DNA of 64,000 nucleotides from Selenomonas sp. TAMA-11512 (GCF_037076525.1 NZ_AP029018.1:1364001-1428000), one strand, 5' to 3'. Shown: positions 1 to 64,000, numbered from the stretch's first letter. Translations and numbers: made by a program. The notes: a model not told the origin generated them from the letters alone.

Positions 1-15
1 CCATGGTTTCTTCTC

Positions 16-2682
16 CTATCCCAAGAATGTCACAGCGCGTATCAGCGCGGACATATCGAACGGATGCGGCGTATCGTGCTCGATATAGACGCGGCCTTCG
101 GTGTTCACACCTTTTTCGTGCATCGTCGTCTTGACCTCTCCCGTGACGAGAGATCCTGGCGCTGTCTCTTCGGTGCCGTAGAGTATGCGCTGCAGATGCT
201 TTTGATCGGCGCCGATTTTCCCTCCATAGCTGTTCTTTACGCGAAGTATCGCTTCGGTGACGGTCTTTTTTCTGCCCTGCACGGTGCCGGATTCCGTGTT
301 CCCCGCGTCCCAGTTGGGCGTTTCCAGGATCATCTTGTACGGCAGTCCGAAGGTGACTTTCTGCGCGCTCGTCGGAAGCTCCGCTTGTCCTTTTCGTACG
401 ACGTACATTCCTATGTATTTTCCGTCTGCAACAATCTGCACGGTCTTGCCTTCAAGTCTTTCAAGTCCGGTGACGGTATGAGACGGCGTATCTCGCTCAA
501 CGATGCCTGCCGCATCCATCATGCAATAGTCTTCCAGTTGGCTCTTTTTCCCCTCGTCGGCCAGCCGTTCTATGTATACGCGTTTTTCTCCGCCCGCTTC
601 ACGCTCGACGGCGATATATACTTCATCTCTGTCTTTTCCGTTGATGGATGCGATGGAGAGAATCTTTCCGTCGGTCACGATGTGGGACCATCCGTATACC
701 TGCTGTTCCATGACGTAGGTCAGGCACAGGAGTATGCCGTCGTCTCGCACAAAGTACATGATGCTGTCGGGTTCTTGCGCAAAGTCCGCGTCTTCAATCT
801 TGTGTCCTTTGACGAGGTGTTTTGCAAGAAGCGTCAGATCCATGCCGTGGTAGCTGTCCGAGTTGTAATCATAGCCGATGTCTCTGGCGACCGCTCCTCG
901 ATTTTGCACGTAGACAACACGGCTTCCCACACGGATCGGGGTGATGTTTCCCGTTCCGTAGCTGTCCTGCCGCCTGGGCGTAATGGAGGACGGCGTAACT
1001 GTGTCGTTGCCGGAAATCGTCCACGAGTTTCCTTCGGTGAAGACGATAAGGTCTGTTCCCGCATCCATGTGCGCGACGGATACGTATTTCTGGGAGAGCA
1101 TGTCTGCCGATATCGCACTGTCGTCGGTGACGCTCCCTCCTTCTTTCAGGATGTCGAAGTTTTCGTAGTCGCCGCTCTTGCTCATCCATATGCGCGTCGG
1201 ATGTCGTTTCCCGCCGCCCAGGCATAAGCGATCCTGAAAGAAGGTGGCTGCCACCGGATATCCGTATCGGTCGCTCCACGCACCGAAATACCAGTCCGGC
1301 GTGCTTTTCGTGCTGCCAAAGTCTTTCTCAGTTTCTACAATGACTTTTCGCGCATTCACATACTTGACGATGCGCCCCCACCCTGTATGCGTATACGGCA
1401 GTGACGAAAGGCTTTGCTGTATGCTTCCGGATACGCCCTCATTTCGTATGCGCATCAGGCATTCTTCTTCCACGGTTCCTGTTTCCTGTGGGTTGTAGTC
1501 GTTGCTCGATGTGTATGTGCGCATCTTTGTCCAGGTCTTTCCGTTGTTGATGGAGTATTCCAAGTGCACGGTCCCCGCCCATGTGCCGTGGCTGATGTAT
1601 TTCCACGATCCGCCCACGCTGATAGAGTTTGCCTCCGCTTTTATCTCTTTGACGGTTATGGTGTCACTGCCGCCCTGTATCTGTGCTCTTACTGTCGTTG
1701 TGCCGCGAAGCGCTGTCACTTTCAGATACAGGCGGCTATATGTTTCTTGCACCTGTCCTTGTGCGTTGTTTCCTTCGTATGTCTCCGGGCTCTGCCAATC
1801 GATCTTGTGCTTTTCCGCATCGAACACTTCATAAAAGGACCCATCGACGCGCCTGTAGAAGATGGTCTCCCATCGGCTCACTGCTTCCGCGTACGTATAT
1901 GATGTGCTTCCATCTTCGTTTATGTGTTTATCTATGACGTGTTTCGGGAAGTCGTACTTCACCAGAAGTTCAATAATGACATTGCCGCCTTCGCTTGCCA
2001 CGATATATTTCTGCGCTTTGGCAAGTGTTTCGTCCGCCCACTTCGGCACATGATCGCTTGTGACCGCCCCTTTTGTCTCGGTCGTCTCGATGCGCTGCTC
2101 AAGCTTGATGTATTCGCCGACCATGTCTTTTGTGAATGTGTTCTTTTCCGTTTCGATGCCGACGCTTCCGCTGACGCCGTCCGGGCGCGCCTGATTTAGG
2201 GTATCGCTGTTGACGTCACTGAACGCCGGAGGAGCAAAGTGCACGGTCTCCATGCGCCAGTCTGTATCTTTATAGCGCATGAGCTTCTGCACCGGCTTTT
2301 CTCCGGAGCAGATGTACATGACGTCGACGGACTGCACGAAGCGCAGCCGCTTCAAGTCTTGCTCATCGAACGGCGTTTCACATTCTACGCCGATGTATGT
2401 GCCGTTTCGCCATATGCGTACATAACCTGCGCCGAATTCCAGGAGGTATGAGAGCTCGTCTTCGTAGTCGAACTCTTTCAGCAAAATGCCGCCTCTCGTC
2501 TTCGCCTCGCCCACATGAATAAAACCGGAGCGTTTCCGCACGTTTCCGTATGGCCGGATGACGGCATTTTCCGCTTGCCGCAGTGCAAGCGCATATTTGT
2601 CCAAATCGACGCGGCTAGCCACGTCTTCGGATATTTCCCCTCCGGTGAAGGCCGGCTGTATCGCCCAAAAAGGTCTTGCCAC
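16..2682 (-). CDS. Podovirus tail tubular protein B-like (tail nozzle) protein
   Basis: An 888-residue virion protein, probably the distal tail tube or nozzle of a short-tailed phage. The N-terminus (PAFTGGEIS, then DLDKY, then NAVIRPYGNVRKRSG) follows the pattern seen at the start of T7 gp12-like tail proteins: an F-x-GGE-[IL]-S start, a D-L-x-K-Y segment and an N-x5-G-x3-R-R/K-x-G element. The rest is beta-rich with no enzymatic motif seen. It is the last complete late gene here: 13 bp beyond its stop the next minus-strand gene begins (ATG at base 4, preceded by AGGAGAAG) and leaves the window. The class call rests on N-terminal pattern and gene order; the exact homologue is uncertain. Confidence 0.75.
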   Translation of the reverse strand: MARPFWAIQPAFTGGEISEDVASRVDLDKYALALRQAENAVIRPYGNVRKRSGFIHVGEAKTRGGILLKEFDYEDELSYLLEFGAGYVRIWRNGTYIGVECETPFDEQDLKRLRFVQSVDVMYICSGEKPVQKLMRYKDTDWRMETVHFAPPAFSDVNSDTLNQARPDGVSGSVGIETEKNTFTKDMVGEYIKLEQRIETTETKGAVTSDHVPKWADETLAKAQKYIVASEGGNVIIELLVKYDFPKHVIDKHINEDGSTSYTYAEAVSRWETIFYRRVDGSFYEVFDAEKHKIDWQSPETYEGNNAQGQVQETYSRLYLKVTALRGTTTVRAQIQGGSDTITVKEIKAEANSISVGGSWKYISHGTWAGTVHLEYSINNGKTWTKMRTYTSSNDYNPQETGTVEEECLMRIRNEGVSGSIQQSLSSLPYTHTGWGRIVKYVNARKVIVETEKDFGSTKSTPDWYFGAWSDRYGYPVAATFFQDRLCLGGGKRHPTRIWMSKSGDYENFDILKEGGSVTDDSAISADMLSQKYVSVAHMDAGTDLIVFTEGNSWTISGNDTVTPSSITPRRQDSYGTGNITPIRVGSRVVYVQNRGAVARDIGYDYNSDSYHGMDLTLLAKHLVKGHKIEDADFAQEPDSIMYFVRDDGILLCLTYVMEQQVYGWSHIVTDGKILSIASINGKDRDEVYIAVEREAGGEKRVYIERLADEGKKSQLEDYCMMDAAGIVERDTPSHTVTGLERLEGKTVQIVADGKYIGMYVVRKGQAELPTSAQKVTFGLPYKMILETPNWDAGNTESGTVQGRKKTVTEAILRVKNSYGGKIGADQKHLQRILYGTEETAPGSLVTGEVKTTMHEKGVNTEGRVYIEHDTPHPFDMSALIRAVTFLG

Positions 2683-2694
2683 GGATTATCCCTC

Positions 2695-3291
2695 CTACGA
2701 AAATCTCGCATTGGCATACGTCTGCGGATAGAGTGTCTCTCTTTCCCCCTCGACAGCGTCTTGATGTTTCGCGGTATCAATCGCCGCTCTCGCGAGCTGT
2801 AAGTGGATGTTCATCAGCTCGGTGTTTCCTGTCAGGGTCATTGCCATTTCGCTGGCCAACATGTGCGAGAGCGCATTGATAAACTCCACCGGCATTGTGC
2901 TTACTTCTGTCTTATCCATTGTGTACTCCGCCCATGCGTGCTCTACATCTGATCCGATGATCAGTCCTGTTCCGTCGAGTTGTGTGATGTAGAACTCCTG
3001 CCGATGCATCTCTCGCTCTCTTGCATGTTCCGCATCGAATACAAAGCGCACGAGGATCGCCCGCGCCGGATACGCATACACATACGCCCAGCCGGGAAGC
3101 AATGTACGTACACGGGTGAGCTTTTCCGTTCTTCTCGCAAATCCCCATGAGTACATCCGCAGGATGCGCTTGCGTACCATGTCGTAGTACATATCGCACA
3201 GCTTCGCTTCTGCCGCATCCTCTTCCAGTGACTTGATGCGCCCGACGTTGAGATATCCCAGGGCCATGTTGCATACGTCGATCTTTGTCAT
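2695..3291 (-). CDS. Tail tubular protein A-like head-tail adaptor
   Basis: 198 residues. The start (KIDVCNMALGYLNVGRI, then DAAEAKLCDMYYDMVRKRILRMYSW) matches the helical pattern of T7 gp11-like tail tubular A or adaptor proteins: an ICN-x-AL-x-x-LG-x-x-x-I opening followed by A-x-x-C-x-x-x-Y-x-x-x-R-x-x-x-L. These proteins form the ring between portal and nozzle in podoviruses. It lies 12 bp upstream of the nozzle gene and downstream of the capsid genes, the expected place. No sign of truncation. Function is inferred from family pattern and position. Confidence 0.75.
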   Translation of the reverse strand: MTKIDVCNMALGYLNVGRIKSLEEDAAEAKLCDMYYDMVRKRILRMYSWGFARRTEKLTRVRTLLPGWAYVYAYPARAILVRFVFDAEHAREREMHRQEFYITQLDGTGLIIGSDVEHAWAEYTMDKTEVSTMPVEFINALSHMLASEMAMTLTGNTELMNIHLQLARAAIDTAKHQDAVEGERETLYPQTYANARFS

Positions 3292-3350
3292 ATACGCGCC
3301 CTCCTATTTTGCACAAAGGGGCGAAATGCTTTTGCACTCCGCCCCTTCTC

Positions 3351-3692
3351 TTACCACGCTATATCATCATCGAGGACGATCCCGCCGGTGACGGTTCCCG
3401 TCATGCTTGTGCCTGTTACGGTCGCTCGCAGAAAGCCCAAATTCCCTCTGGGCACTGTTGCTTTTACCGGCAGGGCTTCAAATGTCGCAAGCGTTACCGC
3501 GCCTGTCATCTTCTCGTCTTTGCCGGTTTCGACTTTTACGCTCTTTACGGTTGTGCCTTGTCCCTTTGCCATGATGAAGATCTGCAGCGGGCTTCCCGAT
3601 TCTCCGGGGCCTACGTTAATGACGTCCGATACGACGTTTGTGCCTTTCAGTTCGGTCTTATCAAAGAACATATTTTCCTTATCGAGTATCAT
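3351..3692 (-). CDS. Bbp16-like capsid cement protein
   Basis: A 113-residue protein directly behind the major capsid gene. The start (MILDKENMFFDKTEL), the run VINVGPGESGSPLQIFI and the glycine/threonine-rich beta end (TGTVTGGIVLDDDIAW) resemble the Bbp16 capsid cement or decoration protein of Bordetella phage BPP-1. I start it at the ATG at 3692, which has a good Shine-Dalgarno (GGAAAGGAG), instead of a longer frame opening 75 bp upstream whose extra residues are low-complexity and basic. Cement proteins bind the outside of the capsid at three-fold positions and stabilise it; that role is known for the family, not shown here. Confidence 0.8.
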   Translation of the reverse strand: MILDKENMFFDKTELKGTNVVSDVINVGPGESGSPLQIFIMAKGQGTTVKSVKVETGKDEKMTGAVTLATFEALPVKATVPRGNLGFLRATVTGTSMTGTVTGGIVLDDDIAW

Positions 3693-3715
3693 GCCAATTC
3701 TCTCCTTTCCGTGTG

Positions 3716-4744
3716 TTACACCGTCGCCTTCTCTACCGCGGCTTCCTCTTCGCTGATGGCGTCGCATCGCTGAATCTCAATGCCCGAAAGATACAGTCGC
3801 GGAATGTCGTTCATGAGCTCCTGCCGTGTGATATAGACGTTCGTCTTGTCCGACAGGTAGATTTCAAGGAAGTTGTAAAGTATCGGCGAGACATAGAGTA
3901 TGACTTTTTTGTCACGGTTCTGCAGGTTGCGAATGTTGTTCTTTGCTGTGATGAACTTTGCGATGAGGCTTTTCTTCGCATCGTCTTTCAAATCGTTCAG
4001 CTTCTCCACATCGATGTTTCGAACGATGGCGTTGGAGCGGATGTCCTGCACGGCAAGCCCCGCTTTCCATGTAAATAGGGTCGTGAGCGCCTGGTAGCGG
4101 CCTCCGTTTTTGTCGAGGACGGTCTGCTCGCCGAGATCTCTCTGCTGCAGTCCTGCCTGCGAATGTTTCGGGTAGATCCCCGATGTTGCATGTGTTCCCC
4201 ACCCGACGAAGTATGCGCTTGTATTCTTTCCGTTGGTATTTGCCGTCCCCGCGCTTATGACCTGGTAGGACGCTGTGTTGATCGGGCCGCCGAAGGTGTC
4301 ATATCTTGTCGACAGTCCGTTGAATGTATCCGGATCCGTGTCGGCGTCCCCATAGAAGAGGTTCGCCGCGATGGCATCGGAGAAGCCGCCCACGAAGGCC
4401 GCATCTTCCGAGCGACGGAAAGCTTCCTTGTTCGGTGCCAGTGCAATCTCTTCCACATCCACTTCCGAACGGTCTTCTAAGATGATGCACGTATCCTGCA
4501 CTTGCCTTGTCGTCGACTTGTGCGGCAGGACGCCCGCATTGATTCGACGCACAGACGGGCGCGGCATGGACGCTCGAACGGTCGTCTTGTTGCCTGTCGG
4601 CAGGTTGCCCTCTTTCCAGACCATGCTGTCCAAAATCGGATTCGAGTTTAGCAGGGCCTCGATGATGTAAGCTATGTTCCCGTCCGGATCGAGTCTCTTC
4701 TTGATGTCTGCAAGCGTCAATGCCTGCGATCCCAATGTTGCCAT
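3716..4744 (-). CDS. Phage major capsid protein (BPP-1 Bbp17-like)
   Basis: 342 residues, the expected size for an HK97-fold major capsid protein of a BPP-1-like podovirus. Recognisable parts: an N-terminal helix (LTLADIKKRLDPDGNIAYI), then PTGNKTTVRASMPRPSVRRIN with a proline/arginine loop, EVDVEEIALAPNKEAFRRSE, and a central FNGLSTRY segment where capsid subunits of this type fold. A strong Shine-Dalgarno (AGGAGGAAT) precedes the ATG. It lies between scaffold and cement genes, the canonical order. There is no separate protease in the visible cluster, so assembly probably relies on the scaffold protein upstream. Confidence 0.88.
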   Translation of the reverse strand: MATLGSQALTLADIKKRLDPDGNIAYIIEALLNSNPILDSMVWKEGNLPTGNKTTVRASMPRPSVRRINAGVLPHKSTTRQVQDTCIILEDRSEVDVEEIALAPNKEAFRRSEDAAFVGGFSDAIAANLFYGDADTDPDTFNGLSTRYDTFGGPINTASYQVISAGTANTNGKNTSAYFVGWGTHATSGIYPKHSQAGLQQRDLGEQTVLDKNGGRYQALTTLFTWKAGLAVQDIRSNAIVRNIDVEKLNDLKDDAKKSLIAKFITAKNNIRNLQNRDKKVILYVSPILYNFLEIYLSDKTNVYITRQELMNDIPRLYLSGIEIQRCDAISEEEAAVEKATV

Positions 4745-4816
4745 GTTTTATTCCTCCTCTTTTACACCTCTGTGCATTGCGTTTTAATTTCGCAATGTGT
4801 TTTTTCAAACACGCTT

Positions 4817-5485
4817 TTAATAACGGTCAAAATCCGTGTTCGGGTAGATGGATTTTCCGCCGGCGCTTTCGCCGGACTGGCCGCCATCTTCTCCCGTCAG
4901 TTTTCCAACCTCCGCCAGCAGCCGGATGATTTCCACGCGGTTTCCCGCTCCCGTGAGGTCGAGCGCTTTTCCGAGCCCCGGAATCCGGCTCTCCATAGCA
5001 TTCAGTCCGCGCTTTGCTGTTGCGAGTGTCGTATCAAAGGCTGTGCCAAGCTCTCGCTTCGCTTCTTCGCCCCAGGAAGCCATCGTGCTCTTGATGTCTT
5101 CTATAACGCTCTCTTGGCCGCGCTTCATGTACGCCATGCCATAGGCGGCGATTTCCCCCGCCTGTGCCTGCGTAAGTCCCGCCTTTTTTGCGAGCTCGGA
5201 AAATTCCTGCGCGCTGCTCTCGTCGTACTCCATGCCGTCGGGGATGATGGATGTGAAGTCATAGCTTTCGGGCACGTTATCGCTTCCCTTTTGCTTTCCT
5301 TCCTGCCCCTCCGGGGCTTTTTCTCCCGCTGCGCCGAGCAGTGTCCCGCCCGCGCCGTACTCTTTCGCAGTGTCCTGTGTTTCCGCATTGTCCTGCGTAT
5401 CTTCGCCGCTTTGTTCGGCTGCGCCGGAATCGCCTTCTCCTTCACTTTCCGCGAATCGCTGCAGATCAAATGTCCAAGTATTCAT
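4817..5485 (-). CDS. Capsid scaffold protein
   Basis: 222 residues, acidic and of low complexity in the first 80 residues (many E, Q, G and D), then helical (SAQEFSELAKKAGLTQAQAG, and a long helix with AEVGKLTG near the end). This disordered-acidic plus helical build and the place just upstream of the major capsid gene are typical of podovirus scaffolding proteins. The opening NTWTFDLQRFAE resembles the short hydrophobic/aromatic leader frequently seen on Firmicute phage scaffolds. It overlaps the preceding gene by 20 bp. Role inferred from composition and position. Confidence 0.8.
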   Translation of the reverse strand: MNTWTFDLQRFAESEGEGDSGAAEQSGEDTQDNAETQDTAKEYGAGGTLLGAAGEKAPEGQEGKQKGSDNVPESYDFTSIIPDGMEYDESSAQEFSELAKKAGLTQAQAGEIAAYGMAYMKRGQESVIEDIKSTMASWGEEAKRELGTAFDTTLATAKRGLNAMESRIPGLGKALDLTGAGNRVEIIRLLAEVGKLTGEDGGQSGESAGGKSIYPNTDFDRY

Positions 5486-5831
5486 CTTCGCCTTTTCCCT
5501 CCTTCTCTAAAAGTGCCTCCATATCTCTTTCCCATTCCCGCCGCTCGCGTTCTGCAAGCTGGATACCTAAGAACCCTTCTTCTCCCAGATGTTCAATGAT
5601 CCGGTCTTTCAGTGCGAGAGCGACGCGCCGCTCTCCTTCCTGCAGGATAAGCAGGTTCGTATCTCTCGCGTCCAAAAGAATTGCTTGGTAAAGGCGGCAG
5701 TACTCCATAAGTCGTGTGAAGAACCAGCGGCCTTCTTTTGTCCCCATAATCGCTAAGAGACTTTCTCGGTCCCGTTCTTTCAGATTGTTTTCAATCATGC
5801 GCTGTCTTCGGTTTTCTCTGTTCCAGTCCAT
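5466..5831 (-). CDS. Bbp19-like small structural protein
   Basis: 121 residues, strongly charged and helical. The central pattern (EGRWFFTRLMEYCRLYQA, then LQEGERRVALALKDRI) matches the G-R-x2-[LIF]-x-[RW]-L-L ... F-x-E-G-x-R-x-[VI]-[GA]-L pattern of the Bbp19 domain found beside portal genes in BPP-1-type phages. It lies between portal and scaffold, separated from portal by 3 bp, and overlaps the scaffold start by 20 bp. Biochemical role unknown; a minor head or assembly factor is likely. Confidence 0.65.
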   Translation of the reverse strand: MDWNRENRRQRMIENNLKERDRESLLAIMGTKEGRWFFTRLMEYCRLYQAILLDARDTNLLILQEGERRVALALKDRIIEHLGEEGFLGIQLAERERREWERDMEALLEKEGKGEDEYLDI

Positions 5832-5834
5832 ACA

Positions 5835-7607
5835 TTACACCTTTCCGTAGCCCGGCGGGTCGACGCCCAGCATCTGCCTAAGTGCCGGGTTGCCGTCTTT
5901 GGCCGCCTCTGTCGCATTCTTCGCCGCCTGCGCGACGGGCGCCGCCATCTGTGCGACCTGCTGCGCCTGTGCCAGTTCTTCCTGCTGTGCCGCTCTCGCC
6001 TGCGCTTCTTCGAGCATGGCTTCGAATTCCTTGTCTGTCCGTAGGACGGACTGCGGTGCGCCGAGCATGTCTGCATAGCGATTGACCATCTCTTTGAAGT
6101 CGAGCTTTCCTTTGATGCTCTCTTCGCCCTGCGCCGCCTGCATGACAAACGCGAAGAGCTGCTCGATCGTCGTGATCCCGCCCATCTTTTGTGCCTGTGC
6201 CAGAGGCGAGATATATTCGATCTTGATATCTTCTCCGCGCAATGCCGCAAGGGTTTCTTCGTCTTCCGGCTGCGGGAAGATCTGCGCTCGGTCCAGGATC
6301 ATATAGACGCGCTCAATGATTTTGGATAAGAATTCATATTGCATGCGCTGTACGACCGGTCCCAGCATAGTCATCTTTTCTTGGTTGCGCTCGATGACTT
6401 CTCTAGCTGTCATGGTCTTATCTTCCATGGAGCTTAACATCATAAAGAGGTTCGCGCTGTATGTTTCTTTGATGCGGCCCTCGTAGGTGACGATCTGCTC
6501 CCGCAGGTCTTTCAGGTCCACTTGTACCTGAAAAAGAGGTACAACGTTTCCTATTTGCTGCACATATGTCTTCCCGGACGGCATGAGGTGGATGCCTTTC
6601 AGCGCACTGTCTGCCGTCGCCTGCATCGGCGGCTTGACTTGCAATTCGATGGCGGTCAGAAGGTCTTTTTCCGCGAGGTGAAGCGCTTTTGAATCTCCTT
6701 CGGCGTACCAGCCCGGGCCTTTTCCGTATGCGTCCTGCCCGTTGATCATGTACCGCGCGACTGGAACCGGCCACTCGTCGAAGCCGCCTATATACAGCAA
6801 TTCTTCGTCACTGCTCTCTTCGAGGTAGTAAACGGAGATGTATGGCTTATAGAAGCGGCCTATTTCTTCCGGTCGTGCCTGTCGGTTCGGCGCTACATAC
6901 CACACAACGCGATGCGTCGCTTTATAGCCTCCGCTTTTCTCGATTTCGTGCTTTACGTTCTCGGGGACGTTTTCTTCGCCGAATTTTTCTACAAGCTGAT
7001 GTGCACTCATCTTCATCCTGTGGATGAATGTCGTTACGGAGCCGTCGGCATCGCATTCGTAGGCATAGGACCCGACGGGGTACGCTTTGAAATGTACACC
7101 GTAGCGCGTATCCGGAAAGATTCCTATCGGGGCTTGTCCGTATGCGAGTTCTAGGTAGCAGGAATGGATTGCTGTGTAGAAGTTGCTCTTTTCAAGCACT
7201 TCGTTCATGATGTCCATGCGCGCATCTAAGAGTTTCCCAACGTCGCTGTTATCGGTCAGCTCCCGATTGGAAAACCCCAGTCGAAACCATTTGCGGCTCG
7301 GCGGTGTGAGTCCGCTCATAACGCCTGACGCGAAGACAAGGTTCGCCATCCATGTAGAACTATTGTAGATGCTCTTGTCTTTTCGCTGCGCCGCGTTCTC
7401 TTCTTCGTCGATGTCGTCGAAGCATCCGGAAAACGGCAGCTGATAGTCGCGTATGTTTTTCCAGCGGATTTCATACGGCTTGCGCTTCTCTAGGATTGCC
7501 GTGACACGGCGCCGAATATCTCGCTTAGAGATGTTCAGCCTGCCGGCCATGTCGCTCATCTTTACGATTGTTCCGCCCGCCGGCGGTGTTCTCGCTTTTT
7601 CTTCCAT
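5835..7607 (-). CDS. Portal (head-tail connector) protein
   Basis: About 590 residues; the dodecameric portal through which DNA enters the capsid. Family features: an early RWKNIRDYQLPFSGCF segment, then IYNSSTWMANLVFASGVMSG followed by LTPPSRKWFRLGF, the signature of podovirus head-tail connectors (Head-tail_con type), and an Ala/Gln-rich C-terminal helix (about residues 520-570). I favour the ATG at 7607, which has AGGAGAGAA at good distance, over the ATG at 7625 that overlaps the upstream stop; the difference is six residues. It sits between the small protein after TerL and the Bbp19-like gene. Confidence 0.9.
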   Translation of the reverse strand: MEEKARTPPAGGTIVKMSDMAGRLNISKRDIRRRVTAILEKRKPYEIRWKNIRDYQLPFSGCFDDIDEEENAAQRKDKSIYNSSTWMANLVFASGVMSGLTPPSRKWFRLGFSNRELTDNSDVGKLLDARMDIMNEVLEKSNFYTAIHSCYLELAYGQAPIGIFPDTRYGVHFKAYPVGSYAYECDADGSVTTFIHRMKMSAHQLVEKFGEENVPENVKHEIEKSGGYKATHRVVWYVAPNRQARPEEIGRFYKPYISVYYLEESSDEELLYIGGFDEWPVPVARYMINGQDAYGKGPGWYAEGDSKALHLAEKDLLTAIELQVKPPMQATADSALKGIHLMPSGKTYVQQIGNVVPLFQVQVDLKDLREQIVTYEGRIKETYSANLFMMLSSMEDKTMTAREVIERNQEKMTMLGPVVQRMQYEFLSKIIERVYMILDRAQIFPQPEDEETLAALRGEDIKIEYISPLAQAQKMGGITTIEQLFAFVMQAAQGEESIKGKLDFKEMVNRYADMLGAPQSVLRTDKEFEAMLEEAQARAAQQEELAQAQQVAQMAAPVAQAAKNATEAAKDGNPALRQMLGVDPPGYGKV

Positions 7608-7621
7608 GCGTTCTCTCCTGC

Positions 7622-7858
7622 TCATCCGAGTGTCTTTCTCACTCCCGCCTCTTTATTGGCCGCGTTTGCGATTGCTCCTAAAATCGCCCCTCTGTCTTCG
7701 GCGAGCATTGTTGATGCCCTGCCGCGTCTCTTGCGCTGTTCTTCTCTTGGTGCGTCGGGTGTATCGGACGCCTGCACGGTCGTCGGCACGGGATCGACTT
7801 TCGGCGGCTTATATTCCGGCACGGAAACGCTCTTACTCTTTCCTCCTCCGCTGCACAT
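7622..7858 (-). CDS. Small phage protein between terminase and portal
   Basis: 78 residues: an N-terminal CSGGGKSKS segment, a proline-rich middle (PEYKPPKVDPVP), and a C-terminal element with RKRRGRASTM and a final RKTLG. A similar layout (RRGR-[AG]-ST ... -T-L-L-G ending) is common in short proteins next to portal genes of podoviruses; their role is unknown. The stop codon overlaps the longest reading of the portal gene (ATGA). A clean Shine-Dalgarno (AAGGAGGTGATCCC) precedes the ATG. Not a convincing lipoprotein: no hydrophobic stretch precedes the cysteine. Confidence 0.65.
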   Translation of the reverse strand: MCSGGGKSKSVSVPEYKPPKVDPVPTTVQASDTPDAPREEQRKRRGRASTMLAEDRGAILGAIANAANKEAGVRKTLG

Positions 7859-7960
7859 GGGATCACCTCCTTTCGTTGTGTAGAAAGTCCAATCCTACGA
7901 TACACTGTCTTTTATTTTCTCGGGAAAATACTTTATTTTGTCCATGTGTGGTGGATTGCG

Positions 7961-9313
7961 TTAGATCGGGTTGTATTCTGTATTGCACCGATCATCTCTC
8001 TCCCATGGGTTTATTTCTCGCTTATATACGGGATGTGCAAATGTGAGTGCGAGCGCGTCGGCCATGTCCGGAGATTTCCCGAGACGCTCTTTGATGCTCT
8101 CTTTGGATTCGAGTTTCATCTTGTTTGCGGCATTGAAGCTATATTCCGGTGTGACGAGCTCGGTCTTGAGCTCCGGGATATCCGGAAGCTGTCCGCCTGC
8201 CGTCAGCCACTTTCGCATCGCGTCCCACATCTCTGTGCGCTTGTTGATGTATGCTGCTTCTTTTGTCGCCTTGCCGCCGAAGTTTACTTCGATTACGTCG
8301 TAGCCCAGCTGCCGACAGCGGTCGATGACGCCTTCGCCTCGTCCGCTGTCAATAAAGACGGCGTCGGGTTTCCATTCTTTGATTTCCTGTATAAGTCTTG
8401 CTGCGAAATCCATGTTGTCGATGGACGCATATCTCTTTAACGGATATGCTACCAGCCCTTGGCGTTTTGCAATAGAGCATGTATCATTGCCGAATCTCGC
8501 AACGTCTACACCCATGACGCGCGGCGCATCGCGGATAACACTTGCCGTATGGTTCTTTTTGACGGCTTCTGTCACCATGTCAATCGTAATGAGGATGTTG
8601 TACGCGGAGGCGGTGAAGTCGCAATAGAGTTCCTGCCGTATGGCTTCTTCGCTCATGTCTTTCTTCATCGCTTCGAGTTCTTCCGGCCCCAGACGGCCGC
8701 CCGGCGCAAACACACCGGATTCGTCTGCTCGGTATATGCACGCGTACCAGTCTTCTCTTTTCTGCGCTTTTTGGTAGATGTCGTAGAATTGGTTCTGTCC
8801 TTTCGGGGTCCCGATGAATGTCACCCAGCCTTGCCTATCGGAGAGCGCCGGTCTTAGGATTTCATTCCAGAGCTCCGGCTTGATCTGTGCATACTCGTCT
8901 AAGATGACTCCGTCCCAGTATGATCCTCTTAGGGTATCCGGATGGTCTGCTCCGATGATGTGGATCCGCCCTCCGTTTGCCCCGGCGTATCTTGTGGGAA
9001 ACTCAATATAGAGCTTTGCTTCGTTGACTTTCACTCCCGGAATGACGTGTGTATAGTATTTCACGTAATTCCACGCGATTCTTTCCGCTTGGTTTCTGTA
9101 CGGTGCTACGTATGCATACATCGGCGACTGCAGCTTGTTCTGTATGCACTTCTTTATGACGTGGTTGACGGTGCCGACGGTCTTGCCGAATCTTCGATGA
9201 GCAACGATGACGGAAAAGCGGTGTGCTTCAAGTTTCGGATGAATGACGTCTCTCCAGAGTTTCTCCGGCTTATACGGTATTATGATTTTCTTCTGCATTG
9301 CCGGTTGCTCCAT
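7961..9313 (-). CDS. Terminase large subunit
   Basis: 450 residues; the ATP-driven DNA packaging motor and headful nuclease. Seen: an ATPase N-half with the arginine-rich Walker-A-like VAHRRFGKT, a Walker B region around GVILDEYAQI, and the nuclease half with VMGVDVARFGND (first catalytic Asp), DAVFIDSGRGEGVIDR and a late ADALALTFAHP motif. I start at the ATG at 9313, nine bases after AGGAG; the ATG at 9322 lies immediately against that site. The start is inside the small-terminase gene (44-bp overlap), so the two are translationally linked. Confidence 0.93.
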   Translation of the reverse strand: MEQPAMQKKIIIPYKPEKLWRDVIHPKLEAHRFSVIVAHRRFGKTVGTVNHVIKKCIQNKLQSPMYAYVAPYRNQAERIAWNYVKYYTHVIPGVKVNEAKLYIEFPTRYAGANGGRIHIIGADHPDTLRGSYWDGVILDEYAQIKPELWNEILRPALSDRQGWVTFIGTPKGQNQFYDIYQKAQKREDWYACIYRADESGVFAPGGRLGPEELEAMKKDMSEEAIRQELYCDFTASAYNILITIDMVTEAVKKNHTASVIRDAPRVMGVDVARFGNDTCSIAKRQGLVAYPLKRYASIDNMDFAARLIQEIKEWKPDAVFIDSGRGEGVIDRCRQLGYDVIEVNFGGKATKEAAYINKRTEMWDAMRKWLTAGGQLPDIPELKTELVTPEYSFNAANKMKLESKESIKERLGKSPDMADALALTFAHPVYKREINPWERDDRCNTEYNPI

Positions 9314-9716
9314 CGTCGTCATCTCCTTCCCATGTGATACTGCTTCCTCCTCCGCCCACGGTCTCGACTTCCTGTCTCTCTTTGTACTTATCCGGGAAGT
9401 TGCCTTTCAAGAGCAGCGCAAGAATGGTATCGGAATAGCTCTTCACGGTACCGACTTTCTCGCCTTTGTAGAAGATGTCCCGGTCGTCTCCCAGCACTGC
9501 CCGGCGATACGCTTCTTCTTCGATGAGGTCTTTGGCTTGCTCTTTCGCCTCGAGAAAAGCAATCTTGTAGACATCGTCTTTCATCCAGTCGTAGTGTGTC
9601 TGTCGTGCGATACCCATGGCGTCGGCTGCTCTTGCAATCGTTCCGAGCTGTGCAAAAAAGTTTAAAAACTTGTTCTGCATTTTATTCTTTAAAAATTTGT
9701 AAGATTTCCGGCGCAT
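9270..9716 (-). CDS. Terminase small subunit-like DNA-binding protein
   Basis: 148 residues. A helix-turn-helix lies at about residues 22-48 (FFAQLGTIARAADAMGIARQ, then THYDWMKDD), the layout of small terminases that recognise pac/cos DNA; a helical core follows (EAKEQAKDLIEEEAYRRAV) and an acidic/glycine tail. The position directly upstream of and overlapping the large subunit supports this. AGGAGG stands 7 bases before the ATG. Binding site unknown. Confidence 0.8.
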   Translation of the reverse strand: MRRKSYKFLKNKMQNKFLNFFAQLGTIARAADAMGIARQTHYDWMKDDVYKIAFLEAKEQAKDLIEEEAYRRAVLGDDRDIFYKGEKVGTVKSYSDTILALLLKGNFPDKYKERQEVETVGGGGSSITWEGDDDDGATGNAEENHNTV

Positions 9717-9877
9717 GGGCTTTCCTCCTTTCCTCTCACCTGCCGCGGTTTTTCGCTCTTTTTCTGTGGTGTTTTTTTCGTGTAAATTTTAAGTGTAAGA
9801 CGCTTTTTCACTTAGTTTCTTATATACGCGCACGCACGCGAAAACGGCCACACTTTTATTCTAGCGTATCTTCCGCT

Positions 9878-10300
9878 TCATATCGTGCCGCCCGTTTTGA
9901 TTTTTTCTTTGAGTTGTAATCTCAGGTGGATTTCCACCACTCGCCCGACGAGCTCCCGCCACCAGGTCTTCATCGTCCGCTCTCCCGGAACGGCGTTGTA
10001 AAAGATGTGCTCTTTTTCAAGTTCATCCGCAAAGCGGATCTGTGTTCTCGCTACCCATCCATGCCGCCCGACACCGAATCCGTTCTGCTTTTCTTTTTCC
10101 ACTTTGCGGCGAATGTCCAGAAAGATGCGGCGCATGGGATTGAGTGTCTCGACTGCTATTTGCACGGCAAGCATCCACATTTGTTCATTTTTGTCGGCTG
10201 TAAGCTGTATGCCGCTTGTCAGCTTTGGATGCAGTAAGAAGTGCTCTGCCGTTTTTCGGGATTCTTTTATCTCTTGCTCCATAGCCTCGTTCAAGTGCAT
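9878..10300 (-). CDS. Uncharacterised phage protein (140 aa)
   Basis: 140 residues, helical and charged, with no motif I can name. Visible: TADKNEQMWMLAVQIAVETL and MRRIFLDIRRKVEKEKQ helices, then a tryptophan-containing C-terminal part (TMKTWWRELVGRVVEIHLRL). I chose the internal ATG at 10300 because GGAGGGGG lies just upstream; the longer frame starts inside the replication gene. It separates replication and packaging genes, a place where phages often keep a late-transcription regulator, but nothing in the sequence proves such a role. Confidence 0.6.
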   Translation of the reverse strand: MHLNEAMEQEIKESRKTAEHFLLHPKLTSGIQLTADKNEQMWMLAVQIAVETLNPMRRIFLDIRRKVEKEKQNGFGVGRHGWVARTQIRFADELEKEHIFYNAVPGERTMKTWWRELVGRVVEIHLRLQLKEKIKTGGTI

Positions 10301-10314
10301 TCCCCCTCCGCATC

Positions 10315-11049
10315 TTAACATCGCATCTTTTCGAAGTAAGCGACTTGTATCGGATACCCCTCAGTTGTGTACGCATTGTAAGATAATTCCCGGATGACTC
10401 TATACCCTCTTGGGGCTTTGATTTCGTCTTTGTAGGTTTGCGCCCTCGTGATTTTCTTTTTTGTCGGCGGGCGGCGCAGTAGATTTTTTGAGGTTTGTAC
10501 GCCGCCTGCACGCTTTTCCACTTTCTCCTTTGTGAAGTAGTCTGACATTTTTTTTGCATCGAGTGCCCCGCCTCGATACGGTTCCGCTTTCACCCGCCCA
10601 TGCGGCCAGATATCTTCTACGCGATTTATCAACTGTGCATATTCCAGTACGGCCGGAATGAGAATGTGACAATGCGGGCGACCTCGTCCTGACAGATTCT
10701 CAACGATGCCTATATAGCGAAATGGAATATTTCTTCGCTTTAACCAGTCTCGCATGTTTCGCTTGAATTTCTCAAAATCTTTTTGGACTTTCTCTCGATC
10801 CGGTGTCTCCCTGTATGTGAGCGTCAAATACCAATCTCCATTTTTGAAATTGTCCGCCAGGAGCATCATCAGGTTTTCTGCTCGTCTCTTTCGGTTGATT
10901 TCTTCTTGCCGCTCTGTTGTCTTCCCCATCCTCGCCCCTCGTTTTTCTTTGATGATCGGATTCTCCGGGACGGCCTTCGCGGAATGGTACCTTTTTCGGA
11001 TGATGATTCTCTTGTCTTTCGATTCCCATTTGCTTTCCATGTATGCCAT
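10315..11049 (-). CDS. HUH-type replication initiation endonuclease
   Basis: 244 residues with the motifs of rolling-circle Rep proteins: motif I YLTLTY (about residue 73), motif II with the metal-binding pair in RPHCHILIP (His-x-His, about residues 125-127), and motif III tyrosine in KKMSDYFTKEK (about residue 167). Flanks are rich in lysine and arginine. HUH enzymes nick one strand and stay covalently linked by the tyrosine. Only one clear motif-III tyrosine is visible. It is the first gene upstream of the packaging cluster and is the only replication gene I recognise in this prophage. The leader before its ATG is shared with the next gene upstream. Confidence 0.8.
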   Translation of the reverse strand: MAYMESKWESKDKRIIIRKRYHSAKAVPENPIIKEKRGARMGKTTERQEEINRKRRAENLMMLLADNFKNGDWYLTLTYRETPDREKVQKDFEKFKRNMRDWLKRRNIPFRYIGIVENLSGRGRPHCHILIPAVLEYAQLINRVEDIWPHGRVKAEPYRGGALDAKKMSDYFTKEKVEKRAGGVQTSKNLLRRPPTKKKITRAQTYKDEIKAPRGYRVIRELSYNAYTTEGYPIQVAYFEKMRC

Positions 11050-11209
11050 GTTTTATCACCTGTGTCCGCTTGATACCTCGCTCGATGTTTTGAAATGCGT
11101 CCTAAGTTTAATTACTTTATCAAGGGAATTCGGGGCGTTTCAGCCCCGTCTTTTTCATCCCTGCAGTGTATTCTATTTATATAGAAGGAAAGCCGATTCG
11201 CGTAATATT

Positions 11210-11710
11210 TTAAGCACTCTCTTTTTCTTCTTTCCCGGCTTCTTCAAATGCGAGCTTCGTCTGTGCCCTGTCCCCATGTATATACCGCCACGCCTCGTCT
11301 TCCAGTGCTTCTAAATCAGCGACCAGCTCTTCACTCATGCAGTATGTCGAATCCGCATCCTCCTTCGACGGGAGCTCCGGCCGCGCTGGCGTATTGATGA
11401 TCATCGGTGCGTGACTGTATTCCAGCCTCTTCTGTGCTGTGATCGTGACGTAACGATTATCCTCGCTATGCGATTCCGAGATGCCGCCCACTATGATCCG
11501 ATCTGCGTCACCTTCTGAGAGCTCACAAATCTCCACGACATGAGCAATCATATCTTTGAGCCGCTCCTTTAGCTCCTCCCTCGGTGCATCCTTGCAAGAT
11601 AGCGAATACACATCCCAGCTCTTCGTCGATTCCTGATAGACCTCCCAGATAAAGAAATACTCCCCTTTTTTTGCCTTGATCTTCGTGATTCGCCTTGTTA
11701 CCGCTGCCAT
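11210..11710 (-). CDS. Uncharacterised phage early protein (166 aa)
   Basis: 166 residues, soluble, mixed alpha/beta. It opens with a basic beta-strand segment (RRITKIKAKKGEYFFIWEVY) and ends in an acidic helix (EELVADLEALEDEAWRYIHG). Proteins of this look are common early genes of Firmicute phages; I know no function. The sequence before its ATG (GGTGATAAAACATGGC) is the same as that before the Rep gene 660 bp away, so both may be translated alike or have been shuffled at that point. Confidence 0.65.
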   Translation of the reverse strand: MAAVTRRITKIKAKKGEYFFIWEVYQESTKSWDVYSLSCKDAPREELKERLKDMIAHVVEICELSEGDADRIIVGGISESHSEDNRYVTITAQKRLEYSHAPMIINTPARPELPSKEDADSTYCMSEELVADLEALEDEAWRYIHGDRAQTKLAFEEAGKEEKESA

Positions 11711-11732
11711 GTTTTATCACCTGCAATCGCGT

Positions 11733-12068
11733 TCATTTCCCCTTCATCGCCCAGCTCGACAAATCATAGCCGTCCGCCGTGCGAAGCTTGCTCTCTGTTT
11801 CTATGATCTTGACCTTCTTCTTCTGCGCGGCGACTTTTTTGATCGGCGGCTTCTCCTTGTTCTTCTTATAGATCCTCCGCCCTCGTTCATACGCCCATCG
11901 CATATCTTCATCCTCTTTCAGCCGCCGGTAGAACGTCCTATTTCCAATCTGCATTTGTTCGCATATCTTGCTTACAGGCAGCCCCTTTTCGGCAAGCTTT
12001 GCCAGGCGGATGTACTTCTCATACCTTCCTTTTTCGCTCAGGCACATATCCTTTCTCGTTTTCCCCAT
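11733..12068 (-). CDS. Helix-turn-helix phage protein
   Basis: 111 residues. Residues about 13-45 (KYIRLAKLAEKGLPVSKIC, then IGNRTFYRRLKED) form a helix-turn-helix of the resolvase/terminase-small type, followed by a lysine-rich arm (KKNKEKPPIKKVAAQKKKVK). Likely binds DNA; target unknown. The ATG at 12068 has a strong site (GGAAGGAGGG) and lies inside the preceding zinc-ribbon gene, overlapping it by 50 bp. A longer in-frame opening upstream is only the shadow of that gene. It could be a second small-terminase-like factor or an early regulator. Confidence 0.65.
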   Translation of the reverse strand: MGKTRKDMCLSEKGRYEKYIRLAKLAEKGLPVSKICEQMQIGNRTFYRRLKEDEDMRWAYERGRRIYKKNKEKPPIKKVAAQKKKVKIIETESKLRTADGYDLSSWAMKGK

Positions 12069-12222
12069 TACACAGCCCTCCTTCCTTTTGAGCGCACTTT
12101 TCCGGCGCGCATATCCGGTCATCCGCGCACGCCGGCAGCATCCGCCCCCGGACATAGACATAGTGCCACGACTCTCCTTCTTCGAACGTTCGCCCGCACC
12201 GATAGCAATACAGCTTATGCAT
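12019..12222 (-). CDS. Small zinc-ribbon-like protein
   Basis: 67 residues. Two or three cysteine knuckles are visible: LYCYRCGRTF near the start, then AC, IC and KC further on (Cys about 5, 8, 33, 38 and 44), a spacing that could hold one zinc ion. The last third is lysine/arginine-rich and is read from DNA that also encodes the start of the HTH protein. This kind of tiny zinc protein is frequent in early phage operons; no function can be assigned. Confidence 0.5.
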   Translation of the reverse strand: MHKLYCYRCGRTFEEGESWHYVYVRGRMLPACADDRICAPEKCAQKEGGLCNGENEKGYVPERKRKV

Positions 12223-12231
12223 GGCATCCGC

Positions 12232-12447
12232 TCAACTTTGCACTTTCTTATGTGCCTGCAGCGCTTCTATGCAGTCGCCTACTGTCACGAGATCCCGAAG
12301 AAGCGATCTCCTGTCCCCGTCGCATGCCTCCCGGATGCAGCTTGTTATATTCTCCCGATACAGCAGCGCCATCTTCATCATTTCACGGCGCTTTTTCCGT
12401 GCGAGCAGACGACGTTCAAAGCGTCTGCCCTTTTTTGATCCGTACAT
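12232..12447 (-). CDS. Small basic phage protein
   Basis: 71 residues, extremely basic N-terminal half (YGSKKGRRFERRLLARKKRR) and a helical second half (LLRDLVTVGDCIEALQAHKK). I prefer the second ATG (12447), nine bases after AGGAG; the first ATG is only three bases from it. It lies 9 bp upstream of the zinc-ribbon gene and is probably co-transcribed. No known family recognised. Confidence 0.5.
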   Translation of the reverse strand: MYGSKKGRRFERRLLARKKRREMMKMALLYRENITSCIREACDGDRRSLLRDLVTVGDCIEALQAHKKVQS

Positions 12448-12469
12448 AGGCATCTTCTCCTTGCACCTT

Positions 12470-12646
12470 TTATCTGCACGTATTCAGCGAGTCCGCGAGA
12501 ATCTGTGCGCCTTTTTTACTTTTGAACAGACCGCCCTTGTATTCCCGATTGCCGATGCGATCCGCCGCATTTTTGTCCTTGAGCCGGTAAACCTGGTATA
12601 CCATCTCGTCCTTATATGGACTGCTCGATACCTTCCATTCGCCCAT
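12470..12646 (-). CDS. Small conserved phage protein (MGEWKV type)
   Basis: 58 residues, found by hand reading. The opening MGEWKVSSSPYKDEMVYQVY, the middle NREYKGGLF and the ending AQILADSLN are the hallmarks of a small protein family common in Firmicute phages (W-x-V-x-S-N/S ... Y-x-V-Y-R ... G-N-R-E-Y-x-G-G-x-[FY] ... A-x-x-x-A-x-x-L-N). A good Shine-Dalgarno (GAAAGGAGTGA) precedes the ATG. Function unknown. Confidence 0.65.
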   Translation of the reverse strand: MGEWKVSSSPYKDEMVYQVYRLKDKNAADRIGNREYKGGLFKSKKGAQILADSLNTCR

Positions 12647-12680
12647 GATTCACTCCTTTCCGTACGACATAGTCATATTG

Positions 12681-12791
12681 TTACCATGACGCATAGATCG
12701 CTATAATGGCCAAAGCCCCGAAGATGACGTCATACACATCCCTGATAAATAGCTTCCCTTTGAAGAAATCCTTCCATAGACTATTATTCAT
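12681..12791 (-). CDS. 36-residue single-pass membrane peptide
   Basis: Reading from ATG 12791 (Shine-Dalgarno GGAGGCGGC) gives 36 residues: a charged start (WKDFFKGKLFIRD) then one hydrophobic segment (VIFGALAIIAIYASW). It would be a tiny inner-membrane peptide in the early operon. No homologue recognised. Its existence rests on the start signal, open frame and fit between flanking genes. Confidence 0.4.
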   Translation of the reverse strand: MNNSLWKDFFKGKLFIRDVYDVIFGALAIIAIYASW

Positions 12792-12803
12792 TCTGCCGCC
12801 TCC

Positions 12804-12827
12804 TTAGCCGATGCATTAGCCGATGCA
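12804..12827. repeat. 12-bp tandem duplication at gene end
   Basis: TTAGCCGATGCA occurs twice in direct tandem. The second copy supplies the stop codon and last three codons of the helix-turn-helix gene; the first copy is a redundant copy beyond the stop. A small slippage duplication. Confidence 0.8.
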
Positions 12828-13076
12828 TTCCATGTCCTCCCCGCTTTCCTCCAGCTGCCGGATGAAAGCATTCAGCGTGTACTTGCTGATCAGCTTCACG
12901 CTTCCCTTCTTAATGAACCGCAGCCGCCCGCAGGCAAGAAGTTTTCCTACACGCGCTCTCGACGTGCCGAGACGTGCCGCCGTCTCCGCAATCGTCATCA
13001 GACGGTTCGCATCATCCGGCACGATGCGCCCCGTGATGCTCTCTATCCGTCTTGCCGCCCCTCTTCCTGTATCCAT
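12816..13076 (-). CDS. Helix-turn-helix (excisionase-like) DNA-binding protein
   Basis: 86 residues. The central part (LMTIAETAARLGTSRARVGK, then LLACGRLRFIKKGSVKLI) is a winged-helix MerR/excisionase-like domain of the kind annotated as helix-turn-helix domain or excisionase. The ATG at 13076 is preceded by AGAGGAGA. Excisionases guide the integrase to excise; here the integrase is about 8.8 kb away, so this could equally be a regulator. A 12-bp tandem duplication (12804-12827) spans the stop codon and final codons. A 29-bp stretch just upstream (13086-13114) recurs before the integrase gene. Confidence 0.6.
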   Translation of the reverse strand: MDTGRGAARRIESITGRIVPDDANRLMTIAETAARLGTSRARVGKLLACGRLRFIKKGSVKLISKYTLNAFIRQLEESGEDMECIG

Positions 13077-13085
13077 GACAATCTC

Positions 13086-13114
13086 CTCTTGTAAAGCAAA
13101 ACAGCAGGCCTTCC
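13086..13114. repeat. 29-bp direct repeat, left copy
   Basis: A 29-base string (CTCTTGTAAAGCAAAACAGC and nine more bases ending CTTCC) is repeated without mismatch at 21837-21865, same orientation, 8.75 kb away. This copy is just upstream of the excisionase-like gene; the other is just upstream of the integrase. Confidence 0.9.
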
Positions 13115-13220
13115 CTTCTTTACCTCTTACTTGTTGCCCGCCTCCTCCCCTCACCGCCGTGACGCTGGATCACGCGGGCTTCTTCTCGTCCTCAAGCCGA
13201 CCGCTCATGCTCGTCTCGCC

Positions 13221-13290
13221 CGTATCTAGTGCTTGTATTTACTTTCAATACAATATGTAGTATGATTTACATAGATACTAGATAAAGGAG
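13221..13290 (+). promoter_or_regulatory. Promoter with flanking inverted repeat for small plus-strand gene
   Basis: TTTACT and TATGAT are 17 bp apart, a plausible sigma-70-type promoter reading towards the 48-residue gene at 13301. It lies between an inverted pair, TATCTAGT (about 13223) and ACTAGATA (about 13277), which could be an operator pair. Seen by eye only. Confidence 0.45.
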
Positions 13291-13300
13291 GTGAATCTGC

Positions 13301-13447
13301 ATGGCAAAGTCAAATAGTAGTAAGGTAACCTCTGCTCGCGCGGCAAGTGCAGCGTCCAAGGTGTTGCGTGACGGACGCACCAGCAAGGCATCTAAGACCG
13401 CTGCAGGAAGTGCACTTTCGCAGCGCCCCGCGCGCGGCAAGAAGTGA
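13301..13447 (+). CDS. 48-residue Ser/Ala/Lys-rich basic protein
   Basis: A short plus-strand gene in a region of minus-strand genes. It has a near-ideal Shine-Dalgarno (AAAGGAGGTG), an own promoter and an own terminator, so it is an independent unit. The product (MAKSNSSKVTSARAASAASK, later SKASKTAAGSALSQR) is almost all Ser, Ala, Lys, Arg, Thr and Gly. Short proteins of this composition, with VTS-x-x-AAS-x-ASKVL and SKTAA-x-SALSQ, occur in many bacteria as uncharacterised proteins. A nucleic-acid binding role is only a guess. Confidence 0.65.
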   Translation: MAKSNSSKVTSARAASAASKVLRDGRTSKASKTAAGSALSQRPARGKK

Positions 13448-13467
13448 CCTGCTATAAATTCCCAAGA

Positions 13468-13496
13468 GGTAGAGTGTGACCGCACTCTACCTTTTT
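13468..13496 (+). terminator. Rho-independent terminator
   Basis: GGTAGAGTG and CACTCTACC form a 9-bp perfect stem with a 6-base loop followed by TTTTT, 20 bases after the 48-residue gene. It sits at the meeting point with the convergent minus-strand gene ending at 13496. Confidence 0.85.
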
Positions 13497-13702
13497 CATT
13501 CGCTGAAAAAAATCTGCCACACCTCGTCTTTTGTGAGTGGTACCGTTCGCATGAGCGTATGAATCTCATCAATGCGGAACGACCTTTCGCGAAGTCTTCG
13601 CTGGAAGGCATCTCGTGATACACCGAGCGCTTTACCTGCAATCTCATTTGTCAGTCCGTGAAACTTCAGCGTTCTCCGCAAAAGGTCGACATCTACCTGC
13701 AC
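13496..13702 (-). CDS. Cro-like helix-turn-helix protein
   Basis: 68 residues from a GTG start preceded by GAGGGGGG. The sequence (LLRRTLKFHGLTNEIAGKAL, then GVSRDAFQRRLRERSFRIDE) has the layout of small phage Cro/DUF739-type regulators, and resembles the Cro-like protein at 15870-16088: both have a helix-turn-helix, then R-x-[FT]-x-I-x-E-[VI], then a final D-x-x-x-IFF element. Two related regulators within 2.4 kb suggest duplication or parallel acquisition. Confidence 0.65.
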   Translation of the reverse strand: MQVDVDLLRRTLKFHGLTNEIAGKALGVSRDAFQRRLRERSFRIDEIHTLMRTVPLTKDEVWQIFFSE

Positions 13703-13809
13703 GCCACATCCCCCCTCATTGCCCACAACTCTCCTTACTTGTAACATGCTAGGCCGGTGGCATTGATAGCGCAGCCTCTCTCTTTTCCATGTCTTCTGCT
13801 TTTTCCGGC

Positions 13810-14172
13810 TCACTTCGTACTCTCATAGTCCCCGTCATACTCCCCATGCTCCGCCAAAAAGGCTTCCGCTTCATCAAAGCTCATTTCGTCCGCGTCTTCC
13901 TCCTCCGAGTCCGGGGCATTGAGATTCAAAAGAGCAGCAGCCAGCCGTTCCGGATGTGGAATTACCACGACACGCAAAGCGTATTTGATCTCATACCCAT
14001 AATCCAAGTACCCGTGCACCACCAGCAGATTGCCGTCGTCGATGAGATAGGCATGATATTGTTCCTTCTTTATATCCGCATCCATCAGAATCAATCGAGC
14101 ACCGCACTCCACACGATTCGTCACATACATCCGCATCTCTCTGGGATAGTTGTCATTCAGCTGCAGTTTCAT
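13810..14172 (-). CDS. Early phage protein with acidic C-terminal tail motif
   Basis: 120 residues. The N-terminal 85 residues are beta-rich (MKLQLNDNYPREMRMYVTN, later YHAYLIDDGNLLVVHGYLDY) and of unknown family. The last 31 are acidic and contain DEMSFDEAEAFLAEHGEYD, which recurs almost unchanged at the end of the unrelated nuclease-like protein at 16915-17976 (DEMSFDDAEAYLAAHGEYD). The start codon overlaps the stop of the upstream small gene (ATGA). Its leader is nearly the same as that of the ribbon-helix-helix gene at 15628-15795. Confidence 0.65.
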   Translation of the reverse strand: MKLQLNDNYPREMRMYVTNRVECGARLILMDADIKKEQYHAYLIDDGNLLVVHGYLDYGYEIKYALRVVVIPHPERLAAALLNLNAPDSEEEDADEMSFDEAEAFLAEHGEYDGDYESTK

Positions 14173-14360
14173 TTCTTTTGCCTCCTTCTCTTTATGCCGC
14201 CTCCACGCCGTGCTACAATAAGCACAGAAAGGATACGTTTATCGATATCCAAACTGTACGGAACAACTTTTCCAAGAGTTTTTACATGCACCATCGAAAG
14301 GAAAGTTTGTTCACGCTCGATTAAAGGGAACCGGTGAAATTCGAATTCGTTAATCACCAT
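14169..14360 (-). CDS. Possible small phage protein (63 aa)
   Basis: A 63-residue open frame from ATG 14360 to a stop overlapping the next start, with its own start inside the preceding gene (11-bp overlap), so it fits a tightly packed operon. Product: INEFEFHRFPLIEREQTFLS, then a basic end (RRGGGIKRRRQKK). No separate Shine-Dalgarno is convincing and a promoter-like GTGCTACAATAAGCAC on the opposite strand lies within it, so it may be non-coding. Confidence 0.35.
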   Translation of the reverse strand: MVINEFEFHRFPLIEREQTFLSMVHVKTLGKVVPYSLDIDKRILSVLIVARRGGGIKRRRQKK

Positions 14361-14517
14361 CCGGCACAACGCCAACTTCCGTAGACAAAACTTCCACAAA
14401 TGCGCCCGTTACTATTGCCGTAGTCATGGGCGTATATTTTTTACGAATCAGGTCAACCAGCGGTTGAGCAGCTTTCTTTACCTCATCCATTTCCAGTTCT
14501 TCCTGTGTCTCGCTCAT
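14350..14517 (-). CDS. Small phage protein (55 aa)
   Basis: 55 residues from ATG 14517 with GGAGGGAGGTGAAGAG upstream. Acidic helix then a hydrophobic stretch: ETQEELEMDEVKKAAQPLVD, later MTTAIVTGAFVEVLSTEVG. No family recognised. It begins the run of overlapping minus-strand genes ending with the acidic-tail protein. Confidence 0.5.
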   Translation of the reverse strand: MSETQEELEMDEVKKAAQPLVDLIRKKYTPMTTAIVTGAFVEVLSTEVGVVPDGD

Positions 14518-14520
14518 CTC

Positions 14521-14550
14521 TTCACCTCCCTCCGACCGCTCATGCGGGCT
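14521..14550. repeat. Repeated leader hairpin, copy 1
   Basis: The block TCACCTCCCTCCGACCGCTC plus ATGCGGGC precedes the start of the gene at 14517 on the minus strand. Nearly the same block precedes the gene starting at 15097 (copy 2 at 15106-15133). It contains a short CCGC/GCGG stem next to the Shine-Dalgarno, so it may affect translation; on the plus strand, followed by T residues, it could end transcripts. Confidence 0.5.
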
Positions 14551-14560
14551 TTTTCCTTCT

Positions 14561-14592
14561 CTCCTTCCGTGCTATACTGAACACGGAAGGAG
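14561..14592 (+). promoter_or_regulatory. Inverted repeat around a -10 element upstream of the Cas2-like gene
   Basis: CTCCTTCCGTG and CACGGAAGGAG are perfect 11-bp arms around a 10-base loop that contains TATACT, a good -10 hexamer. No strong -35 is visible. A related pattern with TACAAT in place of TATACT is found at 14210-14225. A repressor-covered promoter for the gene at 14664 is the likely reading. Confidence 0.5.
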
Positions 14593-14663
14593 GTGTTACT
14601 ATAAGCAACTGCATATCTCCCATCGTTCCCACCTAGATCTCACAACAGAAAGGATGTTTTAGA

Positions 14664-14945
14664 ATGGTCTACCTCATTACTTATGACTTGAATCGCCCGG
14701 GGCAAAACTACGACAGTCTATACCAAGCGATTAAAGCATTAGGCTCTAGTTGGTGGCACTATCTTGATTCAACTTGGCTTGTTAATACAGAATTAAATGC
14801 CAAACAGATAACGCAAAGGCTTACAAAATGCCTGGACAAAAGTGATCGACTCCTCGTGATAAAAACCACGAGAGCGTATGACGGATGGCTCAAAAAGGAA
14901 GCTTGGGAATGGATACATCAGCATAGCGCTGACAATCCATTTTAG
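14664..14945 (+). CDS. Cas2/VapD-fold protein (so-called SinR family)
   Basis: 93 residues on the plus strand, against the direction of neighbouring genes. The pattern MVYLITYDLNRPGQNYDSLY, then SSWWHYLDSTWLV, then DRLLVIKTTRAYDGWL, is that of a short family labelled SinR in databases; its first strand ending in Y-D-L and the ferredoxin-like length resemble Cas2 and VapD. Cas2-like folds include RNases and DNases. No cas genes or repeat arrays are near, so this is not a CRISPR adaptation protein. AAAGGATG precedes the ATG. Its 3' end overlaps the convergent gene by 4 bp. Confidence 0.7.
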   Translation: MVYLITYDLNRPGQNYDSLYQAIKALGSSWWHYLDSTWLVNTELNAKQITQRLTKCLDKSDRLLVIKTTRAYDGWLKKEAWEWIHQHSADNPF

Positions 14946-15097
14946 ATACCATCCGGTCGGCACATAGCCGGCTCCACATTCTCGTCTTCCGTCGCTGATC
15001 CTTGGCACTCTCCAATAAACGGTTTCTTCTGCCGTCCTTCCAGCTCCAGCAACAGCGCGGCGATCTCATTTGCCTCGCCTCTGATGATTACCTCCAT
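14942..15097 (-). CDS. Small phage protein (51 aa)
   Basis: 51 residues from ATG 15097 with GGAGGGAGGTGAGAGGG upstream. MEVIIRGEANEIAALLLELE is followed by a hydrophilic tail with two cysteines. The opening beta-strand plus helix with ANEIAALL is common in small phage proteins of unknown role. It shares its leader hairpin with the gene at 14517. Confidence 0.5.
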   Translation of the reverse strand: MEVIIRGEANEIAALLLELEGRQKKPFIGECQGSATEDENVEPAMCRPDGI

Positions 15098-15105
15098 CCC
15101 TCTCA

Positions 15106-15136
15106 CCTCCCTCCGCCCGCTCATGCGGGCTTTTAT
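15106..15136 (+). terminator. Leader hairpin copy 2 / possible plus-strand terminator
   Basis: GCCCGC-TCAT-GCGGGC followed by TTTTA (stem about 15117-15132). Read on the plus strand it could end the Cas2-like transcript; read on the minus strand it sits just before the Shine-Dalgarno of the gene starting at 15097. Sequence shared with 14521-14550. Confidence 0.45.
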
Positions 15137-15192
15137 TTGCCGAAAAAGATTTGCCATGCCTCGTCTTTGGATATTCCTACTCTTTATGCCGG

Positions 15193-15220
15193 CTCTATGC
15201 CACCTTGTCAGGTGTCGGCT
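15193..15220. repeat. 28-bp direct repeat, copy 1
   Basis: CTCTATGCCACCTTGTCAGG plus TGTCGGCT; the same 28 bases recur at 15814-15841. It contains CACCT-TGTC-AGGTG, a short stem followed on the plus strand by a T/C-rich stretch. Both copies lie in gaps between small regulatory genes. Confidence 0.8.
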
Positions 15221-15233
15221 CTTTTCTTTTGCT

Positions 15234-15368
15234 TTACATACTCCCCCGCACGTATCTTCCCAGAATCTGCAAGATTAACGCCGTCAGCGTAATCCCCAGC
15301 CCTTTCGCTTCCTCCTCCAACGCTTTCCGTAGTTCAATCGGCATCCGGAGCAAAAACGGTGTTTTCAT
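15234..15368 (-). CDS. Ribbon-helix-helix mini-protein (44 aa)
   Basis: 44 residues from ATG 15368 with GGAGGGAAGAGC upstream. It opens with one beta-strand (KTPFLLRMPIEL) and two helices (RKALEEEAKGLG and LTALILQILGRYV), the minimal Arc/CopG fold that dimerises and binds DNA with the paired strands. It faces the Arc-like gene at 15517 across a 148-bp region carrying repeated GATATC sites. Confidence 0.65.
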   Translation of the reverse strand: MKTPFLLRMPIELRKALEEEAKGLGITLTALILQILGRYVRGSM

Positions 15369-15404
15369 GCTCTTCCCTCCATTTGCTATCTATTTTACAT
15401 CTAT

Positions 15405-15500
15405 AAGATATCATTTTAATTTCTTTATGTCAACATCTTTTTGATATCTTTTAGAGTGTTTATATTTCACGACTAAGTGATATAATATAGATATCATTCA
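15405..15500. promoter_or_regulatory. Divergent control region with three GATATC motifs
   Basis: Between the two divergent ribbon-helix-helix genes the sequence is A/T-rich and contains AAGATATCATT, TTGATATCTTT and TAGATATCATT, each around the palindrome GATATC. These are plausible operators for the encoded Arc-like proteins. TATAAT (15481-15486) forms a -10 for the plus-strand gene. Confidence 0.45.
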
Positions 15501-15516
15501 GAAAGGTTGTGAGATC

Positions 15517-15666
15517 ATGGCGCAGGCTAATCCGTACCCTCTCCGCATAGAGGAGAACATCATGCAGGCAATCAAGGAAACTGCCAAAGAAAACGGGCGA
15601 TCCGTGAACAAAGAAATCGAGTTTGTTCTACGGCAATACCTTCTTACGCAAGGAAAGCTGAAATAA
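15517..15666 (+). CDS. Arc-like ribbon-helix-helix protein (49 aa)
   Basis: 49 residues. NPYPLRIEENIMQAIKETAK and SVNKEIEFVLRQYL follow the Arc repressor pattern (strand with P-x-x-x-R-[IL], then two helices with N-K-E-I). Shine-Dalgarno GAAAGG is 9 bases before the ATG. Its last 39 bp overlap antisense with the third ribbon-helix-helix gene, so the two cannot be co-expressed without RNA duplex formation. Confidence 0.75.
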   Translation: MAQANPYPLRIEENIMQAIKETAKENGRSVNKEIEFVLRQYLLTQGKLK

Positions 15667-15795
15667 GATGTGCTCATGGAGAGTGCAGCCAACTTTCTTT
15701 GCCTCCGCCTTCAGCTCCTCATAGAGTGCCCTCGGAAGCCGCAACGTCAGCGAAACTTTCGGGGGCTTTTCTTTTGCCATCAGCTGCAGTTTCAT
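15628..15795 (-). CDS. Ribbon-helix-helix protein (55 aa)
   Basis: 55 residues from ATG 15795, preceded by AAGGAGGCAAAGGAAA. VSLTLRLPRALYEELKAEAK and a second helix (TLHEHILFQLSLR) form an Arc/CopG fold. The first five residues (MKLQL) and the leader match those of the unrelated gene at 13810-14172, so a start module seems to have been exchanged. The 3' end overlaps the plus-strand Arc-like gene. Confidence 0.65.
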   Translation of the reverse strand: MKLQLMAKEKPPKVSLTLRLPRALYEELKAEAKKVGCTLHEHILFQLSLRKKVLP

Positions 15796-15813
15796 TTTCC
15801 TTTGCCTCCTTGT

Positions 15814-15841
15814 CTCTATGCCACCTTGTCAGGTGTCGGCT
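15814..15841. repeat. 28-bp direct repeat, copy 2
   Basis: Identical over 28 bases to 15193-15220. It lies between the ribbon-helix-helix gene and the Cro-like gene. Confidence 0.8.
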
Positions 15842-15863
15842 TCTTTTCTCTTGCAATAAATTA

Positions 15864-15877
15864 TCGCATTTATGCGA
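15864..15877. promoter_or_regulatory. Operator half-site pair O3 (TCGCA-N4-TGCGA)
   Basis: TCGCATTTATGCGA overlaps the stop codon of the Cro-like gene. It is the same palindrome as the two operators in the divergent promoter region, but 250 bp away, which would allow looping by repressor oligomers. Confidence 0.6.
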
Positions 15878-16088
15878 CTTCTATTCCAAAAAAAATAGCA
15901 TTTAAGTCTGCAAGATTAAGTTTCAATGTTTCAGCAATAATGTTAACTTCCCGAATTGTAAAAGCCTCCCCATCACTCTCTAGTTTCCGATAGAATGTGG
16001 ATCGATTGATCCCAAGTAAAGACGCCATTTTATCAGCATTCACTTTATACTCAACCATCCGCCCACGCAATCTATCTACGTTTACCAT
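15870..16088 (-). CDS. Cro-like regulator
   Basis: 72 residues from ATG 16088 with GGAGGTGATATC upstream. VDRLRGRMVEYKVNADKMAS and LLGINRSTFYRKLESDGEAF form a helix-turn-helix of the phage Cro/DUF739 type. It is transcribed away from the LexA/CI-type repressor, the usual lytic counterpart in a genetic switch. Operator O1 lies between its promoter and start codon and O3 over its stop. Confidence 0.75.
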   Translation of the reverse strand: MVNVDRLRGRMVEYKVNADKMASLLGINRSTFYRKLESDGEAFTIREVNIIAETLKLNLADLNAIFFGIEVA

Positions 16089-16111
16089 GATATCACCTCC
16101 ATAACTTAATT

Positions 16112-16209
16112 ATCGCATATATGCGATTTCTAATTATAGAATACGCTATTCATGTTTCAATGTCAAGCTATTTTTCGCAATTTATGCGAAAAATATTGCA
16201 TATCCGCGA
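16112..16209. promoter_or_regulatory. Lysogeny switch: divergent promoters and operators
   Basis: Minus strand promoter: TTGACA (16161-16166) and TATTCT (16138-16143), 17-bp spacer, towards the Cro-like gene. Plus strand promoter: TTGCAT (16197-16202) and TATTAT (about 16220-16225), 17-bp spacer, towards the repressor. Operators: O1 ATCGCATATATGCGAT (16112-16127), O2 TCGCAATTTATGCGA (16175-16189), and a degenerate TTGCATATCCGCGA over the repressor -35. O1 would block the Cro-like gene and the degenerate site would give self-control of the repressor. Confidence 0.75.
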
Positions 16210-16245
16210 GAAAGATGATATTATCAATAACAGGAGGTGCACGTT

Positions 16246-16872
16246 ATGACTATTGGTAGCCGCATACGAGAATATAGAAAAAAGCTAGACTTATCCGTTG
16301 ATGATGTCGCTGAAAAGTTAGGAAAAAACAGAGCAACTATCTATCGCTATGAAAGCGATGATATAGAAAATTTGCCTGCATCTGTACTCGAACCGCTGGC
16401 AAAAATCCTACAGACAACTCCTGCTGAATTGATGGGTTGGAAAAGAGAAAGTATTGATGATTTCTTTGCCTTGCCAAACATCGAGCCATACAATCCGACG
16501 ATGGTTCCCGTCATCGGCTCCATCGCCGCAGGCACTCCGATTCTCGCCGCCGAAAACATCGAAGGATACGCACCCCTACAAGGCAAAAACGCCGACTTCG
16601 CACTCACGGTCAAGGGCGACAGCATGATCGGCGATAACATACATCCCGGAGACATCGTCTTTATACGTCAGCAGCCGACCATTGAAATCGGCGAGATCGC
16701 CGCCGTCCTCATCGACGGCGATGCTACACTAAAGCACTTTTATCGAGACAGCGACTCTGTTACCCTTGTATCCTCCAACCCGAAATATAAACCCATGGTG
16801 TTCCGCAACGGCGACTGCGACGAGTTTCGAATCTTAGGTAAAGCCATCGCCTATTTACATGATCTGGAATGA
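16246..16872 (+). CDS. Self-cleaving prophage repressor (LexA/CI type, S24)
   Basis: 208 residues. N-terminal helix-turn-helix (SRIREYRKKLDLSVDDVAEK, then NRATIYRYES), then an S24 peptidase domain: cleavage-site dipeptide in GSIAAGTP (about residue 95), catalytic Ser in VKGDSMIGD (about residue 125), catalytic Lys in DGDATLKHF (about residue 163). RecA-stimulated self-cleavage would induce the prophage after DNA damage. The ATG at 16246 follows ACAGGAGG by 9 bases; a GTG 9 bp upstream is less likely. The last 30 bases of the gene recur behind the nuclease gene at 17970-18002. Confidence 0.92.
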   Translation: MTIGSRIREYRKKLDLSVDDVAEKLGKNRATIYRYESDDIENLPASVLEPLAKILQTTPAELMGWKRESIDDFFALPNIEPYNPTMVPVIGSIAAGTPILAAENIEGYAPLQGKNADFALTVKGDSMIGDNIHPGDIVFIRQQPTIEIGEIAAVLIDGDATLKHFYRDSDSVTLVSSNPKYKPMVFRNGDCDEFRILGKAIAYLHDLE

Positions 16873-16914
16873 TATCCCGTCGATGTTTTCATAACATACG
16901 TTAGGAGGATACCC

Positions 16915-17976
16915 GTGCTTTACTTCTTAATCTTTCTCCTAGTCATATCGTGGATATATATTCTGTGTTCTTCTTCCACTGTCAATCACTTAAATCAAAA
17001 GAATACAGAATTGAAGAACGAAAATCAAAGTCTGAAGCACGCGATTGAGGACTTAGAAGAGAAGGACCTATGTTGTGTGCAGTTGCGCGATACTTTATCG
17101 AAATACCGGCAAAGGTTAGAACAAATAGATGGATGGGAAAAACGCAAAGAGTCCGCTAGACAGAAGCGAATCGAAGCCGGTGCATGCTATGAGCGATATA
17201 TCGGATTTCTTTCAGAGGAAAAAGGGTTTTCTACTATATATTATGGCATATTAAAAGGATTTGATGACCATGGCATTGATTTGATCTGTGCAAGGGATAA
17301 ACGTATATATATTGCTCAATGTAAATACTGGAATCCGAGATACAGAAAGGTGAACTACAAAACCATTCTATACTTAATCGGTTCTACATTTTGGTTTTAT
17401 TCAACTTACATATCAAAAGATATTAAAGATTTTGCTGATGCTATGAGTCAAAAGAAAATTATTCCGCTATTGGTAGTCAGTCACAAGGTCACGGATCCTG
17501 CCATTCTTGCTCTTTCTAAGCGGTTGGGGGTTATCCTCATCGAAAAACCTATGCGCAGGCAAATGAATAAAACACCTATTAAGTATGCCGCCTCTATCCT
17601 TTCCAACGAAACCTCCTATATTACTCCCTCCGACTCTAAGACGGACTATGTTATCGCAAATATGGATAGAAACATCCAATTCTATCAAAATTTTGTTCAG
17701 ACTTACTTCAAAGAAATCCACTATTATTTAATCAAGAGAGTTCGTTCGACTCAACCTATAGAGGTTTTCTATCAAATATCATATAGAAATATAAAGGATT
17801 CTGATGAAGTGAAGCCTGATGAAACGATCTTTGATATAGAGCACTCCAGTGAGATAGAGTCTCCTGAATCAATAGTTAATGATGAGGAAGACTTTGATGA
17901 AATGAGCTTCGATGATGCGGAGGCTTATTTGGCAGCACATGGAGAGTATGATTCGAACTGGGAAAACACGCCATAA
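16915..17976 (+). CDS. Membrane-anchored Mrr-like restriction endonuclease-fold protein
   Basis: 353 residues from a GTG with TTAGGAGGATACCC upstream. Residues 1-20 are one membrane segment (LYFLIFLLVISWIYILCSS), 25-90 a coiled coil (NQKNTELKNENQSLKHAIED), 95-215 a PD-(D/E)xK nuclease domain of the Mrr type: YERYIGFL, then GIDLICARDKRIYIAQCKYW with the Asp and the Q-x-K pair, then a PLLVVSH strand. The C-terminal 130 residues are unknown and end in the acidic DEMSFDDAEAYLAAHGEYD tail shared with the gene at 13810. It lies next to the repressor, a common place for lysogeny-expressed exclusion genes. More A/T-rich than the phage structural genes. Confidence 0.72.
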   Translation: MLYFLIFLLVISWIYILCSSSTVNHLNQKNTELKNENQSLKHAIEDLEEKDLCCVQLRDTLSKYRQRLEQIDGWEKRKESARQKRIEAGACYERYIGFLSEEKGFSTIYYGILKGFDDHGIDLICARDKRIYIAQCKYWNPRYRKVNYKTILYLIGSTFWFYSTYISKDIKDFADAMSQKKIIPLLVVSHKVTDPAILALSKRLGVILIEKPMRRQMNKTPIKYAASILSNETSYITPSDSKTDYVIANMDRNIQFYQNFVQTYFKEIHYYLIKRVRSTQPIEVFYQISYRNIKDSDEVKPDETIFDIEHSSEIESPESIVNDEEDFDEMSFDDAEAYLAAHGEYDSNWENTP

Positions 17977-18002
17977 CCTATTTACACGATCCGGAATGAT
18001 AC
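17970..18002. repeat. Orphan copy of the repressor 3' end
   Basis: GCCAT-AA-CCTATTTACACGATCCGGAATGATA matches the last codons and stop of the repressor gene (16843-16875) with four differences, but here no repressor frame precedes it. It directly overlaps the stop region of the nuclease gene, marking the nuclease as an insert between duplicated ends. Confidence 0.75.
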
Positions 18003-18018
18003 ATAAGCAATCAAAAAA

Positions 18019-18034
18019 GCCGCCCAACGGCGGC
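18019..18034 (-). terminator. GC-rich stem-loop with T-run on the minus strand
   Basis: GCCGCC-CAAC-GGCGGC is a perfect 6-bp stem. Read on the minus strand it is followed by TTTTTT, the form of an intrinsic terminator; on the plus strand it lies just before the Shine-Dalgarno of the next gene, so it may also influence that start. Confidence 0.5.
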
Positions 18035-18049
18035 AGAAGGGAGGTTCTT

Positions 18050-18391
18050 ATGGGCGATGTATCTATGGAGACAATACGGGCACGAATCCAATCTGACGCG
18101 ATATCATGGACAACCCATGTCGCTACCCGTATGATAAAACGCAGCATAGCGCCGCTCGATGTGCTTTCCGTATTGCGTGACGGGCATATCATAGAGCATT
18201 ATCCCGAGGATTACCCGTTCCCGAGTTGCTTGGTTTTCGCCATAGTCGATGGCCGCCCTATACACGTTGTCTGCAGCATAGGAGATGAGCAGCTTTATGT
18301 CATAACCGCGTATCAGCCTGATGCGGCGCGATGGGATTCTACATTTACAAAACGCATTGACACTGACAATAAGGAGGAAGATCATGAATAA
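18050..18391 (+). CDS. DUF4258 protein, probable toxin of a toxin-antitoxin pair
   Basis: 113 residues. THVATRMIKRSIAPLDVLSV, then HIIEHYPEDYPFPSCLV, then HVVCSI and a YVITAY strand follow the DUF4258 pattern (H-x-x-x-R-M-x-x-R-x-I ... I-E-x-Y-P-x-D), a RelE/ParE-like fold. In many genomes it is followed by a YgiT-type zinc-finger protein, as here (8-bp overlap), a layout taken to be a toxin-antitoxin module. GAAGGGAGG precedes the ATG. RNase activity is a family expectation only. Confidence 0.75.
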   Translation: MGDVSMETIRARIQSDAISWTTHVATRMIKRSIAPLDVLSVLRDGHIIEHYPEDYPFPSCLVFAIVDGRPIHVVCSIGDEQLYVITAYQPDAARWDSTFTKRIDTDNKEEDHE

Positions 18392-18614
18392 GTGCACATT
18401 CTGCAAAGGTTCAACGAGGGAGGGACTTTCCACATTTACGGTTGAGATCGACTCCAGCGTCGTTGTGATTCGTAATGTTCCGTCCATGATCTGCGAGCAG
18501 TGCGGCGAGATCTACTACACAACAGAGGTCATGACTCGCATGTATCAGATCGCACAGCTGGTGAAAGACTCCATGTCGGAAGTGGCGATCGTGAACTACC
18601 ATCCGGCGGCATAG
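18384..18614 (+). CDS. YgiT/MqsA-type zinc-finger antitoxin
   Basis: 76 residues. Two C-x2-C knuckles (KCTFCKGS and ICEQCGEIYY) make the YgiT-type zinc finger; the middle VVVIRNVPSMICEQCGE and the tail with TRMYQIAQLV are typical of the N-terminal domain of MqsA-like antitoxins. There is no C-terminal helix-turn-helix, so DNA binding may be lacking. It overlaps the DUF4258 gene by 8 bp. A deleted relic of this gene lies at 21701-21750. Confidence 0.78.
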   Translation: MNKCTFCKGSTREGLSTFTVEIDSSVVVIRNVPSMICEQCGEIYYTTEVMTRMYQIAQLVKDSMSEVAIVNYHPAA

Positions 18615-18679
18615 TTCCTTTCATGCACGTTGATTCAAGTAATTTGACAGTTTTTCTGCAAAAACGTAAGTAAAATAAA
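18609..18679. repeat. 71-bp direct repeat, left copy (cargo boundary)
   Basis: Starts at the end of the antitoxin gene and runs downstream; it matches 21729-21799 with three mismatches. It contains TTGACA followed after 17 bases by TAAGTA, a possible weak promoter that would read into the ATPase/methylase cassette. A further 24 bp (18723-18746) match 21806-21829, so copy 1 has about 18 extra bases between the two blocks. Confidence 0.88.
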
Positions 18680-18807
18680 ACTAAATCTCCATTATTGAAA
18701 GGAGTTGATGCCCCTTTTTATTCATTCTCCGGTATGCCGCATCGGATACCCTGCACATTATCAATATCGGTTCTCGTGGAGATATTTACAAATAAGGAGG
18801 ATATGAC

Positions 18808-19020
18808 ATGAATGCAAATGAGCAAGAGATGCTTCGTCTCTATAATTTTCTGCCGGATGTTGATAAGGATTTCGCTCTCACGTTCATGAGGAAGCTTGTT
18901 CTTGCATGGGATCCTGACTTCACAAAACTCACGCCGATGGAACGCGCCGAGTTGGATTCCGCCCGTGAAGATTTTCGAAATGGAAACGCAGTTTCCCATG
19001 AGGATATTGACTGGAACTAA
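18808..19020 (+). CDS. Small antitoxin-like protein at head of ATPase cassette
   Basis: 70 residues from ATG 18808 with AAGGAGGATATGAC upstream. Helical: NEQEMLRLYNFLPDVDKDFA, then RKLVLAWDPDFTKLTPMERA and an ending GNAVSHEDIDWN. The ending resembles RelB/Phd-like antitoxins (A-x-x-[DE]-x-x-x-G-x-x-[VS]-x-x-[ED]-[DE]-[IV]), but no RelE-like toxin frame follows. Its stop overlaps a following ATG (TAATG at 19018-19022). It could be a solitary antitoxin or a component of the cassette. Confidence 0.6.
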   Translation: MNANEQEMLRLYNFLPDVDKDFALTFMRKLVLAWDPDFTKLTPMERAELDSAREDFRNGNAVSHEDIDWN

Positions 19021-19106
19021 TGATTGGACGGTCGATATCAGAGATTATCGCCGCCTGTCGAAACACCATGAAGAGGATTCCCAAACCAGATTTAGGAGGA
19101 GTAGAA

Positions 19107-20744
19107 ATGGCACCTATAGAACCGTCTGGCACTGAGACTATACCTCTGCCGGCAAAGAAGTCACGAAGGAGGAATACTCCGGTGTACGTCAGCAGAATCA
19201 AAAAGATGATTCTGCATAAGTTCCGTCAATTCGAGGAGAAGGAGATTCCAATTGCCAAAGGGTTGACCGTTATAGCGGGACATAATGCAACAGGAAAATC
19301 CACACTCCTTGCCGTCTTGGCCAATAGCTGCGAATGGAAAACCGAAAAACCTTTGATCAAGTCGAGTTTTCGAGGCGAATTTCCGGATATTATCAAAGCC
19401 TCGGCCGATCACGACCAAACACAATCTAATGTTATTGAAATTATCTTTTCCGACACTTCGGAGTCTAAAAGTGATTTTTCTGTGCCATTCCGTACTACGT
19501 GGCAAAGTAATCGGACACGCTTTCGGCTTATCCCTAAACATCATGGAACGGAATCTAAGCTCGGATATCCCATTATTTACCTCGGGCTCAGCAGATTGTA
19601 TCCTCTAGGCGAATGCAACAGCTCCACTTCGCTCAAATCGGTACCTGTCATTACGACATACTTTGAAACGAACCCAGGTGATAAAAACTGGTTGATTGAG
19701 ACTTATAAACGCATCTTGAATCAATCAAACATATTGGACGTAGACCCAAGACTTCATCCGGATGTGAAACAAAAGATATTTGCCGGTGTAAAAAACGAGG
19801 ATTACAATGGCCTTTGCAATTCATCCGGACAAGATAACCTGGGGCAAATCCTCCTATCCCTACTTTCATTCAGAAACCTGAAAAGACAACTTCAAAACAA
19901 CTCTGCTCCATGGAATGGAGGAATTTTCCTTATCGATGAACTGGATGCCGCGCTGCACCCTGCAGCACAGGTTCGGCTTCTCGATTTACTATCCAAGGAA
20001 TCCATTGAATTAGGTTTACAAATTGTATTCACAACCCATAGTTTATCCATGCTGGAACATTTCTATAAAAACGATGGTAGTCCAAGATACGTAGACAGCA
20101 CTGTCGTATATATTACGACACAGAATGACGCCCTATCTGTCGAAGAAACGCCTCCTCTTTCGATGATACGGAATGATATGCTTGTTGTGGATCCAGCTAC
20201 GCTATCTCTTTCCCCTGTCTTGGTTCTCACAGAAGATGCAGAGACACGCTGGTTTTTAGGAGAGATTTTGCCGGAGAATATAAAGCGTCAAATAAGAATG
20301 CCGGAAATGGGATGGGGCTGCGAAGAACTGGTAAAATTCAATCAAGAGACATTTCCAGCCCTAGAAAAATCCTTGATTGTCGTAGATGGCGATTTTAAGC
20401 TAGATGACGCCAAGGAATACAATCTTCTGGTATTACCCGGAAACAACTCTCCGGAAGGTGTTATTTACGATTTTCTCAAATCTTTGCAGCCGGACCATAC
20501 ACTGCTTAATAACTCTTTAGGAATTAACAAACGAGCTTTAGATGAGTATGGTCCATTCTCTTCCAAATATTATGATTTAACGTTAGATCGCAAAAAATAT
20601 AAAAAATGGTTCAGGGACAATAATGACCATCTTATGGCATTGAATGTTATTTCCTATTGGAGGGAGCAACATAAAAATGAAATTGATTCTTTCGTAGAGA
20701 AATTTCAATCCAAACTATCCAGCATCAAGGCTATGCGAAGATAA
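19107..20744 (+). CDS. OLD-like ATPase with C-terminal TOPRIM-like domain
   Basis: About 545 residues. ATPase part: Walker A GHNATGKST, a long inserted region, SGQDNLGQILLSLLS in the ABC-signature position, Walker B GIFLIDELDAALHP, and H-loop TTHSLSM. C-terminal part: LVLTEDAETRWFLGEIL with the TOPRIM-type glutamate, then LIVVDGDFKLDD with a D-x-D, as in OLD-family nucleases. Start: AGGAGG at 7 bases before ATG 19107 is much the best site; an earlier ATG at 19020 overlaps the upstream stop and would add 29 residues. OLD-family proteins act in phage defence (P2 Old, Gabija GajA). Followed by a DNA methylase. Confidence 0.75.
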   Translation: MAPIEPSGTETIPLPAKKSRRRNTPVYVSRIKKMILHKFRQFEEKEIPIAKGLTVIAGHNATGKSTLLAVLANSCEWKTEKPLIKSSFRGEFPDIIKASADHDQTQSNVIEIIFSDTSESKSDFSVPFRTTWQSNRTRFRLIPKHHGTESKLGYPIIYLGLSRLYPLGECNSSTSLKSVPVITTYFETNPGDKNWLIETYKRILNQSNILDVDPRLHPDVKQKIFAGVKNEDYNGLCNSSGQDNLGQILLSLLSFRNLKRQLQNNSAPWNGGIFLIDELDAALHPAAQVRLLDLLSKESIELGLQIVFTTHSLSMLEHFYKNDGSPRYVDSTVVYITTQNDALSVEETPPLSMIRNDMLVVDPATLSLSPVLVLTEDAETRWFLGEILPENIKRQIRMPEMGWGCEELVKFNQETFPALEKSLIVVDGDFKLDDAKEYNLLVLPGNNSPEGVIYDFLKSLQPDHTLLNNSLGINKRALDEYGPFSSKYYDLTLDRKKYKKWFRDNNDHLMALNVISYWREQHKNEIDSFVEKFQSKLSSIKAMRR

Positions 20745-20802
20745 TAAATCTATGGCCACCAAGCAATTCTTCTGCTATGATGGAGGAAAGGAGGTCTTGA
20801 CT

Positions 20803-21690
20803 ATGCCACATACATACACGCCCTTGCGTTATCCGGGCGGAAAAACGCAGCTGTCCAAATTCGTTCAACATACAATCGAAATCAACCACATGGTATCCCC
20901 TATTTATTGCGAGCCGTTTTGTGGCGGGGCTGGTGTTGCCATAGACCTTCTGCTGAAGCGGAAGGTTACCTCTATCATTCTCAATGATTTTGATATATGC
21001 ATATATTCTGTTTGGGAAGCCATCCTAAACGACACGAAAAAATTCCTGCAGAAGCTTAATGATACACCTGTCAATATAAATGCATGGCATGAACAACACA
21101 ACATCTATGAGGCGGGCAGAGCATCCGACAAATACAGTCTCGATCTTGCTTTTGCCACCTTCTTTTTGAACCGTACCAATATGTCCGGAATTATTACTGC
21201 TGGTCCCATCGGCGGCTTCGCGCAAAGCGGAAATTATAAACTGGATTGTCGCTACAATAAAGAGGCCTTGAAAAAAAAGATTTTAGACATTGCATCTATG
21301 CGAGATCGTATCCGTCTCTATCACATGGACGCTGCAGATTTGATCCGTGATATATTGGTTTATCAAGATCCGGCAAGACTGTTTGTATTCTTTGATCCCC
21401 CATATTATCAGCAAGGGAAAAACCTATATAAGAATGCATTTAACGACGAAGGTCATGTTGCCTTGGCAAATGCTATTCGCGAGATGAACACATTTAAGTG
21501 GATTCTCACCTATGACAATCATCAGCGAATTCAGGAGCTTTATCAAGATATCCCGCCCATGTGGTATAGTCTGCGATACATGGCCAATAAAAAGAGGAAT
21601 GAATTGGAGCTGTTTTTACACAGCCCGGAGACAATCGTCGAATCTTATGGCAAAGTGTTTTTTGATCGGCACATTCCTTTTGCTGTATAA
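20803..21690 (+). CDS. Dam-family DNA adenine N6-methyltransferase
   Basis: 295 residues. TPLRYPGGKTQLSKFV opens the D12/Dam class; motif I is EPFCGGAGVAIDLL with the glycine loop for S-adenosylmethionine, and the catalytic motif IV is FFDPPYYQ (about residue 205). The target-recognition insert lies between them, so the DNA site cannot be read off. I start at ATG 20803 (AGGAGG 8 bases upstream). The gene lies 58 bp after the ATPase and ends at a fossil antitoxin. Methylation could protect the prophage from the linked ATPase or from a host enzyme. Confidence 0.88.
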   Translation: MPHTYTPLRYPGGKTQLSKFVQHTIEINHMVSPIYCEPFCGGAGVAIDLLLKRKVTSIILNDFDICIYSVWEAILNDTKKFLQKLNDTPVNINAWHEQHNIYEAGRASDKYSLDLAFATFFLNRTNMSGIITAGPIGGFAQSGNYKLDCRYNKEALKKKILDIASMRDRIRLYHMDAADLIRDILVYQDPARLFVFFDPPYYQQGKNLYKNAFNDEGHVALANAIREMNTFKWILTYDNHQRIQELYQDIPPMWYSLRYMANKKRNELELFLHSPETIVESYGKVFFDRHIPFAV

Positions 21691-21700
21691 AGGAGGTTTT

Positions 21701-21750
21701 CATGAATAAGTGCACATTGTGGTGATTCGCATAGTTCCTTTCATGCACCT
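21701..21750 (+). pseudogene. Fossil of the YgiT antitoxin gene
   Basis: CATGAATAAGTGCACATT equals the first 18 bases around the antitoxin start (18383-18400) and still has AAAGGAGG upstream; GTGGTGATTCG matches an internal stretch (18462-18472, one mismatch) and GCATAGTTCC the stop region. The middle parts are lost, leaving a stop after seven codons. It shows that the cassette once sat between two full copies of the antitoxin gene. Confidence 0.8.
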
Positions 21751-21829
21751 TGATTCAAGTAATTTGACAGTTTTTCTTCAAAAACGTAAGTAAAACAAAG
21801 TCTTGCATTCTCCGGTATGCCGCATCGGA
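21729..21829. repeat. Direct repeat, right copy (cargo boundary)
   Basis: 21729-21799 matches 18609-18679 with three mismatches; 21806-21829 matches 18723-18746 exactly. The pair brackets 3.1 kb holding the small protein, ATPase and methylase. The TTGACA/TAAGTA pair in this copy would point at the integrase gene. Confidence 0.88.
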
Positions 21830-21836
21830 GAACCAT

Positions 21837-21865
21837 CTCTTGTAAAGCAAAACAGCAGGCCTTCC
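21837..21865. repeat. 29-bp direct repeat, right copy
   Basis: Perfect match to 13086-13114. It lies 28 bp before the integrase start. Confidence 0.9.
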
Positions 21866-21893
21866 ATCATTCATTTTATGGGAGGTTATCATC

Positions 21894-23009
21894 ATGAACT
21901 ATCGCAAACGCGGAGACAAATGGTATTTTGAAATCAGCTTTACCGATCCGGAGACGGGAACGCGCAAGCGCATCAGCCGTGTCGGCGGAACGACAAAAGC
22001 CGATGCCGCCCGCGCCGCTCGTATTACACTCGCAAAGCATACCGATACCATCGGTCGTTGGCAAGAGCCGGCTGCGATGTCCTATTCCGACTTCTTTTCC
22101 ATATTCATGGACGAGTATGTAGAAGTCAAGCTCCGCCCGGCGACAGTCAATACCTACAGAGGCGTTGCAAAGAACCATATTCTTCCCGTCGTCGGTGACG
22201 TGCGTCTGGCAGACCTCACGCCCCGTCTCTTTCAGAACACGGTCAATGCGCTTATCGGCAAGCTGTCGCATGGTTCTATCCAGTCCGTCGTCTTTATCAT
22301 CAAGAGCTCTATGCGCTATGCCGTGGACGTGTGCATGTTCCTGCCGTCCAATCCCGCCCGTGCTCTGACGGCCCCGCCCGCTGATGCGCCTAAAAAGAAG
22401 TCGCATGTCTTTACCTGCGATGAAATGACAGCCATCTTCCGGAAGTTTCCGGAGAACCATCGATTCCATATGGCGATCATGTTGTCCTACCACACCGGCA
22501 TGCGTCTCGGTGAGTGCCTGGCGCTTCGATGGGCGGATGTGCATCTGAAAGAGCGCGAAATATTCATCCATACGACGCTTTACGACCATCGAGGGGAAAG
22601 CCTTGTCCAATCCTTCCCGAAGACGAACAGCTCGATCCGCACCGTCCCCATCGATAAAAAGCTTACCTCTGCCCTGCGTCATCAAAAGAAGTGGCAGATG
22701 GAGCAGCGCCTTGCCTTTCCGGATGAGTGGCGCGGTTCAGACTTCGTATGCACAAGAGAAGACGGCCGCAATCTCACGTCCGACGATATGCGCTATTTCG
22801 GCCAATGGTGCAATGCCGTCCTCGGAAATGGCACGTTCCACTCCCTGCGCCATACACACGCCACGATGTCCCTTGAGGCCGGCGAGGATATCGAGCTTGT
22901 CTCTAAACGCCTTGGCCACAGCTCCATCAACACGACTGCCAAAGTCTATTCGCACGTCCTTGACAAGCGCAAGGAGAAATCTCGACAGCTGCTCGATGAA
23001 ATACTATGA
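21894..23009 (+). CDS. int: Prophage tyrosine integrase
   Basis: 371 residues. N-terminal arm-binding domain (YRKRGDKWYFEISFTDPETG), core-binding SAM-like domain (about 63-165) and catalytic domain. Catalytic residues visible: Arg in HTGMRLGECLALRW (about residue 205), His-x-x-Arg in HSLRHTHATM (about 315), His in LGHSSINTTAKVY, and Tyr in KVYSHV (about 351). It integrates and excises the prophage. TGGGAGG precedes the ATG. It is the last prophage gene on the right; host genes start 380 bp further. The integration target is not a tRNA gene visible here. Confidence 0.93.
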   Translation: MNYRKRGDKWYFEISFTDPETGTRKRISRVGGTTKADAARAARITLAKHTDTIGRWQEPAAMSYSDFFSIFMDEYVEVKLRPATVNTYRGVAKNHILPVVGDVRLADLTPRLFQNTVNALIGKLSHGSIQSVVFIIKSSMRYAVDVCMFLPSNPARALTAPPADAPKKKSHVFTCDEMTAIFRKFPENHRFHMAIMLSYHTGMRLGECLALRWADVHLKEREIFIHTTLYDHRGESLVQSFPKTNSSIRTVPIDKKLTSALRHQKKWQMEQRLAFPDEWRGSDFVCTREDGRNLTSDDMRYFGQWCNAVLGNGTFHSLRHTHATMSLEAGEDIELVSKRLGHSSINTTAKVYSHVLDKRKEKSRQLLDEIL

Positions 23010-23386
23010 CGGCGAAATCCATGCTTCGCCGTCATAAGGTGGCAAAACACCTCTCAATCCCTTGTGTAATGCGGGTATTCGCCGTCGGATAAATTATCGG
23101 AAGTTGTTTTTATGTACTTTTATAGATTGCTATGAAATGCTTTCTAACCCTTGATTTTCCTGGACTTAACAAGGAAGGCTCTCATATTTTGCTTTATGAG
23201 TTTTCATGTGCGCATAAAACTGCGGCGGCAAAATGACGGCAAAACTCGCCTTATTATAATAAGCTTACCTCAAGTTTACAGATATCTTACTTTCTTTTAC
23301 AATCATCTTCTGTTATACTGTAGACAAATAATAAGGCTTGAATCGACAAGTATTAACCGTTATTTACTAAGGAGGGACGGATTGTT
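23010..23386. other. Non-coding prophage-host junction
   Basis: About 377 bp without a supported gene. It starts with a stem-loop over the integrase stop (GACGGCGAA/TTCGCCGTC, 23008-23033) and contains GTGGCAAAAC (about 23040) and CGGCAAAATGACGGCAAAAC (about 23226), repeats of CGGCAAAA that could be integrase arm sites. The right attachment site must lie here, but the core cannot be named because the left end is outside the window. Confidence 0.5.
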
Positions 23387-24064
23387 ATGGTTAAGTTCAC
23401 TTATTACGGACATGCTTGTTTTTTGCTCGAGAATGATCATTGTAAAATCCTCACAGATCCGTTTTTAACAGGAAATCCTCTTGCCGCGATTGCTCCTGAT
23501 ATTGTTGAGGCAGATTACATTCTGCTATCCCACGCACATAGCGATCATCTGGGTGATGCTCCTGAAATTGCGAAGCGCACGGAAGCTACTGTGGTTGGAA
23601 TACCGGAGGTATTAGCTGTTTGTACCGAACGTATGGATGATATAAAAACACATCCAATGAACATCGGCGGCTCCTGTAAAACAAGCTTTGGAAAATTGCG
23701 GATGACACTTGCCATTCACAGCTCCGGTGTTGCCGGAGGGATTGCTTGCGGATACGTTATCAAAATTGACGGCATGCATATTTATTTTGCCGGGGATACA
23801 GCTTTATTTCAAGGCATGCAGGTGATCGGTCAAAAAGAATCCATTGATTATGCTGTACTCCCCATCGGTGATAACTATACGATGGGATTGGAAGATGCCG
23901 CCCTGGCTGCACAGTGGTTAAACACACGAAATGTGATTCCTATTCATTATAATACATGGCCTATCATCGAACAGGATGTCGATAAATATAAAGAGCTTAC
24001 CGAGCGTTTGACAAGGGCAACTGTCCATATTGTCAAACCGGGAGAAAGCCTGCGTCTTGCATGA
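23387..24064 (+). CDS. UPF0173 metal-dependent hydrolase
   Basis: 225 residues, the standard length of this metallo-beta-lactamase-fold family. Start MVKFTYYGHACFLLE, metal motif SHAHSDHLGD (about residue 47), then YFAGDTALF and IPIHYNTWP supply the later metal ligands. The substrate is unknown for the family. GGAGGGACGG precedes the ATG. The stop overlaps miaA (ATGA), so they are co-translated; this is the first host gene after the prophage, with miaA, dut and an Rrf2 gene downstream. Confidence 0.9.
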   Translation: MVKFTYYGHACFLLENDHCKILTDPFLTGNPLAAIAPDIVEADYILLSHAHSDHLGDAPEIAKRTEATVVGIPEVLAVCTERMDDIKTHPMNIGGSCKTSFGKLRMTLAIHSSGVAGGIACGYVIKIDGMHIYFAGDTALFQGMQVIGQKESIDYAVLPIGDNYTMGLEDAALAAQWLNTRNVIPIHYNTWPIIEQDVDKYKELTERLTRATVHIVKPGESLRLA

Positions 24065-25002
24065 AGTCTTTTATAGTTGTTCTTCTTGGAGCCACAGCGG
24101 TTGGAAAAACAGCCCTTTCTATCTTGCTTGCCAAGGCATTGCATGCGGAAATCATTTCTTGTGATTCGATGCTTTTATATCAAGGCTTTGATATTGGAAC
24201 CGCAAAGCCCACTGTGGATGAAAGACAGGGTATCCCCCACCATCTTTTGGATTGTTTAGAGCCGGGAGCTTCTTTTAATGCAGCGAATTTTTGTCGACTT
24301 TCTCAGGAAAAGATGCGTGAAATCTCTTCCCGAGGTAATCTCCCTCTTTTGGTGGGAGGTACAGGGCTCTATATGAAGTCCTTTTTAGAAGGTTATGCCT
24401 TTAATACAACAAAAGAAAATGCTTCCTATCGAAAATATTTAGAATCGATTGCCCTGGAAAAAGGAAATTCACATCTGCATCAACTATTGCAGACAGTTGA
24501 TTTGAAAACCGCAGAGCGCTTGCATAAAAATGATACAAGGCGCATCATACGAGCTCTTGAGGTTGCAAGAGAAAACGAGCAAATATCCCAAGAAAAAGCA
24601 TCCACTTTACCGATATATCCAAGCTTTGTAATCGGGATTACCCGACCGCGAAAAGAAATTTATGATCGAATCCATAAACGCATTGATCAGATGCTTTCCG
24701 ATGGTCTTTTAGAGGAAATACGCCGGCTTTTAGCTTCCGGTGTTCCGGCGGATACGCAGGCAATGCAGGCGATTGGATACAAGGAGTTAATCCCCTACTT
24801 ATTCGGTGATGTCTCTTTGGAGGATGCTGTGCAAGAGCTCAAGAAAAACACGAGACATTTTGCAAAGCGACAAATAACGTGGTTTCGAAAAATGCCCTAC
24901 ATCCATTGGTACGAAGCATCACAGGATCAGGATGTGCTTCTCCGCAAGATTATATGGGATATAAAACACTGTAAAGAATCGGAGGCATTTCATCTTGCGT
25001 AA
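24061..25002 (+). CDS. miaA: tRNA dimethylallyltransferase
   Basis: 313 residues. It puts an isopentenyl group on adenosine 37 of tRNAs reading UNN codons. P-loop GATAVGKTALS, then DSMLLYQGFDIGTAKP, the loop LLVGGTGLYMKS and the late IGYKELIPYL with KRQITWFRK, all hallmarks of MiaA. It overlaps the upstream hydrolase by 4 bp and the dUTPase start by 8 bp. Confidence 0.95.
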   Translation: MKSFIVVLLGATAVGKTALSILLAKALHAEIISCDSMLLYQGFDIGTAKPTVDERQGIPHHLLDCLEPGASFNAANFCRLSQEKMREISSRGNLPLLVGGTGLYMKSFLEGYAFNTTKENASYRKYLESIALEKGNSHLHQLLQTVDLKTAERLHKNDTRRIIRALEVARENEQISQEKASTLPIYPSFVIGITRPRKEIYDRIHKRIDQMLSDGLLEEIRRLLASGVPADTQAMQAIGYKELIPYLFGDVSLEDAVQELKKNTRHFAKRQITWFRKMPYIHWYEASQDQDVLLRKIIWDIKHCKESEAFHLA

Positions 25003-25447
25003 AAGAGGTTTTGAAATAGCAAAGGAATATACAGCTGCAAATATTATTTTACCTGCACGTAAAACGGCGCGGAGTGCCGGCTATGATTTAGCTGCTGCCG
25101 CAGATATAGTATTAAAGTCCATGCGCATCACTCTTGTGCCGACAGGACTCAAGGCGTATATGCAGCCGGATGAATATCTTGGTATTCATATTCGTTCGAG
25201 CCTTGCTTTAAAACATGGTCTTTCTTTAATCAATAATGTAGGTATCGTTGATTCTGATTACTATGAAAATGAGGACAATGATGGACATATTCTGCTTCCT
25301 GTAATGAATTTTGGGCAGCAGGACTTTTCTCTAAAGGCGGGAATGCGTATAGCGCAAGGTATTTTTTACAAATATCTTACCGCGGACAATGAGCAGCAGA
25401 ATGAACTCATACAACGGACGGGTGGATTTGGATCTACAGGTATATGA
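24995..25447 (+). CDS. dut: dUTP diphosphatase
   Basis: 150 residues. Cleaves dUTP to dUMP and pyrophosphate, keeping uracil out of DNA; trimeric. Motif 1 AGYDLAAA, motif 2 IRSSLALKHGL, motif 3 NVGIVDSDYY, motif 4 near RIAQGIFYKY, and the C-terminal motif 5 RTGGFGSTG. It begins with TTG inside the end of miaA, 9 bases after GGAGG; no ATG is available. The motif-4 area replaces the usual Q-x-[IV] with QGIF, a tolerated variation. Confidence 0.92.
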   Translation: MRKRGFEIAKEYTAANIILPARKTARSAGYDLAAAADIVLKSMRITLVPTGLKAYMQPDEYLGIHIRSSLALKHGLSLINNVGIVDSDYYENEDNDGHILLPVMNFGQQDFSLKAGMRIAQGIFYKYLTADNEQQNELIQRTGGFGSTGI

Positions 25448-25470
25448 TTTATTTATAGGAGATGCTGGCC

Positions 25471-25902
25471 GTGAAAATATCTACAAGAGGTCGTTATGGA
25501 GTAACCGCCCTGTATGCCTTAGCGCTTCATAATGGTGAGGGGGCTATTCCATTAAAGGTCATCGCGGAAAGTCAGGGCATCCCGGAAACTTACTTAGAGC
25601 AGCTAATGGGAACACTTCGACATGCCGGTTTTGTAAAGAGTATTCGCGGTGCACAGGGCGGTTATATGTTGGCGAAATCTCCCAATGAAATTACGATTGC
25701 TCATATCATTGAAGCGATGGAAGGTCCGATTGCCCTTGTCGACTGTCTGTTGACGAGCGCAGATGATGAAGAACAATTTTGTGAAAAAGCAAGTGATTGT
25801 GCAACCCGCGTGGTTTGGGAAAAAGTTTGCAACAGCATATCAGACGTTCTAAATGCGATTACACTGGCAGATCTCTGTAAAAATGGAAAACGCTACGCCT
25901 AA
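25471..25902 (+). CDS. Rrf2-family transcriptional regulator
   Basis: 143 residues. MKISTRGRYGVTALYALALH with the winged helix (SQGIPETYLEQLMGTLRHAG, then GAQGGYMLAK) is typical of Rrf2 proteins (IscR, CymR). Three cysteines follow in the effector part (VDCLL, QFCEKASDC), so it may hold an Fe-S cluster like IscR. I choose GTG 25471 as start: AGGAG is 9 bases upstream, whereas an ATG at 25462 overlaps that site. The last codons lie inside a 57-bp palindrome that also ends aspS. Confidence 0.88.
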   Translation: MKISTRGRYGVTALYALALHNGEGAIPLKVIAESQGIPETYLEQLMGTLRHAGFVKSIRGAQGGYMLAKSPNEITIAHIIEAMEGPIALVDCLLTSADDEEQFCEKASDCATRVVWEKVCNSISDVLNAITLADLCKNGKRYA

Positions 25903-25947
25903 AAACAGCCTCGGTCATTATGACTGAGGCTGTTTTTAGGCGTAGCG
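25891..25947. terminator. 57-bp bidirectional terminator palindrome
   Basis: Two 28-base arms around a 1-base loop with one G-T pair: CGCTACGCCTAAAAACAGCC on the left and GGCTGTTTTTAGGCGTAGCG on the right. T-runs flank the stem on both strands, so it can end rrf2 (plus) and aspS (minus). The left arm includes the last codons and stop of rrf2. Confidence 0.92.
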
Positions 25948-25980
25948 CCACTCTCTCAATGAAAAACAAAATCTTGGTTT

Positions 25981-27777
25981 TTAGGCGTCTTCTCTTTTTT
26001 TGACAACGGATTTAATTGCAAGTTCTCTGAGCTGCTTTGCATCAACTTCGGAGGGTGCGTGACTCATGATATCCGAGGCACTTTGCGTCTTTGGAAAAGC
26101 AATGACATCGCGAATAGACTTGCGCTTCGCCATAATCATGACAAGCCGGTCAAGGCCAAACGCTATCCCACCGTGTGGCGGTGTACCGTACTCAAAGGCA
26201 TCCATCATGAATCCGAACTTCTGACGTGCCTCTTCTTTGGTAAGGCCGATTGCTTCAAAGACTTTTTCCTGCAGATCGCTATTGTAGATACGGAGACTTC
26301 CGCCGCCGATTTCTACACCATTCAAGACCATATCATAGGCAATCGCTTTGACTCGTCCCGGGTCGGATTGCAGGAATTCAACATCTTCATGACGAGGTGT
26401 CGTAAACGGATGGTGCATAGCCTTCCAGCGCTTGTCTTCCTCGCTGTACTCAAACATCGGGAAGTCTGTAACCCACAGGAAGCGAAGCGCCTCCGGATCG
26501 ATAAGATTACGGCGACGTGCCATCTCAAGACGAAGCGCACCAAGTGCCTGCGCAACAACAGAGGACTTATCGGCAATAACAAGAAGCAGATCTCCTGTCT
26601 TTGCCCCTGTTGCCTTCTTAATTTCTTCAAAAGTTTCATCCGAGTAGAATTTTTTGAATGGAGACTTGATACCTTCCTCGGTATACTGAATCCATGCCAG
26701 TCCTTTCGCACCATAGCCCTGGACATATTCGACAAGTCCGTCAAGCTCGCGACGCGGGATATTTGCATAATCCTCTACATTGATGACCTTGACCTGTCCG
26801 CCGTTTTCCAAGACAGAGGCAAAGACCTTAAAATCCGAGCCTTTAACATACGCGGAGATATCCATGAGCTCCATGCCAAAACGAAGATCCGGCTTATCGG
26901 AGCCAAATCGGCGCATCGCTTCTTCCCAAGTCATGCGCTGAAACGGTGTCTCAACTTTCTTGCCAAGTGTTTTATCGAAGATATCGACAATGAGCCCTTC
27001 CATAAGTGCAAGTATCTCGTCTTGGCTCATAAAGCTCGTTTCAATATCAAGCTGTGTAAACTCCGGCTGACGATCGGCACGAAGATCCTCATCACGGAAA
27101 CAGCGCACAATCTGGAAATACTTCTCCAGCCCGGAAACCATCAGAATCTGCTTAAAAATCTGTGGGGACTGCGGAAGTGCATAGAACTTGCCGGTGTTTA
27201 GACGGCTCGGCACGAGGAAGTCTCGAGCGCCTTCCGGCGTTGACTTGCAAAGCATCGGTGTCTCAATCTCCAAGAAGTCATGCGCATCAAAGAAATCACG
27301 CATGACTTTTGTGACTTTATGGCGCAGAATGAGGTTTGCCTGCATTTCCGGTCGACGAAGGTCAAGATAGCGGTACTTTAGGCGTAAGTTCTCGTCAACA
27401 TCAATACCATCCTGAATATAAAAAGGAGGTGTCTTCGCAGTGTTTAGGATACGAAGCTCCGTACATATGACCTCAATTGTACCGGTCTCCATATGTGGAT
27501 TGATGCTCTCTTCTGAGCGTGCACGCACATCTCCCCTGACAGCTATTACAAACTCATTACGAAGGGTTTCCGCCTCGTGGAAAGCCGTCTCTCCCATCGT
27601 CGCCGCATCAAAAACAATCTGTACGAGACCGGATCGATCACGCATGTCTACAAAAATCAAACCGCCGTGGTCACGACGACGAGATACCCAACCGCAAAGC
27701 GTTATCTCCCTGCCGACCTCTGTCTCGCTGACGTTTCCACAGGCATTGGATCTTTTCATACCTTCTAATGTTTGCAT
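25981..27777 (-). CDS. aspS: Aspartyl-tRNA synthetase
   Basis: 598 residues, class II synthetase of the bacterial type with anticodon-binding OB fold (about 15-105; ITLCGWVSRRRDHGGLIFVD), catalytic core with motif 2 FRDEDLRADRQPEFTQLDIE (about 218), the GAD insertion domain (about 300-410) and motif 3 GIAFGLDRLVMI. It charges tRNA-Asp, perhaps also tRNA-Asn. Its ATG overlaps the stop of hisS (TAATG). Confidence 0.96.
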   Translation of the reverse strand: MQTLEGMKRSNACGNVSETEVGREITLCGWVSRRRDHGGLIFVDMRDRSGLVQIVFDAATMGETAFHEAETLRNEFVIAVRGDVRARSEESINPHMETGTIEVICTELRILNTAKTPPFYIQDGIDVDENLRLKYRYLDLRRPEMQANLILRHKVTKVMRDFFDAHDFLEIETPMLCKSTPEGARDFLVPSRLNTGKFYALPQSPQIFKQILMVSGLEKYFQIVRCFRDEDLRADRQPEFTQLDIETSFMSQDEILALMEGLIVDIFDKTLGKKVETPFQRMTWEEAMRRFGSDKPDLRFGMELMDISAYVKGSDFKVFASVLENGGQVKVINVEDYANIPRRELDGLVEYVQGYGAKGLAWIQYTEEGIKSPFKKFYSDETFEEIKKATGAKTGDLLLVIADKSSVVAQALGALRLEMARRRNLIDPEALRFLWVTDFPMFEYSEEDKRWKAMHHPFTTPRHEDVEFLQSDPGRVKAIAYDMVLNGVEIGGGSLRIYNSDLQEKVFEAIGLTKEEARQKFGFMMDAFEYGTPPHGGIAFGLDRLVMIMAKRKSIRDVIAFPKTQSASDIMSHAPSEVDAKQLRELAIKSVVKKREDA

Positions 27778-29042
27778 TACCTGTCCACCTCATTACAAAT
27801 TTTATCGATTAGATCAACTTCGTTTACAGTTTCCTGCTCACTCTTTGCCATATCGCGAAGAGAAACAATCCCTGCTGCTATTTCATCATCACCTAAAATT
27901 GCAGTAAAACGAGCACCATATTTGTTTGCCTGCTTCATTTGGGCTTTCATACTTCGTCCACGAAAATCCATCTGCGCTTTGAGCCCGCGTTTACGCGCGG
28001 CATCGAGAAGAGAAAATGCATGGAGCTGTGCAGCATCACCAAGAGCAACAAAAAATACATCGATATATTCTGCGTTACTCTTAAGGAGCGCTTGCTTCTC
28101 CAGGGCTAAAAGCGCACGCTCCAAGCCGACGGCAAATCCAATACCGGGAATCGCCGGACCACCTATCTCTTGGACGAGACCATCATAGCGACCGCCGCCT
28201 GCCACAGCACTCTGTGCGCCTAGAGGCAGATACTTGATTTCAAATGCCGTCTTTGTATAGTAGTCAAGACCGCGCACAAGGCGTAAATCTATGATAAACG
28301 GTACTTTGGCTGCTGTCAAGAAGCGTTGTACCGATTCAAAATGCGTGCGGCAGTCATCATCAAGGTAGTTTATAATATTCGGCGCATCCTTGGAAATCTC
28401 TGCATCATATTCGTTTTTGCAGTCCAGCAGACGCAATGGATTTCGCTCAAATCTTGATTTGCAATCCGTGCACATCTTCTCAAGATGCGGGCGAAAATAC
28501 TCCTGCAGAGCCTTTCTATATGCGGCACGACAGTTCGGACAACCGACGGAATTCAGATGCAATTCAAGATCGGTAAGTCCCAATGTTTCCAAAAGCGTAT
28601 AAGCAAGTAAAACGACTTCCGCATCCAGTGCCGGCGCACTTTCTCCAAGCGCCTCAACACCGAACTGGTGAAACTCTCGAAACCGACCGGCCTGCGGGCG
28701 GTCATAGCGAAACATGGAACCCATGTAAAACAGCTTTGTAAGACCACCATCTGCATAGAGTTTATTTTCGAGATAAGCTCGTACAACAGAAGCCGTATTC
28801 TCTGGACGCAGGGTCAAACTCTTGCCGCCACGATCATCGAAAGTATACATCTCTTTCTCAACAACATCGGTCGTATCACCGATACCGCGTTGGAAGAGCT
28901 CTGTATATTCAAACATAGGTGTGCGTATCTCCTGATAACCGAATTGTGCACACAATGTGCGAATATGCTGTTCCATCTTTAGCCAGTGCTCAACGGTATC
29001 CGGCAGAATATCTTTTGTTCCTCGTGGTTTGGTAATGACCAC
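27777..29042 (-). CDS. hisS: Histidyl-tRNA synthetase
   Basis: About 421 residues. The start ITKPRGTKDILPD is typical; motif 2 is FRYDRPQAGRFREFHQFG, and the histidine-specific motifs LVRGLDYYTKTAFE and AGGGRYDGL are present, with a C-terminal anticodon domain. I take the GTG at 29042, 6 bases after AAAGGAGCGG; a longer frame from 29078 lacks such a signal. hisS-aspS pairing is common in Firmicutes. Confidence 0.95.
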   Translation of the reverse strand: MVITKPRGTKDILPDTVEHWLKMEQHIRTLCAQFGYQEIRTPMFEYTELFQRGIGDTTDVVEKEMYTFDDRGGKSLTLRPENTASVVRAYLENKLYADGGLTKLFYMGSMFRYDRPQAGRFREFHQFGVEALGESAPALDAEVVLLAYTLLETLGLTDLELHLNSVGCPNCRAAYRKALQEYFRPHLEKMCTDCKSRFERNPLRLLDCKNEYDAEISKDAPNIINYLDDDCRTHFESVQRFLTAAKVPFIIDLRLVRGLDYYTKTAFEIKYLPLGAQSAVAGGGRYDGLVQEIGGPAIPGIGFAVGLERALLALEKQALLKSNAEYIDVFFVALGDAAQLHAFSLLDAARKRGLKAQMDFRGRSMKAQMKQANKYGARFTAILGDDEIAAGIVSLRDMAKSEQETVNEVDLIDKICNEVDR

Positions 29043-29119
29043 AATGCCGCTCCTTTCTTCAAGCCCATATAGTATCACCCACCGCAGACGTTGGTGTAAT
29101 TATGACTCCTGCAGTAGGA

Positions 29120-30631
29120 TTATAAAGGAGTGTATACCTCTTCTAAAAGGGCTGCTCTTTTTTCAATATATACATCGATATCACGAAGGTATGTAATCAT
29201 ATCCTTAGCGTTGAAAGCAGAGCGCATTCGCCTCTTGCTGTGATTGACGACCTTGCTTGTTGCGGCGCATCCCACTCCAATAATTGTCTGATTCTCCTCC
29301 ATGATCTGAATGTTGTAGATGCTCTCTTCACCCGGACGAGCACAGCCGACATTTTCCAAATCACCTGCCATATAGCCCTGACGATAGAGGTAATACGGCT
29401 GAAGCCCCGCCTCCAGCACCTGCCCCATCGCCTCATCAAACATTGCCTGAACCTCCTCATCCGCGGGAAGTTCATACGCTTCAAGGTGCATCTTGAGTAT
29501 GGAGCCGCGCTTGAGTGCCAAGGAATGGAGCGTCACATCCTCCGGATGAAGAGCCAGTACACGCCGCATTGTATCGCGTACATCATCTCTTGTTTCTCCG
29601 GGAAGGCCCAATATAATATCCATATTAACAGAAAAGTCACCGACTCCTTTTAGAAGCCGATACATCTCTTCCACGTTCTCCGGTGTATGGGCACGACCAA
29701 TTCGTCGAAGCGTCCTCGCCTGCATTGTCTGCGGATTAACGCTGACACGGGTCACACCCAGCGCAGCCATCGATTGTGCCTTAGCCTTCGTAATTGTATC
29801 CGGTCTGCCCGCTTCGACAGTGAACTCCACGGTTTCCGCACGATATAAAGACGAGCGAACGAGAGCAAGCATTTCATGGAAGACATTATCCGGAAGACTC
29901 GTAGGTGTTCCTCCACCGACATAGATTGTCTGTACTTTTAAACCATATCGATCGATTGCCTCTTTGGCTGCTTCTAAATCTTTTTTCCAAACAGCGAAAA
30001 AAGCGGACAGCTCCTCTTCGGTGGGTAAAATATAAGCCGGAAAAGAGCAGTATAAACATCTTGTTCTGCAGAAGGGAATGCCAACATAAACGCTTACGGT
30101 ACGGCTGTCCGATTGCGCCAAAAACGGCAATTGTCGAAAAGCCAATCGCGTCATATAGCGTGCCTTTTCGTAAGAGGCGCGATAGTGCTCGATAAGACGG
30201 TTTACAATCTCATCTTCCTCCATCCCGTCACGAATCAGCCGATGAACAATTTTCGTCGGTCGCACGCCATGCAATATCCCCCATGGAACAGGAAAAAAAT
30301 CAAAGTGTTTCAGCAATAGGTCATAGAGATTCCGCTTGATAAGGCGATGGCGAGCTGCTCTCGGATGCTCATCGGCACAGCCTTCCGACATTTTCTCCAA
30401 CACATCTTGACTGCCCCCGACATAACGTATTGTCAAGCAAGTCTTCACACGTACGATGGAATTCATGGAAATCTTATGCCGAATATCGAAAGCCGCAATT
30501 GCAGAGTTTCCCTGCAATTCAAAGTCGTCCGATGCGTCAATCACCGTAATCTTAAATAAATTCAAGACTTCTTTGATGACCTTTCGGACGACTTCTTCGT
30601 CACTGTCTATAAGTAATTGTTGTACCTTCAA
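29120..30631 (-). CDS. hemZ: Oxygen-independent coproporphyrinogen III dehydrogenase HemZ
   Basis: 503 residues. Radical SAM enzyme of haem synthesis. The cluster motif is FCRTRCLYCSFP (C-x3-C-x2-C, about residue 180), then VGGGTPTSL and VNPQTMQARTLRRIGRAHT, and NMDIILGLPGE. The long N-terminal extension (about 165 residues) separates HemZ from HemN. Its start overlaps the fur-type gene by 4 bp. Confidence 0.9.
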   Translation of the reverse strand: MKVQQLLIDSDEEVVRKVIKEVLNLFKITVIDASDDFELQGNSAIAAFDIRHKISMNSIVRVKTCLTIRYVGGSQDVLEKMSEGCADEHPRAARHRLIKRNLYDLLLKHFDFFPVPWGILHGVRPTKIVHRLIRDGMEEDEIVNRLIEHYRASYEKARYMTRLAFRQLPFLAQSDSRTVSVYVGIPFCRTRCLYCSFPAYILPTEEELSAFFAVWKKDLEAAKEAIDRYGLKVQTIYVGGGTPTSLPDNVFHEMLALVRSSLYRAETVEFTVEAGRPDTITKAKAQSMAALGVTRVSVNPQTMQARTLRRIGRAHTPENVEEMYRLLKGVGDFSVNMDIILGLPGETRDDVRDTMRRVLALHPEDVTLHSLALKRGSILKMHLEAYELPADEEVQAMFDEAMGQVLEAGLQPYYLYRQGYMAGDLENVGCARPGEESIYNIQIMEENQTIIGVGCAATSKVVNHSKRRMRSAFNAKDMITYLRDIDVYIEKRAALLEEVYTPL

Positions 30632-31077
30632 TGCTTTTTACAATCGTTGCAAAGGCCAAAAAATTTGACCTGATGATCATTGATCTGAAAATCGCACTTC
30701 TGCGCCACCGTCTTTTCAAGATTATCCAAAAGATCCTCTTGAAACTCGATAACCTTACCGCACTTTGTGCAGATCAAATGATGATGCTGATGCACACCGG
30801 GTTCAATATCCGATACTTCGTAGCGGCTGCAGCCATCACCAAACTCCATCTTCTGTAAGATTCCCAAGTCGTCTAATAGCTCCAGACTACGATAGACGGT
30901 TGCCAGGCCAATCTCCGACTGCTGCGAGCGTAAGATCCCATGCACATCCTCTGCACTGAGATGCTCGCCGGGATGGTCCATAAAAACCTGCAATACAATC
31001 TGCCGCTGTGGTGTAAGCTTGTGCTGACGCTCTTGAAGTCGTTTCTTCAAGTCGTCCATCGTAATCTTAATCGCCAT
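30628..31077 (-). CDS. Fur-family metal regulator
   Basis: 149 residues. N-terminal winged helix (LTPQRQIVLQVFMDHPGEHL, then SEIGLATVYRSLELL), metal site VHQHHHLICTKCGKVIEF, and the structural zinc pair CTKC with C-terminal CNDC. Could be Fur, PerR or Zur; the family member cannot be decided from these motifs. ATG 31077 has GAGGGAGAAC upstream. It overlaps hemZ, so haem synthesis may be co-expressed with a metal or peroxide regulator. A MITE-like element lies 44 bp upstream. Confidence 0.92.
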   Translation of the reverse strand: MAIKITMDDLKKRLQERQHKLTPQRQIVLQVFMDHPGEHLSAEDVHGILRSQQSEIGLATVYRSLELLDDLGILQKMEFGDGCSRYEVSDIEPGVHQHHHLICTKCGKVIEFQEDLLDNLEKTVAQKCDFQINDHQVKFFGLCNDCKKH

Positions 31078-31120
31078 AATGTTCTCCCTCAGTTCATTAT
31101 AAAATGAATGCATTACTTAA

Positions 31121-31280
31121 GGAAGCGCTGATAAAATGAAGTCTGTTAGATTGGTGTAGATTTTTCGTTCTATCAAGGAGGCAAACCGGACGCAGAGTGG
31201 TACTCTGTGGAGGATTTGCCGACGCAGAGAGAGCGGAAAAGATGCGCCAAGATGGCTGTGTTGCATTTATCAGTGCTTCC
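31121..31280. mobile_element. 160-bp MITE-like element, copy 1
   Basis: Bounded by inverted repeats GGAAGCGCTGATAAA and TTTATCAGTGCTTCC (14 of 15 paired). A second copy of the same 160-bp length and orientation is at 62111-62270, with seven differences. No transposase inside. It lies between the Fur-type gene and the MBL hydrolase, so it may carry or separate promoter parts. Flanking TA/TTAA-like bases suggest a Tc1/IS630-type parent, but the target duplication is not clean. Confidence 0.85.
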
Positions 31281-31381
31281 TATTACTCTTTATATCTTAT
31301 TGTAGCAATGATTTACATAAAAAGCTAGTGTAATTGGGAAGTTTTCCTTGATTATTTGCAATACCTGTTGGGAATCTTGTT

Positions 31382-32020
31382 TTAGAATGGGCTTTTCATC
31401 AGATATGGATTATATTTCCGTTCGTGACCAATGCTTGTCTTCTCTCCATGTCCCGGATATACGATGATGTCATCTCCCAAGGGCATAATTTTTTCCTTGA
31501 TGGCTGCTATGAGATCGTTGTATGAAGATCCCGGGAAATCCGTGCGTCCAATGGACTCCCAAAAAAGTGAATCTCCGCTAAAAAGAGATGTTTCCATAAG
31601 ATAGCAAACGCCGCCTGCTGTATGTCCCGGTGTATGCAGTACCTGCACTTTCATACCGGCAACAGTAAACGACTCGCCTCCCCGTAGAAGTACGTCCGGT
31701 ACACCTGCCGTCACATTCGCTCCGAAGTAAAGAGACAAATTCTTTGCAGCATCGGAAAGCATCGGCACGTCTGCTTCATGGAGATAAAAATCCGCTCCTG
31801 TTGCATTTCGCAGTGCATCAACAGCACCGATATGATCACCGTGACCGTGTGTATTTAAAATTGCTCGCAGCACAATCCCTTCAGATCTCAAGAAATTCAA
31901 AAGCTTGTCGGCATCTCCGCCGGGATCAATGATAAAGCCTTCTTTTTTTCCATCGGTTTCCTCGTAGACAATGTAAGCATTAACGTCTAGAGGATTGACC
32001 ACAAATCGTTTTATATTCAT
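31382..32020 (-). CDS. MBL-fold hydrolase (glyoxalase II-like)
   Basis: 212 residues, the length of the short glyoxalase-II-like family common in Firmicutes. NTHGHGDHIGAVDAL is the metal motif, followed by HTPGHTAGGVCYL, LFSGDSLFWESIGRTDFPG and VYPGHGEKTSIGHE. Probably a thiolesterase; the substrate is not certain. The ATG overlaps the stop of relA. Confidence 0.9.
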   Translation of the reverse strand: MNIKRFVVNPLDVNAYIVYEETDGKKEGFIIDPGGDADKLLNFLRSEGIVLRAILNTHGHGDHIGAVDALRNATGADFYLHEADVPMLSDAAKNLSLYFGANVTAGVPDVLLRGGESFTVAGMKVQVLHTPGHTAGGVCYLMETSLFSGDSLFWESIGRTDFPGSSYNDLIAAIKEKIMPLGDDIIVYPGHGEKTSIGHERKYNPYLMKSPF

Positions 32021-34242
32021 ATTTCACTATCCTTTATCGCAGAGCCTAACACACGAGATACACTGTAAACGTTTTTCAGGCGACGCAGCTTCATCATAAT
32101 CTCATTGAGCTGCTGTGAATTTCGCACCTCAATTCCCATGGAAATGACCGAGGTCTTATTGCTCTTATTCGGTTTGACATTGACGGCGCCGATATTCATC
32201 TTCATCTCCGATGGAATGGCAAAGAGCTCGGCTAAAACACCGGACTTATCATTGCAGACAATCTCCAGCTGGACAGAGTATCCTTTATCCAATCCTATAT
32301 CCCAGCTTACCTCGATCACTCGTGATAAATCCATATCAGCAATGAGGTTCGGACAATCGGCGCGATGCACAGAAACGCCGCGCCCTCTCGTGATATAGCC
32401 GGTGATCATATCGCCCGGAATCGGGTTGCAGCAACGCGCCAGACGGACCATGAGTCCGTCTTCTCCCTCGACGAGAATTCCATGACTGGACTTAGAGTGG
32501 CGCTTTTTGACAGGTTTTTTGAGCTCTGCGAGCAGCTTTGAAATATCCGGCGGAGTTGTCTTCTTTTGCTCTTCTTTGTAGAGTTCAATGAGTTTGGAGA
32601 TAATTCCGTTATGCGTCATTCCGCCGTAACCAATAGAAGCAAGGATATCCTCACCCTGCCGCAGCTTTAACTTCTCCGCAATGACTGCAAGACGTACATC
32701 CGTAAGCAGCTCCCGGGGTTCATAACCGAGATGCTTGATTTCTTTCTCCAGAATCTCTCTGCCGCGCGCGACGTTTTCCTCTCGACTTTGCTTCTTGAAC
32801 CACGATCGTATCTTAACACGAGTATCATTGAGACCGACAATATTAAGCCAGTCTCGACTGGGACCGTTATTTGCCTTATTGGTAATGATGGAGACTATAT
32901 CTCCGTTGTGCAGTTTATACTCAAGCGGAACAAGTTTACCGTTGACTTTTGCGCCGACGCAGTGATTACCGACCTCTGTATGGATACGATAAGCAAAATC
33001 AATTGTGATCGATCCTTTCGGAAGGTCAATAACATCACCTTTCGGTGTAAAAACAAAGACTTCATCTGAAAAGACATCCACCTTCAACGCCTCAAAATAC
33101 TCACGAGGATCGTCAAGCTCATTTTGCAGACTGACCATCTGCCTAAGCCATGACATCTTCTGATCGTATTCTTTCGTCGCTACAACGCTTTTCCCTGATT
33201 CTTTGTATTTCCAATGTGCTGCAACACCGTACTCAGACACCTCATGCATGGAAAAGGTTCGAATTTGAATCTCCAAAGGAAGCCCTCTGCAGATAACTGT
33301 CGTATGCAGGGATTGATAGCCGTTGGACTTGGGCATCGCAACATAGTCTTTAAACCGTCCCGGCAGAGGCTTCCACATTGCATGAATAATACCCAGCACA
33401 GCATAGCAATCTCGAACGGACTCAACAAGAATACGCAGCGCAGATAGGTCATAGATTTCACTGATGTCCTTTTTTTCACGCTTCATCTTGCGATATATGC
33501 TGTAGAAATGCTTTGCCCGACCTTGTATCTCAAAACGAATATTGGCTGCCGAGACTTTTTCTTCAATCTGTTCCTTTGCCGCATTTATGAAAGCTTGTCG
33601 CTCATCACGCTTTTGCTTGACGTTTTCCACCAGATGGTAGTATGCTTCCGGGTCAAGATAGCGCAGACATAGATCCTCTAATTCCCACTTGATATTAAAT
33701 ATACCGAGTCGGTTGGCCAGAGGCGCATAGATTTCCAGTGTCTCCTGTGCAATGCGCCGCTGCTTGTCTTCTCGCATATATTTGAGTGTGCGCATATTGT
33801 GCAGCCGATCCGCCAGCTTAATCATGATGACGCGGATATCCTTTGCCATGGCAAGGAACATTTTTCGGTAGCTTTCAAGCTGCTGCTCTTCTTTAGACTT
33901 ATATTGGATACGTCCAAGTTTTGTGACTCCGTCAATGAGCATGGCAACCTCGGAGCCAAATTGCTTGCCCATCTCTTCAAGCGTATATGTCGTATCTTCG
34001 ACAACATCATGCAGAATTGCGGCACTGATGGTAACATCATCAATTTTTAACAACGTCAATATACGAGCAACTGAAAGAGGATGGATGATGTACGCCTCTC
34101 CCGAAATGCGAGTCTGGCCTTCATGTGCACTTTTTGCAAGCTCATATGCTCTTTGAATTAACTCTAAATCGGCATCGTTTTGATAGGAGTTCACTTCATC
34201 TATAATCATTTTAATTGTAACTGTCGGTACAGCATCCTTCAC
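32017..34242 (-). CDS. relA: Bifunctional (p)ppGpp synthase/hydrolase
   Basis: 741 residues from GTG 34242 (GGGAGGGATGGTAA upstream). Domains: HD hydrolase (AAILHDVVEDTTY, about 75), synthetase (GRAKHFYSIYRKMKREKKDI, about 240; YQSLHTTV), TGS (VFTPKGDVIDLPKGS, about 395), and C-terminal ACT (about 660-735). The intact HD motif suggests both making and breaking the stringent-response alarmone, as in Firmicute Rel. The start lies inside the recJ end (32-bp overlap). Confidence 0.95.
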   Translation of the reverse strand: MKDAVPTVTIKMIIDEVNSYQNDADLELIQRAYELAKSAHEGQTRISGEAYIIHPLSVARILTLLKIDDVTISAAILHDVVEDTTYTLEEMGKQFGSEVAMLIDGVTKLGRIQYKSKEEQQLESYRKMFLAMAKDIRVIMIKLADRLHNMRTLKYMREDKQRRIAQETLEIYAPLANRLGIFNIKWELEDLCLRYLDPEAYYHLVENVKQKRDERQAFINAAKEQIEEKVSAANIRFEIQGRAKHFYSIYRKMKREKKDISEIYDLSALRILVESVRDCYAVLGIIHAMWKPLPGRFKDYVAMPKSNGYQSLHTTVICRGLPLEIQIRTFSMHEVSEYGVAAHWKYKESGKSVVATKEYDQKMSWLRQMVSLQNELDDPREYFEALKVDVFSDEVFVFTPKGDVIDLPKGSITIDFAYRIHTEVGNHCVGAKVNGKLVPLEYKLHNGDIVSIITNKANNGPSRDWLNIVGLNDTRVKIRSWFKKQSREENVARGREILEKEIKHLGYEPRELLTDVRLAVIAEKLKLRQGEDILASIGYGGMTHNGIISKLIELYKEEQKKTTPPDISKLLAELKKPVKKRHSKSSHGILVEGEDGLMVRLARCCNPIPGDMITGYITRGRGVSVHRADCPNLIADMDLSRVIEVSWDIGLDKGYSVQLEIVCNDKSGVLAELFAIPSEMKMNIGAVNVKPNKSNKTSVISMGIEVRNSQQLNEIMMKLRRLKNVYSVSRVLGSAIKDSEI

Positions 34243-36241
34243 TTACCATCCCTCCCTTCATTTTATTCTTTGTGTATTTTTGATACGTATCTGAGGCAAT
34301 CAACCCGCTTTGTGGTGCAGGTTTTACAAGCCTATATGTATCTTGTGATGTTCGCTGTATATATCCTGCTTCCTCAAAAATCTGCAATCCTATCTCTAAA
34401 ACAAGGAGACGCGCAGCTGCATATGCTTTCGTATATGCATTATATAAATCGGTCGTATTCGTTGTAAATTCTCCATTTTCACCGGCTAGGTGCAGCAATA
34501 CCCGATACACATCACGAAGCTCTTGATCTCCTGTAAACTGAAAAGTCTCTAGATCAACAGGTATAATCGAACCAACTTCTAAATTTATATCTTGTCTTCC
34601 TTGCCATTCATTCCATTTGGGAAAATATGTAAAGTCCATCACTTCTCGGTTGATAAATGGAACATATTGTGCCTGATTCCATGCCAGTACGGTTATATCC
34701 CCTTTCTTACCTTTTACGTTAAATTTTAAATGTCGAGCATCTTGTCCGATCGCTTTTGCAAAAGCACCGCGAATATGCTTTGCACCAAAAATCGGTTTTG
34801 GATTTCCGATTCCATACGGCTCTAAAAGACGGATTTCATTTAAAAGCGAATCAGTAACCTCATCCGGCTGCAAAAGCAGGTCTATTCTTTCTTTAGGGAT
34901 ATAATCATCTTCATGCAGACAGCTTGCGGTATAGGCATTGAATGCATTTCGAAACGCAGAGATCTTTAATCCATCAATTTTTATTCCCGCCGCCTGCGCA
35001 TGACCGCCAAATTCCAAAAGATGCTCTTGGCAGGCAGTCAGTGCTTCATAAATGTGAAAACCGGGTATACTTCGGCAAGATCCTTTACCAATACCATCCT
35101 CTTGCTCACTGATGATAATCGTCGGTCGATGATAAAATTCTACAATGCGCGATGCGACAATCCCTATAACACCAGGATGCCAACCTTTTCCTGAAAGCAC
35201 TAATGCAGATGTCTGACATGATGAGAAGCTCTCCGCCTGCGTTTTTGCTTCAACTAAAATTTCCCGCTCTACCGACTGGCGATTTACATTCTCCTGTTGC
35301 AAGGCAGCAGCTATATTTTCCGCTTCTTCCGGCTCCGTTGTCAACAGAAGCTTCACACCCAGTTCCGCCGTTGCCATACGACCGGCGGCATTAAGACGCG
35401 GTGCCAACAGAAAACCGACTTGTCCGGATGTAATATCTTTTCCTTCCAGCCCGGACACGCGTAAAAGCGCGGCAAGTCCGATATTTTTCGTTTTCCTCAT
35501 TACAGAGAGACCGGCTTTGACAATCTTACGATTCTCACCGACAAGCGGCACCATATCCGCAATTGTTCCCAAAGCGACAATCTCTATATCGTCCGTAATA
35601 TATGATTTCCCACGCATCTTCCATAGAGCCTGGGACAACTTGAAGGCAACTCCCACGCCGGCAAGGTTTTTCTCCGGATAGATACAATCCGTACGATGTG
35701 GATTGATAACAGCAACTGCGTCCGGAATTTCCTCTCCCGGGAGATGGTGATCTGTAATAATGATATCTACTTTCCCTTTGATGTTAGCAACTTCGTGAAC
35801 TGCGGTAATTCCACAATCGACCGTTACAATTAAAGATGCTCCGTCCGTGATGATTTGATCCAGTGTATCATCGTGCAGACCGTATCCATCTTTTTGACGA
35901 TCCGGCAAGAAGCAACATACCTTTGCTCCGAGTCGCTGTAAACTTCGATATAATAGAGAGGATGCCGTAATACCGTCCACATCGTAATCTCCATACACGA
36001 CGATATTTTCCTGATTATCCACTGCAGCCAATATACGATCCACAGCGGACTGCATGTCCTTCATTAAAAAAGGATCATGATACGGCGTATTTTCCGGATG
36101 CAAAAAATCTTTTACCGCCTGCGGTGTATTGATATCTCGATGAATGAGCAAAGAGGCTGTAAAGGGTGTAATTTTTGCTGTATCAGCCAAGAGAATCGCC
36201 TCTAATGTCACATCCGGCAGCACGTCCCATTTTTTGTACAT
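34211..36241 (-). CDS. recJ: Single-stranded-DNA exonuclease RecJ
   Basis: 676 residues. DHH-family nuclease degrading single strands 5' to 3' in recombination and repair. Motifs: VVYGDYDVDGITASSLLYR, VDCGITAV, IIITDHHLPG, GTIADMVPL and the DHHA1 motif GGHAQAAGIKI, then an OB-fold. About 100 extra residues follow the nuclease core, as in many Firmicute RecJ proteins. Start at the ATG 36241 with AAGGAGG a few bases upstream. An IS481 element is inserted 80 bp before its start. Confidence 0.94.
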   Translation of the reverse strand: MYKKWDVLPDVTLEAILLADTAKITPFTASLLIHRDINTPQAVKDFLHPENTPYHDPFLMKDMQSAVDRILAAVDNQENIVVYGDYDVDGITASSLLYRSLQRLGAKVCCFLPDRQKDGYGLHDDTLDQIITDGASLIVTVDCGITAVHEVANIKGKVDIIITDHHLPGEEIPDAVAVINPHRTDCIYPEKNLAGVGVAFKLSQALWKMRGKSYITDDIEIVALGTIADMVPLVGENRKIVKAGLSVMRKTKNIGLAALLRVSGLEGKDITSGQVGFLLAPRLNAAGRMATAELGVKLLLTTEPEEAENIAAALQQENVNRQSVEREILVEAKTQAESFSSCQTSALVLSGKGWHPGVIGIVASRIVEFYHRPTIIISEQEDGIGKGSCRSIPGFHIYEALTACQEHLLEFGGHAQAAGIKIDGLKISAFRNAFNAYTASCLHEDDYIPKERIDLLLQPDEVTDSLLNEIRLLEPYGIGNPKPIFGAKHIRGAFAKAIGQDARHLKFNVKGKKGDITVLAWNQAQYVPFINREVMDFTYFPKWNEWQGRQDINLEVGSIIPVDLETFQFTGDQELRDVYRVLLHLAGENGEFTTNTTDLYNAYTKAYAAARLLVLEIGLQIFEEAGYIQRTSQDTYRLVKPAPQSGLIASDTYQKYTKNKMKGGMVSEGCCTDSYN

Positions 36242-36304
36242 TCAGGCGACCTCCTTCTATCAGCGATCCATAAAAGCTATGATTCTTTTGCATTCGACAA
36301 AGAG

Positions 36305-36319
36305 TAAAATATTCCTGCA
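36305..36319. repeat. Target-site duplication of the IS element, left
   Basis: TAAAATATTCCTGCA, identical to 37478-37492 on the other side of the element. A perfect 15-bp duplication shows that the insertion is recent. Confidence 0.93.
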
Positions 36320-37477
36320 TGTAGGATTACAATAGATGTGAGACTGGAACAGGATATACAAAAGCGATGAAATCCTTTAGAATGTGTTTAGCACCAACAA
36401 CATGACCAAAGGAGGTTTCATCGCCATGTCCAGTATAACACAAATCAAACGCTATCTGCCACATGAACTTAAGACACGCATCTATGCCGTCCAGCTTTAT
36501 CGCCATGAAGAGGATATATCCTTTGTCTGCCGTCGTTACAAAATCTCCAAAGCCTCACTTATGCGTTGGAACAAAAAATATGACGGCACGCCGGAATCCT
36601 TGATGGACAAATCCCATCGACCACACACACAACACCCGAAAGCACATACCGAAGAGGAACAAACTTGGATTTGCAACCTCCATAGGCGCAACCCGCATAT
36701 TTCCGTCGGAGAAATGTATGGTAAACTCAAAATGCACAAAGGCTATCAACGCCACCCGGACTCGCTCTACCGCGTACTTATCCGTCTTGGCTTGCGTCCG
36801 TCACGCACCGACACCAAAACAGCATCCAGGAAACCGCAACCCTATCATACCCCGCAACAACCCGGCGTAAAATGGCAGATGGATGTCAAATATGTTCCCT
36901 CTGCCTGTTATGTCGGAAGTACGCCACAAGCATTTTTTCAGTACACCGTTATAGACGAGGCCTCCCGCGAGCGTTACATCCATCCCTATGAAGAGGTTAG
37001 CAGTGCCTCCACTTGCGATTTCCTGCTCCGTGCAATCACCTTTTTCGGCTACCAGCCGCAGACCCTCCAGACTGACAATGGTCCGGAGTTTGCCCACACG
37101 TGCAAGACAGAACGAGTCCACCCGCTTGATGCTCTCTGCGAGAAACTCGGTATCCGGCACAAACGCATCCGACCTCGAACACCACGGCATAATGGGAAGG
37201 TGGAACGCAGCCACAGGAACGATCAGGAGCGATTTTACAACAAACTGAAATTCTTCTCCCTCGATGATTTGAAAGAGCAAATGCGCCGTTATCTCCATCG
37301 ATCTAATCGCATTCCCACCAAGGTTCTCGGATGGAAGTCTCCTTTCGAGAAACGCAAGGAACTGCTGCAAGAATATCCGGTAGTCAAAGCTAAGAGAATT
37401 ACAGTGGATGCTATGACATTTATTTATGGGTCTCCCGCTTCTTAAATTTTCGGTCTCACATCATTGACATTCCTACA
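36320..37477 (+). mobile_element. IS481-family insertion sequence (1158 bp)
   Basis: One transposase gene bounded by imperfect 25-bp inverted repeats beginning TGTAGGA and ending ATGTGAGAC (19 of 25 paired). Flanked by 15-bp target duplications. The pre-insertion sequence was intergenic, between the divergent recJ and ttcA-like genes, so no gene is broken, but the promoter spacing is altered. Confidence 0.93.
36426..37445 (+). CDS. IS481-family DDE transposase
   Basis: 339 residues. N-terminal helix-turn-helix (VCRRYKISKASLMRWNKKYD), then an rve integrase core with the catalytic triad: Asp in WQMDVKYV, Asp in LQTDNGPEF, Glu in HNGKVERSHRNDQERFY. The ATG at 36426 follows AAAGGAGG by 10 bases; an upstream ATG adds 14 residues without a site. 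The frame is intact, so the element may be active. Confidence 0.93.
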   Translation: MSSITQIKRYLPHELKTRIYAVQLYRHEEDISFVCRRYKISKASLMRWNKKYDGTPESLMDKSHRPHTQHPKAHTEEEQTWICNLHRRNPHISVGEMYGKLKMHKGYQRHPDSLYRVLIRLGLRPSRTDTKTASRKPQPYHTPQQPGVKWQMDVKYVPSACYVGSTPQAFFQYTVIDEASRERYIHPYEEVSSASTCDFLLRAITFFGYQPQTLQTDNGPEFAHTCKTERVHPLDALCEKLGIRHKRIRPRTPRHNGKVERSHRNDQERFYNKLKFFSLDDLKEQMRRYLHRSNRIPTKVLGWKSPFEKRKELLQEYPVVKAKRITVDAMTFIYGSPAS

Positions 37478-37492
37478 TAAAATATTCCTGCA
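37478..37492. repeat. Target-site duplication of the IS element, right
   Basis: TAAAATATTCCTGCA, identical to the left copy at 36305-36319. Confidence 0.93.
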
Positions 37493-37649
37493 GCTATGTA
37501 CAAGATACCCACTTACATGCTATTCTTTATTATTATGGTAATTATACGCTTTATAGATGTCGCGCCCATCTTTATGTGAAAGCATATTATCAGCTGCAGC
37601 GATCGGGTTTTCTTTCTTGGATTTTATAGAAAAAGAAATGGAGAATATA

Positions 37650-38444
37650 ATGCACTGTCCACCTATACCACAACCCTATTTTAACAAACTCATGCGTGCT
37701 ATAGTTGAATTCAACCTCATTGAAGATGGCGATCGCATTCTCATCGGCGTATCCGGCGGTAAAGACAGCCTCTTTCTTGCCTATGCGCTCAGTCATCTAA
37801 AGGCTCGTATACAAAAAAACTTTACCATGGAAACACTGACCGTCAATCCCATATTTCAAGACAGCATCTTTCCTATTGAGAAGATACGCACCTACATGGA
37901 ATCGCTCGATCTTCGATTCCACACCATTGATGTCGACATAGCAGGCCTGATTGATGCACACCCTGAAAAAAGCCCCTGCTATACCTGCGCCTTTTTCCGC
38001 CGCGGGTCCGTTAATCGCTATGCCTTAGAACACGGATTCAATAAAGTCGCCTACGCTCATCATAATGACGACGCTGTAGAAACACTTTTAATGGGACTGC
38101 TTTACTCAGGGCAGCTGCACACCTTTACACCCAAGACTTATCTGGATCGCACAAACCTCTATGTCATACGTCCTCTCATCTATTTTCGTGAACAGGAAAT
38201 ACGTGATGCCATTTCTGTTCATGGTATGGAGCCAATTGACTCTCCTTGTCTCTACGACGGAAATACATCGAGACAAGTCATCAAAGATCTTATTAAGGAT
38301 ATTGAGCCAACGATTCCACAGGTCTATGACCATCTTGCGGCAGCTATGCGAGTGTCTGCCGTACACGATCTTTGGCCAAGAGAAAAGACTCGAAAGGAAA
38401 TGAAAACGGACTATTATCAGTTCATACATAAAAAAAATATATAA
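37650..38444 (+). CDS. TtcA-like tRNA thiolation ATPase
   Basis: 264 residues. N-type ATP pyrophosphatase: PP-loop GVSGGKDSLFLAY (about residue 32), cysteine pair SPCYTCAFFRRG (about 110), HHNDDAVETLLMGLLYSG, and SPCLYDG. TtcA puts sulphur on cytidine 32 of tRNA through an Fe-S cluster; cysteines in CYTC fit. ATG 37650 has AATGGAGAAT upstream. Related TilS or other PP-loop enzymes are possible, but the HHNDDAVET motif favours TtcA. Confidence 0.85.
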   Translation: MHCPPIPQPYFNKLMRAIVEFNLIEDGDRILIGVSGGKDSLFLAYALSHLKARIQKNFTMETLTVNPIFQDSIFPIEKIRTYMESLDLRFHTIDVDIAGLIDAHPEKSPCYTCAFFRRGSVNRYALEHGFNKVAYAHHNDDAVETLLMGLLYSGQLHTFTPKTYLDRTNLYVIRPLIYFREQEIRDAISVHGMEPIDSPCLYDGNTSRQVIKDLIKDIEPTIPQVYDHLAAAMRVSAVHDLWPREKTRKEMKTDYYQFIHKKNI

Positions 38445-38447
38445 AAC

Positions 38448-38486
38448 GGCATAATGGGCATCGCCTCCGGCGATGCCCATTATGCC
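38448..38486 (-). terminator. Strong terminator of nifJ
   Basis: 18-bp perfect stem, GGCATAATGGGCATCGCC with its complement, 3-base loop. On the minus strand it is followed by GTTTTATATATTTTTTT, so it ends nifJ; on the plus strand it may also stop the ttcA-like gene that ends 4 bp before it. Confidence 0.88.
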
Positions 38487-38524
38487 TATACGTATCTGTA
38501 GTACTGTAGCCGCACAATATACAC

Positions 38525-41500
38525 TTACATACTTGCAAGTCTCTTGTAACTGTCGAGACGCCGTCTTGCATCGTTCTCTGTCTTTTCAAAGAGAGCTTCC
38601 GCCTCCTCCGGAAATGCACGCTGCAAGGATGTGTAGCGAACTTCACCGAGAAGAAATTCGCGGAACTTCGACCAATCCGGTTCCTTGGAGTCAAGCGTAA
38701 ATGGGTTTTTGCCTGCCTCTGCCAAGTCCGGGTTAAATCGATATTGTGCCCAATAACCTGAAGCCGTTGCGCGCTTGCCCTCTTCCTGTGAACAGCCCAT
38801 ACCGATACGGATTCCATGATTGATGCACGGCGAATAGGCAATGATAAGAGATGGCCCCTTATACGCTTCCGCTTCAGCGATTGCTTTTAGAACCTGATTT
38901 TTATCGGCGCCCATATTGACCTGCGCAACATAAACATAGCCATAGGACATTGCCATCATGCCGAGATCTTTTTTACGTGTCTTCTTACCCGTTGCAGCAA
39001 ACTGAGCAATAGCCGCTGCCGGAGTAGCCTTTGAGGCCTGTCCCCCCGTATTCGAGTAGACTTCGGTATCAAAGACAAAGATATTGATATCTTCACCGGA
39101 GGCAAGAACATGATCTACCCCGCCGTAACCGATATCATAAGCCCAGCCATCGCCGCCGAAAATCCATTGCGAACGCTTGACGAAGTAGTCACGATTATCG
39201 AAAATTTTCTCCAGAAGTGCATCGCCGGATTTCTCAGCCTCAAGTGCCTGCTCGAGTGCCTCTGCACGATCACGCGTGCCTTCTCCATCATCCTTTGCAT
39301 CAAGCCATTCCTGCAGAGCGTTCTTTAGCGCTTCAGATATATTGCCGACATTAAGAGCTTCTCTCACATCCCCTGCAAGCGCTTCGCGAATTGACTTGAC
39401 ACCGAGGAACATACCGAGACCGTACTCTGCATTGTCTTCGAAGAGAGAATTAGCCCAAACCGGTCCCTGTCCCTTGGCATTTGTCGTATACGGCATGGCC
39501 GGAGCACTGCCCCCCCATATAGAGGAACAGCCTGTCGCGTTAGCAATCATCATGCGGTCACCAAACAGCTGTGTGATCAGCTTTGCGTATGGTGTCTCGC
39601 CGCAGCCTGCGCATGCACCCGAGAACTCAAGGAGAGGTTTCTCAAACTGGCTGCCAATGACGGTCGTCTTCTTCATGGGGTTTGGCTTTGGATTCTTTGC
39701 CGCTGTTTCTTCCGCGTAATCGAAGTAGACCTGCTCCGCCTTACGATCATCATCAAGCGGCTTCATTTCAAGAGCCTTTGCCGGGCAGACCTGCGCACAG
39801 TTGCCGCAGCCCAAGCAGTCCATTGTGGAGACAAGGATGGAGAAATTCTGCCCCTTGGCAGCCTTGGAAATCATCGTCTTCATACCCGCCGGAGCCGCCG
39901 CTTTCTCTTCCTCAGAAAAGATATATGGACGAATCGTGGCATGCGGGCAGACAAAGGAGCACTGATTACACCCAATGCACTTCTCGTTATCCCAGACAGG
40001 CACCTTGATTGCTGTGCCGCGCTTCTCGTATGCCGAGCCGCCGACAGGATATGTACCATCCGTCATATTCTTGATTTGACTGACCGTGATCTTATCGCCT
40101 TCCTGGCGATTCATAACGCGTTGAACATCCTTGATGAATACAGGGACTTCTTTCTTGTCTGTCTGTGCATCTTCAGCCGTCTTCCAACTCTCGGGAATCG
40201 TGACCTTGTGCAATGCATCGAGACCCGCATCAATGGCGCCGTTGTTCATGTCAACGATGTTCTGTCCCTTCTTGCCATAGGAGGTGACAACCGCATCCTT
40301 TAGGTAGCCGACAGCCTCATCAATAGGAATAATGTTTGCCAGCTTGAAGAACGCCGACTGCATAACCATATTGAAGCGACCGCCAAGGCCAAGCTCCTGC
40401 GCAATCTTGACAGCATTGACAGTGTAGAAGTTTATCTCCTTATTGGCAAGTGTCTTCTTCATATCTGCTGGGAGATGCTTCTCAAGATCAGCCTCGTCCC
40501 AAACCGTATTCAGGAGAAATGTACCGCCCTTTCGAATCCCTGCAAGAAGATCATACTGTGTAACGTACGACTGTTGCGAACAGGAAATAAAATTCGCATT
40601 GTTGATGAGATAAGGCGACGTGATAGGCATCTTACCGAAGCGCAGATGACTCATCGTGATGCCGCCTGACTTCTTGGAGTCATAGGCAAAATAAGCCTGT
40701 GCGTACATATTCGTCTTATCGCCTATGATTTTGATCGCACTCTTATTTGCGCCGACCGTACCATCCGATCCAAGCCCCCAGAATTTACACTCCGTTGTTC
40801 CATCCGGCGTAAGAGCAAGCGCCTCCGGATATGCAGGCAGAGACGTATTCGTCACGTCATCTACAATACCGATTGTAAAGCCGTGCTTCGGCGCATCCTT
40901 CTTGAGCTCCTCAAAGACCGTGACAACATGATCCGGCGTCGTATCCTTGCCGCCGAGGCCGTAACGCCCACCGACAATAGTCGGTGCATTTGCTTCGCTA
41001 TAGAATGCCGACTTAACATCAAGATAAAGCGGCTCACCGATTGCACCGGGCTCCTTCGTGCGATCAAGAACAGCGATCTTCCTGACCGTCTTTGGAAGAG
41101 CAGCAAAGAAATGCTTCAAAGAGAATGGACGGTAAAGATGAACAGAGAGGACACCGACTTTCTCCCCCTTCTTATTGAGGTAGTCAGCTACTTCCTCTGC
41201 CGTCTGACAGATAGAGCCCATTGCGATGATGATACGCTCTGCATCTGGCGCGCCAACATAATCAAACAGATGATGCTCACGACCTGTAATCTTTGCGAGG
41301 TCTGCCATTGCCTCCTCAACAAGATCCGGAATTGCATCGTAGTATGGATTAACCGCCTCCTGCCCTTGGAAGAACACATCCGGATTTTGCGCAGTACCGC
41401 GAATGACAGGATGGTTCGGGCTGAGAGCACGACTTCTGAAAGCCTTGACGGCTTCATAGTCAACAAGTTTTTCAAGATCCTTATAATCAATGACTTCGAT

Positions 41501-42046
41501 TTTCTGAATTTCATGCGATGTACGGAAACCATCAAAGAAATTGATAAACGGGACACGACCCTTGATAGCAACGAGATGAGCGACTGCAGAGAGATCCATG
41601 ACCTCCTGGACGCTCGCTTCTGCAAACATAGCGCAGCCCGTCTGACGTGTAGCCATGACATCTCTCTGATCACCGAAGATATTCAGGGCATTCGTTGCCA
41701 GAGCACGAGCAGACACATGAAATACCCCCGGTAAAAGCTCACCGGCAATTTTATAGAGATTAGGGATCATCAGGAGCAGACCCTGTGATGCCGTGTAGGT
41801 AGTCGTAAGTGCTCCGGCTTGCAGTGAACCATGTACCGCACCGGCTGCACCGGCTTCCGACTGCATTTCGACAAGACGCACCTTCTGACCAAAGAGGTTC
41901 TTTTGCCCCTTTGCCGCCATATTGTCAACGGTTTCTGCCATTGGAGAAGATGGTGTGATAGGATAAATTGCAGCAACGTCCGTGAATGCGTAAGAAATAT
42001 AAGCAGCAGCCGTGTTGCCGTCCATTGTCTTCATTTTTTTGCTCAT
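38525..42046 (-). CDS. nifJ: Pyruvate:ferredoxin (flavodoxin) oxidoreductase
   Basis: 1173 residues, one-chain homodimeric type. Oxidises pyruvate to acetyl-CoA and CO2, reducing ferredoxin; the core of anaerobic fermentation. N-terminal pyrimidine domain (YAFTDVAAIYPITPSSPMAE), two 4Fe-4S motifs (CIGCNQCSFVCPHATIRP about residue 690; CLGCGNCAQVCPAKAL about 745), a further cluster cysteine in GACAGCGETPY, and the thiamine-diphosphate motif GDGWAYDIGYGGVDHV. ATG 42046 is chosen (AAAGGAGCAAATGCT upstream). Its promoter region has two large palindromes. Confidence 0.96.
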   Translation of the reverse strand: MSKKMKTMDGNTAAAYISYAFTDVAAIYPITPSSPMAETVDNMAAKGQKNLFGQKVRLVEMQSEAGAAGAVHGSLQAGALTTTYTASQGLLLMIPNLYKIAGELLPGVFHVSARALATNALNIFGDQRDVMATRQTGCAMFAEASVQEVMDLSAVAHLVAIKGRVPFINFFDGFRTSHEIQKIEVIDYKDLEKLVDYEAVKAFRSRALSPNHPVIRGTAQNPDVFFQGQEAVNPYYDAIPDLVEEAMADLAKITGREHHLFDYVGAPDAERIIIAMGSICQTAEEVADYLNKKGEKVGVLSVHLYRPFSLKHFFAALPKTVRKIAVLDRTKEPGAIGEPLYLDVKSAFYSEANAPTIVGGRYGLGGKDTTPDHVVTVFEELKKDAPKHGFTIGIVDDVTNTSLPAYPEALALTPDGTTECKFWGLGSDGTVGANKSAIKIIGDKTNMYAQAYFAYDSKKSGGITMSHLRFGKMPITSPYLINNANFISCSQQSYVTQYDLLAGIRKGGTFLLNTVWDEADLEKHLPADMKKTLANKEINFYTVNAVKIAQELGLGGRFNMVMQSAFFKLANIIPIDEAVGYLKDAVVTSYGKKGQNIVDMNNGAIDAGLDALHKVTIPESWKTAEDAQTDKKEVPVFIKDVQRVMNRQEGDKITVSQIKNMTDGTYPVGGSAYEKRGTAIKVPVWDNEKCIGCNQCSFVCPHATIRPYIFSEEEKAAAPAGMKTMISKAAKGQNFSILVSTMDCLGCGNCAQVCPAKALEMKPLDDDRKAEQVYFDYAEETAAKNPKPNPMKKTTVIGSQFEKPLLEFSGACAGCGETPYAKLITQLFGDRMMIANATGCSSIWGGSAPAMPYTTNAKGQGPVWANSLFEDNAEYGLGMFLGVKSIREALAGDVREALNVGNISEALKNALQEWLDAKDDGEGTRDRAEALEQALEAEKSGDALLEKIFDNRDYFVKRSQWIFGGDGWAYDIGYGGVDHVLASGEDINIFVFDTEVYSNTGGQASKATPAAAIAQFAATGKKTRKKDLGMMAMSYGYVYVAQVNMGADKNQVLKAIAEAEAYKGPSLIIAYSPCINHGIRIGMGCSQEEGKRATASGYWAQYRFNPDLAEAGKNPFTLDSKEPDWSKFREFLLGEVRYTSLQRAFPEEAEALFEKTENDARRRLDSYKRLASM

Positions 42047-42371
42047 AGCATTTGCTCCTTTCATGGAACACCTGAAGCCCCACCGCATATTTATCACAAT
42101 ATATTTATACAATAATTTTTATAAATATATTGTGACATAAAGCACACAGCGAGAACTTCCTCACTTCTTGCATTATACATCTGTTTTTTTTACTTGTAAA
42201 TAAAAATGAATACAATTCATTTTTATTATAATGATTTTTATTTTCATTTGAATAAAGACAATATCCTCAAAAACCACAGCAATTTATGGTAGCAGATATT
42301 ATAGCCAGCAAAAAGGACTGTTATACGAAACTTCGCATAAAACAGTCCCTCTTCACGGCTTTATTATGTTT
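42047..42371. promoter_or_regulatory. nifJ upstream region with two long palindromes
   Basis: A very A/T-rich gap of 325 bp. Palindrome 1: TCACAATATATTTATA (42094-42109) and its exact complement at 42120-42135, 10-base spacer. Palindrome 2: AATAAAAATGAAT (42199-42211) and ATTCATTTTTATT (42215-42227), 3-base spacer. They are likely operators for nifJ (minus). The part after 42310 is the htpG terminator. Confidence 0.6.
42310..42348 (-). terminator. htpG terminator
   Basis: GGACTGTT and AACAGTCC close a longer imperfect hairpin with a TATACGAA/TTCGCATA middle; followed on the minus strand by TTTTT. Located 24 bp after htpG. Confidence 0.85.
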
Positions 42372-44327
42372 TTATTTTGCCATCAACCGGGCAATCTTAT
42401 TGGCAAACCCTACAGGATCCTCCGGCGGCAATCCCTCAATGATAAGTGCCTGCGTATAGAGCAAGTCACAGTAATCCCTGAAGTCTTCCGTATCTTTGCC
42501 CTCTGCATAGAGTGTCTTAAGGCGATCAAAAAGCGGGTGATGCGGATTAAGCTCTAAAATGCGGCGTGCCCGAAACATCGGATTGTTCATCTCTGCAAAG
42601 GTCTGCTCCATGGAAAGGCTTGGTCCTTGTGCGTCTGAGACAAGGACGACTGCGCCGGACTTCAATCGAGATGTAAGTTTGACCTCCGCTACCTTGTTGC
42701 CAAGTGACTCTTGAATATCCTTAAGAAATGTATCATTCTCTTTTTCAAGTGTTTCCGTCTCCTTCTTTGCCGCCTGGGATTCCATATCATCAAGCTCCAG
42801 ATCCCCGCGACTGATAGACTGGAAGGACTTTTCCTCATAGGCGTGCAGTGTTTCAATTGTAAACTCATCCACGGGATCCATGAGATAAAGAACCTCGATT
42901 CCCTTCTCCTTCAAGAGCTCCATCTGCGGCAGCTGTTCGATGGTTGCTCGATCTGCACCCGTTGCATAGTAGATTTTTTTCTGTCCGCCAACCATGCGAT
43001 CTGCATATTCTTTCAAGGAAACAGGCTTATCTTCCTTTGACGTGGCAAAGAGAAGAAGATCTTTCAGCTTATCTACTGTGTTCTCCCCTGAATACACACT
43101 GTTGTAGATTCCAATTTTAATAGACTTGCCATATTCTGTCCAGAACTTCTCGTACTTATCACGATCATTTTTCATCATTCGTTCGAGTGTTTTAAGAATG
43201 TTCTTCTCCAGATTACGGCCGATAACCTTGAGTTCACGGCTCTGCTGAAGGAGCTCACGGGAAATATTGAGCGAAAGATCCGGTGAATCTACAAGTCCCT
43301 TGACAAACCGCAGGTAGTCCGGCAGAAGATCTTTGCTTTTCCCCATGATAAAGACATGACGCGAATAAAGTTCGACTCCCGGCTCGTAGTCTTGATGGTA
43401 GAGGTTAAACGGCGCACGTGCTGGAATATAGAGAAGCGCCGTATACTCAACTGCCCCCTCCGCTTTCGTATGAAATACTTCCATCGGATCTTCCCATTCG
43501 TGGAACTGGCTCTTAAAGAATTCATTGTATTCTTCGGGCTTGATATCCGACTTATTACGCGTCCAAAGCGGCTGCATTGAATTCAATGTACGCACCTCTG
43601 TGCGCTTGATTTTCTCGGCTCCTTCAATTGGTTTACCCGCATCATCCTTTGGTGTTTCCTCCACCTCAAAGCTCATCTTGATAGGATAGCGAACATAGTC
43701 CGAGTATCGCTTGACGAGATTCTCGAGACGGAACTTGTCAAGAAAATTCTCCTCCGCACTTGTTCCATAATAATCCTTGGCCAAAGTGATGACAATCGTC
43801 GTGCCGCGACTTTCCTTCGCACATGATTCAATCGTGTAATTACCGTCTCCTGTGGATTCCCAGTGGATTCCCTCACTTTCACCGGCCTTACGGCTAATCA
43901 CTTCGACCTTTTCTGCGACCATAAATGCCGAGTAGAACCCGACGCCGAACTGACCGATCATCTCCTTGTCGTTAATCGTCTCATTCGACTCTTTCGCCTT
44001 GCGCATTTCCTCCAAGAATGCCTTCGTTCCGGATTTTGCAATAGTGCCCAGATTTTCAATAATCTCCGCCGACGTCATACCGATGCCGTTATCTGCGATC
44101 GTCAAGGTATGACTTTCCTCATCCGAAATCAGAAAAATTTCATAATCGCTGTTGCCCTCTAAAAGCCCTTGATTTGTAAGCGAGGCAAAGTGTAACTTAT
44201 CAATCGCATCGGATGCATTCGATATCAGTTCTCGGAGGAAAATCTCGCGATTCGTATAGATAGAATGAATCATCAAATCAAGAAGTTGTTTTGTTTCTGC
44301 TTGAAAAGCATGTGTTTCTCTTGTCAT
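42372..44327 (-). CDS. htpG: Hsp90 chaperone HtpG
   Basis: 651 residues. N-terminal GHKL ATPase: YTNREIFLRELISNASDAID, ADNGIGMTSAEI, GQFGVGFYSAFMVAEKV; a middle domain with NISRELLQQSRELKVI; C-terminal dimer domain. The charged linker is short as in bacteria. Under a CIRCE element and its own promoter, so HrcA control is expected. Confidence 0.96.
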   Translation of the reverse strand: MTRETHAFQAETKQLLDLMIHSIYTNREIFLRELISNASDAIDKLHFASLTNQGLLEGNSDYEIFLISDEESHTLTIADNGIGMTSAEIIENLGTIAKSGTKAFLEEMRKAKESNETINDKEMIGQFGVGFYSAFMVAEKVEVISRKAGESEGIHWESTGDGNYTIESCAKESRGTTIVITLAKDYYGTSAEENFLDKFRLENLVKRYSDYVRYPIKMSFEVEETPKDDAGKPIEGAEKIKRTEVRTLNSMQPLWTRNKSDIKPEEYNEFFKSQFHEWEDPMEVFHTKAEGAVEYTALLYIPARAPFNLYHQDYEPGVELYSRHVFIMGKSKDLLPDYLRFVKGLVDSPDLSLNISRELLQQSRELKVIGRNLEKNILKTLERMMKNDRDKYEKFWTEYGKSIKIGIYNSVYSGENTVDKLKDLLLFATSKEDKPVSLKEYADRMVGGQKKIYYATGADRATIEQLPQMELLKEKGIEVLYLMDPVDEFTIETLHAYEEKSFQSISRGDLELDDMESQAAKKETETLEKENDTFLKDIQESLGNKVAEVKLTSRLKSGAVVLVSDAQGPSLSMEQTFAEMNNPMFRARRILELNPHHPLFDRLKTLYAEGKDTEDFRDYCDLLYTQALIIEGLPPEDPVGFANKIARLMAK

Positions 44328-44356
44328 AATTATGTTTAGCTCCTTTTATTCTAAGA

Positions 44357-44383
44357 TTAGCACTCAAATCACAAGAGTGCTAA
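44357..44383. promoter_or_regulatory. CIRCE element (HrcA operator)
   Basis: TTAGCACTC-N9-GAGTGCTAA, a perfect match to the consensus CIRCE, between the htpG promoter and start codon. HrcA binding here would repress htpG except in heat stress. Confidence 0.95.
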
Positions 44384-44394
44384 AGCACATTGTC

Positions 44395-44423
44395 AGCATA
44401 CACCATAAAGGTCAAATAGTCAA
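44395..44423 (-). promoter_or_regulatory. htpG promoter
   Basis: On the minus strand TTGACT (44418-44423) and TATGCT (44395-44400) with a 17-bp spacer; CIRCE begins 12 bp downstream. Confidence 0.7.
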
Positions 44424-44570
44424 GGCGTCAAACACAGAAAAGTATTTCTGTGTAAAGAAAACAGATGCCTCCCCGACTTAATCAGAGAAAACACAATAGG
44501 AAAAGAGCATATCTTTGCGGTATAATAAGGTATATATAGATTGTTCTCACCGGAGAAAGGTCGTATCTCT

Positions 44571-45281
44571 ATGCATATCCTCACCATTCCACAGGCCAAA
44601 ATCACATTTTCAAAGCCTCTGCCGGATACTGTTTATACCCTTGTTGGGGGGGGGCGGCCACCTGCCATCGGCTGGTTACAAGCGACAGCAACACGACCGC
44701 TTTGGGCAATTGACCATGGATTGGATGTATGTCTGTCCGCTGACCGTCTTCCCGATTTGATCATCGGTGATGGCGACAGTGCCGCAAAAGAAAATTGGAA
44801 AAAAGCGCTTTCTCTCGGCATCCCCATTGAAAAATTTCCCAAAGCAAAAGACTACACCGACACGCAGCTTGCTCTCCGACGTCTAAAGGAAAAGACACCT
44901 GCGCTGATACTGTTCACAGGTGTCTTTGGCGGTCGTCTCGATCATATGCTGAGCACCGTATTATCTTTTGCCTCACTCAATATGGCAGGCATACTTGCCG
45001 ATGATAAAGAATGCTGCCTCCTTCTCAGAGATGGCGAGAGCGTTGTCTACGAAGCGTCCGCACGGCCTCTTGCTGTTTCTCTCCTTGCCCTTAGTGACAC
45101 CGTCACGGGGGTCACGATTGACGGTGTACGCTGGCAGCTGAAAGATGCTACACTTGAGCGGTATATGCCATATGCAATCAGCAACGAACTTGCCGACGAC
45201 AGCACAGCATGCACCGTCTCTATCAAAACAGGCTGCATGCTTCTCTACATCGTAGAAGCATGCACCTCAGCAGATCTATAG
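44571..45281 (+). CDS. thiN: Thiamine diphosphokinase
   Basis: 236 residues. Transfers pyrophosphate from ATP to thiamine. PDLIIGDGDSA (about residue 63) with FPKAKDYTDTQLAL and LFTGVFGGRLDHMLS are the hallmark motifs; here the usual GD-[FML]-DS is GDGDS. ATG 44571 has GAGAAAGG 11 bases upstream. A run of nine G (about 44646-44654) codes for Gly-Gly-Gly near residue 27 and is a possible slippage site. The last 37 bp overlap the convergent SpoU gene. Confidence 0.88.
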   Translation: MHILTIPQAKITFSKPLPDTVYTLVGGGRPPAIGWLQATATRPLWAIDHGLDVCLSADRLPDLIIGDGDSAAKENWKKALSLGIPIEKFPKAKDYTDTQLALRRLKEKTPALILFTGVFGGRLDHMLSTVLSFASLNMAGILADDKECCLLLRDGESVVYEASARPLAVSLLALSDTVTGVTIDGVRWQLKDATLERYMPYAISNELADDSTACTVSIKTGCMLLYIVEACTSADL

Positions 45282-46057
45282 GAGAGGATAGCAGCCGCAG
45301 CTGCGACATTCAGCGACTCTGCTTTGCCGTAGATGGGAATATATATTTTTTCATCAGCCGCTGCTGTAAGCTCGGCCGATACACCGGCTCCCTCGTTCCC
45401 CAGGACAAGTGCCAGCGGAGCATGATAGTCAACCTGTGTATAGGGTGTCGCCTCATTGTCCAGGAGCGTCACGAGGAGGCGTATGCCTCGCGCCTTACAC
45501 ATTTCAATGAGTTTTGCTCTTTCCACCTGCGTCACGATGGGCAGTGTAAATATTGCCCCCATGGAAGAACGAACAACCTTGTCCGAATAAGCATCCATAG
45601 ATCCTTGCAGGAAGATCGCTCCTTTTGCTCCCGCAGCCTCCGCCGTACGAAGGATGGATCCCGCGTTTCCCGGATCCTGAACACCGTCAAGGACGACCCA
45701 AAACGGTGATGCCTCCGTCTGTAAAAGATTTTCCAGCCTGCACTTTTGCTCGCAGACAGCAAGCAGGATCCCTTGTGACGTCACTGTCCCCGTGATCTTT
45801 TGAAAAAGAGAGGTCGGGAGATCATAGACATCCACCTTTTTCTCGATGAGCCTGCTGACAACATCGGCCAATCTGGGATTTTCCATAGCCTTCTCGCGCA
45901 AAAACGCATACTCTATTTTGTTCGAGGATGCAAGAGCCATCTCCGCAAGGCGCACACCTTCTGCCAGAAAAATCCCTGCAGCTTCTCTCTTTTTCCGCTT
46001 GTAGAGAGTTTGTGTGTATTTTATTTTTTCATTTTGTAAAGACGTTATTTTTTTCAT
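45245..46057 (-). CDS. TrmH/SpoU-family RNA 2'-O-methyltransferase
   Basis: 270 residues. N-terminal substrate-binding part (KKITSLQNEKIKYTQTLYKR), then the SPOUT knot: LDGVQDPGNAGSILRTAEAA (motif 1), LALVLGNEGAGVS (motif 2), and IPIYGKAESLNVAAAAAILSY (motif 3). Methylates a ribose in rRNA or tRNA; the target is not readable. In Firmicutes this gene often lies after rplT, as here. Confidence 0.9.
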   Translation of the reverse strand: MKKITSLQNEKIKYTQTLYKRKKREAAGIFLAEGVRLAEMALASSNKIEYAFLREKAMENPRLADVVSRLIEKKVDVYDLPTSLFQKITGTVTSQGILLAVCEQKCRLENLLQTEASPFWVVLDGVQDPGNAGSILRTAEAAGAKGAIFLQGSMDAYSDKVVRSSMGAIFTLPIVTQVERAKLIEMCKARGIRLLVTLLDNEATPYTQVDYHAPLALVLGNEGAGVSAELTAAADEKIYIPIYGKAESLNVAAAAAILSYRSAEVHASTM

Positions 46058-46066
46058 GATTTATGA

Positions 46067-46095
46067 AAAAAACTGCCGCATAAACGACAGTTTTT
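46067..46095. terminator. Terminator of infC-rpmI-rplT (bidirectional form)
   Basis: AAAAACTG-CCG / CGA-CAGTTTTT with a 6-base loop, T-runs on both strands, just after rplT and before the SpoU gene. Confidence 0.8.
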
Positions 46096-46102
46096 ATAAT
46101 TA

Positions 46103-46456
46103 TTATTGATTGTTCTTTGCAATGCTGACGATCTCTGCAAAAGCCTTCTCATCGTTAATTGCGATATCAGAAAGCATCTTACGGTCAACCGCGACGCCGG
46201 CCTTTGTAAGACCATAGATGAGTCGGCTGTAAGACATACCGTTTGCACGAGCAGCGGCATTGATACGAGCAATCCAAAGCTTACGGAAATCACGCTTCTT
46301 TGCACGACGATCGCGACGAGCATAGAAAAGAGCCTTCATGACCGTCTCATTGGCCTTCTTAAACTGCTTGCTCTTCGCTCCGCGATACCCTTTTGCAAGC
46401 TTCAAAATCTTCTTATGGCGACGATGTGCCGTGACACCGGATTTAACTCTTGGCAT
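46103..46456 (-). CDS. rplT: 50S ribosomal protein L20
   Basis: 117 residues, standard size. [20 protein letters not shown], later [20 protein letters not shown]. Assembly protein of the large subunit; in Firmicutes it also represses its own operon by binding the infC leader. Last gene of the operon. GGAGGAAT precedes the ATG. Confidence 0.97.
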
Positions 46457-46490
46457 AATCTATTCCTCCAAATTATATCAAATCACTTAC

Positions 46491-46688
46491 TTACGCATAC
46501 GGAAGCATCTTGGCGACGCGCTTGTAATCCGCACTTGTAATCATTGCGGCCTTACGCATATTGCGCTTACGCTTCTGCGACTTTTTCTCAAGGATATGAC
46601 GCTTGAACGCCTTATTGCGCTTAAACTCACCGGAACCTGTTACCGTAAAACGCTTTGCAGCGGCTCGACGTGTCTTAATCTTTGGCAT
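46491..46688 (-). CDS. rpmI: 50S ribosomal protein L35
   Basis: 65 residues. [20 protein letters not shown] and [20 protein letters not shown]-like basic helices are typical (here [20 protein letters not shown]). Its start overlaps the end of infC by 14 bp, so its Shine-Dalgarno (GGGAGGAAAT) lies inside infC; the two are translationally linked. Confidence 0.97.
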
Positions 46689-47220
46689 TATTATTTCCTC
46701 CCTGTTTCTGCACCTTCGGTGCCAAAATCATAATCATATTTTTGCCTTCCAGCTTTGGTTCACGCTCCACGACAACCTGATCTTTGAGATCACTTGCAAC
46801 TCTTTGGAGAAGATCACGTCCCAACTCCGGATGTGATAGTTCACGACCACGGAACATAATCGTGACTTTTACCTTGTTCCCCTCCCCCAAGAAGCGAATT
46901 GCATTCTTGAGCTTGACATCAAAGTCATGTTGCTCGATATTAGGACGCAGTTTGACCTCCTTGATGGTGATGGTCTTCTGCTTCTTTTTAGCTTCTTTCT
47001 CGCGCTTCTGCTGCTCGTATCTGTACTTACCGAAGTCCATGATACGACAAACAGGCGGTTTTGCCTTCGGCGCAACTTCGACTAAATCAAGATGTTGCTC
47101 TTCAGCCAGACGCAACGCATCGCGGGTTGCCATGATGCCCAGCTGTTCACCAGCGGCACTCGTAACACGCACTTCGCGAATACGAATCTCGTCATTGACT
47201 CGCAAAGACTCTCTGCTAAT
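46675..47220 (-). CDS. infC: Translation initiation factor IF-3
   Basis: 181 residues. [20 protein letters not shown] opens the protein; linker [21 protein letters not shown]-domain [16 protein letters not shown]. No ATG fits: the conserved N-terminus begins at an ATT codon (47218-47220) 7 bases after AGGAGGTG. AUU starts are the known self-limiting device of infC, because IF-3 rejects non-standard starts. Confidence 0.95.
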
Positions 47221-47241
47221 GGAAAGACACCTCCTATGATA

Positions 47242-47394
47242 GAAAATAAAAGAGTGGCATACGCCACTCCTCAAGCATCAAAACATAAAGTGTTCGATAT
47301 TTGACCCGCCAAGTATATCCCCTGGAGGTGAGAAGCGGCCGCTCCTTCTTTGTTAATTCTTTGATAGAATAACATGTCGTGTTGTTCCTGTCAA
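47242..47394 (-). promoter_or_regulatory. infC promoter and L20-type attenuator leader
   Basis: Promoter on the minus strand: TTGACA (47389-47394), 17-bp spacer, TATTCT (47366-47371). The ~120-nt leader ends in an intrinsic terminator: GAGTGGC/GCCACTC stem (47252-47269) followed by TTTTATTTT (47251-47242), 22 nt before the infC start. This is the layout of the Firmicute infC leader in which L20 binding favours termination. Confidence 0.8.
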
Positions 47395-47398
47395 GATG

Positions 47399-47448
47399 TT
47401 TTTGAAGAGAAATCGAACTTGACTTTTTGAAGAGAAATCGAACTTGAC
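47399..47448. repeat. Two tandem 25-bp repeats upstream of infC promoter
   Basis: The 25-base unit beginning TTTTTGAAGAGAAATCGAAC and ending TTGAC occurs twice without mismatch (47399-47423 and 47424-47448). Further partial units (AATCGAACTTACC, AATTGAACTTCAAC) follow. It lies just upstream of the infC -35. Confidence 0.9.
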
Positions 47449-47623
47449 AATCGAACTTACCCGAGCAATTGAACTTCAACTTTAATGCCAAAGATCATTT
47501 TTATTTGCTTTATAACGGATCAGAAATATGGATTTTCAGCAGAAAGTTTTAGAGGAACTCTTTCCTATCACGCAGAATACATCTCACAAATATATTTATA
47601 AAGACTTTAAGGAGGGATTTTGC

Positions 47624-48259
47624 ATGAACATCAATTACCGGTTATATCTATGTGCGTTTTGTATGCTTCTATCACTTTGCTGTTTTCATGCACGTGACTG
47701 TCTCGCTTCTGATCCGCCGGCAGAATATGTAATTTGGGACTATATGCCATCCGCGAGCGTCGTCGAAGCAAAGCTTGCGGCAACCGCCCACATTGACCTA
47801 TACAACGCTCCAAGGGGAAATACGATTGTCAGCTCAATATCTACCGGAGAAATTGTACAGCGAACTTCCTGCGCCGTTTACACGCATCCGCAAAAACACC
47901 CTGTACATATATTGAAAACACGTCAGCTCTATCAAAGAAACAGTCGCAGCCGGACTCCTGACGGCCCGACACTGGAGCTCGGAGACTATGTCTATCTTTT
48001 GATGCACATAGGAGAAGGCGTTTATATCGGCTGGTACAACGATGAAGAGGTATGGGGCCTGGGAGCTTATGGTATCAAGAGCTTTTGGAATAGATATTCC
48101 CAAGAGCCATGGGGAGAATACGTCGGGGAACAGACATCAGAAAATCTTTCCATTGAAGTATGGTATCGTCTACGCAAAAGTGACGGTACAACCGGCTGGG
48201 CAATGGTTGCTAAAAACGGAGATTTTTCATATGAACACCTCAAAAGGGTTCAAAAGTAA
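47624..48259 (+). CDS. Secreted protein of unknown function
   Basis: 211 residues. Signal peptide at the start (NYRLYLCAFCMLLSLCCFHA, cleavage near CLAS). The mature part has two SH3-like beta segments (AHIDLYNAPRGNTIVSSIST, and VWYRLRKSDGTTGWAMVAKN), resembling bacterial SH3 domains found in exported proteins. ATG 47624 has AAGGAGGGATTTTGC upstream; an earlier ATG at 47528 adds 32 residues but blocks the signal peptide. Monocistronic, followed by a terminator. Confidence 0.75.
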   Translation: MNINYRLYLCAFCMLLSLCCFHARDCLASDPPAEYVIWDYMPSASVVEAKLAATAHIDLYNAPRGNTIVSSISTGEIVQRTSCAVYTHPQKHPVHILKTRQLYQRNSRSRTPDGPTLELGDYVYLLMHIGEGVYIGWYNDEEVWGLGAYGIKSFWNRYSQEPWGEYVGEQTSENLSIEVWYRLRKSDGTTGWAMVAKNGDFSYEHLKRVQK

Positions 48260-48290
48260 TTCGAAAAAATGACAGAGCATCATACAAGGC

Positions 48291-48317
48291 AGAGCCGAAA
48301 ATTCGGCTCTGTTTTTT
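48291..48317 (+). terminator. Terminator of the secreted-protein gene
   Basis: AGAGCCGAA/TTCGGCTCT stem followed by GTTTTTT. Confidence 0.9.
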
Positions 48318-48327
48318 ACCTGTATAG

Positions 48328-48352
48328 GAAAAACCACGCGATGGTCGCGTGG
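48328..48352 (-). terminator. Terminator of the fnr-type gene
   Basis: CCACGCGA-TGG-TCGCGTGG stem; on the minus strand followed by TTTTTC. Located about 30 bp after the fnr-type gene. Confidence 0.85.
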
Positions 48353-48380
48353 CTCTAAAATCTATTTATTTCAATTGCCG

Positions 48381-49064
48381 TCATTCTATGTTACAAATTT
48401 CTTTTCCGCAGTTCTCACAATGTATTTCTGCTCGAAGATATTCAATATCTCGAATGAAGATATGATGTCCGCGCGTCTCAATAATCCCGTCTTTTTTCAG
48501 TTCACCAAGCATGCGATTAAGACTTTCGCGCGCTGTTGCAGAATAGTTTGCCAAATCTTGGTTGGTAAACGTAATAGGAATAAGAATACCTCCATCCTCC
48601 TCGACACCGTAGCTGTTTGCAAGACGGATAAGTGTCGAATAGAGGGCTCCTTTCTTTCCATAAAGGACAAGATCGCGAAATTTCGAGTGCTGTTTTCTTG
48701 CATGCGTGCCAAGAATCCGTAATAAATTAATAGCCAGTTTGGGTTTCTTCTCGAGATACCTTTCCAGCGTTGACATATCAATCGCATATACCTCACTATC
48801 CATTTTTGCTATCGCACTGAATAAGTAAGCCGGCTTTTCCTGAAAGAGCGGCAGTTCACCTATAATACTTCCTTTGGTAGCCAATCGCATAGAAAGAACC
48901 CGTCCGGAGGAAACTCCCTTTGAAATTGAAATTTGCCCTGCTCGAACAAAGTAAAAATAATTTGCTGTATCACCTTCGTAAAAAAGATATTCACCTTGCC
49001 GTAGAGAAATCACTCGACCCGGCACTTCATAAAAAGGACGTATCAAGGCTTCCAAATGCAACAC
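48381..49064 (-). CDS. fnr: Fnr-type oxygen-sensing regulator (Bacillus type)
   Basis: 227 residues. Cyclic-nucleotide-binding fold (LRQGEYLFYEGDTANYFYFV), dimer helix, then Crp-type winged helix (TNQDLANYSATARESLNRML). The end carries HCENCGKEIC, a C-x2-C-x4-C cluster with the same spacing as the C-terminal 4Fe-4S site of Bacillus subtilis Fnr; the N-terminal cysteines of E. coli FNR are absent. Start is GTG 49064, with a weak site upstream. Divergent from narK across two Fnr-like boxes. Confidence 0.87.
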   Translation of the reverse strand: MLHLEALIRPFYEVPGRVISLRQGEYLFYEGDTANYFYFVRAGQISISKGVSSGRVLSMRLATKGSIIGELPLFQEKPAYLFSAIAKMDSEVYAIDMSTLERYLEKKPKLAINLLRILGTHARKQHSKFRDLVLYGKKGALYSTLIRLANSYGVEEDGGILIPITFTNQDLANYSATARESLNRMLGELKKDGIIETRGHHIFIRDIEYLRAEIHCENCGKEICNIE

Positions 49065-49132
49065 CTACATCTTCCATAGCTAAAGGAAATAATACACGCT
49101 ATTAATAATAAATGATTTAGAGTGTTTTGAAA

Positions 49133-49181
49133 GTGATATTAATCACAAGAAAACAGTCTTTTACATGTGATAATAGTCACA
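49133..49181. promoter_or_regulatory. Two Fnr/Crp-type operator palindromes before narK
   Basis: GTGATATTAATCAC (49133-49146) and TGTGATAATAGTCACA (49166-49181), both close to the TGTGA-N6-TCACA consensus. They lie between the divergent fnr-type gene and narK, 87 bp upstream of the narK start, in place for activation of narK and self-control of the regulator. Confidence 0.8.
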
Positions 49182-49267
49182 TACCTCTATTAAAAATAAA
49201 ACTATACTGTCTTATGTGTATTTTGCAGGATAAAATATGGTTTAAAACATAGGAAAGGGGTCGCTTC

Positions 49268-50596
49268 ATGTCAATATCACTTGGAGAAAATCCATCACGC
49301 GCAGAAATCCTCAAAAACTGGCAGCCTGAGGATCCTGTTTTCTGGGAAAAATATGGCAAGAAAATTGCCAAGCAAAACCTATACACTTCAACCTGGGCCC
49401 TGACCCTGGCATTCTGTGTCTGGACACTCTGGGCAACTATCGCCGCAAATCTACGTCAGGTAGGCTTCCAGATCAGTGAGGCGGAAATCTTTAGTCTTGC
49501 AGCCCTTCCGGGGCTTGTCGGTGCCACCTGTCGTCTCTTCTACACATATATGCCCGGCATCCTCGGAGGACGTACTTGGACGTTCATTTCCACCGCACTT
49601 TTTCTCCTTCCTCTTATAGGCCTCTCTCAAGCTTTGCAGGATACTGCTACTTCCTATGAGACTCTGACCGTCTACGTTGCTCTCCTCGGTCTTGCAGGCG
49701 GTAACTTCTCATCTTCTCTTGCCAATATCGGACATTTCTTTCCCATAAAGGAAAAAGGTCTCGCACTTGGCATCAATGGAGGAATCGGTAACCTTGGCGT
49801 CTCTCTCGTCTACTTTGTCGTTCCTTTCGTTATCGGCTATGGCATCTTCGGCAGCCTTTCAGACCCAGGGCAGACAAGGACGGACGGTACAGTTATTTTT
49901 CTGCAGAATGCTTGCTACCTCTGGCTTATTGCGACGATTATCACACTTTTTCTCATCGTGAAATTTATGGATAACCTCCCCATGCCAAAGCAGAGTCCAA
50001 GGTCTATGGTCTCCATCTTTGGGCTTAAGCATACTTGGATCATTACCTGGATTTATACCTGTGCTTTCGGTTCTTTTATTGGCTACTCTTTTGCTCTCGG
50101 ACTGCTCTCCTCAAAGGAATTTCCTGAAATTCCCATCACTTATGCAGCTTTTCTAGGTCCGTTAATCGGTGCGACAATGCGCACTGTAGGGGGCTGGCTT
50201 GCAGATAGAATTAACAGCGGCTCCAAGGTCACTTTCGCGTCTCTCATCGGACTTTTCTTCTTTTCTATTATGACGTATCTGGGGATTGAAACACATCGCT
50301 TTCCGATTTTCTTTGGCGGGATTCTTGCTGTCTTTCTCTGTGTCGGTCTCATCAACGGAGCCTCCTTCCGTATGATTCCGCACATCATTCCTACACCTAT
50401 ACAGGCAAGTCTCGTTACGGGTTTTTCAGCAGCAATCGCCGCTTATGGCGGCTTCTTCATCCCGAAGCTCTTCAATATCGCTTATGCTGAATTCAATAAT
50501 GCCGCGCCGGCCTTTTACGTGCTCATTATATATACGGCAATCACCATTGCCGTTACATGGTGGTTCTATCGCAGAAGCGGCAGCATTAAGGCGTGA
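49268..50596 (+). CDS. narK: Nitrate/nitrite transporter (NarK type)
   Basis: 442 residues, major facilitator with 12 predicted membrane segments. Nitrate signature GNFSSSLANIGHFFP (about residue 140) and a second glycine-rich one in the C-half (GPLIGATMRTVGGW). The N-terminal LKNWQPEDPVFWEKYGKKIA extension is typical for NarK. It exchanges nitrate and nitrite across the membrane. GGAAAGGGG precedes the ATG. No nitrate reductase genes in this window. Confidence 0.9.
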   Translation: MSISLGENPSRAEILKNWQPEDPVFWEKYGKKIAKQNLYTSTWALTLAFCVWTLWATIAANLRQVGFQISEAEIFSLAALPGLVGATCRLFYTYMPGILGGRTWTFISTALFLLPLIGLSQALQDTATSYETLTVYVALLGLAGGNFSSSLANIGHFFPIKEKGLALGINGGIGNLGVSLVYFVVPFVIGYGIFGSLSDPGQTRTDGTVIFLQNACYLWLIATIITLFLIVKFMDNLPMPKQSPRSMVSIFGLKHTWIITWIYTCAFGSFIGYSFALGLLSSKEFPEIPITYAAFLGPLIGATMRTVGGWLADRINSGSKVTFASLIGLFFFSIMTYLGIETHRFPIFFGGILAVFLCVGLINGASFRMIPHIIPTPIQASLVTGFSAAIAAYGGFFIPKLFNIAYAEFNNAAPAFYVLIIYTAITIAVTWWFYRRSGSIKA

Positions 50597-50663
50597 AAGC
50601 AATCCTGTTCGGATGGATTTCAGCACAAGCTTTTTCCTCAACGTTTACATGTAATACACAGGA

Positions 50664-50691
50664 AGACCACTCGCTTGACGGGTGGTCTTTT
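50664..50691 (+). terminator. narK terminator
   Basis: AGACCAC/GTGGTCT stem with TTTTC tail, 68 bp after narK. Confidence 0.75.
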
Positions 50692-50733
50692 CTGTCATTG
50701 CAGCGCTTTGCACTTATTATTCTGTATACGGAA

Positions 50734-50769
50734 AAAGCAACCCGTTGTCAATATGAACCGGGTTGCTTT
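50734..50769 (-). terminator. glyS operon terminator
   Basis: AAAGCAACCC/GGGTTGCTTT stem, 16-base loop; on the minus strand followed by TTCCG after TTTTT. About 20 bp after glyS. Confidence 0.8.
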
Positions 50770-50788
50770 CCCTTCTTCAAAAAGCAAA

Positions 50789-52843
50789 TTATGAAATGAC
50801 AAGTTTATCAAAATCCGCAACCTTGCGTAAGAGCGTATCGATTGCCAAAAGAAGCGCAAGTCGATTCTTGCGGACCGCCACATCCTCTGCCATGACCATG
50901 ACACCGTCAAAGAAGGTATCAATCGGTGCGGCAAGATCAGAAAGCGCGTCAATCGTCCCCGTATAGTCTCCTTCTTTCAAAAGGCTATCAGCGGCACTTG
51001 CTGCCGAGGTATAGGCACGATAGAGCTCCTTTTCCTCTTCGTTTTCGAATAGCGCTTCATCCATGCTGTCTGCTTCTGCCTTGGCAGCAAGGTTTTCGAC
51101 GCGAACAAAGGCCTGTACGATCTTTGCAAAATCGCATGCTTCCATTGCCTTAGCGACTGCTTTGGCACGCTCCAGTACATGGTACGGATCGTCGATATCG
51201 TCCAGGACTGCATCTGCCACATCATAACGGATGCCGGCTTCTGTCAAGACATTCTTCAAACGCAGACGAATGAAGTCTGCAATCTCCGCTTGTAACTTAT
51301 CCTGTTTTGCAGTATCGATGGAAAGAAGATCCATTGTCTTTCCGACTAACGACGAGAGCGAGATGCTCGTCTTTGACTCAATTAAGCTAAGTACCAGGCC
51401 CAGTGCCTGACGGCGCAGCGCAAAGGGATCTTGCGAGCCTGTCGGTATTTTGCCGCGAGAGAAAGTGGCTACGATGTTGTCCAATTTGTCAGCGAGGCTG
51501 ACAATACGTCCGGCAGACGTCTTCGGCAATGCACCGCCGGCTGAGCGAGGCCAATAATGTTCATCGATGGCCGCAGCAACTGCATCCCCTTCATTATCAA
51601 GACGTGCGTACTCGCGCCCCATGATGCCTTGCAGCTCTGTGAACTCCGCGACCATCCCCGTCACAAGATCCGCCTTGGCCAGGTGTGCTGCACGGACTGC
51701 CGCTTTCTTATCCTCTTCGCTTATCCCAATGGCAGCTGCAATCATGACGGAAAGAATCTCCAGACGTCTCGTCTTATCAAAAAGGGTTCCAAGCCCTTCT
51801 TGGAATACAACGGTCTTAAGCTTATCGAGATGATCTTCAAGACTCTTTTTACGATCCTCATCAAAAAAGAACTGAGCATCGGCAAGTCTCGCACACAGAA
51901 CTCGTTCATTACCGTGTTGGACGATCTCGATATTTTCCTTTCCTCCGTTCCGGACAGTGATAAAGTGTGCCATCAGCTTTCCTTGCGCATCTTTTACAGG
52001 AAAATACCGCTGATGATCACGCATCGGTGTGACGACCGCTTCCATCGGAAGTGCAAGATATTTATCCTCAAACGATCCTGCTAAAGCGGTCGGATACTCA
52101 ACGAGATAGAGCACTTCTTCAAGAAGATCATCTGTGATATCTGCTATGCCGCCAAGCTCGGAGGCTACATCGTTAATACCTTGAACGATGAGCTCCTTAC
52201 GCTTTTCCGGATCGACAATGACAAACGCCTTCTCTGCTGCCATCTCATAGTTCTCTGCATTGACAACCTCAAAATCACCTGCGAGAAAGCGATGCCCGCG
52301 CGAAATCCGTCCTGCATGGACATCGGCAATCTCAAAAGGCACGACATCTGCACCAAAGAGCGCGACAATCCAGCGAATCGGACGTAGAAATCTGTACTCA
52401 AGACTGCCCCAGCGCATTGTATTCGGAAGATGCAGCCCACCGATGAGACGAGGCAGGAGCTCGACAAGAATATCCTTTGTTTCCTTGCCTTTCTCCTCAA
52501 CGAGTGCATAGACATAGCCATCCCGTTCAACAAGGGCACTTACATCAATACCCGCACCGCGAGCGAATCCCTCTGCCGCCTTTGTCGGGTTGTGATCTCT
52601 ATCAAACGCAACAGCAACCGACGGACCTCGCTTCTCCAACGAGACATCCGCCTGCTTTTCATCCAGGTTCTTGACACAGAGGACAATGCGGCGAGGTGTA
52701 CCGATAGTCTCTATTTCAAGAAAATCAAGGTGCAGTGCCTCAAGCTCTTTTTGGGCCGATGTCTTAAGGTCAGATAGAATACCGGGCATAGCATGAGCCG
52801 GAATCTCTTCTGTACCGATTTCTAATAGTAATTCCTTGCTCAT
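50789..52843 (-). CDS. glyS: Glycyl-tRNA synthetase beta chain
   Basis: 684 residues. The start [20 protein letters not shown] and [20 protein letters not shown] are diagnostic; an HD-like region and C-terminal anticodon domain follow. Works with GlyQ as an alpha2-beta2 enzyme. Overlaps glyQ by 4 bp. Confidence 0.96.
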
Positions 52844-53718
52844 GCCTGTCCCTCCTTTAGCATTGGAAAGCCGAGAGCTTCACGCTGCTTGATATATTCT
52901 TCCGCACATAGTCTGGCAAGTTTTCGAACGCGGCCGATAAAAGCCGTGCGCTCCGAGACACTGATGGCTCCGCGTGCATCCAGGAGATTGAAGGTATGCG
53001 AACACTTCAATACATAATCATAGGCCGGATAAACATTTCCCGTTGCAATAACACGCTCCGCCTCTTTCTCATACTTTTCAAAGAGGTCAAACAGCATCTT
53101 TTCATCTGAAATATCAAAGGCATATCGAGACTGCTCGACTTCATTCTGATGAAAAACATCGCCATAGGTGAATCCGTCAGTCCACTGGACATCAAAAACA
53201 TTCTCTACGCCCTGAATATACATAGCAAGGCGTTCCAAACCATACGTAATCTCAACAGCAACCGGGCGAATATCCTGACTGCCGACCTGCTGGAAATACG
53301 TAAACTGCGTAATCTCCATGCCATCCAGCCAGACTTCCCATCCGAGTCCCCACGCGCCAAGCGTCGGCGATTCCCAGTTGTCTTCAACAAAACGGATATC
53401 GTGCTCTTTCGGGTTGATCCCAAGACGCTCCAGACTTTCAAGATAAATCTCTTGGATGTTATCCGGAGACGGTTTTATAATGACCTGAAACTGATGATGC
53501 TGGAAAAGGCGGTTCGGGTTTTCTCCATAGCGACCATCAGCGGGACGACGCGATGGCTCGACGTAAGCAATACGCCAAGGCTCAGGCCCTAAGACACGCA
53601 GAAATGTCGAGGGATTCATCGTACCTGCTCCCTTTTCCACATCATACGGTTCACCCAGGATACAGCCCTGCTCATGCCAAAAGCTTTGCAGTGCCAAAAT
53701 CATCTCTTGAAACTTCAT
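52840..53718 (-). CDS. glyQ: Glycyl-tRNA synthetase alpha chain
   Basis: 292 residues. [20 protein letters not shown] and [20 protein letters not shown] are hallmarks of the class II alpha chain that activates glycine. It overlaps glyS and the ComEC-like gene by 4 bp each, so the operon is tightly coupled. Confidence 0.97.
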
Positions 53719-54653
53719 TGTTCCACTCCTCTTCCTATACTTATCTTATACGTCTTTCCATCGCTCATAATAGTAATCGTTCCATCGGTATCCGTGCGAT
53801 ATACTTTCGCATTGATCTTTTCTAACTTCTTGAGTGTGATATCATGCGGATGCCCATAGTCATTATTTTTACCGCAGGAGATTACAGCCACCCCCGGTTT
53901 TACGGCATTCAGCCACTGTGCAGAAGACGACGTCTTGCTCCCATGGTGCCCGACCTTCAAGATATCACATCGGAGCTCACTTTTGTCATGCCGATCGAGG
54001 ATTCCAAGCTCTGTTTCCTTCTCGGCATCGCCTGTCAAAAGCATTGTGAAGCTGCCATAGACAAGACGAGCTGTAATGGAATTTATGTTAAGATTTCGCT
54101 TCCCCTTGGTGTTCGTTGAAGTCTCGACCATCGCCTCAGTCGGTGAAAGGATCTCAAGACGAGCGCCGTCCCCCAGCTCAAGTACATCGCCATCTTTGAG
54201 ATTTCGGTATGAGATTCCTTTTTCCTTTATTGACTTTAAATATGTCCGATAGAGTTTCGTCGTGGTAGGCTCGCCATTGTCGTACACCTCCTTGACGGTG
54301 TAGTCGCTAAATATGACAGGTGTACCTCCGATATGGTCTGCGTGCGGATGCGTGAGAATAAGTTTACTGATCTCTTTGACCCCCGCCGCTTTAAGTTCTC
54401 GTCGAAGCTTGTCCTGCTCGTCGACATCCCCTGTATCAATGAGTGTGTCACTTGCTGCTGTATGAATGAGAATAGCTTCGCCCTGCCCTACGTCAAGAAC
54501 ACGTACGGTAAGCATCTCATCAGCAGCAACGGATGTTGTTTCACTCTCCGCCTGAGACTTGCCCGAGATCGAACTACAGCCGACGACGAAAGAAAGCAGA
54601 ATCATCAGGCATAGTGTAAAGAATAACCGCGTTCCATTTCGATTTTCTCTCAT
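53715..54653 (-). CDS. ComEC/Rec2-like MBL-fold lipoprotein
   Basis: 312 residues. Lipoprotein signal ([20 protein letters not shown]) then a metallo-beta-lactamase domain like the C-terminal domain of Com[22 protein letters not shown], metal motif [24 protein letters not shown] and [13 protein letters not shown]. Family members outside ComEC are secreted or anchored nucleases or phosphodiesterases. ATG 54653 overlaps the stop of the HAD gene. Not a full ComEC: there is no membrane channel part. Confidence 0.87.
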
Positions 54654-55447
54654 AGTACGCAATGCTCTATCCCCCACGCTACACCTTCCTCGGCAACCGT
54701 CGGCAATACTGTCTCCGCCAGAGGAAGCAGCTCTTTGACAGCATTTCCCATAACGAGCGAATGTCCGACTGTCTGCATCATCTCGATGTCATTGATTCCA
54801 TCGCTGAAAGCGTAGCTATTCTCGATGGGGATGCCGAGATAATCAAGCGCATGCCGAATACCGGATCCCTTTGTCTCCAGCTTCGAATATATTTCGATAT
54901 TTGCACCGTGATTTGGATCGGACACGCCGGTCATATTCGGAAGAGATATAAATTGGTCAAACAGCGATTGATCGAAGAGATCCGATTGAGAGGTAAACTC
55001 CATCTTATAGACCTCTCGTATCTCTTCGGGGTCAAAATCGTGCCGCCAGTATGCCTCCGGTACATGAATACTTCGATAGAAATTTATCAATCTTGTAAAT
55101 GTGGGTTGAATATAGATGTAATTCGGCGTCTGCAAATCATAATCCGCTCCGGCCTCTGCCGCAATACGGCGTAATTCCTTGACTGTCGCAAAAGGGATTG
55201 CCTTTTCGTAGACAATTTCATCATGAACGGTTACGACAGCTCCATTCATCTGCACAAATCCATCAAACCCGACATCGACAATTGTTGAATTGATGAACCC
55301 AAACGGGCGTCCTGAGGCAATGAAGACATAGTGTCCTTCCCTCTGTAGCTTTTTGATGGCCGTACGAGATGCCGGTGATATATCCGGCTTGCCGTGTGGC
55401 GCATCTATTAGCGTGCCATCAATGTCGAAGAAGACAGCTTTCTTCAC
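54650..55447 (-). CDS. Cof-type HAD-superfamily phosphatase
   Basis: 265 residues. Motif I KAVFFDIDGTLID, motif II IASGRP, motif III lysine region around KLETKGSGIRHALDYLGIP, motif IV FSDGINDIEMMQTVGHSLVM. Hydrolyses small phosphates (sugar phosphates, FMN, PLP); the substrate is not predictable. Overlaps both neighbours by 4 bp. Confidence 0.92.
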   Translation of the reverse strand: MKKAVFFDIDGTLIDAPHGKPDISPASRTAIKKLQREGHYVFIASGRPFGFINSTIVDVGFDGFVQMNGAVVTVHDEIVYEKAIPFATVKELRRIAAEAGADYDLQTPNYIYIQPTFTRLINFYRSIHVPEAYWRHDFDPEEIREVYKMEFTSQSDLFDQSLFDQFISLPNMTGVSDPNHGANIEIYSKLETKGSGIRHALDYLGIPIENSYAFSDGINDIEMMQTVGHSLVMGNAVKELLPLAETVLPTVAEEGVAWGIEHCVL

Positions 55448-55665
55448 TCGTTGTCCTCCTTTTTCCTGCGAAGTCTTTCTATGTCATCAAGCGAATCCAA
55501 GTTATAGAAAGTTCGTCCGATGAAGATAAACAGCCAAAGCGCAATCGAAACAAAGAAGGCGTAATCCAAGTAGCTTAAGCTGTCGTAATTCGTAAACGCA
55601 AGAGCCGCGACAATCGCTGCAAGGACAATCCAGTCAAGCTTTCGTACCTTTTTCAACTTTTCCAT
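55444..55665 (-). CDS. Small two-segment membrane protein
   Basis: 73 residues. Two hydrophobic segments (LDWIVLAAIVAALAF and YAFFVSIALWLFIFIGRTFY) with a short outside loop and a charged tail (DDIERLRRKKEDNE). ATG 55665 has ATGGAGAAGCT upstream. First gene of the glyQS operon. No family recognised. Confidence 0.7.
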   Translation of the reverse strand: MEKLKKVRKLDWIVLAAIVAALAFTNYDSLSYLDYAFFVSIALWLFIFIGRTFYNLDSLDDIERLRRKKEDNE

Positions 55666-55808
55666 AGCTTCTCCATTCAATAGAAGTCACCCTTCATTAT
55701 ACTACCCTATCTTTTGCATTCCTTCAAGTCCTTATCCATGTAATATAAGAAAGAAAACGAGACCTGTACACGCAATAATCTTTCGTGTATAGGTCTCGTT
55801 GATATCAA

Positions 55809-57638
55809 CTACTCAACCGTGACGGACTTGGCAAGGTTACGAGGTTTATCGACATCTGCACCACGCGTGATGGCGGCGTAGTAAGCAAGGAGCTGGAGTG
55901 GAACGACTGTCAGCACGGGAATCAAAAGGGTATCGGTGGCCGGTACCTTGATGACATGATCGACATACTTCTCAAGCTCGGTATCTCCCTTCGCTGCAAT
56001 ACCGATGACCACTGCATCACGAGCCTTGACTTCCTTGATGTTGCTCAAGGTCTTCTCGTAGACATCTGTCTGCGTAGCAAGTGCGATGACAGGCACTCCC
56101 TTGACAATGAGCGCCAGCGTGCCGTGCTTCAGTTCACCGGCAGCATACGCTTCCGCATGGATGTAGGAAATCTCCTTGAGCTTTAATGCGCCCTCAATGG
56201 AAACATGATAGTCAAGGGATCGACCGATATAAAATACGTCCTCATTAAATCCATACTGCTTGGCAAATGTCTTGATGGGTTCAACGTCCTCAAGTGTTTC
56301 ACTGATTTCTCCCGGTACCTTTTCAAGTGCTGCAATGAGCTCGGCTATACGCTCTTTGGACTGTGCCCCTTTGATACCTGCCATATATAGAGATAGCATG
56401 AAGAGCAGGATAAGCTGCGTCGTATAGGCTTTCGTCGAAGCGACGGCAATCTCCGGACCTGCCCATGTATAAAGTACCTGTGCCGCTTCACGAGCAATGG
56501 AAGAACCGACAACATTCGTAATGGCAAGCGTCTTTGCGCCGAGACGTTTTGCCTCTTTAAGGGCAGCGAGTGTATCGCTCGTCTCACCGGATTGTGAGAG
56601 GACAAGCATGAGCGTGTGATCATCGACAATTGGATCGCGATAGCGGAACTCGGAAGCAATATCGATTTCAACAGGAATGCGAACAAGTTTTTCGATGTAA
56701 TACTTGCCGACAAGTCCTGCATTATATGCCGTACCACAGGCCACAATCGTGACCTTATGAATATTGTTGAGAAAAGATGCATCCCATTTAAGTTCATCCA
56801 TGACAATGGACGAGCCGTCTTTTGATAAACGAGGCGAAATTGTGTCACGAACAGCCTTTGGCTGCTCGTGAATCTCCTTGAGCATAAAATGTTCGTATCC
56901 GCCTTTTTCCGCGGCTTCAGCATTCCACGTGACTTCAAAAATTTCTTTGTCGATTACATTGCCAGCACGATCTTTGACAGTAATACTGTCTCCCTTGACA
57001 ATAGCAAGCTCTCCATCGGCAACAATATAAGTCTTTCGTGTACGGGCGATAATAGCAGGGATGTCGGAAGCAATGAAGTTTTCCCCATTACCCAGCCCGA
57101 TAACAAGCGGATTATCCTGCTTCGTACAAATGAGACGATCCGGGTGCTTTTTGGACATAAAGACAAGTGCGTATGAACCCTCTATTTGACGAAGCACCTC
57201 TCGTACCGAACTCTCAAAATCTCCATTGTAGACCTCTTCCAAGAGATGAACAACTACCTCTGTATCCGTCTCCGACTTGAAGATATGTCCCTTTTCAATG
57301 AGAGTCTCCTTTAAAGAGAGATAATTTTCTATGATCCCATTGTGAACAATAACAAAATCACCGGAGCAATCCGTATGAGGATGTGCATTGCGATCGGACG
57401 GGCGACCATGCGTGGCCCAGCGGGTATGACCGATACCGAGGCTGCCCTGCGGCATGTTTCCCGCAACCTTTTCCTGAAGAGCCGCAAGACGACCGACGGT
57501 CTTCTCAACACGGATATTATTGCCATCGTAGACCGCAATCCCGGCCGAGTCATAGCCGCGATATTCCAATTTATTCAGACCGTCAAGTAAAAATGGAGCT
57601 GCCTGTCCCTTTCCAATATAGCCAACAATTCCGCACAT
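55809..57638 (-). CDS. glmS: Glutamine--fructose-6-phosphate aminotransferase
   Basis: 609 residues. The N-terminal glutaminase starts MCGIVGYIG (catalytic Cys after removed Met), with HTRWATHGRPSDRNAHPH; two SIS domains bind the sugar (SQSGETSDTLAALKEAKRLG). Makes glucosamine 6-phosphate for cell wall. ATG 57638 has AGGAGGTTTAGCT upstream. Controlled by the ribozyme in its leader. Confidence 0.97.
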   Translation of the reverse strand: MCGIVGYIGKGQAAPFLLDGLNKLEYRGYDSAGIAVYDGNNIRVEKTVGRLAALQEKVAGNMPQGSLGIGHTRWATHGRPSDRNAHPHTDCSGDFVIVHNGIIENYLSLKETLIEKGHIFKSETDTEVVVHLLEEVYNGDFESSVREVLRQIEGSYALVFMSKKHPDRLICTKQDNPLVIGLGNGENFIASDIPAIIARTRKTYIVADGELAIVKGDSITVKDRAGNVIDKEIFEVTWNAEAAEKGGYEHFMLKEIHEQPKAVRDTISPRLSKDGSSIVMDELKWDASFLNNIHKVTIVACGTAYNAGLVGKYYIEKLVRIPVEIDIASEFRYRDPIVDDHTLMLVLSQSGETSDTLAALKEAKRLGAKTLAITNVVGSSIAREAAQVLYTWAGPEIAVASTKAYTTQLILLFMLSLYMAGIKGAQSKERIAELIAALEKVPGEISETLEDVEPIKTFAKQYGFNEDVFYIGRSLDYHVSIEGALKLKEISYIHAEAYAAGELKHGTLALIVKGVPVIALATQTDVYEKTLSNIKEVKARDAVVIGIAAKGDTELEKYVDHVIKVPATDTLLIPVLTVVPLQLLAYYAAITRGADVDKPRNLAKSVTVE

Positions 57639-57670
57639 AGCTAAACCTCCTGTAAGCAAACACACGAAAA

Positions 57671-57687
57671 CAGGCGGGCTACGCCTG
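57671..57687 (-). terminator. Hairpin between glmS ribozyme and start
   Basis: CAGGCG/CGCCTG stem with a 5-base loop, followed on the minus strand by TTTTC. A weak terminator or mRNA stabiliser in the glmS leader. Confidence 0.5.
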
Positions 57688-57739
57688 CCTCGTTCCCATC
57701 TGTAGAAAACGCAAAACATACGTCTTTTTCTATGCTGCC

Positions 57740-57900
57740 TGACCTTGGCTATTCTTTGTCTCTATCGTCACCGACAGACTTTTAAATAGCGTTTACGACC
57801 GGTCGCAGCCGAGAGGCATCCGCTGAATTTTCGACAACCTCTTTCCTCGTCACCTTACCATACATATCAATAAGGTCTCGCGCTAGGGGACTACCCTTTT
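57740..57900 (-). ncRNA. glmS glucosamine-6-phosphate ribozyme
   Basis: On the minus strand the conserved core is plain: GCGCGAGACC right after the cleavage site (between 57884 and 57883), then GTGACGAGGAAAGAGGTTGT, CGAAAATTCAGCGGATGCCT and CTCGGCTG, and a P3/P4 part (about 57740-57800). Binding of glucosamine 6-phosphate triggers self-cleavage and loss of the glmS mRNA. The outer borders are estimated. Confidence 0.92.
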
Positions 57901-57973
57901 CCGTTCACTTTCCTCCTACTTCGTCCTGTGTCCGACAGCAGACATCGATTCGATACTTCCGGACGATTGCCTT

Positions 57974-58002
57974 ATTGTACCCGAGACAGACTTTTCTGTC
58001 AA
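57974..58002 (-). promoter_or_regulatory. glmS promoter
   Basis: TTGACA (57997-58002), 17-bp spacer, TACAAT (57974-57979) on the minus strand. The -35 overlaps the stop codon of sdaAA. Confidence 0.85.
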
Positions 58003-58874
58003 GCTTCTCCATATATCATCTTAGCCGCTGCAAGCGCTGTCGGCGTCGTGGCAAGGCCTCCCTTTGCCGTCTCTCGAAGTGTCTTTGGCAAAGACTTGCC
58101 AATCCTGTACATCGCATCTATGACCTCATCAACAGGGATGAAGGAACGCACCCCCATCAGCGCCATATCGGCAGCGAGCATTGCCTCAACGGCAATAAAA
58201 CCGTTGCGTTTGACACAGGGAACCTCGACAAGGCCTGCGACAGGATCGCAGGCAAGTCCTAAAAGATTTTTGATTGCAAGCGCACAGGCATTCCCGGACA
58301 TTTCCGGTGTTCCTCCTGCAAGCTCTACGAGAGATGCTGCCGCCATTCCGGCAGCAGTCCCACACTCTGCCTGACACCCGCCTTCAGCACCGGAGATAGA
58401 TGCGTTTTGTGCAATTATCATGCCGATTCCCGCAGCTGTAAAAAGCGCCTTCACAATGGTCTCGTCATCAATTTGCTTCGTCTCTGCTGCTGCATAGAGC
58501 GCCGCAGGTACTATTCCACAGGATCCGGCTGTTGGGCAAGCCACAACGCGCCCCATTGAAGCGCTCACTTCATTAATGCCTACCGCATATGCAGCAGCCC
58601 GATGCGCTGCCTCTCCCAGGTACCCTGTCCCTTTTCCCGTATATAGCTTTTTGGCATCTCCGCCGGTGAGACCGCTGATCGATTTTTTTTCATTTTCAAT
58701 GCCATATCGAATAGATGACTTCATGACCTCCCACTGTGCCGCCATTTCATGAAGGATATCCTTTTCCCTGCGCTGTGAGATCGTCACTTCATTTTCTATG
58801 ACAACTGCGTGAAGAGGCATATGGTTCTCGTCAGCATAAGCAATCATTTCGGTAATCGTATGAAAACCGCTCAT
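57999..58874 (-). CDS. sdaAA: L-serine dehydratase, Fe-S alpha subunit
   Basis: 291 residues. Converts L-serine to pyruvate and ammonia. Cysteines for the 4Fe-4S cluster are in VACPTAGSCGIVPAAL and in GNACALAIKN or LACDPVAGL; GAEGGCQAECG is also conserved. Split alpha/beta form as in Gram-positive anaerobes. 13 bp after the beta gene. Confidence 0.95.
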   Translation of the reverse strand: MSGFHTITEMIAYADENHMPLHAVVIENEVTISQRREKDILHEMAAQWEVMKSSIRYGIENEKKSISGLTGGDAKKLYTGKGTGYLGEAAHRAAAYAVGINEVSASMGRVVACPTAGSCGIVPAALYAAAETKQIDDETIVKALFTAAGIGMIIAQNASISGAEGGCQAECGTAAGMAAASLVELAGGTPEMSGNACALAIKNLLGLACDPVAGLVEVPCVKRNGFIAVEAMLAADMALMGVRSFIPVDEVIDAMYRIGKSLPKTLRETAKGGLATTPTALAAAKMIYGEA

Positions 58875-58887
58875 CCTTTTCCTCTCC

Positions 58888-59550
58888 TCAAATACTCGGG
58901 ATGCTCATCGCACTCTCAACGCCGTAGACCTGACAACAATCTTCCATCAACTCATCGGAGGGCTGATCGTCGAGCTGAATAATCATCATGGCACTCTCTC
59001 CGCGCTTTTTTCTTGATACGGACATGAATGCAATGTTAAGCTCATAGCGCGCTATAATGCCCGTAACCTTTGTAATAACCCCCGGCATATCATGATGGAT
59101 CGTAATGAGCGCCGGATATGTCCCGGATAGCTCAACCTCGTAACCATCAATATTTGTGATCAAAATATTGCCGCCTCCAACAGAAGCGCCCTGTATCGTC
59201 AGTTTCTTTCCTGAAACACCCGTTAAATGAATAATAGCCGTATTCGGATGAGCTTCCTCAAGATCTACAGGATAAAAGGAGACTTTTATGTGATTGTTCC
59301 GAGCAATCTCCAAAGATTCACGAATGCACTCATCATCCGGTCGAAAGCCTAAAATTCCGGCAACAAGAGCCTTATCCGTCCCATGCCCTCGATACGTCGC
59401 CTGAAAGGATCCATGAAGCGCAATGTGTACCTCGGCAATCGTTTCTCCAAGAATTTTTCCGGCCATGAGTCCAATTCGCACACCTCCCGCCGTATGGGAA
59501 CTTGACGGCCCTATCATGATCGGTCCGATAATATCAAATACACTGCGCAT
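58888..59550 (-). CDS. sdaAB: L-serine dehydratase, beta subunit
   Basis: 220 residues. FDIIGPIMIGPSSSHTAGGV is the diagnostic start; a C-terminal ACT domain (about 145-215; TIHHDMPGVITKVTGIIARY) may sense serine. ATG 59550 has GGGGAGGGCG upstream; a longer frame lacks support. Confidence 0.94.
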   Translation of the reverse strand: MRSVFDIIGPIMIGPSSSHTAGGVRIGLMAGKILGETIAEVHIALHGSFQATYRGHGTDKALVAGILGFRPDDECIRESLEIARNNHIKVSFYPVDLEEAHPNTAIIHLTGVSGKKLTIQGASVGGGNILITNIDGYEVELSGTYPALITIHHDMPGVITKVTGIIARYELNIAFMSVSRKKRGESAMMIIQLDDQPSDELMEDCCQVYGVESAMSIPSI

Positions 59551-59862
59551 ACGGCGCCCTCCCCAATATTCGTATAGCCACCACAATTGTATATTGCAGC
59601 ACTGAATTAATTCTCCTTTTTACTATCATTTCCTCTATTTTACACACTCTGCTGGATATGATGTATATCCCACAGAAACAATTACCTTGTATCCTTTATT
59701 TTGCGTCTTTAAAATTGCTACCATACAAGATATATGTTTTGCCTCAAAAGGCCCTTTAAACCCTTTATTTTTATTGACATTACAGGCTTTCGCGTGATAG
59801 ACTTTTTCCACGTATAAATATTATTTTGTATTGCATAAGAAACAAATTTGTGAGGAACATAT
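59551..59862. promoter_or_regulatory. sdaAB-ilvA intergenic region with ilvA promoter
   Basis: 312 bp, divergent genes. Plus-strand promoter TTGACA (59774-59779), 18-bp spacer, TAGACT (59798-59803), 60 bp before ilvA. No clear promoter found for sdaAB and no leader peptide or riboswitch seen. Confidence 0.6.
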
Positions 59863-61107
59863 ATGTCAGAAGAAACGAAAAAAAAAGGTATCTCTGCACA
59901 GCCAAGTGTAACGATTGCAGATGTTTATGACGCGGCGCGCTGTCTTCAAGGTGTGACGACAAAAACAAAACTCATTGTGAGTCCTTTCTTTTCTGATGTT
60001 TCCGGCAACGAAGTTTATCTCAAGCCGGAGAATCTACAAAAAACAGGTTCCTTTAAGCTTCGTGGTGCCTACAACAAAATCAGCCATCTCTCGAAAGAAG
60101 AACGTGCTAAGGGAGTCATTACAGCCTCTGCCGGAAACCACGCACAGGGCGTTGCTTTCGCGGCACAAAAGCTCGGTATAAAAGCCATCATCTGTATGCC
60201 TGCGACAACGCCGATCCTCAAGGTCGAAGCGACTCGAGCTTATGGTGCGGAAGTCGTTCTTCATGGAGATACTTTTGATGACGCTTTTCAGAAGTCACAA
60301 GATCTGCAAGCCGAACATGGCTATGTTTATGTTCATCCCTTCGATGATCCTCTCGTCCTTCTGGGACAGGGCACAACAGCACTTGAAATTATTGACGAAC
60401 TAAAGGATGTCGATGCAATTTTAGTTCCCGTTGGCGGTGGCGGCTTTGCCTCAGGCGTTGCATTCGCAACAAAAGCGGTCAATCCGCGCGTGCAAGTCAT
60501 CGGTGTAGAACCGACCGGAGCAGCCTGTATGGAGAATTCCTTCAAACGCGGTACGGTATCGACACTTGGTGCTATAGATACGGTCGCCGACGGCTGTGCC
60601 GTCAAAACTCCCGGCGAACTTACATATAGCTTCTGCAAGGAGTATCTGGATGAGCTCATTACCGTTTCCGAGATGGAGATAATGAGTGCACTTCTCTTTC
60701 TTATTGAGAAGCACAAGCTCATTGCCGAAGGTGCCGGTGTTCTCGCACTTGCCGCACTTAACCACCTCCCATTTAAGAATAAGAAGGTTGTCTCCATTCT
60801 CTCGGGCGGCAACATTGATATCTCAACTATCTCTGCTTTGATTGACAAAGCAATGATTGCTCGCGGTCGTGTCTTTTGCTTTGCCGTGCAGCTTCCGGAT
60901 AAACCTGGACAGCTCCTCATGGTTGCAGACATACTGGCACAGGAAAATGCAAATGTCATTCGACTTGAGCATAATCAGGCAATGGTCACGGACAGCTTCA
61001 AGACGGTGCAGCTCGAAGTCACCGTTGAAACACATGGTGCGGAGCACATCTCTAAAATTACGTGTGCACTGGAAAAGGCCGGTCTTTCTGTAACGAAGAT
61101 ATACTAA
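59863..61107 (+). CDS. ilvA: Threonine ammonia-lyase (threonine dehydratase)
   Basis: 414 residues. PLP lysine in KTGSFKLRGAYNKI (about residue 67), glycine loop VPVGGGGFASG, and a C-terminal ACT-like domain (about 335-410; AVQLPDKPGQLLMVADILAQ). Deaminates threonine to 2-oxobutyrate. The single ACT domain and length match the Firmicute form that may be biosynthetic or catabolic (tdcB-like). Divergent from the serine dehydratase genes. Confidence 0.92.
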   Translation: MSEETKKKGISAQPSVTIADVYDAARCLQGVTTKTKLIVSPFFSDVSGNEVYLKPENLQKTGSFKLRGAYNKISHLSKEERAKGVITASAGNHAQGVAFAAQKLGIKAIICMPATTPILKVEATRAYGAEVVLHGDTFDDAFQKSQDLQAEHGYVYVHPFDDPLVLLGQGTTALEIIDELKDVDAILVPVGGGGFASGVAFATKAVNPRVQVIGVEPTGAACMENSFKRGTVSTLGAIDTVADGCAVKTPGELTYSFCKEYLDELITVSEMEIMSALLFLIEKHKLIAEGAGVLALAALNHLPFKNKKVVSILSGGNIDISTISALIDKAMIARGRVFCFAVQLPDKPGQLLMVADILAQENANVIRLEHNQAMVTDSFKTVQLEVTVETHGAEHISKITCALEKAGLSVTKIY

Positions 61108-61118
61108 GGGGGATGTAT

Positions 61119-62036
61119 ATGATGCATATAGTCCGATCTGTTCTTCTCGCCTGTCTGTTGATGGCTGTTCCGCTTACTACGACGCAGGCAGCGGCCATTC
61201 TTTCTGAAAACTCCCATGGACAGGAGGTCGTCCGCCTTCAAAAGGAACTTATACGTACGGGTTATCTGAAAGATCATGCCGACGGTATTTTCGGCTCTGC
61301 AACCAAGGCTGCTGTCCTGGCTTTTCAGCGTGATCAGGAACTCAATGCAACGGGTATTGTCGATCGAGCCACTTGGCAAAAGCTAAAAAACACGAGCCCC
61401 AAAAGCACCTCTACAGCCGACGTGAATATTGCACTAAAACCTGCCTCCAAGGCGAATACGACAAAAAGGCCCACAGGCAAAAACGAGCCTGCAGATGCCT
61501 CAACGACAAAGCCTTCCACCACCACAAAAGAGGCAAAGCCGGCAAAGACAACAACTAAGGAAAACAAGACTGCAACGACCTCCAAGTCCTCAAAGAAAAT
61601 CTATACGATCAAGCCTCTTCCACCCGGTAAAACCGTTGCCTATAATCAAACTTTTTTTGATAAGAAATCTGTCTCTAATCTCATTTCGACAGCAAAGAAG
61701 TACATCGGTGTCCCCTATCAGTTCGGTGGAAACACGCCCAAGGCTTTTGACTGCTCCGGCTATCTGCAATATGTCTTTCAGGAAAACGGATTTGCTATCC
61801 CTCGCCTTGCAGATGACCAGTACAAGTTGGGCAAGACAACCAAGACAAAGAAGGAGCTCGAACCGGGCGATCTTGTTTTTTTCGAGACATATGAAAAGGG
61901 CGCCTCGCACTGCGGCATTTATCTAGGTAAAGATGAATTTATTCACGCATCTTCCAGCAAGGGAGTTCGTATCGATAAACTTACGGACGCCTACTGGCAG
62001 CCACGTTATTATGGCGGAAAAAAAATATTAAAGTAG
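61119..62036 (+). CDS. NlpC/P60 peptidoglycan hydrolase with binding domain
   Basis: 305 residues. Signal peptide (RSVLLACLLMAVPLTTTQAA), PG_binding_1 domain (GQEVVRLQKELIRTGYL, then DGIFGSATKAAVLAFQ), a Lys/Thr/Pro-rich linker (about 95-170) and a NlpC/P60 domain with catalytic Cys in AFDCSGYLQYVF, His in SHCGIYLG and the third residue near EFIHASSSKGV. Cuts peptide stems of the cell wall outside the membrane. ATG 61119 lies 6 bases after AAGGGGG. Confidence 0.9.
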   Translation: MMHIVRSVLLACLLMAVPLTTTQAAAILSENSHGQEVVRLQKELIRTGYLKDHADGIFGSATKAAVLAFQRDQELNATGIVDRATWQKLKNTSPKSTSTADVNIALKPASKANTTKRPTGKNEPADASTTKPSTTTKEAKPAKTTTKENKTATTSKSSKKIYTIKPLPPGKTVAYNQTFFDKKSVSNLISTAKKYIGVPYQFGGNTPKAFDCSGYLQYVFQENGFAIPRLADDQYKLGKTTKTKKELEPGDLVFFETYEKGASHCGIYLGKDEFIHASSSKGVRIDKLTDAYWQPRYYGGKKILK

Positions 62037-62046
62037 ACCTGCACAA

Positions 62047-62086
62047 AGAGAGCCTGCCTGCACAAACTGTGCAAGCAGGCTCTCTT
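62047..62086 (+). terminator. Terminator of the NlpC/P60 gene
   Basis: 18-bp stem AGAGAGCCTGCCTGCACA with TGTGCAAGCAGGCTCTCT (one mismatch), short loop, TTCG after. Confidence 0.7.
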
Positions 62087-62110
62087 CGTAATGGCTTTAT
62101 TCCTTTTTAA

Positions 62111-62270
62111 GGAAGCGCTGATAAAATGAAGTCTGTCAGATTGGTGTAGATTTTTCGTTCTATCAAGGAGGCAAACCGGACGCAGAATGGTACTCTGTGG
62201 AGGATTTGCTGACGCAGAGAGAGCGGAAAAGATGCGCCAAGGTGGCTGTACTGCATTTATCAGTGTTTCC
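62111..62270. mobile_element. 160-bp MITE-like element, copy 2
   Basis: Ends GGAAGCGCTGATAAA and TTTATCAGTGTTTCC; same length and orientation as 31121-31280 with seven differences. Flanked by TTAA on both sides, a possible target duplication. The right end overlaps the 3' end of csaB and gives its last codons and stop. Confidence 0.87.
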
Positions 62271-63354
62271 TTAAAATTCCAAGTGCCAATTCAGCGTTCT
62301 TCGCCGCGAGGTGGCGCAGCGGAGCAAGCAAAGCTCGATTCTTCTCTCTGCATTCCTCACGACAACCCCACTTGATGCGCACTTCTTTCATCAATGCATC
62401 TACCGTCGTCGCCTGCAGATCTCCAACTGCATGTTCACCAACAGATGAAAGGAACCGATCTATCTTAGGGTCGTAGGAGAGCCCGACCATCGGTACGCCC
62501 ATGACACCGGCAAAGATCAGCGCATGCAGGCGAATGCTGACAAGCAGATCCATATTTCCTACAATAGAGAGCAGCTCACTCGTCGTATACTCGGCATCAA
62601 GAACAATTGAATCCTCCTGCATCATATCATGAATCAGCTGCGCAACTTTAACATCTTCGGGATATTGCATCGGCAGGAACACGACACGTGCGCCAAGCTC
62701 ATGAACCATCTGATCCGCTGCCTTTGCAAGCATCTCTTTATAGTGCTTCCAGCCCTTCCATTCACGGACAGATATGCCGATAACCGGTCGAATCCCATCC
62801 GCATTATTCCATTTTAAAATTTCATGGCCAATATCCTTTGTTACCGGATGTATGGCGAGTACAGGGTCTGCCGTCGCCTCGATGGGAGGCTTATCAATAC
62901 CGAGTTCTAAAAGCTCCGATAAAGAGCCCTGATCCCGCACCGTGATAAGAGCTGAACGATTGCAGAGTTTCTGCATGATCTTTCGTGCAGCAAAACCGAG
63001 AATCGGACCAATCCCCTGCGCATAAAGCATGACCGGTACGGAGCGAAGCTGCGCCATAAAGATAATGGACAGATAGTAATATAGACTTCGCTTGCTCGTG
63101 ACATTCTGCAATAACGAGCCGCCGCCCGACAAAAGGAGATCTGCCTCTCCCAAGGCCTTCCATATTCGCAGCAGAGAGAGCCATGGAATGGATTCTACAC
63201 CATGACGGCGCTTCGTATCCACAGGATTTGCAGATATAACCTTGATATGAAGTTTTGGGTCGAGATCGGATAGGACTTCGATCATCGCAGCGAGCATTGC
63301 TTCGTCACCTGCGTTTTTTGATCCGTAGTACCCCGATATCACGATGTTCTTCAT
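62260..63354 (-). CDS. csaB: Polysaccharide pyruvyl transferase CsaB
   Basis: 364 residues. NIVISGYYGSKNAGDEAMLA is the typical start; GGGSLLQNVTS and a C-terminal SIRLHALIFAGVMGVPMVGL-type motif (SIRLHALIFA) are present. CsaB adds pyruvate ketals to cell-wall polysaccharide so that SLH-domain proteins can bind. The last residues (RKH) and stop come from the MITE-like element, so the original end was replaced, apparently without harm to the core. Confidence 0.9.
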   Translation of the reverse strand: MKNIVISGYYGSKNAGDEAMLAAMIEVLSDLDPKLHIKVISANPVDTKRRHGVESIPWLSLLRIWKALGEADLLLSGGGSLLQNVTSKRSLYYYLSIIFMAQLRSVPVMLYAQGIGPILGFAARKIMQKLCNRSALITVRDQGSLSELLELGIDKPPIEATADPVLAIHPVTKDIGHEILKWNNADGIRPVIGISVREWKGWKHYKEMLAKAADQMVHELGARVVFLPMQYPEDVKVAQLIHDMMQEDSIVLDAEYTTSELLSIVGNMDLLVSIRLHALIFAGVMGVPMVGLSYDPKIDRFLSSVGEHAVGDLQATTVDALMKEVRIKWGCREECREKNRALLAPLRHLAAKNAELALGILRKH

Positions 63355-63358
63355 GTCG

Positions 63359-64000
63359 TTAAGAACGCTCCTTTACCGAGCGAATAATACGCTGCCATAG
63401 ATCAATTGCCAGAACCGCTGCAGCACCTATAATACCACCAAAAAGAATTCCCCCCAGCCCGCGGAAGAAGGACATCTCTACCGGTGTTCGCATATGTGCA
63501 AAAGTCTCAACCATCGATCCCTGTCCGATTGTCGCAACAATGACAAAGAGGAAAAGTACCATCGTGGGCCATCTTCGCTGCCATGCCAATGCCGCAAGCA
63601 TAAAGGCCGGATGCCCGATCATAAGCTCTTTTGACCGAGGCCTCGCGTAGAAGAGATGCTCGAGCATATTGCGGAACTTAATTTCCAAGCCGGCGACAGG
63701 CAGCCCTGAGGTATGTCCCGAACGCAGCACAAAGACGACCATTGCCCCAACCCCGAAGAGAATAAAGAGCAGCGTCTTAACCTTGATTGGCATATCAAGA
63801 AGCTCTTTGAGCTGTCCAACAATGCCGGCACTGTTGTCAAATTTACCGTCAAATATATCGTAGCGCGCCAGGAATGCTATTGCAACAAGCACAAGCGGCA
63901 GAACAAAGGTGAGTTTGATTCCTCGGAAAATCCCAAACTCCAAGAAATACGACGTATCGGAGAGTGCGGCTGACAGATAGGCTGCCCCCACATAAGAGAG
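63359..64000 (-). CDS. DUF5693 membrane protein (5' part outside window)
   Basis: At least 213 residues of the C-terminal part; the frame is open through the right edge. Five or six hydrophobic segments (LTFVLPLVLVAIAFLA, TLLFILFGVGAMVVFVLRSG, MVLFLFVIVATIGQGS, LGGILFGGIIGAAAVLAID). GHTSGLPV, LEHLFYARPRSKELMIGHPA and the MVETFAHMRTP stretch match the DUF5693 family that lies beside csaB in Firmicutes. The role is unknown; export or modification of wall polymer is likely. Confidence 0.85.
   Translation of the reverse strand, partial: LSYVGAAYLSAALSDTSYFLEFGIFRGIKLTFVLPLVLVAIAFLARYDIFDGKFDNSAGIVGQLKELLDMPIKVKTLLFILFGVGAMVVFVLRSGHTSGLPVAGLEIKFRNMLEHLFYARPRSKELMIGHPAFMLAALAWQRRWPTMVLFLFVIVATIGQGSMVETFAHMRTPVEMSFFRGLGGILFGGIIGAAAVLAIDLWQRIIRSVKERS

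Follow-up and report, generated by a model that had tools for sequence, protein, structure and literature searches.

An OLD-like ABC-ATPase with a C-terminal TOPRIM-like domain and an N6-adenine DNA methylase of the PD-Lambda-5_B (PD-λ-5_B) family lie side by side, at 19107-21690, in a prophage of Selenomonas sp. TAMA-11512, within a window of 64,000 nucleotides (bases 1,364,001-1,428,000 of the 2.59 Mb single-contig genome). Both proteins retain conserved catalytic residues, the two genes are recurrently linked and have diverged together, and the ATPase exchanges with PD-λ-5_A as partner of the methylase. On balance, we consider that the pair probably forms a two-gene prophage defence module with restriction-modification-like logic, in which the methylase would mark self DNA and the ATPase-TOPRIM protein would be the effector; its function is likely to be restriction-like or abortive defence.

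The prophage is recognised by matches to tail, head, head-tail adaptor and terminase proteins, a CI-type repressor and an integrase. The tail, head, adaptor and terminase genes lie to the left of the pair on the minus strand, and the pair itself has the repressor side on its left and the integrase on its right, a common place for cargo genes. As an earlier note on this DNA described, three consecutive plus-strand ORFs run from 18808 to 21690 and are A/T-richer than the phage body, the ATPase and methylase genes having a GC content of 41.8% and 42.5%, compared with 47.5% in the whole window and 54.7% in the integrase gene next to them. The ORFs, prophage setting, motifs and methylase class of that description all stand, but its start codons and three-gene extent do not. 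A promoter scan gave little above chance, and phage records held no near DNA match of the cassette region. The features are as follows.

16237-16872: CI/LexA-type repressor
18382-18751: left-flank copy of a duplicated segment, comprising MqsA-like antitoxin gene ends, intergenic DNA and the beginning of the RelE remnant (repeated directly at 21700-21834)
18721-18795, plus strand: remnant of a RelE toxin C-terminus (FILRYAASDTLHIINIGSRGDIYK*), outside the system (from translation; compare locus L280)
18808-19020, plus strand: RelB-like antitoxin, 70 residues, a neighbour outside the system (relatives lie beside intact RelE toxins)
19107-20744, plus strand: OLD-like ABC-ATPase with C-terminal TOPRIM-like domain, 545 residues (phrog_3940, AAA_15/AAA_21, invariant residues)
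20190-20741, plus strand: TOPRIM-like domain, residues 362-545, predicted effector nuclease (invariant acids, IbfA profile match, model)
20803-21690, plus strand: N6-adenine DNA methylase, PD-Lambda-5_B family, 295 residues (PADLOC PDLC04018, E=3.5e-107; Pfam MethyltransfD12, E=7e-22)
21700-21834: right-flank copy, an internally deleted version of the left segment (sequence repeat)
21894-23009: tyrosine integrase

Other genes of the prophage are of interest in their own right. Upstream, 16915-17976 (plus strand) may be another defence gene: its product is anchored in the membrane and has a coiled coil and a domain resembling Mrr nucleases (Pfam Mrr_cat, E=4.5e-4, which narrowly misses the cut-off). 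Foreign-methylated DNA is the target of Mrr-type enzymes, so its presence alongside a methylase is curious. This protein and the otherwise unlike product of 13810-14172 (minus strand) end in similar C-terminal tails, DEMSFDDAEAYLAAHGEYDSNWENTP and DEMSFDEAEAFLAEHGEYDGDYESTK. A DUF4258 protein (17912-18391, plus strand) is followed by an MqsA/YokU-like protein (18378-18614, plus strand), probably as a toxin-antitoxin pair, and the same order recurs beside RelE/RelB at another locus (L281). Two 25-nucleotide repeats, at 15859-15883 and 16108-16132 (AATTATCGCAT-TATGCGA-TTCTA, with a near-palindrome inside), stand either side of a divergent Cro-like/CI-like region and are probable operators, while 10318-11049 (minus strand) matches rolling-circle-type replication initiation families (phrog_3584, E=2e-39; phrog_3419, E=3e-12) within what is a tailed prophage.

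The 70-residue protein had been taken as a third component of the cassette. Its relatives (46-79% identical) adjoin intact RelE toxins without an ATPase or methylase, and in one genome (G035) its homologue and the pair are ~550 kb apart. Because a RelB-like gene of this kind normally adjoins RelE, independently of the pair, we confine the unit to the two genes at 19107-21690. That the small protein is a functional subunit of a three-gene cassette, as the contiguity and common direction of the genes had suggested, is scarcely credible against the occurrence of its homologues beside RelE and away from the pair. RelE in the window is reduced to its last codons, and the pair and antitoxin are enclosed by the imperfect direct copies at 18382-18751 and 21700-21834, recombination between which could delete the pair. 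In G025 an integrase directly follows a 79% identical antitoxin, an arrangement resembling an empty site, and we infer that the pair was inserted as one unit.

The ATPase ORF is readable from 19020 (574 residues), but the likely start is the ATG at 19107, since homology begins near there (at about residue 58) and AGGAGG, a strong ribosome-binding site, precedes it. The protein matches phrog_3940, of unknown function, over its full length (E=1e-112), and it also matches AAA_15/AAA_21 and the generic ABC ATPases of defence systems in PADLOC. No specific family name emerged, as PADLOC returned 141 generic ATPase matches and NCBIfam only PtuA, far below cut-off. The full Walker motifs reported earlier are present (Walker A GHNATGKST, from residue 58; Walker B D277-E278), together with an ABC signature (S239-x-G241) and H-loop (H311), all invariant or at least 90% conserved in 79 diverse relatives; over 79-83 homologues the ABC and TOPRIM-like motifs are near-invariant or invariant. 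Fully invariant among the 79 are R140, R163, S239, G241, D277, E278, Q305, T309, H311, E376, D377, D427 and D429. An AlphaFold2 model of the whole protein, for which three alignment rows from another collection were left out, is confident (pLDDT 92.6), and its fold matches are to GajA, TsOLD and PtuA.

The E ... D-x-D pair that had been noticed at the end of the ATPase corresponds to E376-D377 and D427-x-D429, and these four acids are the only invariant residues of the C-terminal domain in the 79 sequences. Because the ATPase domain filled the fold search with the whole model, the C-terminal domain was folded alone, again with confidence (pLDDT 93.6). The acids directly follow a first strand (371-375) and a later strand (422-426), which is the TOPRIM arrangement. 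Among fold matches, AriB (VIA Z 6.1, rmsd 5.4, 151 aligned), the retron-Eco2 TOPRIM (5.8) and OLD TOPRIMs (5.8) rank high, but receiver domains reach equal scores over shorter alignments. With a best VIA Z of 6.1 and a Foldseek E of 0.2 the match is weak, which counts against our favoured explanation. The structural check proposed in the earlier note thus gave a confident model with the acids in place, and a fold match that does not decide the matter alone, since receiver domains score nearly as high. Profile comparison is more telling. The C-terminal profile aligns with the TOPRIM domain of IbfA/HEC-04 (hhalign probability 89, E=2.2e-6), TED pairing with VED and DGD with DGD; ibfA of plasmid R64 was here taken, by length, as its 1557-bp AAA-ATPase gene. 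The HEC-04 profile of PADLOC matches the protein at 4.6e-18, among many ATPases, and is the only PADLOC match to the C-terminal part (1.2e-4). Pfam TOPRIM matched none of the 79 members, comparison with a P2 Old profile aligned the ATPase part alone and not the TOPRIM part, and a PDB sequence search with the C-terminal profile returned nothing useful. Taken together, the four invariant acids and the profile alignment with IbfA decide the call of a TOPRIM-like domain, which is well supported though remote.

The methylase ORF is readable from 20752 (312 residues), and the ATG at 20803, with AAAGGAGG upstream, is probably the start, since homology begins near there. Its motifs (PLRYPGGK, FCGGAG, NRTNMSGI and DPPY) bear out the Dam-class (D12) assignment made previously on FCGGAG and DPPY, and its best match by far is the PADLOC PD-Lambda-5_B profile. 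DPPY is 100% conserved in 119 methylase relatives, so catalysis appears to be under selection. The segment in the position of the Dam recognition loop (FLNRTNRSGI...GGVIGG...RFN) belongs to the best conserved stretches of the protein and does not differ between partner types. Such conservation suggests few target sequences, which would be unusual for a classic restriction-modification arms race and counts against the explanation we favour.

Recurrent linkage had been proposed as a check, and we surveyed loci fetched by the ATPase alone, not chosen for a methylase, in 106 non-redundant clusters at 70% identity. A PD-Lambda-5_B-type methylase lies within 4 kb of the ATPase in 91 of them (HMM score >150; 90 at a score >200), almost always on the same strand and with a median gap of 27 nucleotides, a result that strongly bears out the predicted linkage. 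The order is ATPase-methylase in 54 clusters, methylase-ATPase in 9 and convergent in 2, and a further 24 include PD-λ-5_A as an additional gene in several orders, with PADLOC profiles confirming the identity of that gene in seven cases (weakly in one); 66 of the 106 have the ATPase and methylase only. Of the 15-16 clusters with no match to this methylase, several are cut by contig ends and one (L043) has its methylase in pieces; others have a cytosine methylase (L051), type I restriction-modification genes (L063 and L068) or, in one case, another Dam-type methylase. Clusters with no methylase of any kind also exist (e.g. L114, L119), and these weigh against our explanation. The ATPase relatives that lie beside a cytosine methylase or inside type I operons speak for our explanation, and hint that this ATPase serves several modification systems.

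Among 189 genomes of the host's bacterial family, only 8 carry the methylase and 7 the ATPase (E<1e-20), and in all seven of the latter the two genes are adjacent (hypergeometric p=5e-12); 13 weakly similar ATPase loci in the same search had no PD-Lambda-5_B-type methylase. Loci bearing the pair are spread over 14 or so named phyla, one archaeon included. An E. coli version, whose proteins are labelled simply 'AAA family ATPase' and 'DNA adenine methylase', is present in 85 of 5,426 complete genomes, and the one copy examined (ATPase WP_089633810.1, methylase WP_089633809.1) is in a prophage, adjoining an integrase. ATPase and methylase distances are correlated (Mantel r=0.50, reached in 0 of 2000 permutations), a value to which shared host ancestry could contribute.

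Viewed from the methylase, the partner changes. In 39 viral loci centred on the methylase, counted at strong scores, PD-λ-5_A alone accompanies it in 25, the ATPase alone in 12, both in 1 and neither in 1. On a tree of 123 methylases, built quickly and therefore approximate, the ATPase is gained or lost at least 13 times; having the ATPase as sole partner requires at least 11 changes when only well-supported branches are counted, a number that is likewise approximate. These counts and changes lead us to regard the methylase as the common module, with PD-λ-5_A and the ATPase as alternative or joint partners. Two further loci may be mentioned here. In G043 (L278) a methylase of the same family directly follows a DruE (Druantia) gene, possibly a third kind of partner, and the 715-residue PADLOC candidate model PDLC04607 (PDC-M38A), seen with L006 and L009, has an N-terminal part matching PD-λ-5_A and a C-terminal part matching the ABC ATPase, so that by sequence it looks like a fusion of both partners.

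How might such a module work? We suggest that the PD-λ-5_B-type methylase would place N6-methyladenine at its target site in host and prophage DNA as a self mark, the logic proposed at the outset, which we retain as the most likely. The ATPase-TOPRIM protein would serve as effector in the place of PD-λ-5_A. Its dimer of ABC heads may engage DNA or a phage-made structure, using ATP, the trigger being either absence of the mark or disturbance of the methylase or DNA by infection. The TOPRIM domain would then cut nucleic acid, presumably to destroy phage DNA or abort the infection. By analogy, the methylase family and the TOPRIM-like match, which connect the pair to PD-λ-5 and HEC-04/IbfA, both proven anti-phage, would favour a defence module.

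A serious rival, if in our judgement an unlikely one, is a guard or abortive system, in which the ATPase would monitor the methylase or DNA-mimic anti-restriction proteins, the TOPRIM domain would cleave tRNA or host DNA, and methylation would be bait. AriA of PARIS monitors Ocr, and AriB gives the highest VIA score with the TOPRIM-like domain (Z 6.1), although it cannot be ranked above OLD or retron TOPRIMs, which tie within Z 1. The profile match to the abortive IbfA/HEC-04, the description of PD-λ-5 itself as a compact RM+Abi system, and a methylase recognition region conserved whatever the partner are also consistent with a guard. A mere bait, however, would need no active enzyme, and the complete conservation of DPPY argues that catalysis is selected. 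The two genes might instead be independent cargo at a shared insertion site, one for a protective phage methylase and the other for an OLD-like exclusion ATPase of class 1. Such a reading would be in keeping with the position of both in the usual cargo site beside the integrase in several prophages, and with ATPases that have no methylase; it is improbable given correlated divergence and ~85% linkage over 14 or so phyla, which persists although 9 clusters have the reverse order and 24 a third gene. It is very improbable that the locus is a canonical PD-λ-5 whose A subunit was lost or lies elsewhere, with the ATPase an unrelated neighbour: PD-λ-5_A does occur in 24 of the 106 ATPase clusters, but a PD-λ-5_A profile found no match anywhere in the window, and 66 clusters have only the ATPase and methylase.

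The two-gene module with a self-marking methylase can also be set in a broader scheme, which we put forward tentatively. The PD-λ-5_B methylase may be a shared self-marking module with interchangeable effectors (the ParB-like PD-λ-5_A, the OLD-like ATPase-TOPRIM protein, both, or, in one genome, perhaps DruE), and the ATPase-TOPRIM version a new OLD class whose nuclease would read methylation status, in effect a restriction enzyme with an SMC-like ATPase as its core. The ATPase shows no evident target-recognition domain by which it would read the methylation state, a point against our favoured explanation. The pair joins two families with open mechanisms, PD-λ-5, a proven defence, and the OLD/TOPRIM ATPases, for which self versus non-self is in question. 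Should the self mark come from the methylase, that question becomes testable by altering phage DNA methylation alone, and since natural E. coli copies exist the pair can be tested in laboratory strains. As defence-annotation profiles recognise only the methylase here, a widespread system has probably been overlooked.

Among known systems, the OLD nucleases (P2 Old, class 1; GajA, class 2; retron-Eco8, class 3) share the ABC ATPase and C-terminal TOPRIM-like domain, and the ATPase part here matches P2 Old by sequence profile and GajA in structure; those nucleases stand alone or have as partner a UvrD-like helicase or a reverse transcriptase, in contrast to the methylase found here, and a review of OLD proteins includes no class with a methylase partner. 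The pair is therefore outside Gabija, since no UvrD-like GajB adjoins it and the genes around the ATPase code for a RelB-like antitoxin, the methylase and an integrase, and outside the retrons, no reverse transcriptase being among the neighbours. It is outside PARIS too, which likewise combines an OLD-type ABC ATPase (AriA) with a TOPRIM nuclease (AriB, the top VIA match, tied with OLD and retron TOPRIMs): here the TOPRIM-like domain is fused, there is no separate AriB and the next gene is the methylase. The earlier note's observation of an OLD-like ATPase paired with a methylase instead of UvrD-like or AriB-type partners is thus borne out, and extends to the reverse transcriptase. Type II restriction-modification offers the likeness of a methylase with intact motifs beside a putative nuclease, but the pair has no recognisable restriction endonuclease, and an ATP-dependent ABC protein would be the effector. 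HEC-04/IbfA of plasmid R64 is a single-gene ATPase-TOPRIM protein proven to act against phages by abortive infection (PMC12111858); it too has an ABC-ATPase fused to TOPRIM and its C-terminal domain aligns, but it has no methylase, unlike the conserved partner here, and whole-length BLASTP similarity is negligible. Among open-licence papers we found no description of the ATPase-methylase pair; a 2020 survey of ABC-ATPases falls outside that scope, so an earlier description is possible.

The closest relation is to PD-λ-5, a two-gene prophage system recovered through a functional selection (Vassallo et al. 2022, PMC9519451), which protects E. coli from nine of 10 phages and is described as a compact RM+Abi system. 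It was tested in a host deleted for the mrr region (PMC9519451), suggesting that its methylase may add foreign adenine methylation, a target of Mrr. Methylase family, prophage location and two-gene format are the same in both. PD-λ-5_A, a protein of ~470 residues with no Pfam match and, by eye, a ParB-like GNRR motif, is absent here, with no PADLOC PD-Lambda-5_A match to the neighbouring proteins among the matches listed; the OLD-like ATPase-TOPRIM protein stands in its place, and the pair is to that extent outside PD-λ-5 proper. The earlier proposal of a new system had overlooked the family of the methylase. Since the methylase belongs to PD-λ-5_B, we regard the pair as a variant of PD-λ-5 and not as a wholly new system.
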